From: an uncultured Bacilli bacterium
GTDB lineage: Bacteria; Bacillota_I; Bacilli_A; RF39; UBA660
Reading direction: 5' to 3'
Assembly (NCBI GenBank): GCA_944363715.1
Contig: CALVUX010000011.1
Location: 1-60,466, forward strand
DNA: 60,466 nt
Below the pieces are notes generated by a model, which saw nothing but the letters and a program-made list of their open reading frames with translations, did not search any database and was not told the origin of the DNA. The translations under genes were made by a program, and so were the position numbers. How positions within the stretch are numbered: the stretch's first letter is position 1; each line of letters opens with the position of its first letter. This document shows positions 1-60,466 of the stretch, in pieces.

Positions 1-58
1 CAAAAAAGATAAATGTTTTAAAGTATAAGCATTTTTACATAATACTTTCTATAACATT

Positions 59-670
59 TTAGTTGCTATAACCTATAGGTAGTCCTGTATCTTTCTTATA
101 GAAATTATTCATACCTAACTTACTAATAATATTATTAATATAATCATGATTGATAGTATTTAAGATATCTTTAATTAATAATAAATCTTCATTACTTAAG
201 TATTTACTTAATTTATTAAGTAATACTTTATGATTAATATTATAAAAGTACTTACTAAAATCAAATTTAAGAATATAAAAAGTATTAGATTTATTTTTAA
301 TCTTAACAAGATACTTATCTAATAAATATCTTGCATAAGAAGTACCTCTACCTACTCTAGTTGCACAGTTACTATCTATTAAGTATTTATCTAAAGGTAA
401 TAGAACTTTCTTACAGATGATATGATTAACTATCTTATCTTCTAGGGCACTACTCATAATAAGTCTTTTCTTTTTCTCTTTTATTATAAAGATATGATAA
501 TTACTATAAGTATAGTTATTATTATTAATTTTATCTACTAAGATATTACAATTACTATAATAATTCTTTTCAAAAAGATATAATTTCTTCTTATTTCTAA
601 TAGATTTTCTTATCTTTAAATAAGCATCTTCTATATCACTTAACTCTACTTTCACTTTTAATCCATCCAT
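59..670 (-). pseudogene. Truncated DGR-type reverse transcriptase
   Basis: This encodes the N-terminal 203 residues of an RNA-directed DNA polymerase of the DGR / group II intron-like class. Visible motifs are KKRLIMSSALEDKIVNH (RT1-2), NCATRVGRGTSYA, and KFDFSKYFYNINH around residues 135-147, where Asp137 is the first catalytic aspartate. The motif 4 region TGLPIG is at residues 195-200. The family continues with N-x-x-S-Q and then a YxDD active site, but here the frame reads YSN and stops. None of the three frames of bases 1-58 resumes an RT-like sequence. DGR enzymes are usually well over 300 residues. The first ATG overlaps the avd gene by 35 nt and has no clear Shine-Dalgarno, so the start is uncertain and may depend on translational coupling. 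It is probably inactivated by an insertion, deletion or rearrangement at about position 60-70. Confidence 0.8.
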
Positions 671-980
671 ATATTAATTTAGTAATTGTAATATATTTTT
701 TACTTATAGATATATACTTATCTTTAGATATCTCTTTATAGGTATAAAGCTTATAATAGTAATAATCTAATAATTTAACTTCTACTAACATTTTTCTTTG
801 AATATAAATTCTTTTAGGTCTTTCTAGGGTATTAGTATAATATAAGTAATAAAGTAATTTATAATTAGAATCTATTATATTATTCTTGAGCGTTTTATAT
901 TTATTATTAATATTAAGAATTATTTTATCAGTAATAATATCTATCTCTTTAAGTTTAGTTTCTAAAACAAAGTTACTCAT
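636..980 (-). CDS. avd: Avd-like accessory variability determinant of the DGR
   Basis: This is a 114-residue, Lys/Tyr/Ile-rich, all-helical protein. Its length, position next to the reverse transcriptase and C-terminal signature (a long helix ending IYGWIKS) resemble the four-helix-bundle Avd proteins. Those proteins form a basic pentamer that binds the RT and the template RNA and is needed for mutagenic retrohoming. The start chosen is the ATG at 980, which has GGAG seven bases upstream; an in-frame upstream Met lies inside the preceding gene and lacks a site. The start overlaps the end of the upstream accessory gene by 8 nt, and the end overlaps the RT start, so the three genes form a tightly coupled operon. 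The family call rests on length, context and the C-terminal motif; a profile search would settle it. Confidence 0.75.
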   Translation of the reverse strand: MSNFVLETKLKEIDIITDKIILNINNKYKTLKNNIIDSNYKLLYYLYYTNTLERPKRIYIQRKMLVEVKLLDYYYYKLYTYKEISKDKYISISKKYITITKLIYGWIKSESRVK

Positions 981-1311
981 AAAACTTCTCCATTTTAGTA
1001 ATAATCTCTTCAATATTATCTAAATATAAACAATTCTTTAAGTTAGTAGATAATTTATCTATTCTATAAGATAACTTACCATATTCTAGATATTTAGAAT
1101 ATTTATTATCTTTAAAGGTAACAACATCATCATAGAAATAATTAATATGACATTTATTAAGTAAATGAATTAATTTACTCATTGAGTTTCTTTCTATATA
1201 AAATGTTTCTTTATAAGGTTTATCTAATAGATAACTAACAATATAACTATCGTTCTTATTTACGTAAATCATTAGTCCTTTACGCATGAAATAGACTAAA
1301 CTATTATTCAT
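973..1311 (-). CDS. Possible MutS domain I-like DGR accessory protein
   Basis: This 112-residue protein is the first gene after the template repeat. Its layout (FMRKGLMIYVNKNDSYIVSYLL, then a basic stretch SMSKLIHLLNKCHINYF) resembles the MutS N-terminal mismatch-recognition domain, in which a xFxxGxFYxxFxxDA segment precedes a helix and a KLxxxxIxxxI segment. Small MutS-like proteins have been reported next to RT genes in some gut DGRs, so the context fits, but the similarity is weak and judged by eye. A Shine-Dalgarno AGGAG lies about 12 nt before the ATG. It is co-directional with avd and RT and overlaps avd by 8 nt. It could instead be an unrelated small protein specific to this DGR. Confidence 0.45.
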   Translation of the reverse strand: MNNSLVYFMRKGLMIYVNKNDSYIVSYLLDKPYKETFYIERNSMSKLIHLLNKCHINYFYDDVVTFKDNKYSKYLEYGKLSYRIDKLSTNLKNCLYLDNIEEIITKMEKFYE

Positions 1312-1598
1312 ATTTTTAACACTCTCCTATCTTTTCCTTAACATATCAAAAAAAAAAAAAAAAAATCAAGCATATTTGTAAATTTATGCATTTACATAAA
1401 TTTACTATTATACTTGACATAAACTATTGGACTAACCTTTCCTTTAGTTTTATAGGGTCAGATAGTGTATAAATAGTTTCATAAACATTTACAATTCTAT
1501 TATCTATCTAGTCTTTAGTGTTTAACACAAGGAAATTACCTGTTCCTTTTATCTATTCTATATAAGTTATACCTATAATGCTAGGTTTAAAAGGAAAT
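1312..1598 (-). other. Non-coding spacer between template repeat and DGR accessory genes
   Basis: I see no credible gene here. In the transcribed (minus) direction it follows the template repeat and would form the 3' part of the DGR template RNA, the part that RT-Avd binds in characterised systems. Reading that way it contains an 11-bp hairpin (1378-1405, GTAAATTTATG with its complement, 6-nt loop), then about 12 nt, then a run of 18 T (A18 at 1348-1365 on the plus strand). The Shine-Dalgarno of the first accessory gene follows. The hairpin plus U-tract could terminate or attenuate the transcript. Confidence 0.5.
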
Positions 1599-1686
1599 GC
1601 CGCACGCCATTCGAATTGCTCGAAGGCGAATTGTTGTTAGCGTTACCATTGTTGTTGACATACAGAACGTTTGACGAAGATTTTGG
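1599..1686 (-). repeat. DGR template repeat (TR)
   Basis: This 88-bp non-coding copy aligns without gaps to VR1 (1858-1945) and VR2 (2503-2590). Read on the minus strand it is dense in AAC/AAT codons (for example AACAACAATGGTAACGCT), the typical makeup of a DGR template. Against VR1 there are 11 differences, 10 of them at TR adenines plus one T-to-A. Against VR2 there are 13, all at TR adenines. Seventeen of 27 TR adenines are changed in at least one VR, whereas only one of 61 other positions is. The 3' end (GGCGTGCGGC) is identical in all three copies and is the expected site of the initiation-of-mutagenic-homology sequence. Homology stops right after it. Confidence 0.95.
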
Positions 1687-1734
1687 TAATTCCCTACTAT
1701 AATTTATTTAAACTAATTATAGCCTTTTTAATTT

Positions 1735-1770
1735 AGTCACGAAAGAGAAATACCATTCTCTTTCGTGACT
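1735..1770. other. 15-bp perfect hairpin just after the DGR target gene
   Basis: AGTCACGAAAGAGAA (1735-1749) is followed by a 6-nt loop and its exact complement (1756-1770). It lies immediately after the target stop codon and between VR1 and TR. It lacks a U-tract in either direction, so it is not a standard intrinsic terminator. In the Bordetella phage DGR a hairpin downstream of the variable repeat is needed for target recognition; here the distance from the VR1 end is about 88 nt, longer than in that model. Confidence 0.6.
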
Positions 1771-1771
1771 A

Positions 1772-3706
1772 TTAACTTCCTAACTGTATTTCAAAAGGTG
1801 AATTCAACGTTCCATCACCATTTATAATTTGCACGTTAGATTTTAGATTTATAGATGGCCGCACGCCATTCGATTTGCTCGAAGGCGAAGTGTAGTTAGC
1901 GCTACCATAGTAGTAGACATACAGAACGTACGACGAAGAATATGGTGTTAAAGTCCAATATGTTTTATTGTTACCATATCTATCAAATTGCCCGGACATT
2001 AATTCTCCAAATCTCAATAATCCTACTTTAGCTTCTGCTATATTTGAGGTTATTGCAGTTCCGCTTGCATCTGTATATTTTGCATTCTTATATGAGTAGG
2101 AACTACCACTTCCTACAGTTCCTAGATACCAAGTTGTATTATCTTCTATCATTGAACTATAACTGCTATCTACGTAACTTGTTAAATATTCTCCGTTTAG
2201 GAATGTACCTATTGTATTTGTACTTGAAAATGTTGCATTACTTCCAAAGTTCATTGTTATAAACTCCCCAGAACTTTTTAGTGGTTCGGCACTTACTATC
2301 TTTGTTCCTGTTCCATTTTCGTGGCTTACTATCCTGTATAGATTATTTTCATCCGTACCAAATTTTATATATTCTCCACTGTATCTACTTGACAACAAAG
2401 CTCCTGATAAATTAGTATCATTATCTCCGTTTAAGCGATAAGGGTTATCTATTGTTCCATCACCATCTACAATACGAACGCTAGATTTTAGATTTATTGA
2501 TGGCCGCACGCCATACGAAAAGCTCGAAGGCGAATCGTTGTAAGCGACACCATTGTAGTAGACATACAGAACGCTGGACGAAGAATATGGTGTTAAAGTC
2601 CACCAAATAAGTCCATTATTTAAATAGCCATTACTATAGGTTGTTCCAGTATAACTTGTTACATACTCATAATAGTTTAATAATCCTACAGCATCAGTTA
2701 CCATTGTTGTCTCAGCAGGTTTACTTGAAGATGTTGTTAATGTTGCATTCCACTTAGCATCTGTTACAATGAAATTCTCATAATCTCTTAAGTTACCTAA
2801 GAAACCATCGACGCTAGTATCATTTAACCAATCTTCCATATAACTTCCTTCAAAGTCTGTACTTCCACTTGAATAAGTAATTGAACTTATATTCCATTGT
2901 GTTACTAATTTAGTTGTCTTAGCTTTTTTATTAACTGATACCGCTCTCCATAACTTTCCACTATACCAGATATAGTTATTTGGGTCAGTTCCTGTTATAA
3001 ATGTATCTACTCCATCACCATCATATGTACTTCCATTTTCTCCTAAGTTTTCTAATACTACTTCACTTACTGGATCACCTTGTGTATTAACCCCATTAAC
3101 CACTATCTTACCATGATAATGTTTATTTAAAACATCATTTCCTACTCCTTCTCTTATCCATACATATAAAGTATAAGTTACACTTCCTCCTGCTTCAAGA
3201 GAACCTGTCGCTATTTTATAATTACTTTCTGCTATACTAGATAAATTTGCAGGAGATGCTGGGTCTAATTTATATCTTATATAATCTTTATTCAATTGAT
3301 TACTGGAGCAGTTATCTTCATCTATCATATTTTGATCATCTTGTATAAATACTTCATAATCTGCTGTTAGAGTTCCTGTATTTGTTATTGTAAATACATA
3401 TGGTTCTAACTCTACTCCTTCTTCATCACTCATAGGGTACTTGCCTCTTAAATCAATTGTATTACTACTATCTGCACCAAAATCTATATTTAGAGTACCT
3501 ACTTTAATAACATTATAATCAGCTGACTTTGATACTGATGTAAAAACAGCATAAGCACTCCCTAGAGATATTATAGTTACTCCTAGTATTGAAAACAATG
3601 TTACTAATAATTGTCTTTTTGCCATTTTAGTAAGTGCTACTTCTTTGAAGTTATATTCTTCTATCTTGTCTTTTGTTATTTTTTTTCTATTATTAAATCT
3701 CTTCAT
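1772..3706 (-). CDS. DGR target: surface protein with two variable C-type-lectin-like (DUF6273) domains
   Basis: This is a 644-residue exported protein. The ATG at 3706 is chosen because AGGGTG (3716-3721) lies 9 nt upstream; the frame stays open 264 nt further upstream, but that part runs into the IS element. Residues 1-26 are basic and about 27-48 are hydrophobic, resembling the SipW-type signal of TasA/camelysin proteins (SAYAVFTSVS, then VGTLNIDFG). A TasA-like beta domain follows to about 215. Two DUF6273 / formylglycine-enzyme-like domains come next, each with WTLTPYSSS ... GVRPSINL. Variable residues lie at about 373-402 (VR2) and 588-617 (VR1). The two domains are clearly duplicated, each also ending in a D/N-G-D-G-T element. 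The changing residues (Tyr, Ser, Asn, Asp, Phe, Lys) sit where DGR targets display ligand contacts. The ligand is unknown; surface display is inferred. Confidence 0.9.
   Translation of the reverse strand: MKRFNNRKKITKDKIEEYNFKEVALTKMAKRQLLVTLFSILGVTIISLGSAYAVFTSVSKSADYNVIKVGTLNIDFGADSSNTIDLRGKYPMSDEEGVELEPYVFTITNTGTLTADYEVFIQDDQNMIDEDNCSSNQLNKDYIRYKLDPASPANLSSIAESNYKIATGSLEAGGSVTYTLYVWIREGVGNDVLNKHYHGKIVVNGVNTQGDPVSEVVLENLGENGSTYDGDGVDTFITGTDPNNYIWYSGKLWRAVSVNKKAKTTKLVTQWNISSITYSSGSTDFEGSYMEDWLNDTSVDGFLGNLRDYENFIVTDAKWNATLTTSSSKPAETTMVTDAVGLLNYYEYVTSYTGTTYSNGYLNNGLIWWTLTPYSSSSVLYVYYNGVAYNDSPSSFSYGVRPSINLKSSVRIVDGDGTIDNPYRLNGDNDTNLSGALLSSRYSGEYIKFGTDENNLYRIVSHENGTGTKIVSAEPLKSSGEFITMNFGSNATFSSTNTIGTFLNGEYLTSYVDSSYSSMIEDNTTWYLGTVGSGSSYSYKNAKYTDASGTAITSNIAEAKVGLLRFGELMSGQFDRYGNNKTYWTLTPYSSSYVLYVYYYGSANYTSPSSKSNGVRPSINLKSNVQIINGDGTLNSPFEIQLGS
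1858..1945 (-). repeat. DGR variable repeat 1 (VR1, C-terminal domain)
   Basis: It encodes about residues 588-617 of the target protein. It matches the TR without gaps. Ten substitutions are at TR adenines (mostly A to T, giving Tyr codons from Asn codons), and one is a T-to-A change in an AAT codon. The 3' end GGCGTGCGGC is unchanged. Confidence 0.93.
2503..2590 (-). repeat. DGR variable repeat 2 (VR2, internal domain)
   Basis: It encodes about residues 373-402 of the same target protein. Thirteen substitutions relative to the TR are all at adenines, for example AAC to GTC and AAT to TTT. It differs from VR1 at many of the same codons, so the two repeats were diversified independently. It shares the invariant GGCGTGCGGC end. 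Confidence 0.93.
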
Positions 3707-3715
3707 TATAATCAA

Positions 3716-3739
3716 CACCCTATCTTTAGATATAGTATA
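3716..3739 (-). promoter_or_regulatory. Promoter -10 and ribosome binding site of the DGR target gene
   Basis: On the minus strand TGC-TATACT (-10 hexamer 3734-3739) forms an extended -10 with no clear -35. The Shine-Dalgarno AGGGTG is at 3716-3721, nine bases before the ATG. The IS element appears to begin a few dozen bases further upstream and leaves these signals intact. Confidence 0.5.
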
Positions 3740-3778
3740 GCAAATATTAAGAAAGTAATCTAGTTTTTTTTTGTAATT

Positions 3779-5387
3779 CAGCAAAAAAGAGTAAATTTCT
3801 TCGCAAAGAAAATCTGATATAATTATTACTACAGAATAAGAAAGGATCGTAGTAATGAAAAAAAGAAGTAAAAAGGAAGAAAAAGAATTACAAGAAGAAA
3901 TACAAAAATATGAAAATGAAGCAAGAAGTGTAAGAAGAAAAAAAGAAAGACAATTAAAGAAGGAATACAAAGATAAATCTATTAGAATTAAATCAGGTAA
4001 GCAGTTTAAAAAAACTAAAGAACCTCTTACTAGAAAACAAAGAAGAGAACTTTTAAAAGATAAAAATCTATTAAAGGAAGTTTTAAAGGTAATTAGAAAA
4101 TATTTTCCACAGTTAGAAAACTTATTTAGTAAATTAACTGATAAAAGACATAAAAGTTATATTACTTATAAGATGAGAACTATTATATTTACTAGATTGT
4201 TATCTTTAATATGCGGTATTACTACTATGAAAGGTATTAATCAAAAGTTTAATACTGATGAAGCTATTAAAAATTTATCTTCTATTTGTAATCAAGAACT
4301 TAAAGAAGTTCCTGATTGGCAAACTATTCAAGATGTTATTGAAACTCTTTCTATAGAAGAAATAGAAGATATTAGGAAATATATGGTAAAGGCTTTAATT
4401 AGAAGTAAAATGTTTGATAGATTTAGATATAAAGGTGCTATTCAAGTATTAGTAGATGCTACTGGTCTATCTAGCCATGATTATAACTTAAATAGTAATT
4501 GTATTTCTAAGACTAAAAATGGTGTTACTAAATATTATAAATATGTTTTAGAAGCTAAAATTGTTTTTGGTAATATTGTTATTAGTATTGATTCTGAATG
4601 GATTGAAAATAAGAAATTGAATAATGAAAACGAGAAACAAGACTGTGAAGTTAATGCTTTTAAAAGAATGGCTCCAAGGCTTAAGAAAAACTACCCTAAA
4701 ATGAAATTTATTATTACAGGGGATGCTTTATATGCTACTACTCCTATGATTGATATTTGTAGAGATAATAAGTGGTATTATATCTTTAATCTTAAGAAAG
4801 ATAGACTTAAGAGAGTTTATGAAGAATTTACTGATAATATTAGTTTTGAAAATGAAACTAATAAAGAAAATTATTACTTATCTAAAAATATAAAGTTTAA
4901 CGGAAATGTTTTTGACGTGTTTAAATATATAGAAGTTACTGATAAAAAAACTACTACTTTTCACTATGTAAGTAATTTTAATGTTAAAGATAGTAATATA
5001 GAAGAAATTGTTAATATGGGTAGACGTAGATGGAAGATAGAAAATGAAGGCTTTAACCAACGAAAAAAATGGGACTTTTTGTATTTCCCATATGAGTAGC
5101 AGGCATATTATTGGTTTAAAGGTTCAATATTATTTAATACAGATTGCCCACATTATAAGACAACTATTAGAATATGGTTCTATTATAATAAAAGAGATTC
5201 GTGGAATAACAAAAAAGGAAATAAGCGACAAAATTTCCGACTCACTTACTTCCAACACAATCTCAAATTTTAATTGTTTAGATTTAAATTTTCAATTAAG
5301 ATTTGATGATTGAAGTATAACATATTTCAGGGGAGTTGAAAACTAGTGTCGGAAATTTTTACAGTGTATTTACACTATTTTTGTCGT
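3779..5387 (+). mobile_element. Insertion sequence with DDE transposase (approximate ends)
   Basis: One transposase gene is flanked by imperfectly matching ends. The left end begins near 3779 (CAGCAAAAAAGAGTAAATTT). The reverse complement of the right end near 5387 reads CGACAAAAATAGTGTAAATA. The match is only partial and I could not find a target-site duplication, so the ends are tentative. The element separates the DGR from the rest of the window. Confidence 0.4.
3855..5313 (+). pseudogene. DDE (IS4-superfamily-like) transposase, frameshifted
   Basis: This transposase should cut and join the IS ends. The first frame (3855-5099, 414 aa) has a lysine/glutamate-rich N-terminal helix and then an RNase-H-fold core. 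Candidate catalytic residues are Asp in LVDATGL, Asp in ITGDALYATTPM, and Glu in WKIENEGFN. The frame then reads into RKKWDFLYF and stops. The expected continuation (EKNGTFCISHMSSRH ... YYLIQIAHIIRQLLEYGSI) lies in the other frame from 5044 to 5313. The switch needs a +1 change at or near the A7 run at 5063-5069. This is either an inactivating one-base change or slippage on the A-tract. The -1 geometry typical of programmed IS frameshifting does not fit. Confidence 0.75.
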
Positions 5388-5643
5388 GGAATAATTTATG
5401 CGAAAAAAAAGATTTATGTTATTTTATCTCCCTTTACACATAAATCTTTCCTTTTTAAATTAATTTGCTCTTTTTTACTGTTGTAATTTTTATTTGCAGT
5501 TATTTGCAGACATTTGCAGCGATTTGCAGTTTATTTACATTTTACTGCAGTTTTTACTGCACTTTTTCTACAGCTTTACTGCAGTTTTACTGCAGTAAAC
5601 TAAAAAGATAGGCTTTATCAGCCTATCGAATAAGTTATATTAC
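5314..5643. other. Intergenic region with phased ATTTGCAG and ACTGCAG repeats
   Basis: There is no gene here. The left part holds the putative right end of the IS. From 5492 to 5529 there are four copies of ATTTGCAG spaced exactly 10 bp apart, one helical turn. From about 5551 to 5597 there are several ACTGCA(G) copies in T-rich DNA. A terminator closes the region at its right side. The repeats could be protein-binding sites or simple replication-slippage products; nothing in them codes. Confidence 0.6.
5607..5627 (-). terminator. Intrinsic terminator of the SASP gene
   Basis: GATAGGCT and AGCCTATC form an 8-bp stem with a 5-nt loop. In the minus direction it is followed by TTTTTAG, directly after the spore-protein gene. 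Confidence 0.8.
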
Positions 5644-5859
5644 TTATTTATTAGTATAACTTCCACTAACTTGATTTAATCCATTTTGTACTAAACGTCT
5701 AGTGATTTCACCACCAACTGAACCGTTAGCACGGCTAGTAGCATCTGGTCCTAAATTTACACCAAATTCATTAGCTATTTCATATTTCATTTTATCAATA
5801 GCTTGTTTAGCACCAGGAACTCTCATCTTCATTGAACCAGTGTTCATTTTGTTGTTCAT
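5644..5859 (-). CDS. Alpha/beta-type small acid-soluble spore protein (SASP)
   Basis: This is a 71-residue DNA-binding protein that coats and protects spore DNA and is degraded by the Gpr protease at germination. The family core is plain: [20 protein letters not shown] followed by [13 protein letters not shown], with the Gpr cleavage region at EIANEFGV. The ATG at 5859 is chosen because AGGAGG lies 8 nt upstream; an in-frame GTG at 5868 overlaps that site. The gene is monocistronic with its own terminator. In known spore formers it is transcribed in the forespore by sigma-G; I did not identify a sigma-G promoter. It indicates an endospore-forming lineage or recent ancestor. Confidence 0.95.
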
Positions 5860-5933
5860 TTGTTTCACCTCCTACACTAGTAGAATGTGAAGTTTTTTTT
5901 ATTTCATACATTTTTTTTACTGGTAATTTTTAC

Positions 5934-7109
5934 CTATAAAATATTTTCATATTTTTTTTCACTCTTATAGATAAAAGTATTATCTATTGTTTCTTTTAAA
6001 ATCTCAACGTAATTAACTTTTTCTTCTTCTTTTAGTGTCTCTTCTAGTGTTGGATTAATTATAGGATGTTTTGGTACAAAGACTGTACAACAATCTTCAT
6101 ATGGTAAGATACTTGTATTATATGTATCTATTTTTTTAGCAATAGATATTATCTCTAATTTATCTAGGCATGCAACTGGTCTAATTACTGGTATATTTGT
6201 AACATTATTTATTACATACATACTATTTAGTGTTTGAGAAGCTACTTGTCCAATAGATTCTCCATTAATTATAACTTTAGCATTATATTTTTTACATAAA
6301 GCGGACATTATTCTATACATCATTCTTCTCATAATAGTAATAACATAATTAGGAGAAACACTTTTATAGATTTCTTCTTGTATTTTAGTAAATGGTACTA
6401 TATATAGATTTATATCATTTGTATAAACTTTTAACTTATTTACTAAAGTTATTACTTTTTCTCTAGCTTCTAAACTAGTATGAGGAATTGCTTCAAAGTA
6501 TACTGCATCTACTTTAATTCCTCTTTTCATGGCAAGAAATCCTGCAACTGGAGAATCTATTCCTCCACTTAACATTAATAATCCTTTACCTTGAATTCCA
6601 CTAGGATATCCACCAAGTCCATTAAATTCATTATAATAAATATAAGTATTTTTTTCTCTTATTTCTACATGAATAATAACTTCTGGATTATTAACATCTA
6701 CTTTAATATTATCCTTATTCTTTAAAACTATACCACCAAATATTCTAGATAATTCCATACTAGTTTTAGGAAAAGATTTATCACTTCTTTTAGTTTCAAC
6801 TTTAAAAGTTTTAAAGTTTTGTAATTTAACTGTTTTAATTAATTCATCTTTAATAGAGTCCATATCACTATTAGTAACATAGGCAATATGGTATTTATGT
6901 ATACCAAATATTTCATGTATTTTATTAATAATAGACTCTTCATCTTCTACATTATAATGTATATACATTCTAGATAAATCTTTTTCTATAAGAACATTAA
7001 AGTCTTTTAATTTATTTTCTATATTTTTTGTTAAAGTTTTAACAAAAAAATTTCGATTACCTTTTTTTGTAGTTAATTCTCCATATTTAATTAATATTAC
7101 TTTTTCCAT
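5934..7109 (-). CDS. thiI: tRNA 4-thiouridine synthase ThiI
   Basis: ThiI adenylates U8 of tRNA and transfers sulfur from a cysteine desulfurase persulfide to make s4U; in some bacteria it also feeds thiazole synthesis. The protein has an N-terminal ferredoxin-like plus THUMP region (residues 1-160). The PP-loop ATPase motif SGGIDSP is at about residue 181, and RRMMYRIMS and a CC pair near YEDCCTVFVP follow. It lacks the C-terminal rhodanese domain, as in most Gram-positive ThiI. The start is the ATG at 7109 (GGAG 8 nt upstream) rather than the one two codons earlier, which sits too close to the site. The partner desulfurase is three genes upstream in the same operon. Confidence 0.95.
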   Translation of the reverse strand: MEKVILIKYGELTTKKGNRNFFVKTLTKNIENKLKDFNVLIEKDLSRMYIHYNVEDEESIINKIHEIFGIHKYHIAYVTNSDMDSIKDELIKTVKLQNFKTFKVETKRSDKSFPKTSMELSRIFGGIVLKNKDNIKVDVNNPEVIIHVEIREKNTYIYYNEFNGLGGYPSGIQGKGLLMLSGGIDSPVAGFLAMKRGIKVDAVYFEAIPHTSLEAREKVITLVNKLKVYTNDINLYIVPFTKIQEEIYKSVSPNYVITIMRRMMYRIMSALCKKYNAKVIINGESIGQVASQTLNSMYVINNVTNIPVIRPVACLDKLEIISIAKKIDTYNTSILPYEDCCTVFVPKHPIINPTLEETLKEEEKVNYVEILKETIDNTFIYKSEKKYENIL

Positions 7110-7122
7110 AAGCATTTCTCCT

Positions 7123-8388
7123 TTACAAATCTAAGCTGTTATCATCTAATAGAAACTGTTTTAATCCCATTATCACAATTCCTTTTTCATTTCTCCATAA
7201 TTTAATATCATTTTCAACAATTATTATTCTTTTAAAGAAGTCATCTATTTTAATTAAAGATTGCTCTTCTTGTTCCATTTTTTCTTTAGTAGGAATTGCA
7301 TAAGCTGATTGAATATAATATCTGTTACTTCCTTTATTACATACAAAATCTACTTCTAATTGTTTTCTCATCTTTTTGTTATTTTTATCTTTTGTCATAT
7401 ATTCTACTACACCAACATCTACATTAAATCCTCGTACTAATAGTTCGTTATAGATTATATTTTCCATTAGATGATTATCTTCTTGTTGTCTGAAATTAAG
7501 TCTAGCATTTCTTAAGCCTATATCTGTAAAATAATATTTACTTGGTGTATTAATATATTTTTTTCCTTTTATATCATATCTTAAAGCTTTATTAATCATA
7601 AATGCATCTATTAAATAATCTATATAAGTATTAATAGTTTTAGCAGTTACATTTTTGAAACCTTTACTTTTAAATGTTTTTTCTAACTTTAAAGGATTAT
7701 TTAGGGAACCTACTGATGATGCTAATATATTTATAAGAGACTCTAATATTTCATTTTTTTGAATATTATTTCTTTCAACTATATCATTTATATAAGTATT
7801 ATTAAATAGATTATTTAAATATTTACTTTTTTCTTCATCTGTTTTTCTTGATAAAATATATGGCATTCCACCATAAGTAATATATTCTTTTAAAGCTTCG
7901 TCTATATCTTTATTACAAGCAGGTAGATATTCTCTAAAAGTTAAAGGATAAACCCTAACTTCATCTCCTCTGCCTCTAAATTCTGTAATAATATCACTTG
8001 ATAAAAACTTTGAGTTACTACCAGTTACATATACATCTAGATTTTTCTTTCTCAGAAAACTATTTAAAACACTTTCAAAATCATCTACTTTTTGTATTTC
8101 ATCAAGTAAAATATAATACATTTTATCATCTTGTATTTTGTCCATTACATAATTATATAATATAGGAGCATCTAAGTATTCTTTATTTTCGATAGAATCT
8201 AACTCTAATTTAATAATATGATCTTCTTTTACTCCTGTACTTAATAGATAATTTTTATAAATAGGATCAAGTAAATATGATTTACCACATCTTCTTATTC
8301 CTGTAATTACTTTTATCATTTCATTTTCTTTTTTATCTATTAACTTTTGTAAGTAAATATCTCTTTTAATTTCTTTCATTTTAATCAC
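7123..8388 (-). CDS. AAA-family ATPase with DUF4143 domain (first of three)
   Basis: This 421-residue ATPase has Walker A GIRRCGKS (about residues 27-34), Walker B YYILLDEIQ and sensor TGSNSKFL in an AAA_14 domain. A DUF4143 C-terminal part follows, whose end (KQLEVDFVCN ... YYIQSAYAI) looks like a PD-(D/E)XK-type nuclease fold. Such proteins are common in Firmicutes and Bacteroidetes; their role is unproven, and nuclease, toxin-antitoxin or defence functions have been suggested. The start is a GTG at 8388 or the ATG three codons later (8379); both have acceptable spacing to AGGA or GAGTG. It lies 13 nt upstream of thiI and interrupts a desulfurase-thiI pairing. Two paralogues are at 15053 and 57812. 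Confidence 0.85.
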   Translation of the reverse strand: MIKMKEIKRDIYLQKLIDKKENEMIKVITGIRRCGKSYLLDPIYKNYLLSTGVKEDHIIKLELDSIENKEYLDAPILYNYVMDKIQDDKMYYILLDEIQKVDDFESVLNSFLRKKNLDVYVTGSNSKFLSSDIITEFRGRGDEVRVYPLTFREYLPACNKDIDEALKEYITYGGMPYILSRKTDEEKSKYLNNLFNNTYINDIVERNNIQKNEILESLINILASSVGSLNNPLKLEKTFKSKGFKNVTAKTINTYIDYLIDAFMINKALRYDIKGKKYINTPSKYYFTDIGLRNARLNFRQQEDNHLMENIIYNELLVRGFNVDVGVVEYMTKDKNNKKMRKQLEVDFVCNKGSNRYYIQSAYAIPTKEKMEQEEQSLIKIDDFFKRIIIVENDIKLWRNEKGIVIMGLKQFLLDDNSLDL

Positions 8389-8398
8389 TCATTTCCTT

Positions 8399-8561
8399 TT
8401 TTTGTGACTTTTCACATTTTTTAGTAATTTAAGTATATCATTATTTTAAACAAAAAGCCATATTATATTACTAATTTTTGTGACTTTTCACATTTTTTAG
8501 TAATGCATTTTGTAAAATATATAAAGCCATTACGAATTTTTATACATTTTGCACATTTTTC
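8399..8561. repeat. Direct and inverted repeats upstream of the ATPase gene
   Basis: A 30-bp sequence (core GTGACTTTTCACATTTTTTA) occurs twice exactly, at 8399-8428 and 8475-8504. It contains the palindrome GTGA-N4-TCAC. The second copy is framed by ATTACTAA and TTAGTAAT. A third, related unit (8528-8566) is framed by CATTACGAA and its near complement and contains GCACATTTTT. Together they look like multiple binding sites or nested hairpins in front of the ATPase gene. Confidence 0.6.
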
Positions 8562-8596
8562 GTAATGACTTCTTGTCTTAATATTTTTAAATCAAA

Positions 8597-9133
8597 TTAT
8601 TTTAATAACTCTATATTTTTCTTTTCTTCTTCTACAGCAGTTATTAATTCTAATTTTTTACTTTTATCAGATGATAAAAGTAGTCTTTCATATAATAGAG
8701 AATTTATTTGTTTTTGTAATTCTCTAACACTCCATCTTGAATTAATACATTTATTCAGATAAAAATTACGTTTGGCATCTTCATCAATTTTAATTAATTC
8801 TAAATAATGTGACCAACTTAATTGCGACGACACTGTTGTCGCAATTGGAAAAGAAATATAAAATTTTCTCATTCTTTCTAAATTTCTTTTAGAAAATCCT
8901 TTACCAAATTCATCAGTTAATTCTTTAGATAATTTATCTAAAATGGCATCTCCATAAGATGCTCTTTTATCACCTTTTTGGATATCCATAATAATCTTAC
9001 CAATATTCCAATATAGATTAAGCATTTCTACATTAACAGTAGTATATACTTTATTTCTTGCATTAATTACTAATTCTTTAATATTATCATAGATATTATT
9101 AATTTCAGTTTCTTCTATTAATTCTGTAGTCAT
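8597..9133 (-). CDS. DUF1016 (YhcG-like) N-terminal domain protein, apparently truncated
   Basis: This 178-residue protein matches the N-terminal domain of the YhcG/DUF1016 family (YWNIGKIIMDIQKGDKRASYG, then FGKGFSKRNLERMRKFY, WSHYLELI, and RWSVRELQKQINSLLYERL). Full-length members are around 350 residues and carry a C-terminal PD-(D/E)XK nuclease domain, which is absent here: the frame stops soon after the LYERL helix. Members often sit in restriction or other accessory loci. It is 9 nt downstream of the cysteine desulfurase and in the same direction. The loss of the nuclease half suggests a remnant or a regulatory stand-alone domain. The start has GAAGG nearby. Confidence 0.8.
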   Translation of the reverse strand: MTTELIEETEINNIYDNIKELVINARNKVYTTVNVEMLNLYWNIGKIIMDIQKGDKRASYGDAILDKLSKELTDEFGKGFSKRNLERMRKFYISFPIATTVSSQLSWSHYLELIKIDEDAKRNFYLNKCINSRWSVRELQKQINSLLYERLLLSSDKSKKLELITAVEEEKKNIELLK

Positions 9134-9142
9134 AAGCCTTCT

Positions 9143-10243
9143 TTACAAAATATCTTTTAATATTTTTATAAACTCTTTTGCTTCTTCCATAGTACTATCT
9201 TTAGATAAAGATAATCTTAAAGATGTTTTAGATATTTCTTTATCTTTTGTTAGTTCATAAATACTCTTAGAATAATCTTCTTTAGAGGAACATGCTGTTT
9301 TTGTAGATAAATAGATATCATAAGATTCTAATTTATGAATCATAGTCTCTGGTTTTATACCTTTAATACTAAAATTTAAAATATAAGGAGATGAATCTAT
9401 TTTAGAGTTTATAGTAATAGAATCTATCTTAATTAATTCATCTCTTAGATAGTTATTAATCTCTTTTACTTTTAGATAAGCTTTAGGTTTGTCTTCTAAT
9501 GCTAGGCGTAGCGCTTTTGCAAAGGATGCTATTAATGGTAAAGGAGGTGTTCCTGCTCTATAGATAGTTTGACTATCTCCTCCATTTATTAGAGGAGACA
9601 AATTAATCTTCTCTTTTTTTATTAGTAATGCTATTCCTTTAAGTCCATTAAATTTATGAGCAGAAGCAGAGAATAAGTCTACATATTTTAGATTTACATC
9701 TATTTTAGTTAAGCTTTGAGTTCCATCTACATGAAAGATGGCTTTGCTATTTTCTTTAATAATCTTACCTATAGTATCTATATCTTGTATTATTCCTAAT
9801 TCACTATTAACATGATGAATAGAAACAAGAACTGGATTTAATTTTAGTTTTTCTTTTAGATCATCAATATCTATATGATAATTAGCATCTAATTTTAAAT
9901 TAATTACTTCTACATCTTTTAGACTATTTAAAGTATTAGTAATAGAAGGATGTTCTAAAATAGTAGTAAGTATTATTCTATTTCTTTTTGGATAAGCATC
10001 TAATACTCCTTTAATAGCTAAATTATTAGATTCACTACTACTACTTGTAAATATCACTTCATCTTCTAATACACTAAGTAAATCTGCAACTTGTTTAGTA
10101 GCAGCATTCATTAGTTTTTTACTTTCAAAACCTAATTTATGAATTGAGTTGGTATTACCAATGTAGTTTTTAGAAACAGTAACAAAAGTTTTTAGAACTT
10201 CATCATTTACACTAGTAGTTGCAGCATTATCAAAGTAAATCAT
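9143..10243 (-). CDS. Cysteine desulfurase (NifS/IscS family, ThiI-type partner)
   Basis: This PLP enzyme of 366 residues takes sulfur from cysteine and hands it on as a persulfide. Evidence includes the N-terminal YFDNAATT, SSSESNNLAIKG, the PLP-pocket histidine and aspartate region (FHVDGTQSL), the Schiff-base lysine in SASAHKFNGLKG, and the persulfide cysteine in STKTACSSKEDYS. It is a class II-like short form resembling Bacillus NifZ/YrvO, and thiI lies in the same operon, so its likely acceptor is ThiI. Its ATG overlaps the stop of the upstream gene by 4 nt (ATGA), showing translational coupling. Confidence 0.93.
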   Translation of the reverse strand: MIYFDNAATTSVNDEVLKTFVTVSKNYIGNTNSIHKLGFESKKLMNAATKQVADLLSVLEDEVIFTSSSSESNNLAIKGVLDAYPKRNRIILTTILEHPSITNTLNSLKDVEVINLKLDANYHIDIDDLKEKLKLNPVLVSIHHVNSELGIIQDIDTIGKIIKENSKAIFHVDGTQSLTKIDVNLKYVDLFSASAHKFNGLKGIALLIKKEKINLSPLINGGDSQTIYRAGTPPLPLIASFAKALRLALEDKPKAYLKVKEINNYLRDELIKIDSITINSKIDSSPYILNFSIKGIKPETMIHKLESYDIYLSTKTACSSKEDYSKSIYELTKDKEISKTSLRLSLSKDSTMEEAKEFIKILKDIL

Positions 10244-10533
10244 TTAACATCACCTTTTTTATCAATTAAAACATATTTATTTTTTGTAAGTATTCTCTTA
10301 ACTATACAATAGTTTTTCTTTTTATTGAAGGTATTAGTAATTACATAAGATAAATCATATATATTATAGTCTAATAGATATTTATTCTTTAGAATATATT
10401 TTTTTAGATTCATAATATGAAGAGATGATAGTAAAACTATTAATTCCTCAATATTCTTATTATTTATTAGGGTTCCTTCTATTTCTTTTTCTTTAAAGCC
10501 AACTGATAGCAGTACTTCAATATTATTTTTCAT
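10240..10533 (-). CDS. Small hypothetical protein, first gene of the desulfurase-thiI operon
   Basis: This 97-residue protein is not recognised. It is rich in Lys, Asn, Ile and Leu, predicted to be mostly helical in the first half (VLLSVGFKEKEIEGTL), with a basic beta-like C-terminal part (CIVKRILTKNKYVLIDKKGD). There is no signal peptide. A strong GGAGGG site precedes the ATG and the stop overlaps the desulfurase start, so co-expression and perhaps a shared function in sulfur transfer are likely. A TATAAT (10552-10557, minus strand) sits upstream, without a good -35. Confidence 0.6.
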   Translation of the reverse strand: MKNNIEVLLSVGFKEKEIEGTLINNKNIEELIVLLSSLHIMNLKKYILKNKYLLDYNIYDLSYVITNTFNKKKNYCIVKRILTKNKYVLIDKKGDVK

Positions 10534-10600
10534 AGTCCCTCCAGGTAAGTTATTATACTACTATCTTTTAATTTAAAAAGCAAGTTATTAAATATTTTAT

Positions 10601-11191
10601 TTACTCTGCAAAAGCATTTTCAATTATTAAAGTTTTATTATTATAGTCAGTAACTGTTCCAATTAGACTAACTGGAGCATTTTTATTTAATTCTTTTATG
10701 TTTTTAGATAAAAGCTCTGCTTTTACAGTTAAATCATATTTACCTTCTATATCATCAGTAAATTTTAAAGTAATAGTATTATTTTTATTACTTTTACTAG
10801 AAATAGTTCCTGTTAATCTTATAAATTCACCTACATGATTATTATTATCGTTTATGATAGAGTAAGCTAGTTCTCTTATAGTATAAGTTTCAGGATTAGT
10901 GTTATACTTTATACCCCAAGAACCTATAACAGTATCACGTCTACCTACTACTTGATTATATTTTATTACTTTATAGCCTAGTCCATAATACTCTTTAGTT
11001 CCTCCATCGTTATAAGTTTTAGTATTAATAGCAAGAAATGGTCCAACTCCTGCTTTAGTTATTAATAGAATATCTGTTGTGACTAAAATACCTATTACTA
11101 ATATTACTATCATAATAATAGTAGATATCTTTTTTATCTTTTTTTCTGCTTCTACTGATATTCCTTCTTGTTTTTGTTCTTCGGTTTGCAT
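10601..11191 (-). CDS. Membrane-anchored protein with a C-terminal OB-fold-like domain
   Basis: This 196-residue protein has a cytoplasmic N-terminus and one transmembrane helix (about residues 23-47, IIMIVILVIGILVTTDILLI). The extracellular part ends in a beta-rich segment (IRLTGTISSKS ... ITLKF ... VSLIGTVTDYNN) that resembles an OB fold of the tRNA_anti-like type. Its function is unknown. It sits 10 nt downstream of ligA in the same direction, an association that is probably organisational. Confidence 0.6.
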   Translation of the reverse strand: MQTEEQKQEGISVEAEKKIKKISTIIMIVILVIGILVTTDILLITKAGVGPFLAINTKTYNDGGTKEYYGLGYKVIKYNQVVGRRDTVIGSWGIKYNTNPETYTIRELAYSIINDNNNHVGEFIRLTGTISSKSNKNNTITLKFTDDIEGKYDLTVKAELLSKNIKELNKNAPVSLIGTVTDYNNKTLIIENAFAE

Positions 11192-11201
11192 AATAACACC
11201 C

Positions 11202-13214
<2,013 letters not shown>

Positions 13215-14129
13215 CTAAATGTTTTTCCACAAAGGTTGTGGATAAAGTCCTTCTTCTGTCATTTCTCTTAAGGCATTTACTACAAGAGGTTTATCTTCTT
13301 TATAAGTCATACCATACCAAGTAGAAGTTGTATTTATAACATCTATTGTTTTAATATTTTTCTTTAAACAAGTATCTAAGACATCTGGTATTTGAAACTC
13401 ATAATTATCAAGATCCTTACTATGAAGAGATAAGAATAAATATAGTTCATCTTCTAATATATCAAAAATATCAGGTGAAAATAATAAAAGGTTCATACAT
13501 ACAAGAGTATCTTCATCTATTTCTTTACCATTACTGCTATGTAGAGGAGAAGCGATTATCTTATCTTTTTTCTTTATTACTTTACATTCTGTTATCTTAG
13601 ATAATTTATTATTCCCTACTTCCATAACACCACGTTTAGCAGAACCATTTGGACTTAGGGTATTACCTACAATATATCCTACTATACCATAGTGATTATA
13701 GATAATATTCTCTAAATAGTTACTTGCTTTTAAAAAGGCATCTTTACCATAATAATCATCAGCATTTATTACGGCAAAGGGTTCATTAATTTTATCTTTG
13801 GCACAGTATATAGCATAGGCAGTACCTAAAGGTTTAGTTCTTTTCTTAACTATATCTTTGAATCTTTTAGGAATATAATCATTATTTTGGAAGGCATATT
13901 GTACTTTTATATGAGCTTCTACTCTTTTACCTATAGTTTCTCTAAAAGTATCATAAAATTCTTCTTTAATAATAAATACTACTTTAGTAAAACCTGATCT
14001 AACAGCATCATAAATAGAATAATCTATGATAAATTCGCCATTAGGTCCTACTGGTTCCATTTGTTTTAAGCCTCCAAATCTACTACCTAGACCTGCGGCC
14101 ATTATTAATAATGTTTTATCTTTTTTCAT
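13215..14129 (-). CDS. Sugar-nucleotidyltransferase, second of a tandem pair
   Basis: This protein of about 304 residues has the NTP-transferase fold: the G-loop LLIMAAGLGSRFGGLKQMEP binds the nucleotide, NADDYYG carries the metal-binding aspartate, and KPLGTAYAI follows. Such enzymes make NDP-sugars from sugar-1-phosphate and NTP; the substrate cannot be read from the sequence. The start is ATG 14129 (or 14132), five bases after GGAGG; the longer reading frame would include the ribosome binding site itself. It overlaps the upstream paralogue by 14 nt. The two share near-identical motifs throughout, so they arose by tandem duplication. The C-terminal tail differs. Confidence 0.8.
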   Translation of the reverse strand: MKKDKTLLIMAAGLGSRFGGLKQMEPVGPNGEFIIDYSIYDAVRSGFTKVVFIIKEEFYDTFRETIGKRVEAHIKVQYAFQNNDYIPKRFKDIVKKRTKPLGTAYAIYCAKDKINEPFAVINADDYYGKDAFLKASNYLENIIYNHYGIVGYIVGNTLSPNGSAKRGVMEVGNNKLSKITECKVIKKKDKIIASPLHSSNGKEIDEDTLVCMNLLLFSPDIFDILEDELYLFLSLHSKDLDNYEFQIPDVLDTCLKKNIKTIDVINTTSTWYGMTYKEDKPLVVNALREMTEEGLYPQPLWKNI

Positions 14130-15042
14130 CATTACCTCCATATAGATTATTATTATATGTTCCTTCTTTTATCATTTCATTAATTGCATTTACTACTAAC
14201 TCCTTATCTTCTTTATAAGTTACACCATACCAAGTAGAAGTTGTTTCAATAACATCAACTATTACTTTATTTTCTTCTAATAATTCATTTAACACTATTG
14301 GTATTAAAAATTCACATGAATCTATTTTATCTTTATTATCTTCTAAAAAGATAGGCAGTTTTTCTTCTAGTATTTTAAAGAGACTAGGAGTAAATAGTAA
14401 CATATTCATAGAACAGATAGTATCTTTTTCTACTTCAAAAGGAGTACTACCATCTAAAGGTGAGACTTTTACTTTATCATTATCAAGTTCAGTATTACTC
14501 TCAATTATAGTAATTAGTTCATTATCTTCATTTACTTTACAGACACCACGTTTAGCGGCTCCATTTTCTGTTAAGGTATTACCAAGACGATAGGCGATTA
14601 GACCATAATGATTATCTTTAATGTTAGAGAGATAATCACTTGCTTTCATATAAGCATCTCTTCCATAGAAGTCATCTGAATTAATGATTGCGAATGGTTC
14701 ATTTATTTTATCTTTAGCACAAAGTATAGCATGGGCAGTACCAAGAGGTTTCTTTCTTGTCTTTAGTAGTTCTTGATATTCTTTAGGTATATTATCATTA
14801 TTTTGAAAAATATAATCTACTTTTATATGTGGTTCTACTCTTTTACCTATAGTCTCTTTAAAAATATCATAGTTTTCTTCTTTTATTATAAAAACTACCT
14901 TATTAAAACCTACTTTAATAGCATCATAAATAGAATAATCTATGATAAACTCTCCATTAGGCCCCACTGGTTCTATTTGTTTAAGTCCTCCAAATCTACT
15001 ACCCATACCGGCAGCCATGATTAGTAATGTTTTATCTTTCAT
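14116..15042 (-). CDS. Sugar-nucleotidyltransferase, first of a tandem pair
   Basis: This 308-residue NTP-transferase-fold protein has the G-loop LLIMAAGMGSRFGGLKQIEP and metal-site NSDDFYG. The KKPLGTAHAI motif and the C-terminal ETTSTWYGVTYKEDKELVVN also occur in its downstream paralogue (there TTSTWYGMTYKEDKPLVVN). It probably activates a sugar-1-phosphate for cell-surface glycans or teichoic-type polymers; this is inferred. It has a GGAGG site before the ATG and is 10 nt downstream of an ATPase gene in the same direction. Confidence 0.8.
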   Translation of the reverse strand: MKDKTLLIMAAGMGSRFGGLKQIEPVGPNGEFIIDYSIYDAIKVGFNKVVFIIKEENYDIFKETIGKRVEPHIKVDYIFQNNDNIPKEYQELLKTRKKPLGTAHAILCAKDKINEPFAIINSDDFYGRDAYMKASDYLSNIKDNHYGLIAYRLGNTLTENGAAKRGVCKVNEDNELITIIESNTELDNDKVKVSPLDGSTPFEVEKDTICSMNMLLFTPSLFKILEEKLPIFLEDNKDKIDSCEFLIPIVLNELLEENKVIVDVIETTSTWYGVTYKEDKELVVNAINEMIKEGTYNNNLYGGNDEKR

Positions 15043-15052
15043 ATGTCCTCCT

Positions 15053-16390
15053 CTAACTTTTTTCTTTTAAGAATCTTTTTAATAAAAAGGTTAAAAAATA
15101 GGGAAAGGTATAAAACTTACCATTAAAACCAATATTCTTATTACATAGTTTTATCCCATATTTTATATCTTTATATTTATCACTTTCTATTAATTTATTA
15201 AGTGATAAAGTCTCATTGTCACTAGCTTTCACTTCTATAGGTATTAGGGAGTCTTTATCTCTAATAAAGAAGTCCATTTCTATTGTTCCTTTTTCATTTT
15301 TATAAAAATATAGGGAATAACCTTCCTTAACTAGCATTTCTCCTATTATATTCTCATAAAGAGCTCCTTTGTAGGTATTAAAGTTTTTATTAACTCTTAA
15401 ATCTTCTCCTGCTTCATCGTCAAGGGATGCAACTAAAAGACCTGTATCTTTAAAATATAGTCTGTAATTATCAGGATTATAGTTACCTTTTAGGGGTAGG
15501 AAAGGAGTTTCCATACAATAACTTATATTTATAATACCGGCATTAGATAACCAATCTATAACACCAACATATTCTCTATTTCTAGCATTATGCTCTATTT
15601 TAGATATTTGAAATTTCTTATTTTCATTTCCTAAAAAGACAGGTATTTTTCTATAAACATTTAAAATCTTTCCTTTATCTAATCCACCTGCATATTTAGT
15701 AATATCTTCTTCATAATCTAAAAGTATTTGTCGTTGCATATTAAGAATACCAGAATAATTCTTTTGTTCAACAAATCTATTTACAATAGCAGGCATCCCT
15801 CCTACTATCATATATTCTTTGAAATTTTCTAGCATAACATCATACATTACTTTAGGTAAGGGTTTACAGTTTAGCATATAGGAATACATTTCTTCTATTT
15901 GCGTTTCTTTATATCCTTTAGCCCATAAAAACTCTTCAAAGTCCATAGAATTCATTTCATAGTCTTGTTTATTACCAACACTATTAGATTCTATTTCTTG
16001 GTAATTAATACCCATTAGAGAGCCTGAACAAATAACATCATATCTACCATCAATATTAAATGATTTTAGTGAAGTAGTTGCATTAATACAGTCTTGGATT
16101 TCATCAAAAAATATCAATGTTTTACCAGTGGTAAAGTTAAAGTTAGGATTAATTAAAGATATATTTCTTATTATTGTATCTACATCAAAACCATCATCAA
16201 AGATATTTTTGTATTGTTTTTGTAAAACAAAATTAATTTCAACTACATTTTCATAATTATTTTTACCAAAGTTTTCTATAGACTCTGTTTTTCCGATTTG
16301 TCTTGCACCTTTAACAATTAAGGGAAGTCTATTCTTATCATTTTTCCATTCTATTAAATATTTATCAATTTTTCTTTTTAATCTTGGCAT
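15053..16390 (-). CDS. AAA-family ATPase with DUF4143 domain (second of three)
   Basis: This 445-residue protein has Walker A KGARQIGKT (about residues 27-35), Walker B TLIFFDEIQ and a sensor serine in VICSGSLMG. The C-terminal DUF4143 part ends with a PD-(D/E)XK-like core: GALYENIIGEML, then TIEMDFFIRDKDSLIPIEVKAS, giving a candidate D-x(n)-E-x-K triad. Its role is unknown. It differs from the paralogues at 7123 and 57812, being closer to the AAA_14/GARQIGKT branch than the GIRRCGKS branch. AGAGGTGA precedes the ATG, and a TATAAT lies 20 nt further up. The upstream region shares an A/T-rich motif with that of the first paralogue. Confidence 0.85.
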   Translation of the reverse strand: MPRLKRKIDKYLIEWKNDKNRLPLIVKGARQIGKTESIENFGKNNYENVVEINFVLQKQYKNIFDDGFDVDTIIRNISLINPNFNFTTGKTLIFFDEIQDCINATTSLKSFNIDGRYDVICSGSLMGINYQEIESNSVGNKQDYEMNSMDFEEFLWAKGYKETQIEEMYSYMLNCKPLPKVMYDVMLENFKEYMIVGGMPAIVNRFVEQKNYSGILNMQRQILLDYEEDITKYAGGLDKGKILNVYRKIPVFLGNENKKFQISKIEHNARNREYVGVIDWLSNAGIINISYCMETPFLPLKGNYNPDNYRLYFKDTGLLVASLDDEAGEDLRVNKNFNTYKGALYENIIGEMLVKEGYSLYFYKNEKGTIEMDFFIRDKDSLIPIEVKASDNETLSLNKLIESDKYKDIKYGIKLCNKNIGFNGKFYTFPYFLTFLLKRFLKEKS

Positions 16391-16462
16391 AATATCACCT
16401 CTAAATAGATTATATCACAAAATTCCTGCATATTTATATGTATTTTTCACATAATTCCTACA

Positions 16463-16489
16463 GTTTTTATACAAGTTTTCACATTTTTC
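16463..16489. promoter_or_regulatory. Motif shared with the upstream region of another DUF4143 ATPase
   Basis: TTTTTATACAAGTTTTCACA followed by TTTTTC closely matches TTTTTATACATTTTGCACAT with the same continuation at 8537-8561. Both lie 90-180 nt upstream of DUF4143-type ATPase genes. A partial match (TTTTTTTGCACAT) occurs at 59103-59115 upstream of the third. This is a candidate operator. Confidence 0.4.
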
Positions 16490-16519
16490 TTATTTGAAGC
16501 TTTTTTCTAGATGTTTCTT

Positions 16520-18619
16520 TTATACTTTAGTTAAACTCTTATGATTTTTCATAAGTTTCTTAATTCCATATGGATGAGAAAAAGCAACTGATACTAAAGA
16601 ATTAGTAACATCTACTACTTTACCTGCTCCAAAGTGTTCATGGACTACATAATCTCCAACTTTATAGTCAACATCTTCATCTCTAATAACATCTTCTTTA
16701 TTAATATGTTTAACTTCTTCAGTCTTTCTAGTATTACTATCGATTAGACTCTCATCTATTTCGCTTATAAATCTACTTGGAGGATTAATACTATCTTCTC
16801 CAAATAAAACTCTTCGTCTAGCGTTTAATAGATATAGTTTTTCTTTCGCTCTAGTTATAGCAACATAACAAAGTCTTCTTTCTTCTTCTGTTTCACTAGC
16901 ACTCATCAAACAATTACGATGTGGGAATATTCCTTCTTCTAGTCCTAGAACAAAGACAATATCATACTCTAGTCCTTTAACCGAGTGTATAGTCATTAGA
17001 CTTACTTTATGACGAGAATCTTTATATTCATCTTTATCATTAACTAAACTTACTTCATATAAGAAGTCTTCTAGTGATACTAGTCCCATTCTCTCTTCAA
17101 AGGCTTTAGTAATAGATTTAAACTCTTCAAGGTTTTCTAATCTTATTTCACTTTCTATACTCTTTTCACTCTCTAGTTCAGCTTTCATACCAGTAGAGTC
17201 TAGTACTTTATCAATTAACTCTGTTAAGGTTATTGATTCTGCTACTTTTTGTAAAGAAATAATTAAGTCTTTAAACTTCTCTTCTTTACCACCATCTATC
17301 GCTTCAAAAAGACTTATACCATCTCTATCAGCTTTTTCAGTTAAGTGTTCTATTGTCCTTAGTCCTATACCTCTTTTAGGAGTATTTATAATTCTCAATA
17401 AGCTTACATCATCTTTAGGATTAAAGATTAGTTTTAAATAGGCAAGTAAATCTTTAATTTCTTTTCTTTGATAGAAGCTGAAACCTCCTACAATACGATA
17501 AGGAATACTATCTTTTAATAGTTCTTCTTCTATTACACGGGACTGAGCATTAGTTCTATAAAGTATAGCGATATCACTGGCATCCTTTCCTTCATCTAAA
17601 AGTTTCTTTATTTCTTTAGCCGTATAATGACTTTCATCTTTTTCATCATAAGCTCTATAATAAGTAATCTTATCTCCATCACCTTTAGTAGACCAGAGAT
17701 TTTTCTCTTTTCTTTTTTCATTATTTTTAATAACACAGTTAGCAGCATCTAGTATGGTCTTAGTAGAACGATAATTTTGTTCTAGTTTAATACTTAAAGC
17801 ATTAGGATAATCTTTTTCAAAGTTTAAGATATTTTTATAGTTCGCTCCACGGAATCCATATATCGCTTGATCAGCATCTCCTACGACACAGATATTTTTA
17901 TATTTAGCACTTATCATTTTAGATAAGATATACTGAGCTTCATTAGTATCTTGATACTCATCTATTAGTATGTATTTATAACGTTCTTGATATTTTTGTA
18001 GAACATCTGGATATTTTCTAAAAAGAGTGATTGGTAGAAGTAATAAATCATCAAAGTCCATAGCATTATTCTTCTTTAATTTATCTTCATATTTATAATA
18101 TACTTCACTTACTATATTTTCATAATCACTTGCAATATATCTTTCATAATCTTTTGGAGATAAAAGTTCATTTTTACAATTGCTTATTTTATTTCTAATC
18201 GCTTTAGGATTATAAATTTTAGGGTCATAGTTTAGACTCTTTAATATTTTCTTTACGATAGTTAGGGAATCATCACTATCCATAATTACAAAGTTATTAC
18301 TGTATCCTAATTTATCATAGTTTTCTCTTAATATTTTAAGTCCAAAAGAGTGGAATGTTGATATTTGAATATACTTTGACTCACTACCTATCATTTTATC
18401 AACACGTTCTCTCATCTCTAAAGCTGCTTTATTAGTGAAAGTGATAGCAAGTATCTCATAAGGAGATATGTCTAATTCTTCTATTAGATAAGCTATTTTA
18501 GTGGTTAAGACTTTAGTCTTACCACTCCCTGCACCTGCTAGTATTAAAAGAGGTCCTTCATTATATAAAACGGCTTTTTTTTGTTCTTCATTTAAGTTAT
18601 CTAAATCTATATTACTCAT
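16520..18619 (-). CDS. pcrA: ATP-dependent DNA helicase PcrA (UvrD/Rep family)
   Basis: This is a superfamily 1A 3'-5' helicase of 699 residues used in repair, plasmid replication and removal of RecA. Motifs in order are Q motif LNEEQKKAV, Walker A AGAGSGKT, Ia FTNKAALEM, II LIDEYQDTN, III GDADQAIYGFRGA, IV LEQNYRS, V TIHSVKGLEYDIVF and VI YVAITRAK. The C-terminal Tudor-like segment YKVGDYVVHEHFGAGKVVDV, which contacts RNA polymerase in Bacillus PcrA, is present. It is downstream of a DUF3592 gene and separated by 129 nt from the ATPase that follows. Confidence 0.97.
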   Translation of the reverse strand: MSNIDLDNLNEEQKKAVLYNEGPLLILAGAGSGKTKVLTTKIAYLIEELDISPYEILAITFTNKAALEMRERVDKMIGSESKYIQISTFHSFGLKILRENYDKLGYSNNFVIMDSDDSLTIVKKILKSLNYDPKIYNPKAIRNKISNCKNELLSPKDYERYIASDYENIVSEVYYKYEDKLKKNNAMDFDDLLLLPITLFRKYPDVLQKYQERYKYILIDEYQDTNEAQYILSKMISAKYKNICVVGDADQAIYGFRGANYKNILNFEKDYPNALSIKLEQNYRSTKTILDAANCVIKNNEKRKEKNLWSTKGDGDKITYYRAYDEKDESHYTAKEIKKLLDEGKDASDIAILYRTNAQSRVIEEELLKDSIPYRIVGGFSFYQRKEIKDLLAYLKLIFNPKDDVSLLRIINTPKRGIGLRTIEHLTEKADRDGISLFEAIDGGKEEKFKDLIISLQKVAESITLTELIDKVLDSTGMKAELESEKSIESEIRLENLEEFKSITKAFEERMGLVSLEDFLYEVSLVNDKDEYKDSRHKVSLMTIHSVKGLEYDIVFVLGLEEGIFPHRNCLMSASETEEERRLCYVAITRAKEKLYLLNARRRVLFGEDSINPPSRFISEIDESLIDSNTRKTEEVKHINKEDVIRDEDVDYKVGDYVVHEHFGAGKVVDVTNSLVSVAFSHPYGIKKLMKNHKSLTKV

Positions 18620-18651
18620 ATTATTACCTACTTCCTAATTAATTGTAAATA

Positions 18652-19170
18652 TTAAATATTACCTGGTAAAAAGATAAGCATTATAAAGCCTATGGCAATT
18701 AATATTATACCAGTTAATATAAGAATTATAGTGGATGAGCTTTTTACAAATCTCAAAACATAACCTTGTTTCGGATTATTAGGATTATAATAAACATCTA
18801 TTAAGGAGTTAATAGGAAATTTCTCCATTAGAGGATTTGTAGATATATAACTATTAGTTCTTATATTTATATTATCACTTTCTACATTATTAGTCATTTC
18901 TGTTTTTATATTATTAAGTGAGCTAGATTTGTTAATAACTACACCATATTTTAGTGTTTTTCTATAAGTAATATTATTTACGCTATATTCCACTATAGGA
19001 AAATGTATACCATTATTGTTCCACACTGTATATCTAACTACTTTACCTTTTGTAGTAGAGGTAGATTTTTTTATTATATTTATATCTTGTAATTTTAAAA
19101 CTAAACCTATTATTAAAAGTATTATTCCAATTATTATAAAAATTATAAACATAAGTATATTAACTTGCAT
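18652..19170 (-). CDS. DUF3592-type membrane protein
   Basis: This 172-residue protein has a transmembrane helix at each end (about residues 5-27 and 146-168). Between them is an extracellular beta-rich loop with the DUF3592 pattern (KGKVVRYTVWNNNGIHFPIVEYSVNNITY, later DVYYNPNNPKQGYVLR). Its function is unknown. The RBS is AAAGGATAGG and it lies 32 nt upstream of pcrA. Confidence 0.65.
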   Translation of the reverse strand: MQVNILMFIIFIIIGIILLIIGLVLKLQDINIIKKSTSTTKGKVVRYTVWNNNGIHFPIVEYSVNNITYRKTLKYGVVINKSSSLNNIKTEMTNNVESDNINIRTNSYISTNPLMEKFPINSLIDVYYNPNNPKQGYVLRFVKSSSTIILILTGIILIAIGFIMLIFLPGNI

Positions 19171-19236
19171 ATTTACCTATCCTTTCCTAATTAATTATAT
19201 CATTATTTTAATTAAGGGAAAAGAAAAAGAGGTCAT

Positions 19237-20160
19237 TTAGACTTCTTTATTGTCGGCATCAAGAATATAAAGGAAATAATTTATATCACGGTAGAAGTTA
19301 TCGATAGCGAGTGGTTCTATTATAAAGTATAGTTTAGCATCTAATAAGTCTTTTAACATATCACTTATTAGTAATCTTATTTTTCTAATAACAGTGATAC
19401 TTCTTTCTGTTAATTCTTTTTGATTTTCTGGAGATAGAGGTAGACTATTATAATCTTCAAGTAACTGTGGATATATTTCATTTAAGATATTGTTTAATAC
19501 TTCTATATATGATGTTGCATCGGGATCGATTAAACCTCTTAAGAAAGATGTTATTTCATATGCTGTTATATTGTAACCATATTCTGTATCTAAGGCAATT
19601 ATTGGGTCTTTTCTTATCATTTCTTTTAATCTATTTAATTCTCCTATATATAGTTCAATTTCTATTATCATAAAGTTATACATAGTAGGATAGGAATATG
19701 AAAATAGATTATTAGAAGTCATTTCATCTCTTATTTCTCGTGAAAGTTCAATAAAATCATTGGCAATCTCTAGAGCTTTTGTATTAATGGATGTCATTGT
19801 TCTTATTAGTTCATCAGTTATTTCAAAGGTATCTGTAGGTGTTAGTTCTAATTGTGATTCCGTTATATCTGTAGCAAGGTTTATATTAAAAAGTTTCTCT
19901 GTTAATTTTTCAGTGGGGAGGGTGTACTCTGTATAAAATATCTCATAGTCTACTCCTTTTGATGGTACTTTTCCATTAGTTACTGTTATTATTTCTCTAC
20001 CTAAATCTTGACTTCTTTTAGCAAGAGCTCCTGCTCTTTCTTTATAGGGATTATTTCCATAGAAGGAAAGTTCAATATTAATACAAAAATCTCTCATTGT
20101 TCTTAAATAATATAAGTTAGTATTTAATGACTCTTCATAAAATTCTTCTTCTGTTAACAT
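19237..20160 (-). CDS. DUF2935-like helical protein
   Basis: This 307-residue, all-helical soluble protein has an internal duplication of four-helix units: LNTNLYYLRTMRDFCINIEL near the start and YPTMYNFMIIEIELYIGEL in the middle. The pattern resembles DUF2935, whose members carry EH-x(n)-FI metal-type motifs and are seen in spore-forming Firmicutes. Here the usual histidines are not obvious, so metal binding is doubtful. It follows the sortase cluster and a membrane-protein gene in the same direction; a terminator separates it from the latter. Confidence 0.5.
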   Translation of the reverse strand: MLTEEEFYEESLNTNLYYLRTMRDFCINIELSFYGNNPYKERAGALAKRSQDLGREIITVTNGKVPSKGVDYEIFYTEYTLPTEKLTEKLFNINLATDITESQLELTPTDTFEITDELIRTMTSINTKALEIANDFIELSREIRDEMTSNNLFSYSYPTMYNFMIIEIELYIGELNRLKEMIRKDPIIALDTEYGYNITAYEITSFLRGLIDPDATSYIEVLNNILNEIYPQLLEDYNSLPLSPENQKELTERSITVIRKIRLLISDMLKDLLDAKLYFIIEPLAIDNFYRDINYFLYILDADNKEV

Positions 20161-20193
20161 TTTATCACCAATAAATTATATGCAAGAAAAAAA

Positions 20194-20218
20194 AGAGATA
20201 GTATTTTAACTAATCTCT
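20194..20218 (-). terminator. Intrinsic terminator after the sortase-cluster membrane protein
   Basis: AGAGATTAGT pairs with ACTATCTCT (one bulged base) and is followed by eight T in the minus direction. The stem overlaps the end of the coding sequence. Confidence 0.75.
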
Positions 20219-21070
20219 TATACTCTGATATAGTTTATTTAACTCTGTAAGAGGGTTATCTTCTACAGGTTTTGATTCTTCTTTTACTTTCTCTTTTTCT
20301 TCTTTTAGTATCCTAACCATAAGTTTATATTCATCTAAAGTAAAGTTTTGACCTAATAAATTTATAGGTGCTTGTTCTTCTTTCTTTTCCTCTTTAGGTT
20401 CTTCTATAATTACCTGTTTTTTAGGTACTTTATAAGCTTCTTTAATATCAAAGTCATGAATAATATTGTAGTTTGTAAAAGATTCTACTTGGATTAAATT
20501 ATGTTTATATTGATATTTTCTTATTAAGTAATAAACTATTAAAACTACCATCCAGAAAACAAAGATAAACATACTTAATTCTAAAAGACTTCTAACAGCA
20601 TTACTACTATATAACTCAGTAATATTAAAGACATCTAGATTTAGTGTTGCAATCTGTGATATTGCTAATATAAATAAGTACATAATGATTGCAAAGGCAG
20701 CACTATTTATAACTTTTAATTTGAAATCTACTTTATCACTAAATATTGTTTTAAATAGGACTACATTAGTTATGATTAACATAATTAGATAGATAACAAT
20801 ATTTGGAAAATAATAAGTTATAAATACTTCGTTAATAGCATAATCTACTAAAGTCATAAAGCTACTACCATACTCTAATGCTATAAAGATGAAACCTGCT
20901 AAGTATAATAGAATATAAGTTCTTTTACTTTGCTTTCTATTAGAACCATTAGTAGTTATAAATATTATGGTTAAAACCACTATTACTGCAAGTATCATTA
21001 AGTATAAATTTTTAGATGTAATCAAATCAAAAACTGTTTGCAATTTTGTCATTAATGATAATGGACTCAT
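20210..21070 (-). CDS. Polytopic membrane protein of unknown function
   Basis: This 286-residue protein has about five or six transmembrane helices in residues 1-190, then a cytoplasmic tail with a Glu/Lys-rich linker (EEPKEEKKEEQ) and a final helix rich in Lys and Glu. I do not recognise the family. The start is the ATG at 21070 (GGGGGTG site); a longer reading frame begins with the GTG inside that site. It directly follows the sortase gene and may be part of the same surface-protein operon. Confidence 0.6.
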   Translation of the reverse strand: MSPLSLMTKLQTVFDLITSKNLYLMILAVIVVLTIIFITTNGSNRKQSKRTYILLYLAGFIFIALEYGSSFMTLVDYAINEVFITYYFPNIVIYLIMLIITNVVLFKTIFSDKVDFKLKVINSAAFAIIMYLFILAISQIATLNLDVFNITELYSSNAVRSLLELSMFIFVFWMVVLIVYYLIRKYQYKHNLIQVESFTNYNIIHDFDIKEAYKVPKKQVIIEEPKEEKKEEQAPINLLGQNFTLDEYKLMVRILKEEKEKVKEESKPVEDNPLTELNKLYQSIRD

Positions 21071-21084
21071 TAATAACACCCCCT

Positions 21085-21741
21085 TTATTCAACTGTGTAT
21101 AGTTCTGCTATATAAATAGTTTGTGTAGAACTATCATCTTTAGTACAGGTAATTAATGTAAGTGTAGTTTTATCATAATTTCTTTTGATAGAGACTGTAC
21201 CTGTATTTTTTTCTTTATATATGTTTGTAATTTTATATTTGTAATTAACTCCAGCATAGGTAACTATAGCTTCATCTCCTACTTCTAGTTTATATAAGTC
21301 TTTAAAGAAAGCTTTCCAACCAGTACCAGAGTGTCCTGCTATTATTAGGTTACCATTAGTAACATCAGGCATTTCACTACCTTTTATTATTTCTATATTT
21401 GCTTCCACTGTATTAAGTTTGGAATCAATATTGTAAAAACCCCTTCTAAACTTTATTTTTGGTATTTCTAAGTAACCAATATAACTTTCAATATCTTGAT
21501 AATTTTGTGTTTTATTTTCTTCTTCATCAGTAGTAATTTCTGTTGTATTTACGCTATATATTTCTGTTTCATTATTATTGTATATTTGTTCATTCATATA
21601 ATCATAGGCAAATAGCTTTTTATCACTGATGAAGTTATAAAGAATAAAGAATCCTCCTAGTGTTATAACAAAGGCTCCAATTAGAGCGACTGTATTAGGA
21701 GAGATTCTTTTTTTCTTATTTAACTTTTTGTTTTTTACCAT
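21085..21741 (-). CDS. Sortase-fold transpeptidase without the usual arginine
   Basis: This 218-residue class C/D-like sortase has a basic cytoplasmic N-terminus and one transmembrane helix (about 18-37). The sortase barrel contains the catalytic histidine His137 (IIAGHSGTG) and cysteine Cys199 (TLITCTKDD). The third conserved residue, an arginine a few positions after the cysteine, is not present: no arginine occurs after Cys199 (CTKDDSSTQTIYIAEL). Gln207 or Thr208 occupies that position. It overlaps the 3' end of the upstream LPXTG-like substrate gene by 26 nt, so it is probably the dedicated sortase for that protein, acting at the outer membrane face. Confidence 0.88.
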   Translation of the reverse strand: MVKNKKLNKKKRISPNTVALIGAFVITLGGFFILYNFISDKKLFAYDYMNEQIYNNNETEIYSVNTTEITTDEEENKTQNYQDIESYIGYLEIPKIKFRRGFYNIDSKLNTVEANIEIIKGSEMPDVTNGNLIIAGHSGTGWKAFFKDLYKLEVGDEAIVTYAGVNYKYKITNIYKEKNTGTVSIKRNYDKTTLTLITCTKDDSSTQTIYIAELYTVE

Positions 21742-23536
21742 TGTAGTATACGAATCCTACTCCGGATATCAAAAGTACTGATCCAAATAAAGTACTTATT
21801 AGGGATTTATTACTTCCAGTAAATGGAACTTCTACTATTTCGTTATTTTCAAAGATAACTAAGGCTGTAGGTGTTTCATCACTAATTGTGAATTTGTAAA
21901 TTTCATCACTTTTGTTGTAACCTTCTGGAGCTTTTGTCTCTTCTACTGTGTATTCTCCATCTTTTAAGCCAGTGATAGTATGTGGCTCTTCTGTAGTTAC
22001 AAATTCTTCTACTACGTTTCCTTCACTATCTTTGACTACTAGAGTAGCTCCTGCTAATGGATTACCAGTTGCAGCATCTACTTTTAAAATGTTTACTAGC
22101 TTTTCAATAGCTGTATTTTCGATAGTTACTGTTACATCACGATGATCTTTATCTACTGTAAATTCATAGATTTCATCTGTTTTTTCATATCCAGCTGGAG
22201 CTTTTGTTTCTTCTACTGTATAAGTACCATCTTCAAGATCAGTTAGTTTGTGTGGTTCTGTAGTAGTTACAAACTCTTCTATTACGTTTCCTTCACTATC
22301 TTTAACTACTAGAGTTGCTCCTGCTACTGGTTGTTTAGTAATTGAATCTATTTTTATAATTGTTGCATTTCTTTCAAGTTCTCTATTTCTAAATCTTATA
22401 GAGATATTTCTATTTGTATCACTAATTGTAAATTCAACAATTTTATCATTTAAAACATAGCCATCTGGAGCTTTTGTTTCTTGTAATGTGTAAGTACCAT
22501 TAGGTAAATTTTTAATTACATATGATGATGTTGTTGATGTCCAAGTTGCTACTACTTTTCCAGTACTATCTTTTAATTCAAAAGTAGCTCCTGCTAACGG
22601 TTCTTCTGTATCAGCATCAATTTTAGTTATTGTTACTTTACTTGTTTCAAGTGTTAAATTAGTCTGATCAGTTACGGTTGATGTTTCTGGATATAACAAT
22701 GATCCCATAACATCTTGCTTACTAGAATCACTTGATTCATACATATAAGCTTTATTTATAGAACCTGTTGCTGTTGCTGTTACAGTGACATTTAAACTTC
22801 CAATATCAACTGAATCTACTGGTATTCTAACTTTAAAACTTTCAGATGGTGAAAATGAATTTTGTGGAGAACCTGTTGAAGCATTAACAACAGTTGTTCC
22901 TCCTGGAGCATTACTTAAAGATATTGTATAGTTACCTGTTGTATATAGTGTTTTTACACTAATAGCGTTTGATTCATAGTATTTTTTATCACTTGATAAA
23001 TTTAAAGTGCTATCATTATTAATCAATCTGATGGCAGGTGTAGCATATGACGTTTGTTTCTTTCCACCTTCAACTAACTCAGCTATATAATGTCTGATAT
23101 TATGTGGATCTGGTCCTGTATACTTGAATGAATCTGGTAAATTATTGCTACCTGTAGTTTCATCTAAATACCACCAAATAGCAGCTTGAGTAATATAGTA
23201 ATCCTTATCTGAATCACCGGTAATATTCACCCTAGGGTAACCATTGGACAAAATATATGCAAGACCTGCTGGTGCTTCTCCTGATAATGTCATTTTAACA
23301 CCATAAGGTATGCCTTTGTGAAAATCTGTACAGTATACATATCCACCTAAACTACTAGTTAATTTTGCATAATTCCATCCATTAATATAACCATCTAGTA
23401 TTTTTTCACTATCTGCTGTAAAACTAGTTGGTGCAGAAGATGCAGCATTAATACCTGTAATTCCAAAGATACTTAAAGCTGTAACTAAAACCATCATGAT
23501 TACATATTTAAATTTTTTAGTTTTAATCTTTTTCAT
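21716..23536 (-). CDS. Cell-wall-anchored adhesin: thioester domain plus three SpaA repeats
   Basis: This 606-residue surface protein has a signal peptide (residues 1-31, ending INAAS). A thioester-type domain follows: Cys69 in YVYCTDFHKG and Gln117 in ITQAAIWWYLDE are the expected cross-link partners. A beta linker comes next, then three SpaA/Cna-B repeats (about 300-385, 390-476, 480-566), each with a lysine (xIxKIDxxT or NILKVD) and a glutamate (EETKAPxGY) positioned for an isopeptide bond. The sorting signal is VPFTG (570-574), then a hydrophobic helix and the KKQKVK tail. Repeats 2 and 3 are nearly identical. Thioester adhesins bind host surfaces covalently; that role is inferred. A strong promoter and a GGGGGG site precede it. 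Confidence 0.92.
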   Translation of the reverse strand: MKKIKTKKFKYVIMMVLVTALSIFGITGINAASSAPTSFTADSEKILDGYINGWNYAKLTSSLGGYVYCTDFHKGIPYGVKMTLSGEAPAGLAYILSNGYPRVNITGDSDKDYYITQAAIWWYLDETTGSNNLPDSFKYTGPDPHNIRHYIAELVEGGKKQTSYATPAIRLINNDSTLNLSSDKKYYESNAISVKTLYTTGNYTISLSNAPGGTTVVNASTGSPQNSFSPSESFKVRIPVDSVDIGSLNVTVTATATGSINKAYMYESSDSSKQDVMGSLLYPETSTVTDQTNLTLETSKVTITKIDADTEEPLAGATFELKDSTGKVVATWTSTTSSYVIKNLPNGTYTLQETKAPDGYVLNDKIVEFTISDTNRNISIRFRNRELERNATIIKIDSITKQPVAGATLVVKDSEGNVIEEFVTTTEPHKLTDLEDGTYTVEETKAPAGYEKTDEIYEFTVDKDHRDVTVTIENTAIEKLVNILKVDAATGNPLAGATLVVKDSEGNVVEEFVTTEEPHTITGLKDGEYTVEETKAPEGYNKSDEIYKFTISDETPTALVIFENNEIVEVPFTGSNKSLISTLFGSVLLISGVGFVYYNGKKQKVK

Positions 23537-23567
23537 TTTTATCCCCCCAATTTGTTTTTGTGCCTAT

Positions 23568-23596
23568 ATTATAACATTTTTTTTATAAAAATGCAA
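23568..23596 (-). promoter_or_regulatory. Sigma-A promoter of the adhesin gene
   Basis: On the minus strand TTGCAT (23591-23596), 17 bp, TATAAT (23568-23573). It is followed by GGGGGG just before the ATG. Confidence 0.8.
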
Positions 23597-23617
23597 TATA
23601 TTTCTACTAATACTGAA

Positions 23618-23652
23618 AAGTAGAACTATTTGTATGGTTAATAGTTCTACTT
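23618..23652 (-). terminator. Terminator of the trmB-ytxH operon
   Basis: A 13-bp inverted repeat (AAGTAGAACTATT and its complement) with a 9-nt loop. The minus direction continues with TTTTC. Confidence 0.7.
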
Positions 23653-23672
23653 TATTATATTAATTAGCCTTA

Positions 23673-24098
23673 TTATTTTTCCTTAATTTCTTTAGATTCT
23701 AATTTTTCTAATACATCACTAACTACATCTATAGCTTTTAATCTTAACTCTTCTGCTGCTTTTTCTAAAACAGGTGTTCCTTTAGCAACGGCAAGATTAA
23801 CTAAATCTTGACATTTTTTCTTTATTTCTTCACCTTTTTTCTTAGCAATCTTTATAGCTTTCTCTTTATCCAAGTCTTCAAGTTCAGCTTTAATTTCTTC
23901 TACTTTTTCTTCAAACATCTCTTTGACATCTTCTGCATCTACAGATTTAATTTTAGCAACTACATTATCTAGTTTTTCTTTTAAATCCTTTCTTGTTTCA
24001 CTTCCTTTTTTAGGTGCAAATAAAATACCTAATCCTGCTCCAATAGCAGCTCCTGCTATGAATTTTCCAATTCCACTACTTTTTTTAGTATTACTCAT
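23673..24098 (-). CDS. YtxH domain protein
   Basis: This 141-residue protein begins with the YtxH signature: a short hydrophobic glycine-rich segment (FIAGAAIGAGLGILFAPKKG) followed by SETRKDL, then long amphipathic, charged helices. YtxH proteins are stress-associated, membrane-linked proteins of unknown action. The start is ATG 24098 with GGAG upstream; it overlaps the previous gene by 8 nt, a coupling that mirrors the common DUF948-YtxH pair. Confidence 0.85.
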   Translation of the reverse strand: MSNTKKSSGIGKFIAGAAIGAGLGILFAPKKGSETRKDLKEKLDNVVAKIKSVDAEDVKEMFEEKVEEIKAELEDLDKEKAIKIAKKKGEEIKKKCQDLVNLAVAKGTPVLEKAAEELRLKAIDVVSDVLEKLESKEIKEK

Positions 24099-24363
24099 CA
24101 ATATCTCCCTTTCCTTTCTTATTAAATATACTTGTTATGAAATTAACAATACTACCAACAACAGTATCAGTAACTATAGTTAGTTTATTGCTAACAGTAT
24201 CAACTAAATTAAAAACTCCATCTAAATTATCTAGTTTTTTCTTTGTATCATCTAAAATGACATCTACTTTATTTAGTGTATCTAGTACTTTTAAAGCTAA
24301 TACTATTAGGATAATTACTAATACTATTAATAGACTATCCAATATAACCCCTAAAAATTCCAC
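24091..24363 (-). CDS. DUF948 membrane protein
   Basis: This 90-residue protein has one N-terminal transmembrane helix (about 5-27) and a helical region with the DUF948 pattern VDVILDDTKKKLDNLDGVFN. DUF948 proteins usually sit next to YtxH genes, as here. The start is a GTG with AGGAG upstream. It lies 4 nt from the preceding gene, so it is part of the same transcript. Confidence 0.75.
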   Translation of the reverse strand: MEFLGVILDSLLIVLVIILIVLALKVLDTLNKVDVILDDTKKKLDNLDGVFNLVDTVSNKLTIVTDTVVGSIVNFITSIFNKKGKGDIDE

Positions 24364-24366
24364 TTT

Positions 24367-25347
24367 TTATTCTCCTTTCTTTTCTTCATACATTGAATCT
24401 ATCAAATCAAATAAATTGTCTTCAATGCTTGCATTATTTTCTTTTTGATAGTCGTCGTCATCATATTCAGTAAAGTTTTTTAAATCTGTTCTTCTACCAG
24501 TAGCTTTTTCATGTGAAGCATCTTTATAGTCTATATTATACTCTAGTCCTAAATCACTATAATACTCTTCAGCATCTCCCATAGTGACTTTAGCAACTGA
24601 AGGAGTATTAACAGCACTTATATCTAAAAGACTATCTTCTTCTTTTATTTCTGTTATTTCTTCTTCTTTTTTCAAAGAATCTTTTTGTTTATTAGAAGTA
24701 AGTTCCTCCTCAAAGATGTCATCACTATTGCCATAAGCTTTTTCTCTAACACTGTCTACATCTATGTTTTTTGACTTATAGCTACTTGTTATTCTAACCT
24801 CTTTTTTTGTCACAATTTCGTCCTTTTTGTAATTTTCATCTAAAACTCCATAAATTGGAGAAATAATTGGTGAAGGATGAAAAGCTTTCTTCTCATGTTG
24901 TCTAGAGGCACTACCATATTCGTGTATTTTTATTTCATTATCTGTATTAGTATTACTAATTTTACTTCCACCACTATAAAGATTTTTATCTTCTTGTTTT
25001 TTCTCTCCTTGATATAAAGGTCTTGTCTCTTTAACCTCTTTTTTTACTGGTTTTGGTTTTTCTTCTTTTTTAGGTTCAACTTTAGGAAGAGGTTTTTGCT
25101 TTTTCTCTTCTTCTAAATCAATAAAGTCATCATCTAAAATAGCTTTAAATTTAAAATCTTTATTAGGAGTTTCAACCTTTTCTTCTTCAACAATCAAATC
25201 TTCTTTTGGTGCTTGTTTTTTAGGTTTATCCTCAACAATTATCTTCTTTGCAATTGGTTTTTCTTTCTTTTTCACTGGTTTTGGTTCTTCAACTTCTACG
25301 TATTCTTCTTCAAAAAGAGCATTTTTTAGTTTATCTAATAGTTTCAT
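24367..25347 (-). CDS. Charged, largely disordered hypothetical protein
   Basis: This 326-residue protein starts with a short amphipathic helix (MKLLDKLKNALFEEEY) that could bind the membrane. A long Lys/Glu/Pro-rich low-complexity region follows. Near residue 155-172 there is a compact hydrophobic segment, HPSPIISPIYGVLDENYKK, that stands out from its disordered surroundings and looks like a protein-binding peptide. There is no signal peptide. The gene lies between a lipoprotein and the DUF948/YtxH pair, so an envelope or cell-division role is possible but unproven. Confidence 0.6.
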   Translation of the reverse strand: MKLLDKLKNALFEEEYVEVEEPKPVKKKEKPIAKKIIVEDKPKKQAPKEDLIVEEEKVETPNKDFKFKAILDDDFIDLEEEKKQKPLPKVEPKKEEKPKPVKKEVKETRPLYQGEKKQEDKNLYSGGSKISNTNTDNEIKIHEYGSASRQHEKKAFHPSPIISPIYGVLDENYKKDEIVTKKEVRITSSYKSKNIDVDSVREKAYGNSDDIFEEELTSNKQKDSLKKEEEITEIKEEDSLLDISAVNTPSVAKVTMGDAEEYYSDLGLEYNIDYKDASHEKATGRRTDLKNFTEYDDDDYQKENNASIEDNLFDLIDSMYEEKKGE

Positions 25348-25372
25348 AGCTAAGACTCCACCTTTCCATTTC

Positions 25373-26050
25373 TTAGTTCTCTTCTATTTCTATTCTGTCT
25401 TCACTAGTATTATTGTCGCCATAACCTTCATAGATACCATATTTTTCTTCATACTCTAGATATGTATCTTTAGTAGCAGTACTGCCTTTAGGTTTCATAA
25501 CATCATAGGTATCTTCTTTATAGTCTAGGACGTTATTACCAATAAGACTTTCTAAAACTGTTCTGTTAAATTCTAACGATTTTAAAACACTACTCATATT
25601 TATAATAGCACTTTTTATCTCATTTTCTTTAACAAATGCTTCAATTTTACCATAATTGTACATGTATTCTATAAAATAAGCATCAGTATCTTCTATTTTT
25701 GTTATTTCTAGATATCCTTTTTTATCGTTATAATCTAGTTCTTTAGAGAAATAAGCTTTATTATTTACCTTATACTCTACTTCTTCTTTATTGTAATAAC
25801 TGACAACATCAATATAGAAATAGTAGGTATTATTATATTCATCTTTTAAACTAGCATTATATTCATCCTTTTCTAGTAGTCTTAAGCCCTTAGGTATATA
25901 GTATTTATAACCATCAAAGACGTTGTTAGATAAGTTAGTATCATTTTTTAACATAACATCTACTACTTCACCTGTACTCATATTTGTTAAGTTAGTACAT
26001 CCTGTTAGGGTTAAGATAGATATTATTAATAAAATTATTTTCTTTTTCAA
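25373..26050 (-). CDS. Putative lipoprotein
   Basis: This 225-residue protein has a lipoprotein signal: KKKIILLIISILTLTGC, with lipobox LTGC and the lipidated Cys18. The remainder is an acidic, Tyr-rich extracellular domain (YKYYIPKGLRLLEKDEYNASL, later YNKEEVEYKVNNKAYFS). I do not recognise a family. The start is a TTG, with AGTAGGTG upstream. It is followed by the disordered protein gene after 25 nt. Confidence 0.75.
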   Translation of the reverse strand: MKKKIILLIISILTLTGCTNLTNMSTGEVVDVMLKNDTNLSNNVFDGYKYYIPKGLRLLEKDEYNASLKDEYNNTYYFYIDVVSYYNKEEVEYKVNNKAYFSKELDYNDKKGYLEITKIEDTDAYFIEYMYNYGKIEAFVKENEIKSAIINMSSVLKSLEFNRTVLESLIGNNVLDYKEDTYDVMKPKGSTATKDTYLEYEEKYGIYEGYGDNNTSEDRIEIEEN

Positions 26051-26099
26051 TATGCAACACCTACTCTTATTTCATTATAGCAAAAAAATAATTGGTTTG

Positions 26100-26726
26100 T
26101 CACTTCTTTTGTGCAAAAAGATGATAGACATTTTTCCCCTCTTTACTAAAACGCATCTCATATTCACTCATAATTATATCAGTATCTGTTTTATGGTAGT
26201 CAAATGAGATATCACTTAAAGCATAGCCATTACTACTTAATGTTTCAAGGGAATAGATAAATAAATCTTCATTATCAGTCTTCATTTCAATTCTTTTAGT
26301 ATCTTTAAATAATGAATCATATTTATCTAAAAATATTTTACTAGTTAATCGCCTATCATGCCATCTTTTCTTAGGCCAAGGATCTGAAAAGTTAAGATAA
26401 ATTAAATCTATCTCTTTAGAAAATACTTTATCGATGTCTAAAGCATTCATTCTAATTAGTTTTAGATTTGGTAATCCTTCATCTATCTTTTTAATCGCTT
26501 TAGCCATTACACTATCAAATCTTTCTATACCTATATAATTAATATCTTTATATTTAAGAGCATTTTCTAGAATAAATTTTCCTTTTCCCATACCTATTTC
26601 AATATAGATAGGATTATCATTATTAAATAAAGATTTCCATTTACCTTTATAATCTTCTGGATTTTTAATTAAGTATTTACAATTATTTAGTATTTCTTCT
26701 TTATCTTTAACATTTCTTAAACGCAT
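26100..26726 (-). CDS. trmB: tRNA (guanine-N7-)-methyltransferase TrmB
   Basis: TrmB methylates G46 of tRNA using SAM. The 208-residue protein has the SAM-binding EIGMGKGKF, the acidic ERFDSV, and the family hallmark NFSDPWPKKRWHDRRLT with its catalytic aspartate. It ends with KTDNEDLF and YEMRF. The start chosen is ATG 26726 (MRLRN) with GGAG 8-9 nt upstream; an in-frame GTG upstream overlaps that site. It heads a run of minus-strand genes and is divergent from the small coiled-coil gene at 26812. Confidence 0.95.
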   Translation of the reverse strand: MRLRNVKDKEEILNNCKYLIKNPEDYKGKWKSLFNNDNPIYIEIGMGKGKFILENALKYKDINYIGIERFDSVMAKAIKKIDEGLPNLKLIRMNALDIDKVFSKEIDLIYLNFSDPWPKKRWHDRRLTSKIFLDKYDSLFKDTKRIEMKTDNEDLFIYSLETLSSNGYALSDISFDYHKTDTDIIMSEYEMRFSKEGKNVYHLFAQKK

Positions 26727-26811
26727 AATAATCACTCCATGTCATATCTAGTATTTTATCATAAATAGAATAAGTATGGAATAAAATAAAACAGAAAGTG
26801 AGGTTAAATTT

Positions 26812-27057
26812 ATGAATCAAGGTATGCCTATGTGGCCAAATAATCCTAATATGAATCCTAATATGGGAGGATGGCAAAATTTTAATAGTATTAATCAAAG
26901 ACTTAACAGCTTAGAAAATCAAGTAAATAGACTTGAAAGACAAATGAGAAGACTTGAGAATAGAGTTAGTAGAATTGAATCTAGTATGATTAGTCCAAGA
27001 AACTATGATAGTCAGTCAACTGGTTATGGTAATAGTAATGATAAATACATGATGTAA
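26812..27057 (+). CDS. Small coiled-coil protein, possibly spore-coat-like
   Basis: This 81-residue protein begins with a Pro/Asn/Met-rich segment (MNQGMPMWPNNPNMNPNMGG), continues with a clear heptad-repeat coiled coil (INQRLNSLENQVNRLERQM and on to RVSRIESS), and ends with a Ser/Tyr/Gly-rich tail. Composition and layout resemble small spore-coat or surface proteins, which would fit the sporulation genes nearby, but this is inference. It has a GTGAGG site and its own terminator. Confidence 0.7.
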   Translation: MNQGMPMWPNNPNMNPNMGGWQNFNSINQRLNSLENQVNRLERQMRRLENRVSRIESSMISPRNYDSQSTGYGNSNDKYMM

Positions 27058-27078
27058 AGAGCGAAAGCTCTTTTTTTT
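27058..27078 (+). terminator. Intrinsic terminator
   Basis: AGAGC-GAAA-GCTCT hairpin followed by a T8 run, directly after the coiled-coil gene. Confidence 0.9.
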
Positions 27079-27158
27079 GTTAGAGAAAAAAATTTTGGGT
27101 ATACTAAAATTGACAGTTATTAGTAAATAAATTATACTTTATATAGGTTGTGATAAGA

Positions 27159-28460
27159 ATGGAATTAAGAGTTTTAGAAAAAGATGAGTATGAAAAATTT
27201 GTAAAAACTAATCCTTATAAGAGTCATTTTTTACAGTCTTATGATTGGGGGCTACTTTCTAAGAAAGAAAGAGGTCTTACTCCTTATTATTTGGGACTTG
27301 ATGATGATGGAACAATAGTAGGAGCGACTCTTTTACTTAAAAAAAGTTTACCTTTAGGATTATGCTATTTATATGCACCAAGAGGATATGTAATTAATTT
27401 TAGTGAGAAAAAAATATTAGATAAGCTTACAGAAGAAATTGTTAAGTTTGCTAAGAGGAAGAAGGCAATTTACGTAAAGATTGATCCTGATATTATTTGG
27501 AAGAAGGAAGACTACAAAGGTGAAATTACTGAAGTTGAGTCTAAAGATAAAAATATTTATAATGAGTTACTTAGACTAGGTTATAAGCATATGGGATTTA
27601 CTAAGAATTTTGAAAGTGCACAGCCTAGATATACTTTTAGAATTGATTTAAATCAGTCTATGGAGGAAATTGAGAGTCACTTTTCTAAGACTACAAAGCA
27701 AAGAATTGCCAAGTCATTAAAACTTAAGACTAAAGTTGAAATAGGAACAGAAAAAGATATACCAACTTTTTATCATTTAATGATGTTAACGGAGTCTAGA
27801 AAAGATTTTGTTTCTTATAGAATTGATTATTATAAGACTCTATATAAATTATTTAATGAAGATAATAAGGCAACTTTATTTTTAGGTAAAGTTAATATTA
27901 AAGATAGTTTAGAAGTATTAAATAGTGACTTAGAAGAAGTTAATAAAAAGATAGATGAGCTTCCTAAAGAGAATATGTCTAAGAGTGCTAAGAATAAGCT
28001 TAAGGAACTTTCTAGACAAAAAGAAAATTTAGAAAAAGAAGTTGAGAAATATAATAATTATTTAGATGAATACGGTAAAGAGGTTACTCTTTCTGCTCAT
28101 ATGATTTTAGAGTATGGTGATAAAGCTTGGGTACTTTATGCAGGAAATCATAATATCCTAACTGAAACTTATGTTAATTATCATACTTATTATGAACATT
28201 TAAAATTTTGTAAAGATAGAGGGTTAAAGATATATGATCAGTTTGGTACTATTGGTGATTTATCTAAAGATAATCCTAGACTTGGTCTACATGAATTTAA
28301 GAAGAAATTTGGTGGTGATTATGTTGAATTTATGGGAGAGTTTGATTATGTAGTTAAACCTCTTTACTACTTTGCTTTTACTAAGGTAGTACCAATTTAT
28401 CGAAATATGATTAAGAAAAGAAAGAAGAAGGAACTTAAAGATGAAATTGAAAGAGATTAG
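27159..28460 (+). CDS. FemABX-type aminoacyl transferase (paralogue 1 of 4)
   Basis: FemABX enzymes use aminoacyl-tRNA to add residues to the peptidoglycan stem peptide of lipid II. This 433-residue protein has the two GNAT-like halves (HFLQSYDWGLLSKKERG; YLYAPRGYVINF; KIDPDI; FHKF-type ending GLHEFKKKFGGDYVEFMGEFDYV). An antiparallel coiled coil (about 250-305, LDSDLEEVNKKIDELPKENM-like) corresponds to the tRNA-binding arm of FemA. The start ATG 27159 matches the N-termini of the other paralogues; a GTG three codons earlier is the alternative. It overlaps paralogue 2 by 20 nt. Confidence 0.9.
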   Translation: MELRVLEKDEYEKFVKTNPYKSHFLQSYDWGLLSKKERGLTPYYLGLDDDGTIVGATLLLKKSLPLGLCYLYAPRGYVINFSEKKILDKLTEEIVKFAKRKKAIYVKIDPDIIWKKEDYKGEITEVESKDKNIYNELLRLGYKHMGFTKNFESAQPRYTFRIDLNQSMEEIESHFSKTTKQRIAKSLKLKTKVEIGTEKDIPTFYHLMMLTESRKDFVSYRIDYYKTLYKLFNEDNKATLFLGKVNIKDSLEVLNSDLEEVNKKIDELPKENMSKSAKNKLKELSRQKENLEKEVEKYNNYLDEYGKEVTLSAHMILEYGDKAWVLYAGNHNILTETYVNYHTYYEHLKFCKDRGLKIYDQFGTIGDLSKDNPRLGLHEFKKKFGGDYVEFMGEFDYVVKPLYYFAFTKVVPIYRNMIKKRKKKELKDEIERD

Positions 28461-29730
28461 TTTTGAAGAGTTAGAGAAATTTGCTTTAACTACTGATGAA
28501 GTGACTTTTCATCAGACTAAAGGTTGGGCTAAGTTAAAAGGGCATAATGGATGGTGTCATTATGTTGTAGGTTTATATGATGAAGATGAGATAAAAGCGG
28601 GTGCTTTACTTCTTGCTAAACATGTCCCTATTGTTAAGAAGTATATGTTTTATTCACCTAGAGGATTTTTAATAGATTATCATGACTATAATTTATTAAA
28701 AGAGTTTACAGAAGAAGTTAAGAAATTTGTTAAAAGTAAAGAAGGTATATTTGTTAAGATAGACCCTTATGTAATGTATAAACAAAGAGATTTAAATGGT
28801 GATTTAGTTAAAGATGGTATAGATAATAGTGATACTGTTGATAACTTAAAGAAGTTGGGTTATAAACATTTTGGATTTAACTTAATGCAAGATTCTCTAC
28901 AGCCTAGATGGATGCATACTATTACGGTTAAAGATAGAACTGTTGATGATGTTATGAAGGATATGGACTCTAAGACAAGACAGATTTTAAGAAAGAATGA
29001 AAGACTTGGTGTAAAGGTGCGCGAAATTACAAGAGATGAGTTACCTATATTTAAAGATATTATGCAACATACTGGAGAACGTCGTGAATTTATTGATAGA
29101 CCTTTATCCTATTATGAGAATATGTGGGATAGTTTACATGATGATGGTATTTTAAAAATATTAATTGCCGAAGTAGATTTTGATGAAGAGATAGAAAATA
29201 CTAAAAAAGAAATAGCGGCTTTAGAAAAATCTATTAAAGCAAGAAAGAAACAGTATGAAGATAAAAGTAAACCTATGAATGAGAAGAAATATCATAGTAA
29301 ACAAGAATTTGAAAAGAATGAGATTAAGAGACTACAAAAAAATATTGAGAAAACTAAAGATATGAAAGAAAAGTATGGGGATAAGCCTATACTTGGAGGA
29401 ATTCTATTCTTAATCTACGGTAAAGAAGTATTATCACTATACGGTGGTTCTAAAGCAGAACTTATGAGTTTTCAATCTGCTTATACTCTTCATTTTGCAG
29501 GTGTTAAGTATGCAATAGAAAATGGATATGATACATATAACTTCTATGGTATTACAGGAGACTTTAGTGAAAATAATCCTTTACTTGGACTTTATCTATT
29601 TAAGAAAAGTTTTGGGGGCCAAGTAGTAGAATTAATTGGAGAATTTGATCTTATTATTAGTCCTTTCTGGTATCATGCTTATAAGATTAGTTATACTCTT
29701 TATCATAAACTTAAAAATATTAAAAGATGA
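28441..29730 (+). CDS. FemABX-type aminoacyl transferase (paralogue 2 of 4)
   Basis: This 429-residue protein shows the same family features: FHQTKGWAKLKGHNGWCHYVVG, FYSPRGFLIDY, KIDPYVMY, SKTRQILRKNERLGVKVRE, a central coiled coil rich in Lys/Glu, and ENGYDTYNFYGITGDFSENN with LYLFKKSFGGQVVELIGEFD. AAGGAA precedes the ATG inside the end of paralogue 1, so the two are translated from one message. The pair may add successive residues of a cross-bridge, as FemX, FemA and FemB do in staphylococci; the amino acid cannot be predicted here. Confidence 0.9.
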   Translation: MKLKEISFEELEKFALTTDEVTFHQTKGWAKLKGHNGWCHYVVGLYDEDEIKAGALLLAKHVPIVKKYMFYSPRGFLIDYHDYNLLKEFTEEVKKFVKSKEGIFVKIDPYVMYKQRDLNGDLVKDGIDNSDTVDNLKKLGYKHFGFNLMQDSLQPRWMHTITVKDRTVDDVMKDMDSKTRQILRKNERLGVKVREITRDELPIFKDIMQHTGERREFIDRPLSYYENMWDSLHDDGILKILIAEVDFDEEIENTKKEIAALEKSIKARKKQYEDKSKPMNEKKYHSKQEFEKNEIKRLQKNIEKTKDMKEKYGDKPILGGILFLIYGKEVLSLYGGSKAELMSFQSAYTLHFAGVKYAIENGYDTYNFYGITGDFSENNPLLGLYLFKKSFGGQVVELIGEFDLIISPFWYHAYKISYTLYHKLKNIKR

Positions 29731-29747
29731 CTTGGCGATCATCTTTT
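29722..29747 (+). terminator. Intrinsic terminator of the first fem pair
   Basis: AAAAGATGA pairs with TCATCTTTT across an 8-nt loop and runs into T7. It overlaps the last codons and stop of the gene. Confidence 0.85.
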
Positions 29748-29762
29748 TTTATTTTGTATCTT

Positions 29763-30773
29763 TTACTTTAATTCAAACTTAATTTTTCCTTTTCCTTTTG
29801 ATGAAGTAATAGTTGCTATTGCTCCGTTTATTATAGTCATTCTAGGAGAGACGTGTCCTATATCTGCATTTATAATTATAGGTATATTTAAATCTTTTAG
29901 AGATTCATAAATTGTTTCTTCATAAGAAATATCATAATAACTGTTACAAGCATAAACTCTACTGAAAAGTATGCCTTTGGTGTATTTAAAATAACCATTA
30001 TCTTTAAGTTTCCAAAGGGTTCTAATAAGTGATTCACTAGATAACTCACAAACATCAAAATACCAAATAATACCATCATTTTTATATTTTTCTAAAAAGT
30101 CTTTAGTATTATCAAACCTTGTTCCAAAAAGTTCTGTAATAAGATCAAGACAGCCACCAATTATTCTTCCTTTAATGTTAATATCTTCTTCCTTGTTTAA
30201 GTTTTTCCAATATACTTTTTTTGTTAAGTTAAATGGCTCTAAACCCGTTATTAACAACTTATCTTCTTCATATTTAGAAAAACTTGTCTGTTCTATAATA
30301 TTTCCTTTTAATATTTCTAGATTATCTTCTAACGATTTATGCCAAGGTGTCATTCCAAATGTTTTGAAGTTATCAGCATAGATAGTAGCGATATCTAAAT
30401 TAGTTGTAATTGTAAATAGCAATCCTGTTGGGTCAGAATACCCTTGTAACCATTTAGGATTATCTTTAATAACATTAAAATCTACTTCACTTAACATCTC
30501 AAGTAAGAAGTCTCCTCCTCCTGATGTAATAATTGCTTTAACACTATTATCTTTATAAAGGCTTTCTAACTCATATGCTCTTTCTTTAGAAGATGCACTT
30601 CTTCCTTTAACACTACATCTAACATTAGGTGTTTCTTTAATATTAAATCCTTTATCTTCAAAGCTTTTAATAGCATTATCTAATCTTTTAAGTTTAACTT
30701 CATCAGTAATACCATCTGATGGTGCAGTTACACCAATAGTATCTTTTTCTTTTAGAAATTCTGGATATATCAT
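29763..30773 (-). CDS. S66-family LD-carboxypeptidase (LdcA/MccF-like)
   Basis: Members cleave the amide bond between an L- and a D-amino acid in murein tetrapeptides, or detoxify microcin C-type peptides. The 336-residue protein has the nucleophile elbow GYSDPTG (Ser113) after TSGGGDFLLEML, the glutamate in YFDVCELSSES, and the catalytic histidine in ADIGHVSPRM. The start is ATG 30773, with GAGGAGG just upstream, overlapping the upstream stop by 4 nt; the extra 18 codons of a longer frame have no site. The position between fem genes suggests a murein-recycling or remodelling role, and the MccF-type immunity role is a weaker alternative. Confidence 0.88.
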   Translation of the reverse strand: MIYPEFLKEKDTIGVTAPSDGITDEVKLKRLDNAIKSFEDKGFNIKETPNVRCSVKGRSASSKERAYELESLYKDNSVKAIITSGGGDFLLEMLSEVDFNVIKDNPKWLQGYSDPTGLLFTITTNLDIATIYADNFKTFGMTPWHKSLEDNLEILKGNIIEQTSFSKYEEDKLLITGLEPFNLTKKVYWKNLNKEEDINIKGRIIGGCLDLITELFGTRFDNTKDFLEKYKNDGIIWYFDVCELSSESLIRTLWKLKDNGYFKYTKGILFSRVYACNSYYDISYEETIYESLKDLNIPIIINADIGHVSPRMTIINGAIATITSSKGKGKIKFELK

Positions 30774-31366
30774 AAGTCCTCCTCTTTCCAAGGTAATATT
30801 TTTAATTTTGGCCAATTCTTTTTCCATTTATTTACTTTTCTTATATAATCCTCTTCTTTAAAATCTATTTTTACAGGTCTTATTATCATATTAAATAAAT
30901 CATTAAGTCCATAAGGAGCATCTACTATTAAGTTGTTATTTTCTAACCTTACACCAATACAAGTTATAGTTGTTCCCCATCTTGAAATAGCATCTTCTAA
31001 ACTTGTATATGGTAATATATTAGCATTATATTTCTTATTGTACCAAAGATGTACTCTGGCTTCATTTTTTATATCAATATCTACTTCTAAATCTTTTAAA
31101 ATCTCTTTTACATATTTAATAACTATATCTTCTTTTTCATAAGATGTATCTTCATCATAATAAACAATATCATAATCATTTATATTTGCATCTATCTTAA
31201 AACCATGAAGATAGTTAAAAACTGTCTGGTTAATACATCCTGCTCCTACATAATATTTTTTTAAATTAGACTTTTCTAAACGTTTTAATATTTCTTTTAA
31301 AGTTTTATTTCTATAGAGTATTTCTTCTAAATCTTTTAATTGTTCATTTAAATTTTTACTTTTCAT
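30770..31366 (-). CDS. Nucleotidyltransferase family protein (PF06042-like)
   Basis: This 198-residue protein has the pol-beta-type signature of this family: YYVGAGCINQTVFNYLHG, then the metal-binding NDYDIVYYDED and the third acidic site VDIDIKNEARVHLWY. RWGTTITCIGVRL and the C-terminal KKNWPKLKILPW follow. These features are typical of small bacterial nucleotidyltransferases of unknown substrate. It is translationally coupled (ATGA) to the LD-carboxypeptidase. Confidence 0.8.
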   Translation of the reverse strand: MKSKNLNEQLKDLEEILYRNKTLKEILKRLEKSNLKKYYVGAGCINQTVFNYLHGFKIDANINDYDIVYYDEDTSYEKEDIVIKYVKEILKDLEVDIDIKNEARVHLWYNKKYNANILPYTSLEDAISRWGTTITCIGVRLENNNLIVDAPYGLNDLFNMIIRPVKIDFKEEDYIRKVNKWKKNWPKLKILPWKEEDL

Positions 31367-31374
31367 AGTACTCC

Positions 31375-32598
31375 TTAATGTCTTATCTTATGGATTAATT
31401 TTATTAAGTAATAGATAGGTGATGTCTTTATTTCAAATTCTCCTATTAATTCTTCTATATAACCATTAAAACCTGTTTTAAATTTGTATACTCCATAATC
31501 TTTACTATTTTCATCTAGTTTATTAGGAATACCATAAAAATTATATCTATCATATCCATTTTCTATAGCATACTTAATCATTTCCCACTGTATCAAATAC
31601 TGAGAATTATAATGTAGGAATTCTTCATGATTACCACCTGCTAAATAGATTACTTCTTTTCCAGTTAATATAAACATAGAACCTGCTAAAGTAATATTTT
31701 CTCCATGTTCTTTTTCTTCTTTAATAGCTAGTTCAATTCTTTTATTTATACTTTCAATGTTTTCAGTCAAGGCTTTTATTTTTCCTTGATTCTTTTTGTT
31801 ATTTTCAATAGTTTCTTGTTTCTTAAGTAAAGTTTCTTTTTCTTGATTTAACTTTGTTAATAAATCTTTTAGATTTATAACTGCTATTAAATATTTAATA
31901 CCATTACTATCTTTAAATAATTCATACATTCTTTTATAGTAATTATTATCTCTTATATCAAAACCTTTTCTTTCACCTGTTTCTTTCATTATATTATAAA
32001 ACTCATCTAGTTTATCTTCAGTTATTTCTTTTATTTCAATACAACTTTTTAATGTCTTATTAATTTTATTTTTAGTAGAGGAATTCATATTATTAAATAT
32101 TTCTTCTGTAGTTTTATTTTTAGTATCTAAAACATACATAGTAGATACTTGCTCTCTTTTTTCATAAGGTATTTTAATAAATTTTAGGTTTAAAATATTA
32201 TTTACTATATTAGTGTTGTCATATCCATCCTCTACTATATTTCCTTTTCCATCTTTTTGTTTATATGGAACATATGGATCTATTCTTAAAATATAACCAT
32301 TGTGTTTTTTTACAAATTCTATTAACTTAGAAAGAAAACTAGTCAATACTTTTTCATTATTATAATCTAATAAAGGGCCACGAGGTGCATAAAATTCATA
32401 TTTATTAAAGTGTCTTTTTTTACTTACTAAAAGTGATGCTCCAACTAGTTTATTATTATCATAAAGTCCTAAGTAGTAAGTTTTCCAACCATTTATTTCT
32501 CTTAATTTACCTATTTGTTTTGTTTGCATAAAAGTCCTATAAGGATTATTTTTAGCATAATTTTCAAATGTCTTAACATCTATTTCTTTTAATGTCAT
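31375..32598 (-). CDS. FemABX-type aminoacyl transferase (paralogue 3 of 4)
   Basis: This 407-residue enzyme has the same motif order: FMQTKQIGKLREINGWKTYYLG, FYAPRGPLLDY, RIDPYVPYKQ, a coiled-coil arm (about 225-275, KLNQEKETLLKKQETIENN), ENGYDRYNFYGIPNKL and KFKTGFNGYIEELIGEFE. It is on the opposite strand from paralogues 1, 2 and 4 and follows murJ after 1 nt, so it is co-transcribed with that flippase. It is the most divergent member at the C-terminus. Confidence 0.9.
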   Translation of the reverse strand: MTLKEIDVKTFENYAKNNPYRTFMQTKQIGKLREINGWKTYYLGLYDNNKLVGASLLVSKKRHFNKYEFYAPRGPLLDYNNEKVLTSFLSKLIEFVKKHNGYILRIDPYVPYKQKDGKGNIVEDGYDNTNIVNNILNLKFIKIPYEKREQVSTMYVLDTKNKTTEEIFNNMNSSTKNKINKTLKSCIEIKEITEDKLDEFYNIMKETGERKGFDIRDNNYYKRMYELFKDSNGIKYLIAVINLKDLLTKLNQEKETLLKKQETIENNKKNQGKIKALTENIESINKRIELAIKEEKEHGENITLAGSMFILTGKEVIYLAGGNHEEFLHYNSQYLIQWEMIKYAIENGYDRYNFYGIPNKLDENSKDYGVYKFKTGFNGYIEELIGEFEIKTSPIYYLIKLIHKIRH

Positions 32599-32599
32599 T

Positions 32600-34270
32600 T
32601 TATTTCCTCCTAAATTTACTAGTTATTTTATTTATAAATTTACTACCAAATACTTCTTCTATTAAATTAAATTTATGAGCGATAAAGAAATATACTAATA
32701 TACCAATAATGGCATAAATAGCGATAATTGGAATATTTAATAATCTTGATGATGTATAAATAGGGACTATTAGTTTTAGTATGAAAAGTGCTATTAACAT
32801 TGCAATATCTGTTAGTAATATTTTACCTAATAGTTTAAATGTTGGCATGTAACTTACTCCACATTTTCTCTTTAAGAAAATTAAGCATAAAATTATTCCT
32901 ACTAAATAACCTAAAATCGTTGCAGTTATAGAGCCATAAACAGGTACAAAGCCTAAATTATGGAAAAGATTAATTAAAGGAACATTTAATAATAGCTTTA
33001 TAAATACTCCTACTACTAAAGATATTAAAACTTCTTTATAGTATTTTAAGACTTGAACAATTGAAACTAAGGCAGTATAAGTTGAGATTGTTAAAGCGAC
33101 AAAGACAAAGTATCTAATGATAACTGCTCCATATTCTGAATTGTTACCATAGAATACTTCCCAAACTGGTTCTGCTAAAAATGATAAGCCTAAAGTCATA
33201 GGAACTGATATGAATAGTAATACTTGTAGAGTTTGATTTATTTTATGATGTATATCTTTTTTATCTTTTTTTACTGATGCTGATGTAAGGTTTGGAATTA
33301 AACTTACAATAATACCGGTTGAGATAGAAACGATTATCATATTAATTTTATTACCCCAAGTAGATATTACACTCATAATATTTTCAGCTTGGGCAGTAGT
33401 ATAGCCAATATCATTTACCATTGTTTTGACAATAGTTGTCATGTCAATAAAGTCATAACAAGATTTAAAGACATCTATCATGATGAATGGTAGAGCATAC
33501 CAAAATATTTTTATTAATATTTCTTTTGTTTTAATTATAGGTTCGTCTACATCAAGAGTTTTTTCATGAAGTTGTTTTTTATTGCTTTTAACTTTGTCTA
33601 ACAAGTAGAAATAAGCGATAATAGCACCTGCTGTCGCACCAAATACGGCAACTCCTACTCCTGTTTGTAAAGATAAATTAAAGACATTAATAGCGAAGAA
33701 ACTACCTGCTACTATAATAATTACTCTTACTAATTGTTCTAATACTTGACTAATAGATGGAGGGGTTATAAATTTATGTCCTTCTAAATAACCTCTATAA
33801 ATACTAAGGGTTGGTACAATAAGTATGGCAGTGGCAATTACTCTTACTACCATTGTTACATCTTCTAAAGTATTACCACCTTCTAAGTCTCCAAGAATCG
33901 CTTTGGCAATATCAGGAGCGAAGATAAAGAGAATTATAAAGATAGTAATTCCCATAATAATGGCAAGACGTCTACCTAGTTTAAAAGCTTTCTCTTTAGC
34001 ATTATAATAACCTAAGGTCTGATACTCACTAATTATTTTACTAATGGCATTAGGAATACCTGCACAGGATAAAGATTGAAATAAATTATAGATTGTATAG
34101 GCATAACCATATAAGGCTCCTCCCTGTCCTCCTATAATAGCATAAAATGGTATTACATAAAGCATACCTAGTATTTTACTACCTACTATACCTAATGTGG
34201 CAATAAAGGCTCCATTTAAAAAGGAATTTTGTTTTAGTTCTTTATTTTTCTTTGTCTTTGTTTTTGCCAT
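32600..34270 (-). CDS. murJ: MurJ/SpoVB-type lipid II flippase
   Basis: This 556-residue integral membrane protein of the MOP/MVF superfamily has about 14 helices. The N-terminus (LNGAFIATLGIVGSKILGMLYVIPFY), a conserved GYLEGHKFITPPSISQVLEQ and repeated four-helix units match Gram-positive MurJ (YtgP) and SpoVB proteins, which flip undecaprenyl-linked peptidoglycan precursors. SpoVB and the housekeeping MurJ cannot be told apart by eye. It is co-transcribed with the third fem gene and has a divergent promoter region next to the fourth, so substrate modification and export are encoded side by side. Confidence 0.88.
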   Translation of the reverse strand: MAKTKTKKNKELKQNSFLNGAFIATLGIVGSKILGMLYVIPFYAIIGGQGGALYGYAYTIYNLFQSLSCAGIPNAISKIISEYQTLGYYNAKEKAFKLGRRLAIIMGITIFIILFIFAPDIAKAILGDLEGGNTLEDVTMVVRVIATAILIVPTLSIYRGYLEGHKFITPPSISQVLEQLVRVIIIVAGSFFAINVFNLSLQTGVGVAVFGATAGAIIAYFYLLDKVKSNKKQLHEKTLDVDEPIIKTKEILIKIFWYALPFIMIDVFKSCYDFIDMTTIVKTMVNDIGYTTAQAENIMSVISTWGNKINMIIVSISTGIIVSLIPNLTSASVKKDKKDIHHKINQTLQVLLFISVPMTLGLSFLAEPVWEVFYGNNSEYGAVIIRYFVFVALTISTYTALVSIVQVLKYYKEVLISLVVGVFIKLLLNVPLINLFHNLGFVPVYGSITATILGYLVGIILCLIFLKRKCGVSYMPTFKLLGKILLTDIAMLIALFILKLIVPIYTSSRLLNIPIIAIYAIIGILVYFFIAHKFNLIEEVFGSKFINKITSKFRRK

Positions 34271-34309
34271 GTTACATCCTCCAATTTCTTTAAATATAAT
34301 ACCATATTA

Positions 34310-34338
34310 TTGAAAAGTTTTAAAGTAACTTGTATAAT
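34310..34338 (+). promoter_or_regulatory. Sigma-A promoter of fem paralogue 4
   Basis: TTGAAA (34310-34315), 17 bp, extended -10 TG-TATAAT (34333-34338). It is about 20 nt before the ATG at 34361, which has GAGGTG upstream. Confidence 0.85.
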
Positions 34339-34360
34339 TAAAGAAGATAGAGGTGATTTA

Positions 34361-35611
34361 ATGGAACTTAGAGAATTAACGAAAAAAGAGTTTGACCAGT
34401 TTGCTCTTAATCACCCTTTAGGTAGTTTTCAACAAACATCTTTCTGGGGGAGATTTATGGAAGGAGATAAATTCCATGCTTATTATGTAGGGGGATTTAT
34501 TAAAGAACATTTAGTAGGAGCGAGTTTACTCCTTTCTTATGAGAGAAAAAAAGATAAGGAGAGATTATTCTACGCCCCTAGAGGTTTTTTAATAGATTAT
34601 AAGAATGAGGAACTATTAAAAGAGTTCACAGAAGAAGTTAAGAAGTTTATTATAGAAAAACATGGTGTCTTTTTAAAGATAGATCCTTATATTTTAGTAA
34701 GAGATAGAGATAGTGAAGGTAAAATTATTGAGGGGGGAGTCTATAATGACTTTGTAGAAGTTAATCTTACTAATGCTAACTTTGTTAAGGTTAATGATAG
34801 GATTCAACCTAAATGGCTTAGTAGAATTAATTTGAAAGATAAGTCTATTGATGATATCTTTAATAGCTTTAGTCCTAAAGCAAGACAGACTGTTCGAAGA
34901 AATGAAAGACTAGGATTCAAAGTAAGAGACTTTGATTTTAAGGATATAGATAAATTTATAGATATTATAGATAATGAAAGTAAAAAATATAATACTATTA
35001 TCCCTACTAAAACCTTCTATCTAGACTTAAAACAGACTTTTGATGGTAATATTAAGTTTATAGAAGTTTATTTTAAGAAAGATGAAGTTATTAGCAATAT
35101 TGATAAGATGATTATTGATGTTAATAAGGAAAAGGAAGTTAGAATAAATAATTACCATAACTCAAAGATGACTGCAGAATATTTTATTGATAAAGAACTT
35201 GAAGATGAAGAAGAGATTAAAAGACTAGATAATTTAAAAGATTATTTTTCTAAATGTAGTGATGATGTTAGTATGGGTATTTATATGTTTATAACCATTG
35301 GTAATGAAGTTGTGGCATTAAATGGTGGAATTGTAGATGAGTATAATAAATTAGATGCTTCTTATACACTTCATTATGAGATGATTAGGTATGCAATAGA
35401 GAATGGTTATAAGTATTATAATTTATATGAAATTGGAGATATTACTGATTCTAATAATAAATTAAAAAATTCATACAACTATAAAAAGAACTTTGGGGGA
35501 GAAGTTGTTGAACTAGTTGGAGAGTATGATTTAGTAATTAATCCTAAATATACCAATATGTCAAGAAAATACTTTCCAGAATATTTAGGAGTTAAGACTA
35601 TATTTAAGTAA
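34361..35611 (+). CDS. FemABX-type aminoacyl transferase (paralogue 4 of 4)
   Basis: This 416-residue protein has FQQTSFWGRFMEGDKFHAYYVG, FYAPRGFLIDY, KIDPYILV, SPKARQTVRRNERLGFKVRD, an acidic coiled-coil arm (around 225-290) and ENGYKYYNLYEIGDIT with YKKNFGGEVVELVGEYDLV. The start is ATG 34361 (MELREL), in line with the other paralogues; the frame remains open 17 codons upstream but that part overlaps the promoter. It is closest to paralogue 2 by motif identity. It is transcribed alone, divergently from murJ. Confidence 0.9.
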   Translation: MELRELTKKEFDQFALNHPLGSFQQTSFWGRFMEGDKFHAYYVGGFIKEHLVGASLLLSYERKKDKERLFYAPRGFLIDYKNEELLKEFTEEVKKFIIEKHGVFLKIDPYILVRDRDSEGKIIEGGVYNDFVEVNLTNANFVKVNDRIQPKWLSRINLKDKSIDDIFNSFSPKARQTVRRNERLGFKVRDFDFKDIDKFIDIIDNESKKYNTIIPTKTFYLDLKQTFDGNIKFIEVYFKKDEVISNIDKMIIDVNKEKEVRINNYHNSKMTAEYFIDKELEDEEEIKRLDNLKDYFSKCSDDVSMGIYMFITIGNEVVALNGGIVDEYNKLDASYTLHYEMIRYAIENGYKYYNLYEIGDITDSNNKLKNSYNYKKNFGGEVVELVGEYDLVINPKYTNMSRKYFPEYLGVKTIFK

Positions 35612-35627
35612 ACTCATATTTGATACT

Positions 35628-35656
35628 TTGACATCAATATAAAAGTATGGTATTAT
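35628..35656 (+). promoter_or_regulatory. Promoter of a transcript convergent to the small peptide gene
   Basis: A consensus TTGACA (35628-35633), 17 bp, TATTAT (35651-35656). No gene of its own follows on the plus strand; the RNA would run into the hairpin at 35736-35761, and further read-through would be antisense to the 27-codon gene. This fits a small regulatory RNA. Confidence 0.75.
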
Positions 35657-35662
35657 GTATTT

Positions 35663-35762
35663 AGCAAAGAGATTTGCATAAAATAAAAATGAATACATCT
35701 ATTAGAATAGATGCTTTCATAGAATGGTTTATAAGCATCTAATTCCCAAAGGAATTAGATGT
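35663..35762 (+). ncRNA. Candidate small RNA (antitoxin-like)
   Basis: The region from the likely transcription start to the hairpin 35736-35761 has no open reading frame with a ribosome site. It carries GAATACATCTATTAGAATAG (from 35691), which also appears, with changes, at the 5' end of the convergent peptide mRNA (complement of 35890-35919). It overlaps the 3' region of that mRNA. Confidence 0.45.
35736..35761. terminator. Bidirectional hairpin between convergent small transcripts
   Basis: CATCTAATTCC pairs exactly with GGAATTAGATG across a 4-nt loop. It lies just past the stop of the 27-codon gene on one side and at the end of the plus-strand RNA on the other. Flanking sequence is T-rich, but there is no long U-run. 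Confidence 0.6.
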
Positions 35763-35767
35763 CTTAT

Positions 35768-35851
35768 TTATATGAGTAGATAAATAAGTGAGATGATTAT
35801 GAATAACAAGATAAGGATAATAACAAAGTAAGCTATTTCTCTTTTTGTCAT
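35768..35851 (-). CDS. 27-residue hydrophobic peptide, type I toxin-like
   Basis: This short gene encodes MTKREIAYF followed by one unbroken Ile/Leu/Phe-rich transmembrane stretch ending IYLLI. It has a very good ribosome binding site (AAAGGAG, 9 nt before the ATG) and a promoter with an extended -10 (TGC-TATACT, 35926-35931 on the plus strand). The mRNA would begin at about 35919. Length, a single membrane helix, a long 5' leader and 5'/3' complementary ends match type I toxins such as the Fst and TxpA classes, but no sequence family is recognised. Its expected action, if a toxin, would be membrane depolarisation. Confidence 0.6.
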   Translation of the reverse strand: MTKREIAYFVIILILLFIIISLIYLLI

Positions 35852-35997
35852 ACACTCTTTCTCCTTTCTATAAGATTATAAATGTTATAGAAAGCATCTA
35901 ATTCCAAATAAATGTATTCATATATAGTATAGCATTAAACCCGTATCTTTCATAGTACAGGTTTTCGTAAATATATTATTCACTTATACACTTGTTT

Positions 35998-36168
35998 TTA
36001 ATAATAGATTATCATAGCAGAAAAACAATATATCTGTTCCTCTCCACTGGGAAAAGAACTAACAGCATACTTAATGTCTACAACTTCTCCATCTAAATCT
36101 CCTAAAAACTCATTCATTGCTTTTTGTAAATCACTCTCATCTTCATAGTCAAATATTTTTACCTTCAT
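35998..36168 (-). CDS. cse60: Cse60-like sporulation protein
   Basis: This 56-residue gene begins MKVKIFDYEDESDLQKAMNE and ends GEEQIYCFSAMIIYY. The order (an N-terminal KVKxFD strand, an amphipathic helix, EVVDIKYAVS and EQIYCFSAMIIY) matches the small Cse60 family known from the sigma-E regulon of Bacillus. The site AAAGG lies about 10 nt before the ATG. Its biochemical role is unknown. With the SASP gene it supports a sporulation programme. Confidence 0.85.
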   Translation of the reverse strand: MKVKIFDYEDESDLQKAMNEFLGDLDGEVVDIKYAVSSFPSGEEQIYCFSAMIIYY

Positions 36169-36226
36169 ATAGTCACAACCTTTCTACTATATTTTAGAAC
36201 ACTTTATCCACAAAATTTGTGGAAAA

Positions 36227-36259
36227 AAGCAAAGAGAATTATCTTTTTCCTCTTTGCTT
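36227..36259 (-). terminator. Intrinsic terminator of leuS
   Basis: AAGCAAAGAG and CTCTTTGCTT form a 10-bp stem, and the minus direction continues with T6. It lies directly after the leuS stop. Confidence 0.9.
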
Positions 36260-36267
36260 GTTTAAAA

Positions 36268-38670
36268 CTATTTTACAACTATATTTACTATTTTACCTTT
36301 GATAACAATAATCTTAACAATTTCTTTACCTTCAGTGAATCTCTTTACATTTTCTTGGTCTAAAGCTTTTTCTTTAACTACTTCTTCACTATCATTAACA
36401 TTTATTGTTATAGTAGCACGTACTTTACCATTTACTTGTACTGCTATTTCTTTTTCTGTTTCTACAAGTTTAGATTCATCATATGTAGGCCATTTTTCAT
36501 AGCATAATGGTTCATATCCTAAAGATTCATTTAACTCTTCTGTAATATGAGGAGCGACTGGATTTAATAGTGTTAATAATAAATGATAATCTTCTTTAGT
36601 TATACTATCTGAGTCATCATAGGCATTAGTTAGTATCATTAATGAAGATATATAAGTGTTATAACTCATTCTTGATAGTGATGAATCTAAGTCTTTTATT
36701 GTTTTATTTTGTAAAACTATTAATGAATCTGTAAAGCCTGTTTTATCATTAACTTTAGACTTTAGACGTTCTACTTTATCTAAGAATCTCTTACATCCTC
36801 TTAGGGAATCTGTACTCCATGGAACATCTTGAGTATAGTCACCCATAAACATTTCATAAGTTCTAAGAGTATCAGCACCAAATTCTTTAACTATATCATC
36901 AGGATTTATTACATTACCTTTACTCTTGCTCATCTTCTGATTGTCTGGTCCTAAAACCATACCATGACTAACACGGACATCAATCATTTCTTTAGATGGG
37001 ACTAAGCCAATATTATATAAGAACTGTACCCAGAATCTCGCATATAGTAAATGTCTTGCTGTATGTTCCATACCTCCATTATACCAATTTACTTTTTGCC
37101 AATATTTCATAGCATCCATAGATGCAAATTCTTTGTCATTATCTGAATCCATAAATCTTAAGAAATACCAAGATGAACCTGCCCAGTTAGGCATAGTATC
37201 AGTCTCACGTTTAGCAGGACCACCACAGCATGGACAAGTTGTATTAACCCAGTCTGTTATTTTAGCAAGAGGTGATTCTCCTGTATCTGTTGGTTCATAT
37301 TCTGCAACGTCTGGAAGTAATAGAGGTAGGTCTTTCTCATCCATAGGTTGCCATCCACATTTTTCACAGTATATCATTGGTATTGGTTCTCCCCAGAATC
37401 TTTGTCTTGAGAAGATCCAGTCTTGTAAACGATAGTTTGTTTTTTCTCTTCCTAAATTATTTTCTTTTAAGTACTCTAACATTCTATTTATAGAGTCTTT
37501 TTTATTTGTATAACCATTTAAGAAGTCTGAGTTAATCATTTTACCATCGCCAGTATAAGCTTCTTTAGAGATGTCTCCTCCTTCAATTACTTCGATAATT
37601 GGAATATTATATTTCTTAGCAAAGTCATAATCTCTTTGGTCATGAGCAGGAACTGCCATAATTGCACCTGTTCCATAACCCATCATAACATAGTCAGAGA
37701 TAAAGACGTCAACAGTCTTACCACTTACAGGATTCTTTACAGTTATACCTTCTAGTTTTACACCTGTTTTATCTTTGTTTACTTCTACTCTTTCAAAAGC
37801 ACTTTTACTTTTAGCATACTCTTGATACTTTCTTACTTCATCCATATTAGTAATTATATCTTTTAGTTTTTCTAATATTGGATGTTCTGGTGCTACTACC
37901 ATGAAAGTTACACCAAACAATGTATCACATCTTGTAGTATAGACAGTTAATTTATCATTAGTCTCTTCAATAGTAAAATCTATTTCTGCACCTGTTGACT
38001 TACCTATCCAGTTTATTTGTCCTAGTTTTACACGTTCTGCAAAGTTTGTATCATCTAAACCTTTAAGTAAATCTTCGGCATAATCACTCATTCTTAACAT
38101 CCATTGTTCTTTTTCTTTTTGAACAACTTTACTGCCACATCTTTCACATACACCACCAGCGGCATCTTCATTTGACAATACACTTTTACAAGTTGGGCAC
38201 CAATTTACATCTTTCTTATCTTTATAAGCCATACCATGTTTGTAAAATTGTAAGAACTGCCACTGAGTCCATTTATAGTATTCCGGATCGGTAGTAGAAA
38301 ATTCTCTATCCCAGTCAAATGAGAATCCTAGTGACATCATTTGTCCTTTAAAGGTTTTTATATTTTCTTTAACAGCATCTTTTGGATGAATATGATTTTT
38401 AATAGCATATTGTTCTGCAGGTGCACCAAAGGCATCCCACCCCATTGGGAATAAAACGTTATATCCTTGCATACGTTTTACTCTTGCAAGTACATCTTGA
38501 GCAGTATAACTTCTAACATGACCTACATGTAATCCTGCTCCTGATGGATAAGGAAACTCTACTAAAATATAGTATGGTTCTTTATCTTTTTCTCCTGTTA
38601 CAGCTTTAAAGCACTTATTATTTAGCCAATAATCTTGCCATTTCTTTTCTATATCATTAATTTTTTCCAT
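36268..38670 (-). CDS. leuS: Leucyl-tRNA synthetase
   Basis: This class Ia synthetase of 800 residues charges tRNA-Leu. It has the HIGH-type motif EFPYPSGAGLHVGHVRSYTA, the zinc-binding CPTC/CERC pair, and the editing domain with TTRCDTLFG and GTGAIMAVPAHDQRD. The catalytic loop is KMSKSKGNVINPDD and the anticodon and C-terminal domains follow. Length and order are typical of bacterial LeuRS. It overlaps the preceding small membrane-protein gene by 14 nt and is controlled with it by the T-box leader at 39042-39245. Confidence 0.97.
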   Translation of the reverse strand: MEKINDIEKKWQDYWLNNKCFKAVTGEKDKEPYYILVEFPYPSGAGLHVGHVRSYTAQDVLARVKRMQGYNVLFPMGWDAFGAPAEQYAIKNHIHPKDAVKENIKTFKGQMMSLGFSFDWDREFSTTDPEYYKWTQWQFLQFYKHGMAYKDKKDVNWCPTCKSVLSNEDAAGGVCERCGSKVVQKEKEQWMLRMSDYAEDLLKGLDDTNFAERVKLGQINWIGKSTGAEIDFTIEETNDKLTVYTTRCDTLFGVTFMVVAPEHPILEKLKDIITNMDEVRKYQEYAKSKSAFERVEVNKDKTGVKLEGITVKNPVSGKTVDVFISDYVMMGYGTGAIMAVPAHDQRDYDFAKKYNIPIIEVIEGGDISKEAYTGDGKMINSDFLNGYTNKKDSINRMLEYLKENNLGREKTNYRLQDWIFSRQRFWGEPIPMIYCEKCGWQPMDEKDLPLLLPDVAEYEPTDTGESPLAKITDWVNTTCPCCGGPAKRETDTMPNWAGSSWYFLRFMDSDNDKEFASMDAMKYWQKVNWYNGGMEHTARHLLYARFWVQFLYNIGLVPSKEMIDVRVSHGMVLGPDNQKMSKSKGNVINPDDIVKEFGADTLRTYEMFMGDYTQDVPWSTDSLRGCKRFLDKVERLKSKVNDKTGFTDSLIVLQNKTIKDLDSSLSRMSYNTYISSLMILTNAYDDSDSITKEDYHLLLTLLNPVAPHITEELNESLGYEPLCYEKWPTYDESKLVETEKEIAVQVNGKVRATITINVNDSEEVVKEKALDQENVKRFTEGKEIVKIIVIKGKIVNIVVK

Positions 38671-39019
38671 TCTTACAACATCCTTTCTTCATGTATATTC
38701 TTCCTACTATATCATAACTTACAATTATTAATAGCATTATTAAAACAAAGCCTATTAATAATTGTAAATAAAAACTATCTAATAATGAGACTATTGTTAC
38801 TACTAATGAAATATCAAAAGCACTAACGGCACTTATTATATTTAAGAGTCTCTTATAGTTTAGTTTATCTAAATCAAGATTATATTTACCTATCAGGTAA
38901 TTAACCTCAACTGGTTTCTTTCTTCTTTTATCTTTTTTAGATTTTCTTACTAAAAATAATTCATATATTATAAAAACTAGTAAGAAAGTCATAATAAATA
39001 ATATTAACTCATCTAACAT
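38657..39019 (-). CDS. Small membrane protein co-transcribed with leuS
   Basis: This 120-residue protein has an N-terminal transmembrane helix (about 5-23), a very basic loop (KSKKDKRRKKP), a soluble segment (VNYLIGKYNLDLDKLNYKRL) and two more hydrophobic helices (about 62-80 and 86-106). It ends KKGCCKNGKN. It is unrecognised. Its start has AGGAGG immediately after the T-box terminator, so it is the first gene under T-box control; it overlaps leuS by 14 nt. It could be a transporter-like or membrane-anchoring factor. Confidence 0.65.
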   Translation of the reverse strand: MLDELILFIMTFLLVFIIYELFLVRKSKKDKRRKKPVEVNYLIGKYNLDLDKLNYKRLLNIISAVSAFDISLVVTIVSLLDSFYLQLLIGFVLIMLLIIVSYDIVGRIYMKKGCCKNGKN

Positions 39020-39041
39020 AATACTCCTCCTAACAAAAATA

Positions 39042-39245
39042 GATTCCTATTAACAAGAACGAGTTAAACCCGTGGTACCATCTTGCTTCATAGAAATCTA
39101 TGCACTTTAAAGTTATATCGGACTTATCCGTAAATGTTTAAGGTTATCAAGTTCAAAAAGTTATTTTATTTGTTTCCACCAACCACAAACTCTCTATTAA
39201 AATAGGTCTTTTTTACTACTACAACCACATTTAAAATCTAGTATT
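39042..39245 (-). promoter_or_regulatory. T-box riboswitch leader (leucine-type by context)
   Basis: Read on the minus strand the leader contains GATGGTACCACGGG, the T-box that pairs with the tRNA acceptor end. It sits within an antiterminator-like fold: CAAGA/TCTTG, closing ACGGGTTTAACTCGT. An alternative 12-bp stem joins ATAGATTTCTAT with ATAGGAATCTAT followed by TTTTT, a terminator enclosing the T-box. Upstream is the GGTGGAA region typical of the end of Stem I. The specifier codon was not firmly located; leucine is inferred from leuS downstream. Confidence 0.85.
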
Positions 39246-39274
39246 ATTATACGAAATAATATTAGGTATTGCAA
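39246..39274 (-). promoter_or_regulatory. Sigma-A promoter of the T-box-leuS operon
   Basis: TTGCAA (39269-39274), 17 bp, TATAAT (39246-39251) on the minus strand, immediately before the T-box leader and abutting the end of the TPR gene. Confidence 0.85.
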
Positions 39275-40135
39275 CTACTTTTTGTTAATACTATACGTCT
39301 TTTCTCTGTAAATTCTATCAGTATGAACAATAGAATTACATATTGGAAGCATATCTTGTTTTGAAAGATAACAAAGACTAGAAGACTTTCTATTAAAAGT
39401 AGGAAACATTGTAATTATCTTATTAGTATTAGGAATCGTTGCCACCCTAAAAAAGTTAAGACTTAAACCAGTTTCACTTCTGCCAATATCTTTAAAATAA
39501 AATATATAGGTATCTGAGAAGTCCCACTTAAGTTTTATTTCTCTTTTTTCAAATTCTATATTTCTAGTAGCTACTAAAAATAGTTCTTCTAAATCATAAT
39601 GACTATAAAATATAGAACTAGTATTTTCATTAGGATTATTATTAGGACTAGTATGTCTTAATTCAATATGTTCTAAGGCCCTATTATAATCGTATTTTAC
39701 ATATTGCTGTTCTTTATAATCTAACTCTTTAGGTATTTCTATTCTTTTACTTACAAATAATTTTAGAAATACTTGTACTCTTTTTAAATATTGTGAGGCT
39801 TTTTTTAAATCTTTTTCTTTCTTTAAATCTTGGAAGTTTCTATTTTTACTTTTCTTCCATAAATTGTATAATTTATCATATTTTTCTAACTTAATATAGA
39901 CTTCTGAAAGTGATTTAAACACACAAAAGTAATTAGAATCTTGTCCTTTTAATATCTCTAATGCTTCCTTTAGTTTTCCTCTTTGTGTGTAAATGTTAGC
40001 AAGAGTACTTGATATTTCTGGGTCATTATTAAAATCAAGATATCCTTTAAGCAAAGCTTCTGCTTTATTTATATCTCCGTTTTCAATGCATTCTTTAGCT
40101 TCTTTTAAAATTGTCTTCTTTATATCGGTTTCCAT
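39275..40135 (-). CDS. TPR-repeat protein of unknown function
   Basis: This 286-residue soluble protein has three or four tetratricopeptide-like helical pairs in its first 110 residues (ECIENGDINKAEALLKGYL, SSTLANIYTQRGKLKEALEIL, FKSLSEVYIKLEKYDKLYNL). A basic mid-section and a beta-rich C-terminal domain (YIFYFKDIGRSETGLSLNFFR, TMFPTFNRKSSSLCYLSKQD) follow. The C-terminal domain is not recognised. It has no signal peptide, so an adaptor role in the cytoplasm is likely. Confidence 0.6.
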   Translation of the reverse strand: METDIKKTILKEAKECIENGDINKAEALLKGYLDFNNDPEISSTLANIYTQRGKLKEALEILKGQDSNYFCVFKSLSEVYIKLEKYDKLYNLWKKSKNRNFQDLKKEKDLKKASQYLKRVQVFLKLFVSKRIEIPKELDYKEQQYVKYDYNRALEHIELRHTSPNNNPNENTSSIFYSHYDLEELFLVATRNIEFEKREIKLKWDFSDTYIFYFKDIGRSETGLSLNFFRVATIPNTNKIITMFPTFNRKSSSLCYLSKQDMLPICNSIVHTDRIYREKTYSINKK

Positions 40136-40210
40136 AGCTCTTCTCCATTTTAATCATTGTAGTACATAATGAAGAGATGAGCAAGTGGAAATTATAGGCA
40201 AATAATGACA

Positions 40211-40834
40211 TTATTTTGTTTTCTTTTTTACTTTAGAAGATAGTTCACTTACTAAATTACCACACATAAGTCCCATATAAGCTCCTACAGCTGTAATTAA
40301 AATCCAAAAAGCTGTATCTTCCATATTTACTTTATTACTTTCTCTTACTGTTATTACACTATCGTAATTAACATTTTCAATACTTATTTCTTCTAAAATA
40401 TTTTCATAGCTTGCAGGTAATTCTATAGTTTCTACTTGATATTCATCAGTATTATCATAATTAGTTATTGCAGATAAAGAGTTGCCATTTTCAAATTGAT
40501 TTTGTTTTGTGGCTATTTCTTCATCTGTTAAACTACCATTTGTAAAGCCATATACATCTACATCATAATCATCTTTTGATGGTGTATAGCTTTTTACCTC
40601 TAATTCATTCATTTCTTCTATCTCATCAGATGTTAAAAACTCTGAAGTTGGATTTAATCTAGTTAAACCTTCTGTTGTCCTAATAGTGGCATCTGTGGTT
40701 ACTTGATAAGTCTCTATATAATCTTTTATAAATGGTTTACTATCATTTAAGACAAGAGTTCCTCCTCCTACAATTAAACCTCCTGTGACAGCTCCTATTG
40801 TTAAATTTTTAATATATTTACTTTTTTCTTGCAT
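40211..40834 (-). CDS. Membrane protein with acidic extracellular loop
   Basis: This 207-residue protein has a glycine-rich hydrophobic helix at about 11-29 (TIGAVTGGLIVGGGTLVL), an acidic, Thr/Glu-rich loop of roughly 140 residues, and a second helix at about 174-193 (TAFWILITAVGAYMGLMCG) before a KVKKKTK tail. The family is unknown. Its RBS is AGGAGGAAGT. It stands alone between the ribosomal operon and the TPR gene. Confidence 0.55.
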   Translation of the reverse strand: MQEKSKYIKNLTIGAVTGGLIVGGGTLVLNDSKPFIKDYIETYQVTTDATIRTTEGLTRLNPTSEFLTSDEIEEMNELEVKSYTPSKDDYDVDVYGFTNGSLTDEEIATKQNQFENGNSLSAITNYDNTDEYQVETIELPASYENILEEISIENVNYDSVITVRESNKVNMEDTAFWILITAVGAYMGLMCGNLVSELSSKVKKKTK

Positions 40835-40887
40835 ACTACTTCCTCCTCAGGATACTTTTTATTATAACATCTTTTCCTTTATAGTCA

Positions 40888-40915
40888 ACAAAAAAGAGAC
40901 ATTACTTTGTCTCTT
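40888..40915 (-). terminator. Terminator of the ribosomal protein operon
   Basis: AAGAGAC and GTCTCTT form a 7-bp stem with an 8-nt loop, then T6. The stem overlaps the last codons and stop of rplQ. Confidence 0.9.
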
Positions 40916-41270
40916 CTTTAGTCTCTTCATCTACTAATTTAATGATAGCAAGTAATGCTCCATCTCCACGACGTTCACCAAGTTTTAAAATCTGTGTATA
41001 TCCACCATTACGATTAGCATAAAGTGGAGCTAGTTCATTAAATACTTTATTTACAACAGCTTTATCATTATGTAAGAAAGCTAGGGCTCTACGACGACTA
41101 CCAAGATCTCCCTTCTTACCATAAGTAATCATTTTATCAACAGCTTTTCTAACTTCTTTAGCTCTTGTTTCAGTAGTTGTTATTTGGCCATTCATAATTA
41201 CTTGTTTAGTAAGAGTTGCTAACATACTTCTTCTGTGTTTATTATCAACGCCTAATTTTCTATATGCCAT
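40902..41270 (-). CDS. rplQ: 50S ribosomal protein L17
   Basis: This 122-residue protein has the L17 signature near the start (YRKLGVDNKHRRSMLATLTK), TTETRAKEVRKAVDKMIT, and YTQILKLGERRGDGALLAIIKL. It binds 23S rRNA near the tunnel exit. It is the last gene of the alpha cluster, 12 nt after rpoA, and ends in the operon terminator. The last residues are extended by a Glu/Thr-rich tail (EETKEETK). Confidence 0.97.
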   Translation of the reverse strand: MAYRKLGVDNKHRRSMLATLTKQVIMNGQITTTETRAKEVRKAVDKMITYGKKGDLGSRRRALAFLHNDKAVVNKVFNELAPLYANRNGGYTQILKLGERRGDGALLAIIKLVDEETKEETK

Positions 41271-41282
41271 AAGTTTACCTCC

Positions 41283-42233
41283 TTAATCATCTTCTCTTAG
41301 GTCAAGCCCTAATTCTTTAATTTTATCTAATACTTCTTTTAATGATTTCTTTCCTAAGTTACGGATTTTCATCATATCGTTTTCACTCTTATTAACTAAG
41401 TCTTGTAAGGTATGAACACCTGCTCTTTTTAAGCAGTTATATGCTCTTACTGAGAAGTCTAAATCTTCAATAGATGTTTCTAATGCTTTTGTCTTAGGAT
41501 CTTCTGTTTTTTCTATCATCATACCACTTACATTAGAGATATCACTTAATTCTGTAACTAGTTTAAAGTGTTCAATTAAGATTTTAGCAGCTAAAGCGAT
41601 AGACTCTTCTGGTTTAATAGAACCATTAGTCCATACTTCCATTACTAATTTATCGTAACTTTCATCTTGTCCAACTCTAGCGCTTTCTACTTCATATGAA
41701 ACTCTTTCAATTGGAGAATAGATAGCATCCATAGCGATGAAACCATTTTTCTTATCATCTTCTCTTAGATTAGAGTCTTCACTCTTAACATAACCACGAC
41801 CATTAGTAACAATCATAGTCATGTTTAAAGATCCTCCCTTAGCAAGAGTAGCGATAACGTGATCTTTATTGATTATTTCAATATCACTATCTGCTTCAAT
41901 ATCTGCAGCTGTTACTACTCCTTCTCCTTCTTTTTTTAGAGTAATTATTTTAGTATCTTCTGTATGATTCTTAACAACTACTCCTTTTAAGTTAAGGATA
42001 ATTGTAGTTACATCTTCTATAACTCCATCCATTGTTTGGAATTCATGTAATACACCATCAATTTTAACAGCACTAATTGCACTACCTGGTAATGATGATA
42101 ACATTACTCTTCTTAAAGCATTTCCTAAAGTTGTACCAAAACCTCTTTCTAGTGGTTCTAGTTCAAATTTTCCATAGAAATTATTTTCTACATAATCAGT
42201 AATTTTATAAACTGGTTTTTCAAATTCTATCAA
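41283..42233 (-). CDS. rpoA: RNA polymerase alpha subunit
   Basis: This 316-residue protein has the N-terminal dimerisation domain (FELEPLERGFGTTLGNALRRVMLSSLPG) and the C-terminal domain (TSIEDLDFSVRAYNCLKRAGVH, LGKKSLKEVLDKI) that contacts UP elements and activators. The start is a TTG at 42233, 8 nt after GGGAGG; the frame is open 25 codons further but that part overlaps rpsK and has no ribosome site. The final length matches the usual 314-315. Confidence 0.97.
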   Translation of the reverse strand: MIEFEKPVYKITDYVENNFYGKFELEPLERGFGTTLGNALRRVMLSSLPGSAISAVKIDGVLHEFQTMDGVIEDVTTIILNLKGVVVKNHTEDTKIITLKKEGEGVVTAADIEADSDIEIINKDHVIATLAKGGSLNMTMIVTNGRGYVKSEDSNLREDDKKNGFIAMDAIYSPIERVSYEVESARVGQDESYDKLVMEVWTNGSIKPEESIALAAKILIEHFKLVTELSDISNVSGMMIEKTEDPKTKALETSIEDLDFSVRAYNCLKRAGVHTLQDLVNKSENDMMKIRNLGKKSLKEVLDKIKELGLDLREDD

Positions 42234-42252
42234 TTTATTAACCTCCCTTTTA

Positions 42253-42636
42253 TTATCCACGAGGACGCTTTGGTGGACGGCATCCATTATGTGGAATTGG
42301 TGTAACATCAGTAATTCCTGTTACTTCAAGACCTGCTGTTTGAAGTGATCTAATTGCTGTTTCTCTTCCTGGTCCTAATCCTTTAACAAATACTTCTACT
42401 TTACGCATTCCCATATCATATGCAGCTTTTCCTGCTTGTTCTGCTGCCATACCTGCTGCGAATGGTGTTGATTTCTTACTTCCTTTAAATCCTAGTGCAC
42501 CAGCTGATGCCCAACTTACAGTGTTACCTTCTTTATCAGTAATAGTAATAATTGTATTATTAAAAGTTGCACCAATATGTACTACACCTTCAGGTATATT
42601 CTTTTTAACTTTTCTTTTTCTTGTTTTATAAGCCAT
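42253..42636 (-). CDS. rpsK: 30S ribosomal protein S11
   Basis: This 127-residue platform protein near the E site has [38 protein letters not shown] and [14 protein letters not shown]. The basic tail is [16 protein letters not shown]. It is 13 nt after rpsM and 19 nt before rpoA, the standard order. Confidence 0.98.
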
Positions 42637-42649
42637 AATAACCTCCTAA

Positions 42650-43015
42650 CTACTTTTTCTTGTTAGCTACTACTTTACCTCTACCCTTACGAGTACGAGC
42701 GTTTCTATTTGTTCTTTGACCTCTTACAGGTAATCCTTTTTTATGACGTGTTCCTTCATATGAATTAATTTCCATTTTAGTTTTGATATTCATACTAACT
42801 TCACGACGTAGATCACCTTCAGTTGGATGTTTATTGATTTCATCTCTTAGAGCGATTAACTCATCTTGAGTTAAATCTCCTGCTTTCTTAGTTGGGTCAA
42901 CTTTAGCATTTTTACAGATTTTCTTTGCTAAACTTCTACCAATACCATAGATATATGTAAGTGATATACATATATGCTTGTCATTTGGAATATCTACACC
43001 TTTAATACGTGCCAT
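42650..43015 (-). CDS. rpsM: 30S ribosomal protein S13
   Basis: This 121-residue head protein contacts the P-site tRNA and the B1 bridge. It has [36 protein letters not shown], and a basic C-terminus [17 protein letters not shown]. It follows rpmJ with a 15-nt gap. Confidence 0.98.
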
Positions 43016-43030
43016 AACTTCTCCTCCTTA

Positions 43031-43144
43031 TTAACCTTGTACTTGTTTGTGTTTTGGATTTTCACAAATTACTCTGATTTTACCTTTTCTTCTTACTATT
43101 TTGCATTTTGGGCAAATTTTCTTTACACTTGCTCTTACTTTCAT
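43031..43144 (-). CDS. rpmJ: 50S ribosomal protein L36
   Basis: This 37-residue zinc-ribbon protein begins [15 protein letters not shown], continues [19 protein letters not shown] and ends VQG. The zinc ligands CPKC, Cys and His are all present, so it is the zinc-containing form. AGGGAT precedes the ATG. It lies between infA and rpsM, its usual place. Confidence 0.97.
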
Positions 43145-43158
43145 TTTTATCCCTCCTA

Positions 43159-43374
43159 TTATTTACGATAGGTAATACGCCCACGTGTTAAATCATAAGG
43201 TGATAGTTCTAACATAACGGTATCCCCCGGTAAGATGCGAATGTAGTTCATTCGTATTTTACCAGAAACGTGAGCTTCTACTATATGTCCGTTTTCTAGT
43301 TGTACTTTGAACTTACCACCTGGTATAATTTCTAGAACTTTACCTTCAACTTCAATAACATCATCTTTAGCCAT
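43159..43374 (-). CDS. infA: Translation initiation factor IF-1
   Basis: This 71-residue single OB-fold protein binds the ribosomal A site during initiation. [40 protein letters not shown] and ITYRK are characteristic. It is 4 nt downstream of map in the operon. Confidence 0.98.
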
Positions 43375-43378
43375 TCTT

Positions 43379-44125
43379 TCACTCTCCTGTTAATATAATA
43401 ACTCCTTCATTAGTAATCGCTATTGTATGTTCAAAATGTGCTGATAATGAAGAGTCTTCTGTTTTAACGGTCCAGTCATTATCTTCTATATAGATATCTG
43501 GACTTCCTAAAGTTAACATTGGTTCAATGGCAATAACCATGCCATCTCTAATTTTAGGTCCTGTTCCTTTAGTACCATAGTTTGGAACATCAGGGGACTC
43601 ATGTACACTGGTTCCAACACCATGTCCTACTAATTCTTTAACGACACCTAGGTTATGTTCTGTTGCATATTTTTCAACGGCATAACTGATATCGCCTATT
43701 CTATTACCGACTTTCGCTTGTTTAATACCTTCATATAAAGCTTTTTCTGTATGTTCTAATAGGTATTTAGCATCATCAGTTACTTTACCTACTGTGTAAG
43801 TCCACGCTGAATCGCCATGATAACCTTTATAACAAGCGCCAATATCTATTGATATTATATCACCATCTTGTAGAACTCTATCACTTGGAAAACCATGAAC
43901 AACCTCATCATTAATACTTATACAAAGTGTAGAAGGAAATCCTTCATAACCTTTAAATGATGGTGTCGCTCCTTTACTTCTTATGAATTCTTCGGCAAGT
44001 CGGTCTAACTCTTTTGTTTTGATACCAGCTTTAATATGGGGATGTAAATACTGATGAGTAAGATAGACAATATGTCCAGCTTCTTTTAATAACTCAATTT
44101 CTCTTTTACTTTTTAAAGTAATCAT
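43379..44125 (-). CDS. map: Methionine aminopeptidase, type I
   Basis: This enzyme removes the initiator methionine. The 248-residue protein has all metal ligands in their usual contexts: [17 protein letters not shown] (two Asp), [13 protein letters not shown] (His), IAIEPML (Glu) and [12 protein letters not shown] (Glu). It lies between adk and infA, in the Bacillus order. Confidence 0.97.
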
Positions 44126-44128
44126 TCT

Positions 44129-44788
44129 TTACATCCCCTTTTTTAAAACGGCATCTATTCTTTTAGAAACTTCCTCAACTGAGTCATTTCCATTGATTAC
44201 ATATAATATACCTTTTTTGGCATAATAGTCAAGTAGTGGTTTAGTTTTTTCTATATATAAATTATATCTATTCTTAAATGAAGTTATGTTATCATCATTT
44301 CTTTGATATAATTTACCATTACATTTATCACAAATTGACTCTTGTTTTGGTTTCTCATTATCAGAATTTATGTTATAAACACTTCCACAGTCTTCACAGA
44401 TTCTTCTTCCAGTTATTCTTTTCTCAAGTATTTCTTCAGAAATATCTAACTGAATGACATAGCCTAGTTCTTGATTAAGACTATTAAGTATCTCATCATA
44501 TTTATAGGCTTGTTCTATGTTTCTTGGAAAACCATCTAAGATATAACCATTTTTACAGTCATCTTGTGATAAACGATTTCTTAGAAGTTCATAAGTAACT
44601 TCATCTTTTACTAAGCCTCCACTACTTAATACTTCAGAAATATATCTACCTAATTCACTATCTTTTTTAGATTCTTCTCTTAAGATGTCTCCTGTTGAGA
44701 TATGTGGTAGGTTATATTTCTTTTCTAAAATAGCACTTTGGGTCCCCTTACCTGCTGCAGGCGGGGCGATAAAAATTATATTTTTCAT
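44129..44788 (-). CDS. adk: Adenylate kinase
   Basis: Adk interconverts 2 ADP with ATP and AMP. It has the P-loop FIAPPAAGKGTQS, HISTGDILR, YILDGFPRN, and a long-form LID with a four-cysteine zinc site (CEDCGSVYN and CDKCNGKLY). Its start overlaps the secY stop by 4 nt. The 219-residue length is the long Gram-positive type. Confidence 0.97.
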   Translation of the reverse strand: MKNIIFIAPPAAGKGTQSAILEKKYNLPHISTGDILREESKKDSELGRYISEVLSSGGLVKDEVTYELLRNRLSQDDCKNGYILDGFPRNIEQAYKYDEILNSLNQELGYVIQLDISEEILEKRITGRRICEDCGSVYNINSDNEKPKQESICDKCNGKLYQRNDDNITSFKNRYNLYIEKTKPLLDYYAKKGILYVINGNDSVEEVSKRIDAVLKKGM

Positions 44789-46047
44789 CTTCTACTATAA
44801 CCCTTCTTATAATTTCTAGAAAGAAGACTTCCTTCTATTTGTTTATAAGTTTCTAGGGCAACTCCTACAACAATTAGTAAACCTGTACCTCCAATACTAA
44901 CACTTGTTGGTAAACTTGTTACATTAGAGAATATTATTGGTAAGGCTACGATAATTGCTAAGAAGACTGAACCTAGACAAGTTATTCTTGTTAATACTTT
45001 TGATAAGTAAGTTTTAGTTTCATTACCTGGTCTAATTCCTGGAATGTAACCTCCACTTTCTTGAAGATTTTTAGCAAAGTCTTCTGGTTTGAAAACCATA
45101 TAAGTATATACAAATCCAAATAGGAATATAAATATTACATAGATTATAAATCCTACAGGTGTTGTATATGTTAAATAGTTTTGTACGAAAAGACTAAAGC
45201 TTTCATTATTTATTAGGCTAGCGATTATTCCTGGAATTGCCATTAAGCTTGATGCGAATATCACAGGTACAACCCCAGCGGTATTTACTTTAATTGGAAC
45301 ATAAGATGCGCTTTGTCCATATGTTGTTGATTTATTAGCATATTGAATTGGAACTTTTCTCTCTGCCATTTGTACGAAGATAACTCCAACGATGATAGCA
45401 AAGTAGATTATTGCAAATAGGATAAATTTAACTACTCCTAATGTTATTTCTTGAGCAGTACCATCAAATACTACTAATCCTTGGAAAGCATCAATAAACA
45501 TCTGTGGTAGTGTGGCAATAATTCCTGCCATGATTATTAGACTTAAACCATTACCTATACCTTTTCTTGTAATTTGATCTCCTAACCAAAGTAGGAATGC
45601 TGTACCTGCTGTTAATACTACTGATATATAGATATATTCAGTGGCACTTGCACTTCTACCTAAGAACATAAATGAGAAGGCATAACCTTGAATGAAAGCA
45701 AATAGTATTCCCATATATCTTGAGTAGGTATTTATTTTTTGTCTACCTACATGTCCTTGTTTATTTAGCTCTTGGAAATAAGGAATTAGCTCTCCTAATA
45801 GTTGCATAACAATCGTTGCTGTAATATAAGGCATAACACCTAAAGCAAAGATTGAAAAGTTTTGTAAAGCTCCACCACCCATAGTATTAACTAATTCTAG
45901 GAATCCTAGGTTTTTAGTAATACTTTCAGTTCCTGGAACTTGAATAGTTGTTCCTATTATAAATATTGCTAATGCTACTAAAGTAAAACCAATTCTTTTT
46001 AATAAATCTCTATTTGTAGGCTTAAATAATTGCTTCAATAGAGGCAT
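44785..46047 (-). CDS. secY: Preprotein translocase subunit SecY
   Basis: This 420-residue membrane channel subunit has 10 transmembrane helices. The plug-region and lateral-gate motifs are visible: GGGALQNFSIFALGVMPYIT, ITRKGIGNGLSLIIMAGII, KVNTAGVVPVIFASSLM and FGFVYTYMVFKPEDFAKNLQ. It is the export channel used by the signal-peptide proteins elsewhere in the window. It follows rplO after 1 nt. Confidence 0.98.
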   Translation of the reverse strand: MPLLKQLFKPTNRDLLKRIGFTLVALAIFIIGTTIQVPGTESITKNLGFLELVNTMGGGALQNFSIFALGVMPYITATIVMQLLGELIPYFQELNKQGHVGRQKINTYSRYMGILFAFIQGYAFSFMFLGRSASATEYIYISVVLTAGTAFLLWLGDQITRKGIGNGLSLIIMAGIIATLPQMFIDAFQGLVVFDGTAQEITLGVVKFILFAIIYFAIIVGVIFVQMAERKVPIQYANKSTTYGQSASYVPIKVNTAGVVPVIFASSLMAIPGIIASLINNESFSLFVQNYLTYTTPVGFIIYVIFIFLFGFVYTYMVFKPEDFAKNLQESGGYIPGIRPGNETKTYLSKVLTRITCLGSVFLAIIVALPIIFSNVTSLPTSVSIGGTGLLIVVGVALETYKQIEGSLLSRNYKKGYSRR

Positions 46048-46048
46048 C

Positions 46049-46492
46049 TTAGATCACCTCGGCTTTACTTCCTGATTCTTCTATTTTTCTTAAAGCACTA
46101 CTTGAAAATCTTTGAGCTTGGATAGTTAATTTCTTTTCAAGTGTACCGTTTCCTAATACTTTAATTCCATTAAGTTGTTTTTTAACAATTCCTTTTTCTT
46201 TAAGTAATGCTGGTGTAACAACATCTCCATCATTAAATACATTTAAATCTCCGACATTGATAACTGCATATACTGTTTTAAAATCATGATTACTAAATCC
46301 TCTTTTTGGAAGGCGTCTATATAGTGGTAATTGTCCACCTTCGAATACTGGTGAAACTCCTCCACCACTACGAGCGTTTTGTCCTTTTTGTCCACGTCCT
46401 GATGTTTTTCCTGATCCTGAACCAGGTCCACGTCCTACTATCTTTTTACGGAAAGTAGCACCTTCATTTTTCTTTAATTCATGTAACTTCAT
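46049..46492 (-). CDS. rplO: 50S ribosomal protein L15
   Basis: This 147-residue protein begins [20 protein letters not shown] with the glycine-rich [20 protein letters not shown], then [19 protein letters not shown]. Its ATG overlaps the rpsE stop (TAATG), leaving no room for rpmD (L30), which normally lies between them. Confidence 0.97.
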
Positions 46493-47001
46493 TATCCTAA
46501 AATCTCCTCTACAGTTTTACCACGAAGTTTTGCAACCTCTTCTGGTGTTTTAATACTCTTAAGACCATTTATAGCAGCATTTGCCATATTTAGTTTAGTT
46601 CTAGCTCCAAGAGATTTTGATACAACATCACGAACTCCAGCTAGTTCAAGGACAGCTCTTACACTACCTCCAGCAATGATACCAGTACCTTCTTTAGCTG
46701 GTTTTAACATTACTCTAGCAGCTCCACTTACTCCTATTACTTCATGAGCAATAGTTCTTCCATCAATTAATTCTATAGTAATCATATTCTTATTAGCATT
46801 GCTTATTGCTTTCTTAATAGCATCTGGTACTTCAAAAGCTTTACCTGTACCGATACCAACATGTCCTTTACGATCTCCAACAACAACAACTGCTGAAAAA
46901 CGACGTTGACGTCCACCTTTTGTAACTTTAACTACACTTTTAAGTTGAACGACTAGTTCTTCAGTTTGTTTTTCTTTGGCATCGTTTGTTTGTTTTTGCA
47001 T
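46492..47001 (-). CDS. rpsE: 30S ribosomal protein S5
   Basis: This 169-residue protein of the decoding-fidelity region has [40 protein letters not shown] and a C-terminal [10 protein letters not shown]. An N-terminal polar extension ([16 protein letters not shown]) precedes the double-stranded-RNA-binding domain. It is 11 nt after rplR. Confidence 0.97.
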
Positions 47002-47012
47002 ATTTACCCTCC

Positions 47013-47375
47013 TTAGAACTCTAGTCCATTTTCACGTGCAGCATCTGCTAATGCTTTAACACGTCCATGATAAAGATATCCACCTCTATCAAATACTACT
47101 TTTTTAATGCCAGCTTCACTACATTTCTTAGCGATACTAACACCTACAGCAGTAGCTGCTTCAATGTTTGATTTATTCTTTAAATTTAAATCTTTATCTC
47201 TAGAAGAAGCAGATACTAAAGTAGTAGAACTCTCATCATCGATAACTTGTGCATAAATTGCAGTGTTTGATCTAAATACATTTAGTCTTGGAATCTCACT
47301 TGTTCCACATAAATGAGTTCTAATTCTAGCATGACGTACTTCTCTCATGCTATTTCTTGACTTTTTATTAATCAT
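47013..47375 (-). CDS. rplR: 50S ribosomal protein L18
   Basis: This 120-residue 5S rRNA-binding protein has [32 protein letters not shown]-like [18 protein letters not shown], and [20 protein letters not shown] with the final ARENGLEF. It sits between rplF and rpsE. Confidence 0.97.
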
Positions 47376-47398
47376 ATATTTCTCTCCTTCCTACTAGC

Positions 47399-47929
47399 TT
47401 AAGCAGCTTTCTTTCCTTCTTTACGTCTAATATGTTCATCTTTATAGCGAATACCTTTACCTTTATATGGTTCAGGGCGACGTACTTTTCTTACGTTGGC
47501 AGCAAATTCACCAACTAAGGCTTTATCAATACCTTTAACTGTTATTTCTGTATTAGATGATGCTTCTACAGTAAGCCCTTCAGGTATAGTCATTTCTACA
47601 GGATGAGAATACCCAGCATTAATAGTTAATTTTTTACCACTTACATTGAAACGATATCCAACACCTACTATTTCTAGTCCCTTCTCATATCCTTTAGTTA
47701 CACCTGTAATCATATTTTGAAGAAGTGCATTCATTGTTCCATGCATTGCTTTTACTGCATCGCTTACTCTTGTTAATGTTATTTCATTATCTTTTTGTTC
47801 CATGCTAATTCCTTTTAGCATCTTTTGGCTCAAGCTTCCCTTTGGGCCAGTAACTGTTACGATTCCATTTTCTTCAGTAACTGTTACTCCTGCGGGAACT
47901 TCAATTTTACGATTTCCAATACGGCTCAT
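47399..47929 (-). CDS. rplF: 50S ribosomal protein L6
   Basis: This 176-residue protein at the L7/L12 stalk base has two RNA-binding folds. It has MSRIGNRKIEVPAGV, GPKGSLSQKM, GVGYRFNVSGKKLTINAGYS and the conserved C-terminus RRPEPYKGKGIRYKDEHIRR. It is 15 nt after rpsH. Confidence 0.98.
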   Translation of the reverse strand: MSRIGNRKIEVPAGVTVTEENGIVTVTGPKGSLSQKMLKGISMEQKDNEITLTRVSDAVKAMHGTMNALLQNMITGVTKGYEKGLEIVGVGYRFNVSGKKLTINAGYSHPVEMTIPEGLTVEASSNTEITVKGIDKALVGEFAANVRKVRRPEPYKGKGIRYKDEHIRRKEGKKAA

Positions 47930-47944
47930 TCAAAACACCTCCTT

Positions 47945-48346
47945 TTACCATACATAAGCTAAGACTTCGCCACCAAGTTTTTGTCTTCTTGCTTCTTTAT
48001 CTGTCATAATTCCCTTAGATGTAGAAACTATTGCAATTCCTAGTCCATTTAATACTACTGGAATTTCATCAGTTTTAGCATATACTCTAAGTCCTGGTTT
48101 AGAAATTCTCTTTAAGCCTGTTATTACTCTTTCTTTGTTTTCACCATATTTTAATGTTAGAACGATTGTACCTTGTACATCATTTTTTTCTAACTTGTAA
48201 TCTTTAATAAATCCTTCTTCTTTTAAAATTCTTGCTATTTCTAATTTTAATTTTGATGAAGGAACTTTTACTTCTTCATAACGCATAGCGTTAGCATTAC
48301 GAATACGAGTTAACATATCTGCAATTGTATCTGTAACTACAGCCAT
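47945..48346 (-). CDS. rpsH: 30S ribosomal protein S8
   Basis: This 133-residue protein binds the central domain of 16S rRNA. It has [43 protein letters not shown] and [19 protein letters not shown]. It ends GGEVLAYVW. It is 28 nt after rpsN. Confidence 0.98.
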
Positions 48347-48374
48347 CTTTTTTCCTCCTTTTCTTTACCAGTCT

Positions 48375-48560
48375 CTACCAACTTGATTTTTTAACGCCTG
48401 GTATTTGTCCTTTATAAGCCAATTCACGGAAGCAAATACGGCAGATTCCAAATTTACTCATAACTGCATGTGGTCTGCCACAACGTGAACAACGTGTATA
48501 TTCACGTACTTTGTATTTTGGCTTTCTACTTTGTTTTACAACCATACTTTTTCTTGCCAT
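48375..48560 (-). CDS. rpsN: 30S ribosomal protein S14, zinc-binding short form
   Basis: This 61-residue type Z S14 has four zinc cysteines: [14 protein letters not shown] and [12 protein letters not shown]. The short zinc form is the main S14 in Bacilli. It follows rplE in the standard spc order. Confidence 0.98.
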
Positions 48561-48573
48561 CTTTTACCCTCCA

Positions 48574-49110
48574 TTACTTTCTAAAAGGAATTCCTAAACC
48601 TTTTAATAAGTCATAAGCTTCTTCATTAGTTTTAGCAGTTGTTACGAATATAATATCCATACCACGTACTTTTACTATTTCATCATAGTTTATTTCACTA
48701 AAGATTAATTGTTCTTTAATACCTAATGTATAGTTACCACGACCATCGAAAGATTTTGGATTAACTCCTCTAAAATCACGAACTTGTGGAAGTGAGATAG
48801 AAATTAGTTTATCAACAAAGTTATACATGTTATCACTTCTAAGTGTTACTTTACAACCTATCTTTTGTCCCTCTCTAATCTTGAAACCAGCGATTGATTT
48901 CTTTGCTTTTGTAACTACTGGTTTTTGTCCTGAGATTTTTTCAAGGTCTGAAAGCGCAGCATCTAATAGTTTAGAATTTGTAGTAGCATCTCCAACACCC
49001 ATATTGATAACAACTTTTTCTAGTTTTGGTACTTCCATTATAGATTTATAACCATATTTACTCATAAGAGCTGGAACTACTTCTTTATTATACTTTTCTT
49101 TTAATGTCAT
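48574..49110 (-). CDS. rplE: 50S ribosomal protein L5
   Basis: This 178-residue 5S rRNA-binding protein contacts P-site tRNA. It has [47 protein letters not shown] and [18 protein letters not shown]. It lies between rplX and rpsN. Confidence 0.98.
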
Positions 49111-49128
49111 TTATGTAACCTCCTTCCA

Positions 49129-49437
49129 CTAATCTAGTACTTCTTTAGATTTTGTACTTATTCTTACTTTTTTTCCATTTTTGTCTGTTGTATGTCCGAT
49201 TCTTGTGCCTTTTTTAGTCTTAGGATCAATTATCATTACATTAGAGGCATCAATAGGTGCTTCTATTTCAAGAATTCCACCTGAGTTATTTCCTGTAGGT
49301 TTTTGATGTTTCTTAACAATATGTACTCCTTCTACAATAACTTTATTTTCGCTTCTAAGTGTTTTGATGATTTTTCCTTCTTTACCTTTATCAGCACCAC
49401 TTATAACAACGACTTTATCTCCAACTTTTAACTTCAT
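49129..49437 (-). CDS. rplX: 50S ribosomal protein L24
   Basis: This 102-residue assembly-initiator protein has a KOW domain (VGDKVVVISGADKGKEGKII) followed by EGVHIVKKHQKPTGNNSGGI and DPKTKKGTRIGH. It follows rplN after 11 nt. Confidence 0.97.
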   Translation of the reverse strand: MKLKVGDKVVVISGADKGKEGKIIKTLRSENKVIVEGVHIVKKHQKPTGNNSGGILEIEAPIDASNVMIIDPKTKKGTRIGHTTDKNGKKVRISTKSKEVLD

Positions 49438-49448
49438 AACTTTCCTCC

Positions 49449-49817
49449 TTATAGTACTTCTTTCGCAAGACTTACTATCTTCATATAGTCTTTATCACGA
49501 AGTTCACGTGCTACTGGACCAAAGACACGAGTTCCGACTGGACTTTTATCATCTCTAATGATTACACATGCGTTATCATCAAATTTGATATAACTACCAT
49601 CTTCACGTCTTACTCCTCTTTTGCTTCTTACGATTACAGCTTTTACAACTTTACCTTTAGGAAGTGGTGAATTTGGTATAGCATTTTTAACGGTTCCAAC
49701 AACTACATCTCCGATATTTCCAGTTTTAACATGACTTCCTCCTAGCACTCTGATTACTAATAATTCACGTGCTCCTGAGTTGTCTGCAACTTTTAATCTA
49801 CTTTCTTGTTGTAACAT
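49449..49817 (-). CDS. rplN: 50S ribosomal protein L14
   Basis: This 122-residue protein has [40 protein letters not shown], the basic [20 protein letters not shown] and [20 protein letters not shown]. It forms part of the subunit interface. Confidence 0.98.
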
Positions 49818-49842
49818 TGATTATCCTCCTTTACCTTAAGAG

Positions 49843-50103
49843 TTATAGAATAACTGCTTCTTTTACGATTTCTTTTAAGTAGAAATGTTTAGTCTTAGAA
49901 ATTGGTTTTGTTTCAACGATTCTAACTACATCTCCTACTTTTGCTTTATTTGTTTCATCGTGTACACTGTATTTTTTAGATGATTTAACTCTTTTGTGAT
50001 ATTTTGGGTGCATTTTATGTGTTTCTACTAAAACTGTAATAGTTTTATTGTTTTTTGTACTAACAACTTTACCAACTAATTCATGTGTCATTTTCTTTTC
50101 CAT
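49843..50103 (-). CDS. rpsQ: 30S ribosomal protein S17
   Basis: This 86-residue OB-fold protein has [39 protein letters not shown] and [20 protein letters not shown]. It is 10 nt after rpmC. Confidence 0.97.
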
Positions 50104-50113
50104 AACTTACCTC

Positions 50114-50317
50114 CTAATCAACCTTTTCTTCTTTCTCACGTTCTTTTAAAACGGTTTTTAGTCTTGCTACTTGGTGTCTTAATTCTCTAAGGCGTGAAGG
50201 TTTTTCTAGGTTACCCATTGCTCCACTAAATCTTAAGTTGAATAGTTCTTCTTTAGATTCTTTAAGTTTTGCATTGATCTCTTCGTTTGATAATTCTCTA
50301 ATTTCTTTAACCTTCAT
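50114..50317 (-). CDS. rpmC: 50S ribosomal protein L29
   Basis: This 67-residue two-helix protein at the tunnel exit has [20 protein letters not shown] and [20 protein letters not shown]. The ATG at 50317, 8 nt after GGAGG, is chosen; a GTG three codons earlier overlaps that site. It overlaps the end of rplP by 11 nt. Confidence 0.95.
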
Positions 50318-50747
50318 TAGTAACACCTCCTGCTACTTTATCTTCTTTCTTTACAAATTTGCAAGTTATTGGTAATTTATGGCTTGCTAGTCTTAATGCT
50401 TCACGAGCTACTTCTTCAGAAACACCTGCTACTTCAAACATGATTTTTCCTTCTTTAACTACTGCTACCCATTCTTCAACATTACCTTTACCTTTACCTT
50501 GACGAGTACCGATAGGTTTTTTAGTTAGTGGCATGTGTGGGAATATGTTTATCCATACTTTACCACCACGTTTCATATAACGAGTCATGGCAACACGAGC
50601 TGCTTCGATTTGATTTGCTGTAATCCATGCTCCTTCTTTAGCTTGTAATCCATACTCACCAAAGTGTAACTCACGATTACCTCTTGATTTGCCTTCGTAA
50701 GGTAATCTGTGAACACGACGATATTTAGTTCTTGATGGTATTAACAC
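50307..50747 (-). CDS. rplP: 50S ribosomal protein L16
   Basis: This 146-residue protein at the A-site tRNA elbow has [60 protein letters not shown] and [20 protein letters not shown]. It directly follows rpsC. Confidence 0.98.
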
Positions 50748-50748
50748 T

Positions 50749-51441
50749 CTAATTACCTCCTTTAGCTTTTCTTTCTTTACTTTCTTTAGTATCTTTACTT
50801 ACTTTATTCTTTGATGGTAGGATTTCGCCTTTGTAAATCCATACTTTTACACCAATTTTACCATATGTTGTATCTGCTTCACTTGTAGCATAATCAACAT
50901 CTGCTCTTAATGTATGTAGTGGGATAGTTCCTTCTGTATATCCTTCACTACGAGCCATATCAGCACCACCTAAACGTCCTGATACTTTTGTTTTGATACC
51001 TTTAGCTCCTGCTTTCATTGCATTTCTAATTGCACGTTTTTGAGCCATTCTAAATGATGCTCTATTTGTAATTTGACTTGCAATTGAATCTGCAACTAAT
51101 TGTGCATTAAGGTCTGCTTTCTTAATATCAACGATTGATATATTAATGTTTTCACCAACGACTTTTGATAGTTTATCCTTAAGTTTTGTAATTTCTTCTC
51201 CACCACGACCGATGATAACACCTGGACGTGATGTATGGATAGAAACTTCACATTTCTTTGGAGTTCTTTCTATTTCGACTTTGGCAATTCCTGCGTTTTT
51301 AAGATTTTTTTCAAGGTATTCTCTAATCTTAATATCGTTTACTAATGTTTTAGATACTTCACCTTTAGGAGCATACCATTTAGCTTCCCAATCTTTGTTG
51401 ATGCCAAGTCTTAGTCCGTTTGGATTAACTTTTTGTCCCAT
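50749..51441 (-). CDS. rpsC: 30S ribosomal protein S3
   Basis: This 230-residue protein at the mRNA entry channel has [20 protein letters not shown], a KH domain ([20 protein letters not shown]), and the C-terminal [20 protein letters not shown]. The tail is Lys/Glu-rich. It is 15 nt after rplV. Confidence 0.98.
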
Positions 51442-51456
51442 TATAGTTCCTCCTTA

Positions 51457-51789
51457 TTATTTTGCAGCCACTACAATAACTATGTGACTTGTTCTTTTAT
51501 CATTATGTCCGATGCGTCCACGTGAGTCGAATAATACTCTTTTCATTACTGGGCCAGCATCTACACGTGCTTCCTTTACATATAAATCGTCAGCATTTAA
51601 TCCGTTATTATTAACGGCATTTGCTACTGCTGAATTTAAGACTTTCTTAGTAAGGATAGCTGCTTTTTTATTTGTATTTTCTAATATTGCTAGAGCATCA
51701 CTTACTTTTTTACCACGGATAGTATCGATTACTAAACGAGCTTTAATAGGTGATATTCTTTGCATTTTAGCGATTGCTTTTGCTTCCAT
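51457..51789 (-). CDS. rplV: 50S ribosomal protein L22
   Basis: This 110-residue protein lines the peptide tunnel. It has AIAKMQRISPIKARLVIDTI, RGKKVSDALAILENTNKKAA and the tunnel hairpin region GPVMKRVLFDSRGRI, ending in HIVIVVAAK. It follows rpsS. Confidence 0.97.
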   Translation of the reverse strand: MEAKAIAKMQRISPIKARLVIDTIRGKKVSDALAILENTNKKAAILTKKVLNSAVANAVNNNGLNADDLYVKEARVDAGPVMKRVLFDSRGRIGHNDKRTSHIVIVVAAK

Positions 51790-51811
51790 TTTTAACTCCT
51801 CCTAGTCTTTA

Positions 51812-52078
51812 TTATTTTTTGTCAGAGCCATGTCCACCATTTTTACGAGTTAAAGCAAATTCTCCTAATTTGTGTCCAACCATGTCTTCAGTAACATAAA
51901 CGGGGATAAATTCTTTACCGTTATGAACTGCAAAGGTGTGGCCGATAAATTCAGGAAAGATAGTAGAACGGCGTGACCAAGTTTTAATTACTTCTTTTTT
52001 TCCAGTTTCATTTAATTTTTGAACCTTTTTTAATAGTCTTGGAAATACATAAGGTCCTTTTTTTAAACTTCTAGCCAT
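51812..52078 (-). CDS. rpsS: 30S ribosomal protein S19
   Basis: This 88-residue head protein has [60 protein letters not shown] and the end [14 protein letters not shown]. It is 11 nt after rplB. Confidence 0.98.
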
Positions 52079-52089
52079 ATTTTATCCTC

Positions 52090-52920
52090 CTATTTACTAT
52101 TACGACGACGTACAATAAATTTGTCTGTCTTTTTATTATTTCTTGTTTTATATCCAAGAGCAGGTTTACCCCATGGAGTAAGAGGTGCCTTACGTCCAAC
52201 TGGAGCACGTCCTTCACCACCACCGTGTGGATGGTCATTAGGGTTCATAACAGAACCACGAACTGTTGGGCGAATTCCCATATGACGTTTACGTCCTGCT
52301 TTACCAAGTTTAACTAAGCTAGCATCTTCGTTACCAACAACACCAACTGTAGCCATACAAGTACCAAGTACTTTTCTTTGTTCTCCACTTGATAATCTAA
52401 TCATTACATATTTTCCTTCACGTCCAAGGATTTGAGCAGAAGTTCCAGCACTTCTTGCTAGAGCAGCTCCTTTTCCTGGGCGAAGTTCAATGTTATGAAT
52501 AACAGTACCTACTGGAATATTCATAATAGGAAGAGCATTTCCTACTTTGATATCTACGTTTTCACCGCTTATTACTTTGTCTCCTACTTTTAAGTTCTTA
52601 GGAGCGATGATGTATCTCTTTTCTCCATCCATATAGTTGATTAATGCAATGTTTGCTGTTCTATTTGGATCGTATTCTATGCTTGCTACAACACCAGCGA
52701 TATCTTTCTTATCTCTTTTAAAATCGATAAGACGATATTTTCTTTTAACTCCGCCACCTTGATGACGAACAGTTATTTTTCCTTGATTATTACGTCCAGA
52801 GTTTTTCTTAAGTGTTACTGTTAAGCTTTTCTCTGGAGTAGATTTAGTAATCTCTTCGTTTGTTAGAGTACTCATTCCTCTACGTCCTGGTGTAGTAGGT
52901 TTATAATTTCTTATTGCCAT
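52090..52920 (-). CDS. rplB: 50S ribosomal protein L2
   Basis: This 276-residue protein is essential for peptidyl transfer and subunit joining. It has the N-terminal [17 protein letters not shown], the core [20 protein letters not shown], and the catalytic-centre loop [20 protein letters not shown] with its conserved histidine. It follows rplW. Confidence 0.98.
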
Positions 52921-52936
52921 ATTTTAGTTCCTCCTT

Positions 52937-53218
52937 CTAACCAAGATCAATTTGTTCACCATCTCTTAGAGTTACAATAGCTTTCTTATATCTATTTGTA
53001 AGTCCAGTATAGCGACCAACTCTTCTTTTTTTAGGTTTAACATTTAATGTTCTTATTTCTTTTACATGTACTTTAAAGATTTTTTCAATAGCTTGTTTAA
53101 TTTCAATTTTATTAGCTTTAGAAGAAACCTTAAATACATATTGATTCTTCTCTCCTAGAGAACCACTTTTTTCAGTGATAACAGGAGCTTTGATTATTTC
53201 TAAGTATTTAGTATCCAT
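52937..53218 (-). CDS. rplW: 50S ribosomal protein L23
   Basis: This 93-residue tunnel-exit protein docks trigger factor and SRP. It has IIKAPVITEKSGSLGEKNQY and KIEIKQAIEKIFKVHVKEIR. Its ATG overlaps the rplD stop by 1 nt (TAATG). Confidence 0.97.
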   Translation of the reverse strand: MDTKYLEIIKAPVITEKSGSLGEKNQYVFKVSSKANKIEIKQAIEKIFKVHVKEIRTLNVKPKKRRVGRYTGLTNRYKKAIVTLRDGEQIDLG

Positions 53219-53844
53219 TATTTAAGAGCCTCCTCTATCTTTTTAATAGCTTCACTAGTAAAGACTACAACATCAGAGTTAACTAAGTCTAATACATTTA
53301 ATTCATTAGCTGCTATTAAGGCAACACTAGGAATATTTCTAGATGCTAATATTACATTTTCTGTGAAGTCTTCTACTACGAATAGTACTTTTTTATCAGC
53401 TATTTTTAATGTATTTAATAATGTAATCATTTCTTTTGTCTTTGGAGTAGTAAATGATAACTCTTCCATAACGATTACTTCATTATCATTAAACTTATGA
53501 CTTAAAGCACTCTTTAATGCTAATCTTCTTTCTTTACGATTTTGTTTCTTGCTGTAATCTCTTGGTACTGGAGTTCCATATCTTCCTCCACCTACCCATT
53601 GTACAGCTCTAATTGAACCTTGACGTGCATGTCCAGTTCCTTTTTGTCTCCAAGGTTTACGTCCTCCACCGCTAACTTCTGAACGGTTTTTAGTAGAGTG
53701 TGTTCCTTGTCTTAATGATGCTCTTGCTAAAATAATTGCATCATATAATACTTTATCATTTGGGGTAATAGAAAATATTTCTTCATTTAATTTTAATTCA
53801 TTTACTTTTTCACCTTTAAGATTTAAAAGATCTATCTTTTTCAT
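53218..53844 (-). CDS. rplD: 50S ribosomal protein L4
   Basis: This 208-residue protein has the extended tunnel loop (RQGTHSTKNRSEVSGGGRKP, GTGHARQGSIRAVQWVGGG). In some bacteria it also represses its own operon by binding the S10 leader. The start is ATG 53844, after AGGAGG; a GTG six codons upstream overlaps that site. Confidence 0.97.
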   Translation of the reverse strand: MKKIDLLNLKGEKVNELKLNEEIFSITPNDKVLYDAIILARASLRQGTHSTKNRSEVSGGGRKPWRQKGTGHARQGSIRAVQWVGGGRYGTPVPRDYSKKQNRKERRLALKSALSHKFNDNEVIVMEELSFTTPKTKEMITLLNTLKIADKKVLFVVEDFTENVILASRNIPSVALIAANELNVLDLVNSDVVVFTSEAIKKIEEALK

Positions 53845-53897
53845 ACTTTTTCCTCCTTTCACTACATAACATAATTTTATTTAAACTGTAGTGATGA

Positions 53898-54665
53898 TTA
53901 TTCGTTTGTTGTTTCTGTTGACTCAGTAGTTGCAGCTTCTACTACTTCTTCAGTATTAGTATTTTCTTCTACTTCAGTAGTAACTTCAGCTTCTTTCATC
54001 TCTTCATAAGTGATTAAGTCTTTAGCAGTATTTTTCTTACCTGGCTTCTTAACAGCTGTTTTAATTACTACTAGCCCTTCTTTTGGTCCAGGCACATTAC
54101 CTTTAATTAAAATTACATTATTTTCTAAGTCTACTGCTACTACTTCTAAGTTTTGAACAGTAGAGTTTACATTACCCATTTGTCCTGGTAATTTCTTACC
54201 TTTTAATACGTGCATTGGTCTCATTGTTCCAAGAGATCCTACTCCACGATGATATTGTGAACCATGTCCCATAGGTCCACGGCTTTGATTGTGACGTTTA
54301 ATTACACCTTGGAAACCTTTTCCTTTGCTAACTCCACTAACGTCTACAATTTCACCAGCTTCAAATACGCTAGCATCTAATACTTGTCCTAAAGTGTAAT
54401 CAGCTACATTTACGCCTTTTATTTCTCTTAAGAAGCGCTTAGGTTCAGTATTAGCTTTAGTGGTATGACCCATCTTTGGTTTGTTACTTAGTTTTTCTCT
54501 AACTGTTTTATAACCTAATTGAATTGCTTCATAACCATCTGTTTCATTAGTTTTGATTTGTGTAACAACATTAGGTTCAACTTCTACAACAGTTACAGGA
54601 ATAAGTTTACCATCAGTAGTGAATACTTGAGTCATTCCTTTTTTTGTACCTAAGATTCCTTTCAT
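53898..54665 (-). CDS. rplC: 50S ribosomal protein L3 with an acidic C-terminal tail
   Basis: This 255-residue protein has [15 protein letters not shown], the tip loop [20 protein letters not shown] and [19 protein letters not shown]. The family usually ends near residue 210. Here about 40 more residues follow ([20 protein letters not shown] and on), rich in Glu and Thr and probably disordered. The ATG 8 nt after AGGAGG is chosen; one two codons earlier is too close. Confidence 0.97.
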
Positions 54666-54682
54666 TTTCATTTCCTCCTATT

Positions 54683-54994
54683 TTAGATTGTTTTGATTTT
54701 GATATCGACACCACTTGGTAAATCAAGATGTGCTAATGCATCAATCGTTTCTTTACTTGGGCTTTTAATGTCAATTAATCTCTTGTGTGTTCTTCTTTCG
54801 AATTGTTCACGACTATCTTTATCTTTGTGAACAGCTCTTAAAATTGTGAATTTCTCAATTTCTGTTGGTAGAGGTACAGGTCCAACTATATCTCCTCCAG
54901 TTCTTTTGATTGTTTCAACAATTTTAGTTACAGCATTGTCAAGTATCTTATGATCATATGCTTTTAACTTAATACGAATCTTTTGTGTTGACAC
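54683..54994 (-). CDS. rpsJ: 30S ribosomal protein S10
   Basis: This 103-residue head protein and NusE transcription factor is the first gene of the operon. It has [36 protein letters not shown] and the C-terminal [15 protein letters not shown]. The start is GTG at 54994, 9 nt after GGGAGG. Confidence 0.98.
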
Positions 54995-55113
54995 TATTTA
55001 CGTCCTCCCTTCGCCTATATCTAGTATAGACTTGCTCCGTGTGAATAACCCGATAGCTGATTAACAACTTAACCTGGCGTATCGACAACCTCCCACATCT
55101 AAGCAGTCACACG
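54995..55113 (-). promoter_or_regulatory. Structured 5' leader of the S10 operon
   Basis: The leader of about 120 nt between the promoter and rpsJ has complementary blocks: GTGTGA near the start pairs with TCACAC about 55 nt further on, enclosing GATGTGGGAGGTTG and GTTATT. A shorter stem is TATACTAGATATA. Leaders in this position bind L4 in some bacteria. I cannot match it to a named leader motif by eye. Confidence 0.55.
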
Positions 55114-55119
55114 TAATTA

Positions 55120-55148
55120 ATATTATCATAGAAATCATTGAAATACAA
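55120..55148 (-). promoter_or_regulatory. Sigma-A promoter of the S10-spc-alpha operon
   Basis: TTGTAT (55143-55148), 17 bp, TAATAT (55120-55125) on the minus strand, within an A/T-rich upstream stretch. Confidence 0.7.
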
Positions 55149-55178
55149 GCATTTTTTAAAAGTTTTTTGTAAAAAAAA

Positions 55179-55208
55179 TTGACATTTATACCTTATAGAG
55201 CAGATAAT
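55179..55208 (+). promoter_or_regulatory. Promoter of the DUF1835-like gene
   Basis: TTGACA (55179-55184), 18 bp, GATAAT (55203-55208). AAGGAG follows before the ATG at 55241. It is divergent from the S10 promoter. Confidence 0.8.
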
Positions 55209-55240
55209 GAGATAAATAAATTGTGTAAAGGAGTCTAATT

Positions 55241-55858
55241 ATGTTTACAGAAAAAGTGATAGATAATAAAAATACGAACAAATTAGATGTGTTTTTTGGT
55301 TATGCTGCTTTTACTCCGCTTTATAAAAGTAATTTAATTAATAACGACTTATATGCCTTTTATGAAGATTTTACTATAGGAAATATTAAAGATGTAGATA
55401 TTCCTATAAATATTGATAAGGATAAAACTGTTAGAATTTGGAGTAGTCGTAATAACACTCAAGAGTATTTAAACTTTCTTTACTTTTGTTATAAGCTTCC
55501 TAATCAGATATCTGTTATATTTGCAAATGAATATAATAAATATGTTAATAGTGTTGGGGAAACTGTGCCAGAGGAGATTAAAGAATTATTAAAGTATGAA
55601 CATAAACTTACTGATGAAGAGAAAGATAGATATAAAAATGAGTGGATAAAATTAGTAAATGAAAATAGTAAAATAAGACTCTTCCAAAATGATAAAATTA
55701 TTAGTACTAACTATAACTATTTAGATGATTATATTGATAAGTACTATGATAAAAATAATATAAGACGAACTGTTGCTACTCTTATGGGAAATGATACTGA
55801 AAATAATTTAAGTTCTGATATTTATAACTTTTTAATTGAGAGAAAGCAAAAGCAATAA
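55241..55858 (+). CDS. DUF1835-like hypothetical protein
   Basis: This 205-residue soluble protein has an alpha/beta N-terminal half with TVRIWSSRNNTQEYLNFLYF (around residues 66-85), a pattern seen in DUF1835 proteins of Firmicutes (a strand ending in W-S/Y followed by a helix). A helical, charged C-terminal half (DEEKDRYKNEWIKLVNENSK) follows. Its role is unknown. It is monocistronic with a consensus promoter. Confidence 0.55.
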   Translation: MFTEKVIDNKNTNKLDVFFGYAAFTPLYKSNLINNDLYAFYEDFTIGNIKDVDIPINIDKDKTVRIWSSRNNTQEYLNFLYFCYKLPNQISVIFANEYNKYVNSVGETVPEEIKELLKYEHKLTDEEKDRYKNEWIKLVNENSKIRLFQNDKIISTNYNYLDDYIDKYYDKNNIRRTVATLMGNDTENNLSSDIYNFLIERKQKQ

Positions 55859-55940
55859 TGATATTTTATACTCTTGTATTACTATTAATAACATTTGATA
55901 TATCAATAAAAGTTAATCTTATTAATATTTAAAATTTAAA

Positions 55941-55969
55941 TTGCTTTTTTTAGGGAAATAGTGTATAAT
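55941..55969 (+). promoter_or_regulatory. Sigma-A promoter of the fic-like gene
   Basis: TTGCTT (55941-55946), 17 bp, extended -10 TG-TATAAT (55964-55969). A GAGGGGG site follows before the ATG. Confidence 0.85.
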
Positions 55970-55998
55970 ATGATAAATTTTAAGAGGGGGAAAGTTTT

Positions 55999-56886
55999 AT
56001 GTTAACAAGAGAATATGTAGAGAAAATGAGAAAGTCAGGTGATATACCAACTGTTAATTTAAAAATATTTGATAGTATTTATTCATTACCATTTAGTCAA
56101 TTTGTAGTAGATCATGAAAACGATACGGAAGAACTTTATACACATTATATAAATGATGTTTTAGAACTAAAAGATGATGAGCTTGTTTCTTATCTAAATG
56201 CTATTAAATCTGTAGAAATAGTAGATAATCAGTCTTTAGAAAAAGAAGATAGTTTTTTAATGAGTTTATATATGCAAACTGAGAGAACTAATGCAATTGA
56301 CTTTCTAATTAATAATGGAGTTACTCTTAATAGAGATGCTTTTATAAATGCTCATAAACTAATTTTAAAAGGAACAAGTAGTCAGAAATTTTCTGATAAA
56401 GACCATAGAACAGATAATGAAGCATTTGTTGTCAGAATAGAAAGCGGTAACCCTAAAATTCGTTATTTTGCTCTACCTTATACCGATATTGAAGAGGCGA
56501 TTAAGAAAATTATGGAATTTTACAATTCTGATACCTATGATGATAGAATATTTTTAAAATCACAAATAATTCACGGACTAGTAGCATCATTACAATTATT
56601 TGACGATGGTAATACTAGATATGCACGTATTTTACAAAATCTTAAATTAAGTGAACTTACCAATAAAAAATATAACTATAATCTTCCATTACCTGCTTTG
56701 TATGGTACTAGAGCTTATTTCCCACATAGAAGTAAATATCGTGAATTGATTGGCAATCTTGCTATTAATCCTAATTATGAAAATTGGGATGCTTGGTTTA
56801 ATTTTAATCTAAATAGAATAGAAGATGGTATTTTCTTTATAGATAATAAATTAACAGCATATAAGAAAATGATTTATAGAAAATAG
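55999..56886 (+). CDS. Fic-fold protein with a degenerate active-site motif
   Basis: Fic enzymes transfer AMP or other phosphate-containing groups using H-x-F-x-D/E-G-N-x-x-R. In this 295-residue protein the helix and loop are recognisable (HGLVASLQLFDDGNTRYAR), but the catalytic histidine position holds Gln199 and the GNGR glycine is Thr206. Asp203, Gly204, Asn205 and Arg207 are kept. The N-terminal part (residues 60-130) is helical, as in the Fic/DOC family. It is probably catalytically altered or a binding-only Fic protein. It is followed at 9 nt by a PHP phosphoesterase gene. Confidence 0.8.
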   Translation: MLTREYVEKMRKSGDIPTVNLKIFDSIYSLPFSQFVVDHENDTEELYTHYINDVLELKDDELVSYLNAIKSVEIVDNQSLEKEDSFLMSLYMQTERTNAIDFLINNGVTLNRDAFINAHKLILKGTSSQKFSDKDHRTDNEAFVVRIESGNPKIRYFALPYTDIEEAIKKIMEFYNSDTYDDRIFLKSQIIHGLVASLQLFDDGNTRYARILQNLKLSELTNKKYNYNLPLPALYGTRAYFPHRSKYRELIGNLAINPNYENWDAWFNFNLNRIEDGIFFIDNKLTAYKKMIYRK

Positions 56887-56895
56887 AGGTGACAA

Positions 56896-57789
56896 ATGAA
56901 AAAGCTTATAGATTTACATATTCATAGTAATTTATCTGATGGAGTGTTATCACCTAAAGAGATTATTGATAGAGCAGTTAATAATGGAGTTAGTGTTATT
57001 GCAATAGCAGATCATGATACAACTCTTGCTTATAATGATGAGTTATTTAATTATGCAAAAGAGAATAATGTTACATTAATCACTGGTGTAGAAATATCTA
57101 CTAAATATAAGGGAATAGGTATTCATGTATTAGGATATAAATTTGATATTAACAATAAAAAGTTTACTGATAAGTTATACTCGATTAGAAATGCTAGGCA
57201 TATTTATTTACATAATGTTGCTACTAAATTAAAGGAATTGGGTTATATCATTGATGTTGATTCTTTAGATAAGATTGATGCTGTTACTAAAGCTCATATT
57301 GCTCTTAATATTGTAGAAAACATAGAGAATAAAGAATTACTATTAAAAACTTTTGGACATATTCCTAGTAAAGGTGAATTTATTGAAACAATAATGAATG
57401 AAGGATGTCCATGTTATGTAGAAAAGGAAGCTATTAGTCCTAAGGAAGCTAGTGATTTAATAAGAGAAGCTGGTGGTAAAGTAGTTCTCGCTCATCCTGT
57501 CTGTTATAAATATGAAGATGGATTAAATGATGACGATATATTAAACCTAGTTAAAGAAATGAAGCCTGATGGTATTGAAGCTAATTACGTTTATTTAGAT
57601 AGAAATGGTAATAAAATCAATGAAAGTGCTCATTGGAATAACTTTGCTAAACACCATAACCTAATAACAACAATAGGGTCTGACTTTCATAAGAATGACG
57701 GTATTCACTCTGACATTGGTTTAATTAATGAAGATATTGTGCTAAATGATAATGAGATTAACTATATTATTAATAATCTTTTAAAATAA
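56896..57789 (+). CDS. PHP-domain phosphoesterase (RNase AM/YciV-like)
   Basis: This 297-residue metal-dependent phosphoesterase has the N-terminal DLHIHSNLSDGVLSPKEI, then IADHDTT, GVEISTKYKG, VVLAHPVCY and the C-terminal GSDFHKND, giving a full set of His/Asp ligands for two or three metals. Family members hydrolyse nucleoside 3',5'-bisphosphates or trim short RNA 5' ends. It is in the same transcript as the Fic-like gene (AGAGGTG site). Confidence 0.88.
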   Translation: MKKLIDLHIHSNLSDGVLSPKEIIDRAVNNGVSVIAIADHDTTLAYNDELFNYAKENNVTLITGVEISTKYKGIGIHVLGYKFDINNKKFTDKLYSIRNARHIYLHNVATKLKELGYIIDVDSLDKIDAVTKAHIALNIVENIENKELLLKTFGHIPSKGEFIETIMNEGCPCYVEKEAISPKEASDLIREAGGKVVLAHPVCYKYEDGLNDDDILNLVKEMKPDGIEANYVYLDRNGNKINESAHWNNFAKHHNLITTIGSDFHKNDGIHSDIGLINEDIVLNDNEINYIINNLLK

Positions 57790-57813
57790 AGAAAGTGCAT
57801 AATAACACTTTCT
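57790..57813. terminator. Bidirectional terminator between convergent genes
   Basis: AGAAAGTG and CACTTTCT form an 8-bp stem with an 8-nt loop and T-rich flanks on both sides. It serves the PHP gene and the ATPase gene. Confidence 0.75.
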
Positions 57814-59008
57814 ATTCTTTATCTAATAACCAGTCTAATACGTTTATTTTTCTTATTCCGTTATATGATACTTCTGGTTCTATATCTCCTACTAACAAAA
57901 ATTTTTGATTATGGTCTTTTATACTATCAAGTGATTTTAATTCTCTTTCTAATGTTTTTTCATCTTTAACACTTTCACTTACTTGATAATATTCAACACC
58001 CTTACTATTTATAGCGACAAAATCCACTTCTAGTTCATCTACTTTACCTATATAAACATCATAACCACGTCTTAAGAGTTCTAAATAAACAACATTTTCT
58101 AAAATATGACCTGTATCATTTCCTTTTCTTCCTAGTATAAAATATCTTAATCCAAGATCTGCTACATAATATTTATCACCTGTTTTTAAATACTGTTTCC
58201 CTTTTATATCATATCTAGTAGCTTTATAGAAAATAAATGATTCGAGTAAAGAAGTGATATAATTTTCAACTGTATGTATGCTTATTGTTCGTCCGTTTGA
58301 TACTAAAGTATCTTTTATTTTATTAGTAGAAGTTATATTACCAATATTATCTAATAAAAAACTAACTACACTTTGAAACATTAGCATATCTGGAAACTTT
58401 CTACGTGCCATTATATCTTTTAATATTATTGAATCATATATTCCTTTAATGTATTTGTCTACATCATCTATATTATCAAAGTTAAGAATATAAGGAAATG
58501 AACCCCAAGATATGTATTTTTGAAATAATCTATCTATGTTACTATCATTATTATTTGCAGATACAAATTCTTTAAAAGATAATGGAAGCATTTTTATTTC
58601 TATATATCTTCCTGATAAAAGAGTAGCTAATTCTCCTGACAAAAGATTAGCATTAGAGCCAGTTATATATAAATCAATGTTTTTATTTAAATATAAACCG
58701 TCACAAGCTTTTTGAAATTCTGGTACTACTTGAACTTCGTCTATAAATACATAGGCTTTCTTTGAACTATCTATCTTATTTAATACATAGTTATATAATT
58801 TTAAATAACTATCTAGTTCATAATAAATTGGGTCCTCTAAATTTATTCTTATTATTTGTTTTTTTTCTATTCCAGAATTCAATAAGAATTCATTGTATAA
58901 ATCAAATAAAGTTGACTTGCCACACCTTCGAATTCCAGTTATTACTTTTATTAAGTCTTTGTCTTTAAAATGTTTTAATTGTTCTAAATATTCATCTCTT
59001 GGAATCAT
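57812..59008 (-). CDS. AAA-family ATPase with DUF4143 domain (third of three)
   Basis: This 398-residue protein has Walker A GIRRCGKS (about residues 25-32), Walker B AYVFIDEVQ, sensor TGSNANLLSG, and a DUF4143 C-terminal part with ENVVYLELLRRGYDVYIGKV and ELEVDFVAINSKGVEYYQVS, a PD-(D/E)XK-like core. It is close to the first paralogue (7123). GGCGGTGA precedes the ATG. Three members in 60 kb suggest multiple accessory systems, with physiological role unproven. Confidence 0.87.
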   Translation of the reverse strand: MIPRDEYLEQLKHFKDKDLIKVITGIRRCGKSTLFDLYNEFLLNSGIEKKQIIRINLEDPIYYELDSYLKLYNYVLNKIDSSKKAYVFIDEVQVVPEFQKACDGLYLNKNIDLYITGSNANLLSGELATLLSGRYIEIKMLPLSFKEFVSANNNDSNIDRLFQKYISWGSFPYILNFDNIDDVDKYIKGIYDSIILKDIMARRKFPDMLMFQSVVSFLLDNIGNITSTNKIKDTLVSNGRTISIHTVENYITSLLESFIFYKATRYDIKGKQYLKTGDKYYVADLGLRYFILGRKGNDTGHILENVVYLELLRRGYDVYIGKVDELEVDFVAINSKGVEYYQVSESVKDEKTLERELKSLDSIKDHNQKFLLVGDIEPEVSYNGIRKINVLDWLLDKE

Positions 59009-59033
59009 TTTCTATATCACCGCCTTTTCTTAT

Positions 59034-59062
59034 ATTATATTTAATGAAAAGATGTTTGTCAA
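59034..59062 (-). promoter_or_regulatory. Sigma-A promoter of the third DUF4143 ATPase gene
   Basis: TTGACA (59057-59062), 17 bp, TATAAT (59034-59039) on the minus strand. Just upstream is TTGCACA ... TGTGCAA-like DNA (59076-59115), a possible operator. Confidence 0.88.
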
Positions 59063-59114
59063 GTTTTTGCAGTAAGTGTGCAAGAAAATATTATTTTCGA
59101 CATTTTTTTGCACA

Positions 59115-60323
59115 TTATCTTCTTTCAATATTATAATCTTCTTCTTTCTTACTAGCTCTTATAACACTACCTTTTCCATATTTTTTAATAATACTATCCA
59201 TTACTTCCTCTACCTTATCTACTACTTTTACATCTGATTCTTCAAATAAAGACATCTGACTAACGGCTTTTTCTTTTAAATCACCTAATCTTACTCCTAT
59301 ATTTCTAATAGGATCTTCTTTCCAGCTAGCTTCAAAGATTGTTTTAACTCCTTTATAAATCTCTTCTGTTACATTAGTAGGATTATCTAAAGTAATTTGA
59401 TGAGAATAGTTTTTAAAAAGGTTATTTCTATAAGTAACAGCTATAGTTCCTGTATATAGTTTTTGACTTCTTAAAGTGAAAGAGACTTCTTCTGTTTCAC
59501 TAAATAATATTTTTAATAAGTCTTCTTTTCTCGTTACATCATAAGGCAATGTTCTTGAGATACTAATACACTTATTTTTAGCATTTCTAGGTTCTACTTT
59601 GCTATAATCTATTCCTAAAGCTGCTTCTTTAAAGTAATCACCCTGGCTTTTAAAATGTTTTCTCAGTAAGTTAATGTTAGCTTCTGCTAAATCTCTAATA
59701 GTATATATTCCTAAGTCATTTAATTTTTTAGCAGAACTTTTACCAAGCATAAATAAATCATTTACTTTTAAAGGCCACATTTTAGTTTCAATTTCATTTA
59801 AATAAAGAGTATGTACTTTATCTGGCTTTTCAAAGTCACTTGCCATTTTTGCACATAGTTTATTTTCTCCTATTCCAACATTGACTGTAAAACCAAACTT
59901 TTCTTTGATTTCATCTTTTATTTTGTGAGCTAGTGATACATAATCATTACCATAAAGAAGTGTAGTACCTGTAAGGTCAAGAAAACATTCATCAATAGAG
60001 TATTGTTCTATTACAGGAGTATACTGTGATAGATAATTATATAACTTTTTAGACTGTTCTTTATAAAAAGCATAGTTAGGAGGAAATACTTGTAAGTTTT
60101 TACATTTACTTCTAGCACTATATAATGTTTCTGCTGTTACTATTCCATATTTCTTAGCGATAGGACTTTTAGCAAGAACAATACCTCTTCTTGCTTTTTC
60201 ATCTCCACCTATAACACTAGGAATCTTTCTAATATCTTGTTTATAGCCATGATTTAAAAGATAAATAGCAGTCCAAGATAAAAAGGCATTATTAACATCG
60301 ATATGAAAAATAATTCGCTGCAT
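59115..60323 (-). CDS. dinB: Y-family DNA polymerase (DinB/UvrX-like)
   Basis: This 402-residue translesion polymerase has the catalytic FHIDVNNAFLSW (first Asp) and IEQYSIDECFLDLTG (Asp-Glu pair), the NVGIGENKLCAKMAS helix, an HhH region (LGKSSAKKLNDLGIYTIRDL) and the little-finger domain. The beta-clamp peptide QMSLF is near residue 364. The sequence SWTAIYLLN and overall layout are closer to the UvrX/UmuC-type Gram-positive group than to classical DinB. The start is ATG 60323 with GAGGAGGA upstream and a TATAAT further up. Confidence 0.9.
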   Translation of the reverse strand: MQRIIFHIDVNNAFLSWTAIYLLNHGYKQDIRKIPSVIGGDEKARRGIVLAKSPIAKKYGIVTAETLYSARSKCKNLQVFPPNYAFYKEQSKKLYNYLSQYTPVIEQYSIDECFLDLTGTTLLYGNDYVSLAHKIKDEIKEKFGFTVNVGIGENKLCAKMASDFEKPDKVHTLYLNEIETKMWPLKVNDLFMLGKSSAKKLNDLGIYTIRDLAEANINLLRKHFKSQGDYFKEAALGIDYSKVEPRNAKNKCISISRTLPYDVTRKEDLLKILFSETEEVSFTLRSQKLYTGTIAVTYRNNLFKNYSHQITLDNPTNVTEEIYKGVKTIFEASWKEDPIRNIGVRLGDLKEKAVSQMSLFEESDVKVVDKVEEVMDSIIKKYGKGSVIRASKKEEDYNIERR

Positions 60324-60405
60324 AGTTATTCCTCCTCTTTACTCTATTATATAATACGTTAGTTCTATTTAAAAGAGAAAAAAATAACCTGTTAATTAAA
60401 ATATT

Positions 60406-60447
60406 GATATCCGAAAGCTATATAAATTTAAATTTGGATATCCGAAA
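60406..60447. repeat. Two direct GATATCCGAAA copies upstream of the polymerase
   Basis: GATATCCGAAA occurs at 60406-60416 and 60437-60447, exactly 31 bp apart (about three helical turns), about 85 bp upstream of the polymerase start. The spacing fits binding sites on one face of the DNA. I see no LexA-type (Cheo) box. Confidence 0.5.
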
Positions 60448-60466
60448 TAAATAATGCCCATATACA

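Follow-up and report, generated by a model that had tools for sequence, protein, structure and literature searches.

The DNA analysed here (the window; 60,466 nucleotides) is the entire contig C11 of an uncultured Bacilli bacterium whose genome assembly, G000, comprises 1.40 Mb in 39 contigs, and position 1 of the window is a contig end. Close to this end the minus strand carries a diversity-generating retroelement (DGR), its parts in the order target gene with two variable repeats (VRs), template repeat (TR), two small ORFs and, last, a reverse transcriptase (RT) represented by its N-terminal part. The target gene (1772-3707) is an ORF spanning both VR1 (1858-1943) and VR2 (2503-2588), and the TR (1599-1684), delimited by alignment with both VRs, is intact. 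VR1 and the TR differ at 11 positions, of which 10 are TR adenines; the 13 positions that set VR2 apart are TR adenines without exception. Adenines make up 27 of the 86 TR bases and account for 23 of the 24 differences, which is the TR/VR pattern that defines a DGR. The first small ORF (636-1013; 125 aa) occupies the position of the avd accessory gene and the second (973-1311; 112 aa) follows it in the operon. Both recur in conserved form next to the intact RTs of other members of the genus, and neither matches a family in Pfam or NCBIfam, so that the name avd is used here from position only. Directly upstream of the target gene, on the plus strand, lies a DDE transposase gene (3855-5099; PF13808, PF13701) that is apparently frameshifted near its 3' end. 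A further minus-strand ORF of 74 aa (5644-5868) resembles, by eye only, a small acid-soluble spore protein, which would be unexpected in so small a genome.

Two divided reverse transcriptases in one genome

The RT ORF of the window (59-670, minus strand; 203 aa) ends in KKDTGLPIGYSN followed by a stop, and the Pfam model RVT_1 covers it over the first 124 of 205 model positions only. The N-terminal half proper, residues 1-200 with the motifs up to GLPIG, is encoded at 73-670, as judged from the RVT_1 match and from collinearity with an intact 317-aa orthologue (L174). RT coding ends at position 73, and the YSN codons and the stop fall within positions 1-72, one end, a terminal inverted repeat (TIR), of an inserted element on the minus strand, GTTATAGCAACTAAAATGTTATAG..., which is cut by the contig end. 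Contigs C21 and C29 carry the same sequence at an end, as C5 does at each of its ends, and in other metagenome-assembled genomes (MAGs) it borders complete 3.42-kb elements on either side. The insertion point (73-78, minus strand) is a direct repeat, TATAG/G, formed by the Ile-Gly codons of (I/V/L)G^xxxSQ, a signature that marks DGR RTs (PMC3521204); TATAG(G) flanks the insert on both sides, and joining the flanks there gives GLPIGNYTSQ.

A preliminary description of the locus had reported an intact TR with cleanly diversified VRs beside an RT broken inside a motif, where TGLPIG runs into YSN and a stop, and both observations hold; no continuation of the RT exists in any frame of positions 1-58. 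Its proposals to look for a resumed YxDD segment and for another DGR RT in the same genome were also productive. The C-terminal half, which contains SQ and YMDD, was located outside the window at C5:82047-82298 (minus strand). The C11 half corresponds to residues 2-201 and the C5 half to residues 202-317 of L174, and the joined halves are 89% identical to it over 317 aa with no gaps (89-90% for the halves taken singly), so that PIGNYTSQ and YMDD, the two motifs of a DGR RT, are distributed over the two pieces.

An RVT_1 search of G000 returned a single complete RT, on C6, besides two N halves (C11 and C29) and two C halves (C21 and C5), and all four halves lie at contig ends, where they read, away from the RT, into one sequence, GTTATAGCAACTAAAAT.... 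The halves on C29 and C21 belong to a second, divergent DGR RT (RT2), which forms a 363-aa open frame when joined. RT2 and the RT of the window (RT1) are cut at the identical codon, where PIG meets the N of PIGNxTSQ. The RT on C6 is complete (403 aa, with GNQSSQ and YMDD), divergent, located at a separate locus and uninterrupted, and its motif reads LG (TTAGG) instead of IG. Pairing of the halves by TIR type (C11 with C21, C29 with C5) was rejected, as intact orthologues pair C11 with C5 and C29 with C21. The TIRs that flank RT1 are 86% identical to each other rather than identical, and RT1 and RT2 carry these two variants on opposite sides, an arrangement that fits one element whose unequal ends face opposite ways in the two genes, or else sequence exchange between two copies. 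The G000 bin holds element ends only: a RitA search of this genome found no copy, and the content of the element body here is deduced from the TIR and from relatives. Contig C11 probably ends where it does because long repeated TIRs could not be assembled, and the right end of C5 has 77 bases exactly in common with C29, which resembles an assembler k-mer vertex.

Other observations concern the DGR complement of the genome as a whole. A third copy of the repeat is present at the left end of C5 (C5:1-80), where the same TIR breaks a DGR target gene (FDRYGNNTG^YSN) whose other half was not found in the G000 bin. In this one 1.4-Mb genome there are 27 DGR-target domain matches in about 16 genes, and the TR of C11 is matched well only by the VRs on the same contig and, less closely, by one on C5.

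The inserted element

A scan for the repeat-end pattern in one genome per species (84,980 species) found 11 stretches in seven other MAGs. The complete element was present in four contigs of these MAGs (L067, L072, L073 and L076), measuring 3418-3422 bp and assembled across both junctions. In L067 its TIRs match each other without a difference for 86 bp, and in the other three they are nearly identical over about 70-86 bp; between species they differ by about 14%, as if exchange had kept the two ends of each element alike. The L067 element contains three overlapping ORFs of 410, 320 and 341 aa (overlaps of 8 and 17 bp), all of which are tyrosine recombinases (PF00589). For each recombinase, the best match in another element was always the RitA, RitB or RitC in the same position in Cupriavidus pHG1, R. 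albus or B. finegoldii; pHG1 is named in the paper that describes the RitA/B/C families (PMC3414803), and subgroups of these have also been described (PMC8138268). With adjacent, overlapping ritA, ritB and ritC genes, each falling in its own Rit family, a length of about 3.5 kb, TIRs and a palindromic end, the inserted element is, judged by its sequence, a RIT ("recombinase in trio"). Taken together, these results make it very probable that RT1 is interrupted by a 3.42-kb RIT lying between the codons for residues 201 and 202, inside (I/V/L)G^xxxSQ, as a mobile element insertion.

The element shares with the RITs of Cupriavidus and other bacteria (PMC3414803, PMC8138268) a size of about 3.4-3.5 kb, the A-B-C order of three overlapping tyrosine recombinases, and TIRs with an end palindrome. 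It differs from them in its TIRs, which are about 70-86 bp long compared to the reported 28-34 bp, in a constant, one-sided palindromic spacer at RT sites, and in its recurrent insertion in DGRs. This spacer of 30 bp separates the TIR from the RT C half in 6/6 paired cases, and on that side only. It is an imperfect to near-perfect palindrome in which 10-14 of 15 positions pair, and T-A to C-G changes occur on both arms (GTAAA/TTTAC versus GCAAA/TTTGC). In addition, the direct repeat AT(A/T)G(G) is found in the flanks of RT insertions.

Tyrosine-recombinase transposition to preferred sites is also known from Tn554 and SE/GInt, in which the short crossover sequences may differ between flanks (6-bp footprint; PMC10214605). 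However, Tn554 carries TnpA/B/C, SE carries IntA-Tfp-IntB-Srap and GInt carries four gin genes, whereas the element described here is a recombinase trio with no other gene: the complete elements have only three large ORFs, all tyrosine recombinases, and a TnpC or a fourth or accessory protein of the Srap/GinD type is absent. RITs in general are known mostly as sequences; their target specificity is given as untested, and no laboratory has yet reproduced their transposition (PMC10214605). Similarly, the operon of the window resembles known DGRs (PMC3521204) in its RT with (I/V/L)GxxxSQ and YxDD, its intact TR, its adenine-specific VRs and the small ORFs beside the RT, and is unlike them in that the RT gene is physically split at the signature motif by a mobile element. 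No published report of RITs targeting DGRs was found in a search that covered mainly open-access literature.

Insertion sites within and outside DGRs

Thirteen interrupted RTs were found in the eight genomes that carry the element (G000 and the seven MAGs), and 13/13 are interrupted at one codon. RITs with a different TIR occupy the same RT codon in G318, of the same genus, and in G388, of another genus, and every RT insertion found sits in the DGR signature (I/V/L)G^xxxSQ. The site is empty and the RT intact in most other genomes of the genus. Splitting of the RT in at least ten related genomes is thus a recurrent attack on DGRs, or a switch of them, and not random decay. Between L073 and L076 the elements agree at 99.8% identity but lie in opposite orientations, and the RT sequences that flank them are only 77-85% identical, which points to horizontal spread in recent time and to site-specific insertion in either orientation. 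Carrier genomes also hold uninterrupted DGR-like RTs, namely the RT on C6 of G000 (LG for IG) and those on G327:C33 and G324:C9, the last of which is uninterrupted despite a PIGN site and counts against the insertion model. One copy with a different TIR (L242; G388:C51) is flanked by an RT C half and, at its opposite end, by a target-type gene; it may be rearranged, two RITs in two DGR genes having recombined, or its contig may be chimeric or misassembled.

Other RIT lineages within the genus and family occupy other parts of DGRs. RITs lie inside template repeats in G305 (L201; C8, 7499-10871), G281 (L210; C20, 3536-6908) and G299 (L209; C4) and, by their flanks, also in G312, G335 (L248) and G166 (L246). 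In G305 and G281 both pieces of the TR still match a VR, with changes mainly at adenines. Further RITs are located at or just past the 3' end of target-type genes, so called by gene similarity and not by a demonstrated VR, in G298 (L202; C22), G301 (L206; C33), G306 (L205; C66), G208 (L235; C9) and G358 (L250; C58), and one RIT lies upstream of a DGR operon in G305. In a RitC tree, the TR-targeting elements form a clade (98/96 support), as do the main RT-targeting elements (100/100).

RITs were found outside DGRs in G318 (C6 and C33), G350, G279, G006, G332 and G261. The copy on C6 of G318 (L200; 3841-7270) splits a probable ATPase gene, its family assigned by eye only, at a conserved NAIVH^NDW, again with a one-sided palindrome, and RITs may therefore favour conserved coding motifs in general. 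As DGR genes make up about 3% of such a genome, by a very rough estimate, the excess of RITs in DGRs is large, although the copies counted are related and not independent. Profile searches beside control RITs (Cupriavidus, R. albus, B. finegoldii and gut-virome scaffolds) found no DGR RT or target gene, so targeting of DGRs is not general to RITs. In viral contigs, neither close RitA relatives nor the circle-junction and spacer patterns were found; exact matches to a TIR 18-mer in IMG/VR and one-mismatch matches in the family were set aside as chance matches with unrelated flanks.

Mechanism, alternatives and implications

The most likely route would begin with the recombinases joining the element ends into a circle, the junction of which (TIR'-spacer-TIR) would be a long palindrome. 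In DGR RTs, this junction could then recombine, one way round or the other, with the conserved codons for Ile-Gly, AT(A/T)GG, and its palindromic nature would explain why both insertion orientations occur. A search for the circle junction did not find it. Once inserted, the RIT splits the RT before SQ and YxDD, and an N half deprived of both motifs should be inactive while the element is integrated. Recombination between the flanking direct repeats would, on paper, restore the reading frame exactly.

The age of the insertion bears on how it is to be read. None of the interrupted RT halves contains an internal stop, and dN/dS for the RT1 halves against intact orthologues is 0.11-0.26, compared to 0.17-0.30 for intact pairs; this fits an insertion that is recent or reversible, two states that a selection test cannot tell apart in elements so young. 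Of the recent loss suggested in the preliminary description, the recency is thus borne out by the undecayed halves, while decay is replaced by the insertion as the cause. Our main reading is of a mobile element preying on DGRs, with plain parasitism ranked first and a possible regulated switch second.

As a reversible switch, RITs would be dedicated to DGRs, with lineages specialised on the RT motif, the TR and the ends of target genes, and scarless excision would restore the RT in a fraction of cells, turning hypermutation off and on much as prophage excision does in active lysogeny. Joining the flanks in silico restores a gapless RT in 6/6 paired cases, the interrupted halves are undecayed beside an intact TR and VRs, and other RITs of the same group sit in TRs and at target-gene ends. 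However, the same evidence also fits very recent insertion, given copies up to 99.8% identical across hosts; neither an empty-site junction from the same genome nor a circle was seen, and some RITs occupy places other than DGRs. On balance a switch appears unlikely, although it is the foremost alternative to parasitism. Following it in probability, and doubtful, is the proposal, raised as complementation in the preliminary description, that another RT serves the TR of C11 in trans, so that diversification continues despite the insertion. The RT on C6 would be the obvious candidate, being complete and uninterrupted with an LG motif, but it is divergent and belongs to another locus.

That the stop is an artefact of assembly or binning is very improbable. 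The break does coincide with a contig end and a k-mer vertex, but two RTs of G000 are broken at the same codon and complete insertions were assembled in four contigs of independent MAGs. Where the preliminary description left a choice between a rearrangement and an assembly junction near position 60, the rearrangement stands: a mobile element inserted here, and the assembly stopped at its repeated end. Assembly error falls because a complete insertion at that codon is spanned by those four contigs. Removal of a self-splicing group I or group II intron at the RNA level would suit the highly conserved codon and the restored frame, but long DNA TIRs, three tyrosine recombinases and both orientations would be intolerable for a splicing RNA, and this almost negligible reading was dropped, together with that of a simple invertible segment, when complete elements were found.

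These findings have consequences for the study of both kinds of element. Because occupied sites can be compared with their empty counterparts, insertions occur in both orientations, diverged hosts hold near-identical copies and the spacer is defined at 30 bp, RIT integration and excision become directly testable. Moreover, where a MAG contig stops in a truncated DGR RT, the gene may have been divided by an element rather than lost. For DGRs themselves, RITs represent a recurrent natural enemy, or a switch, that acts on the defining motif of their RT, and sister lineages target their template repeats.
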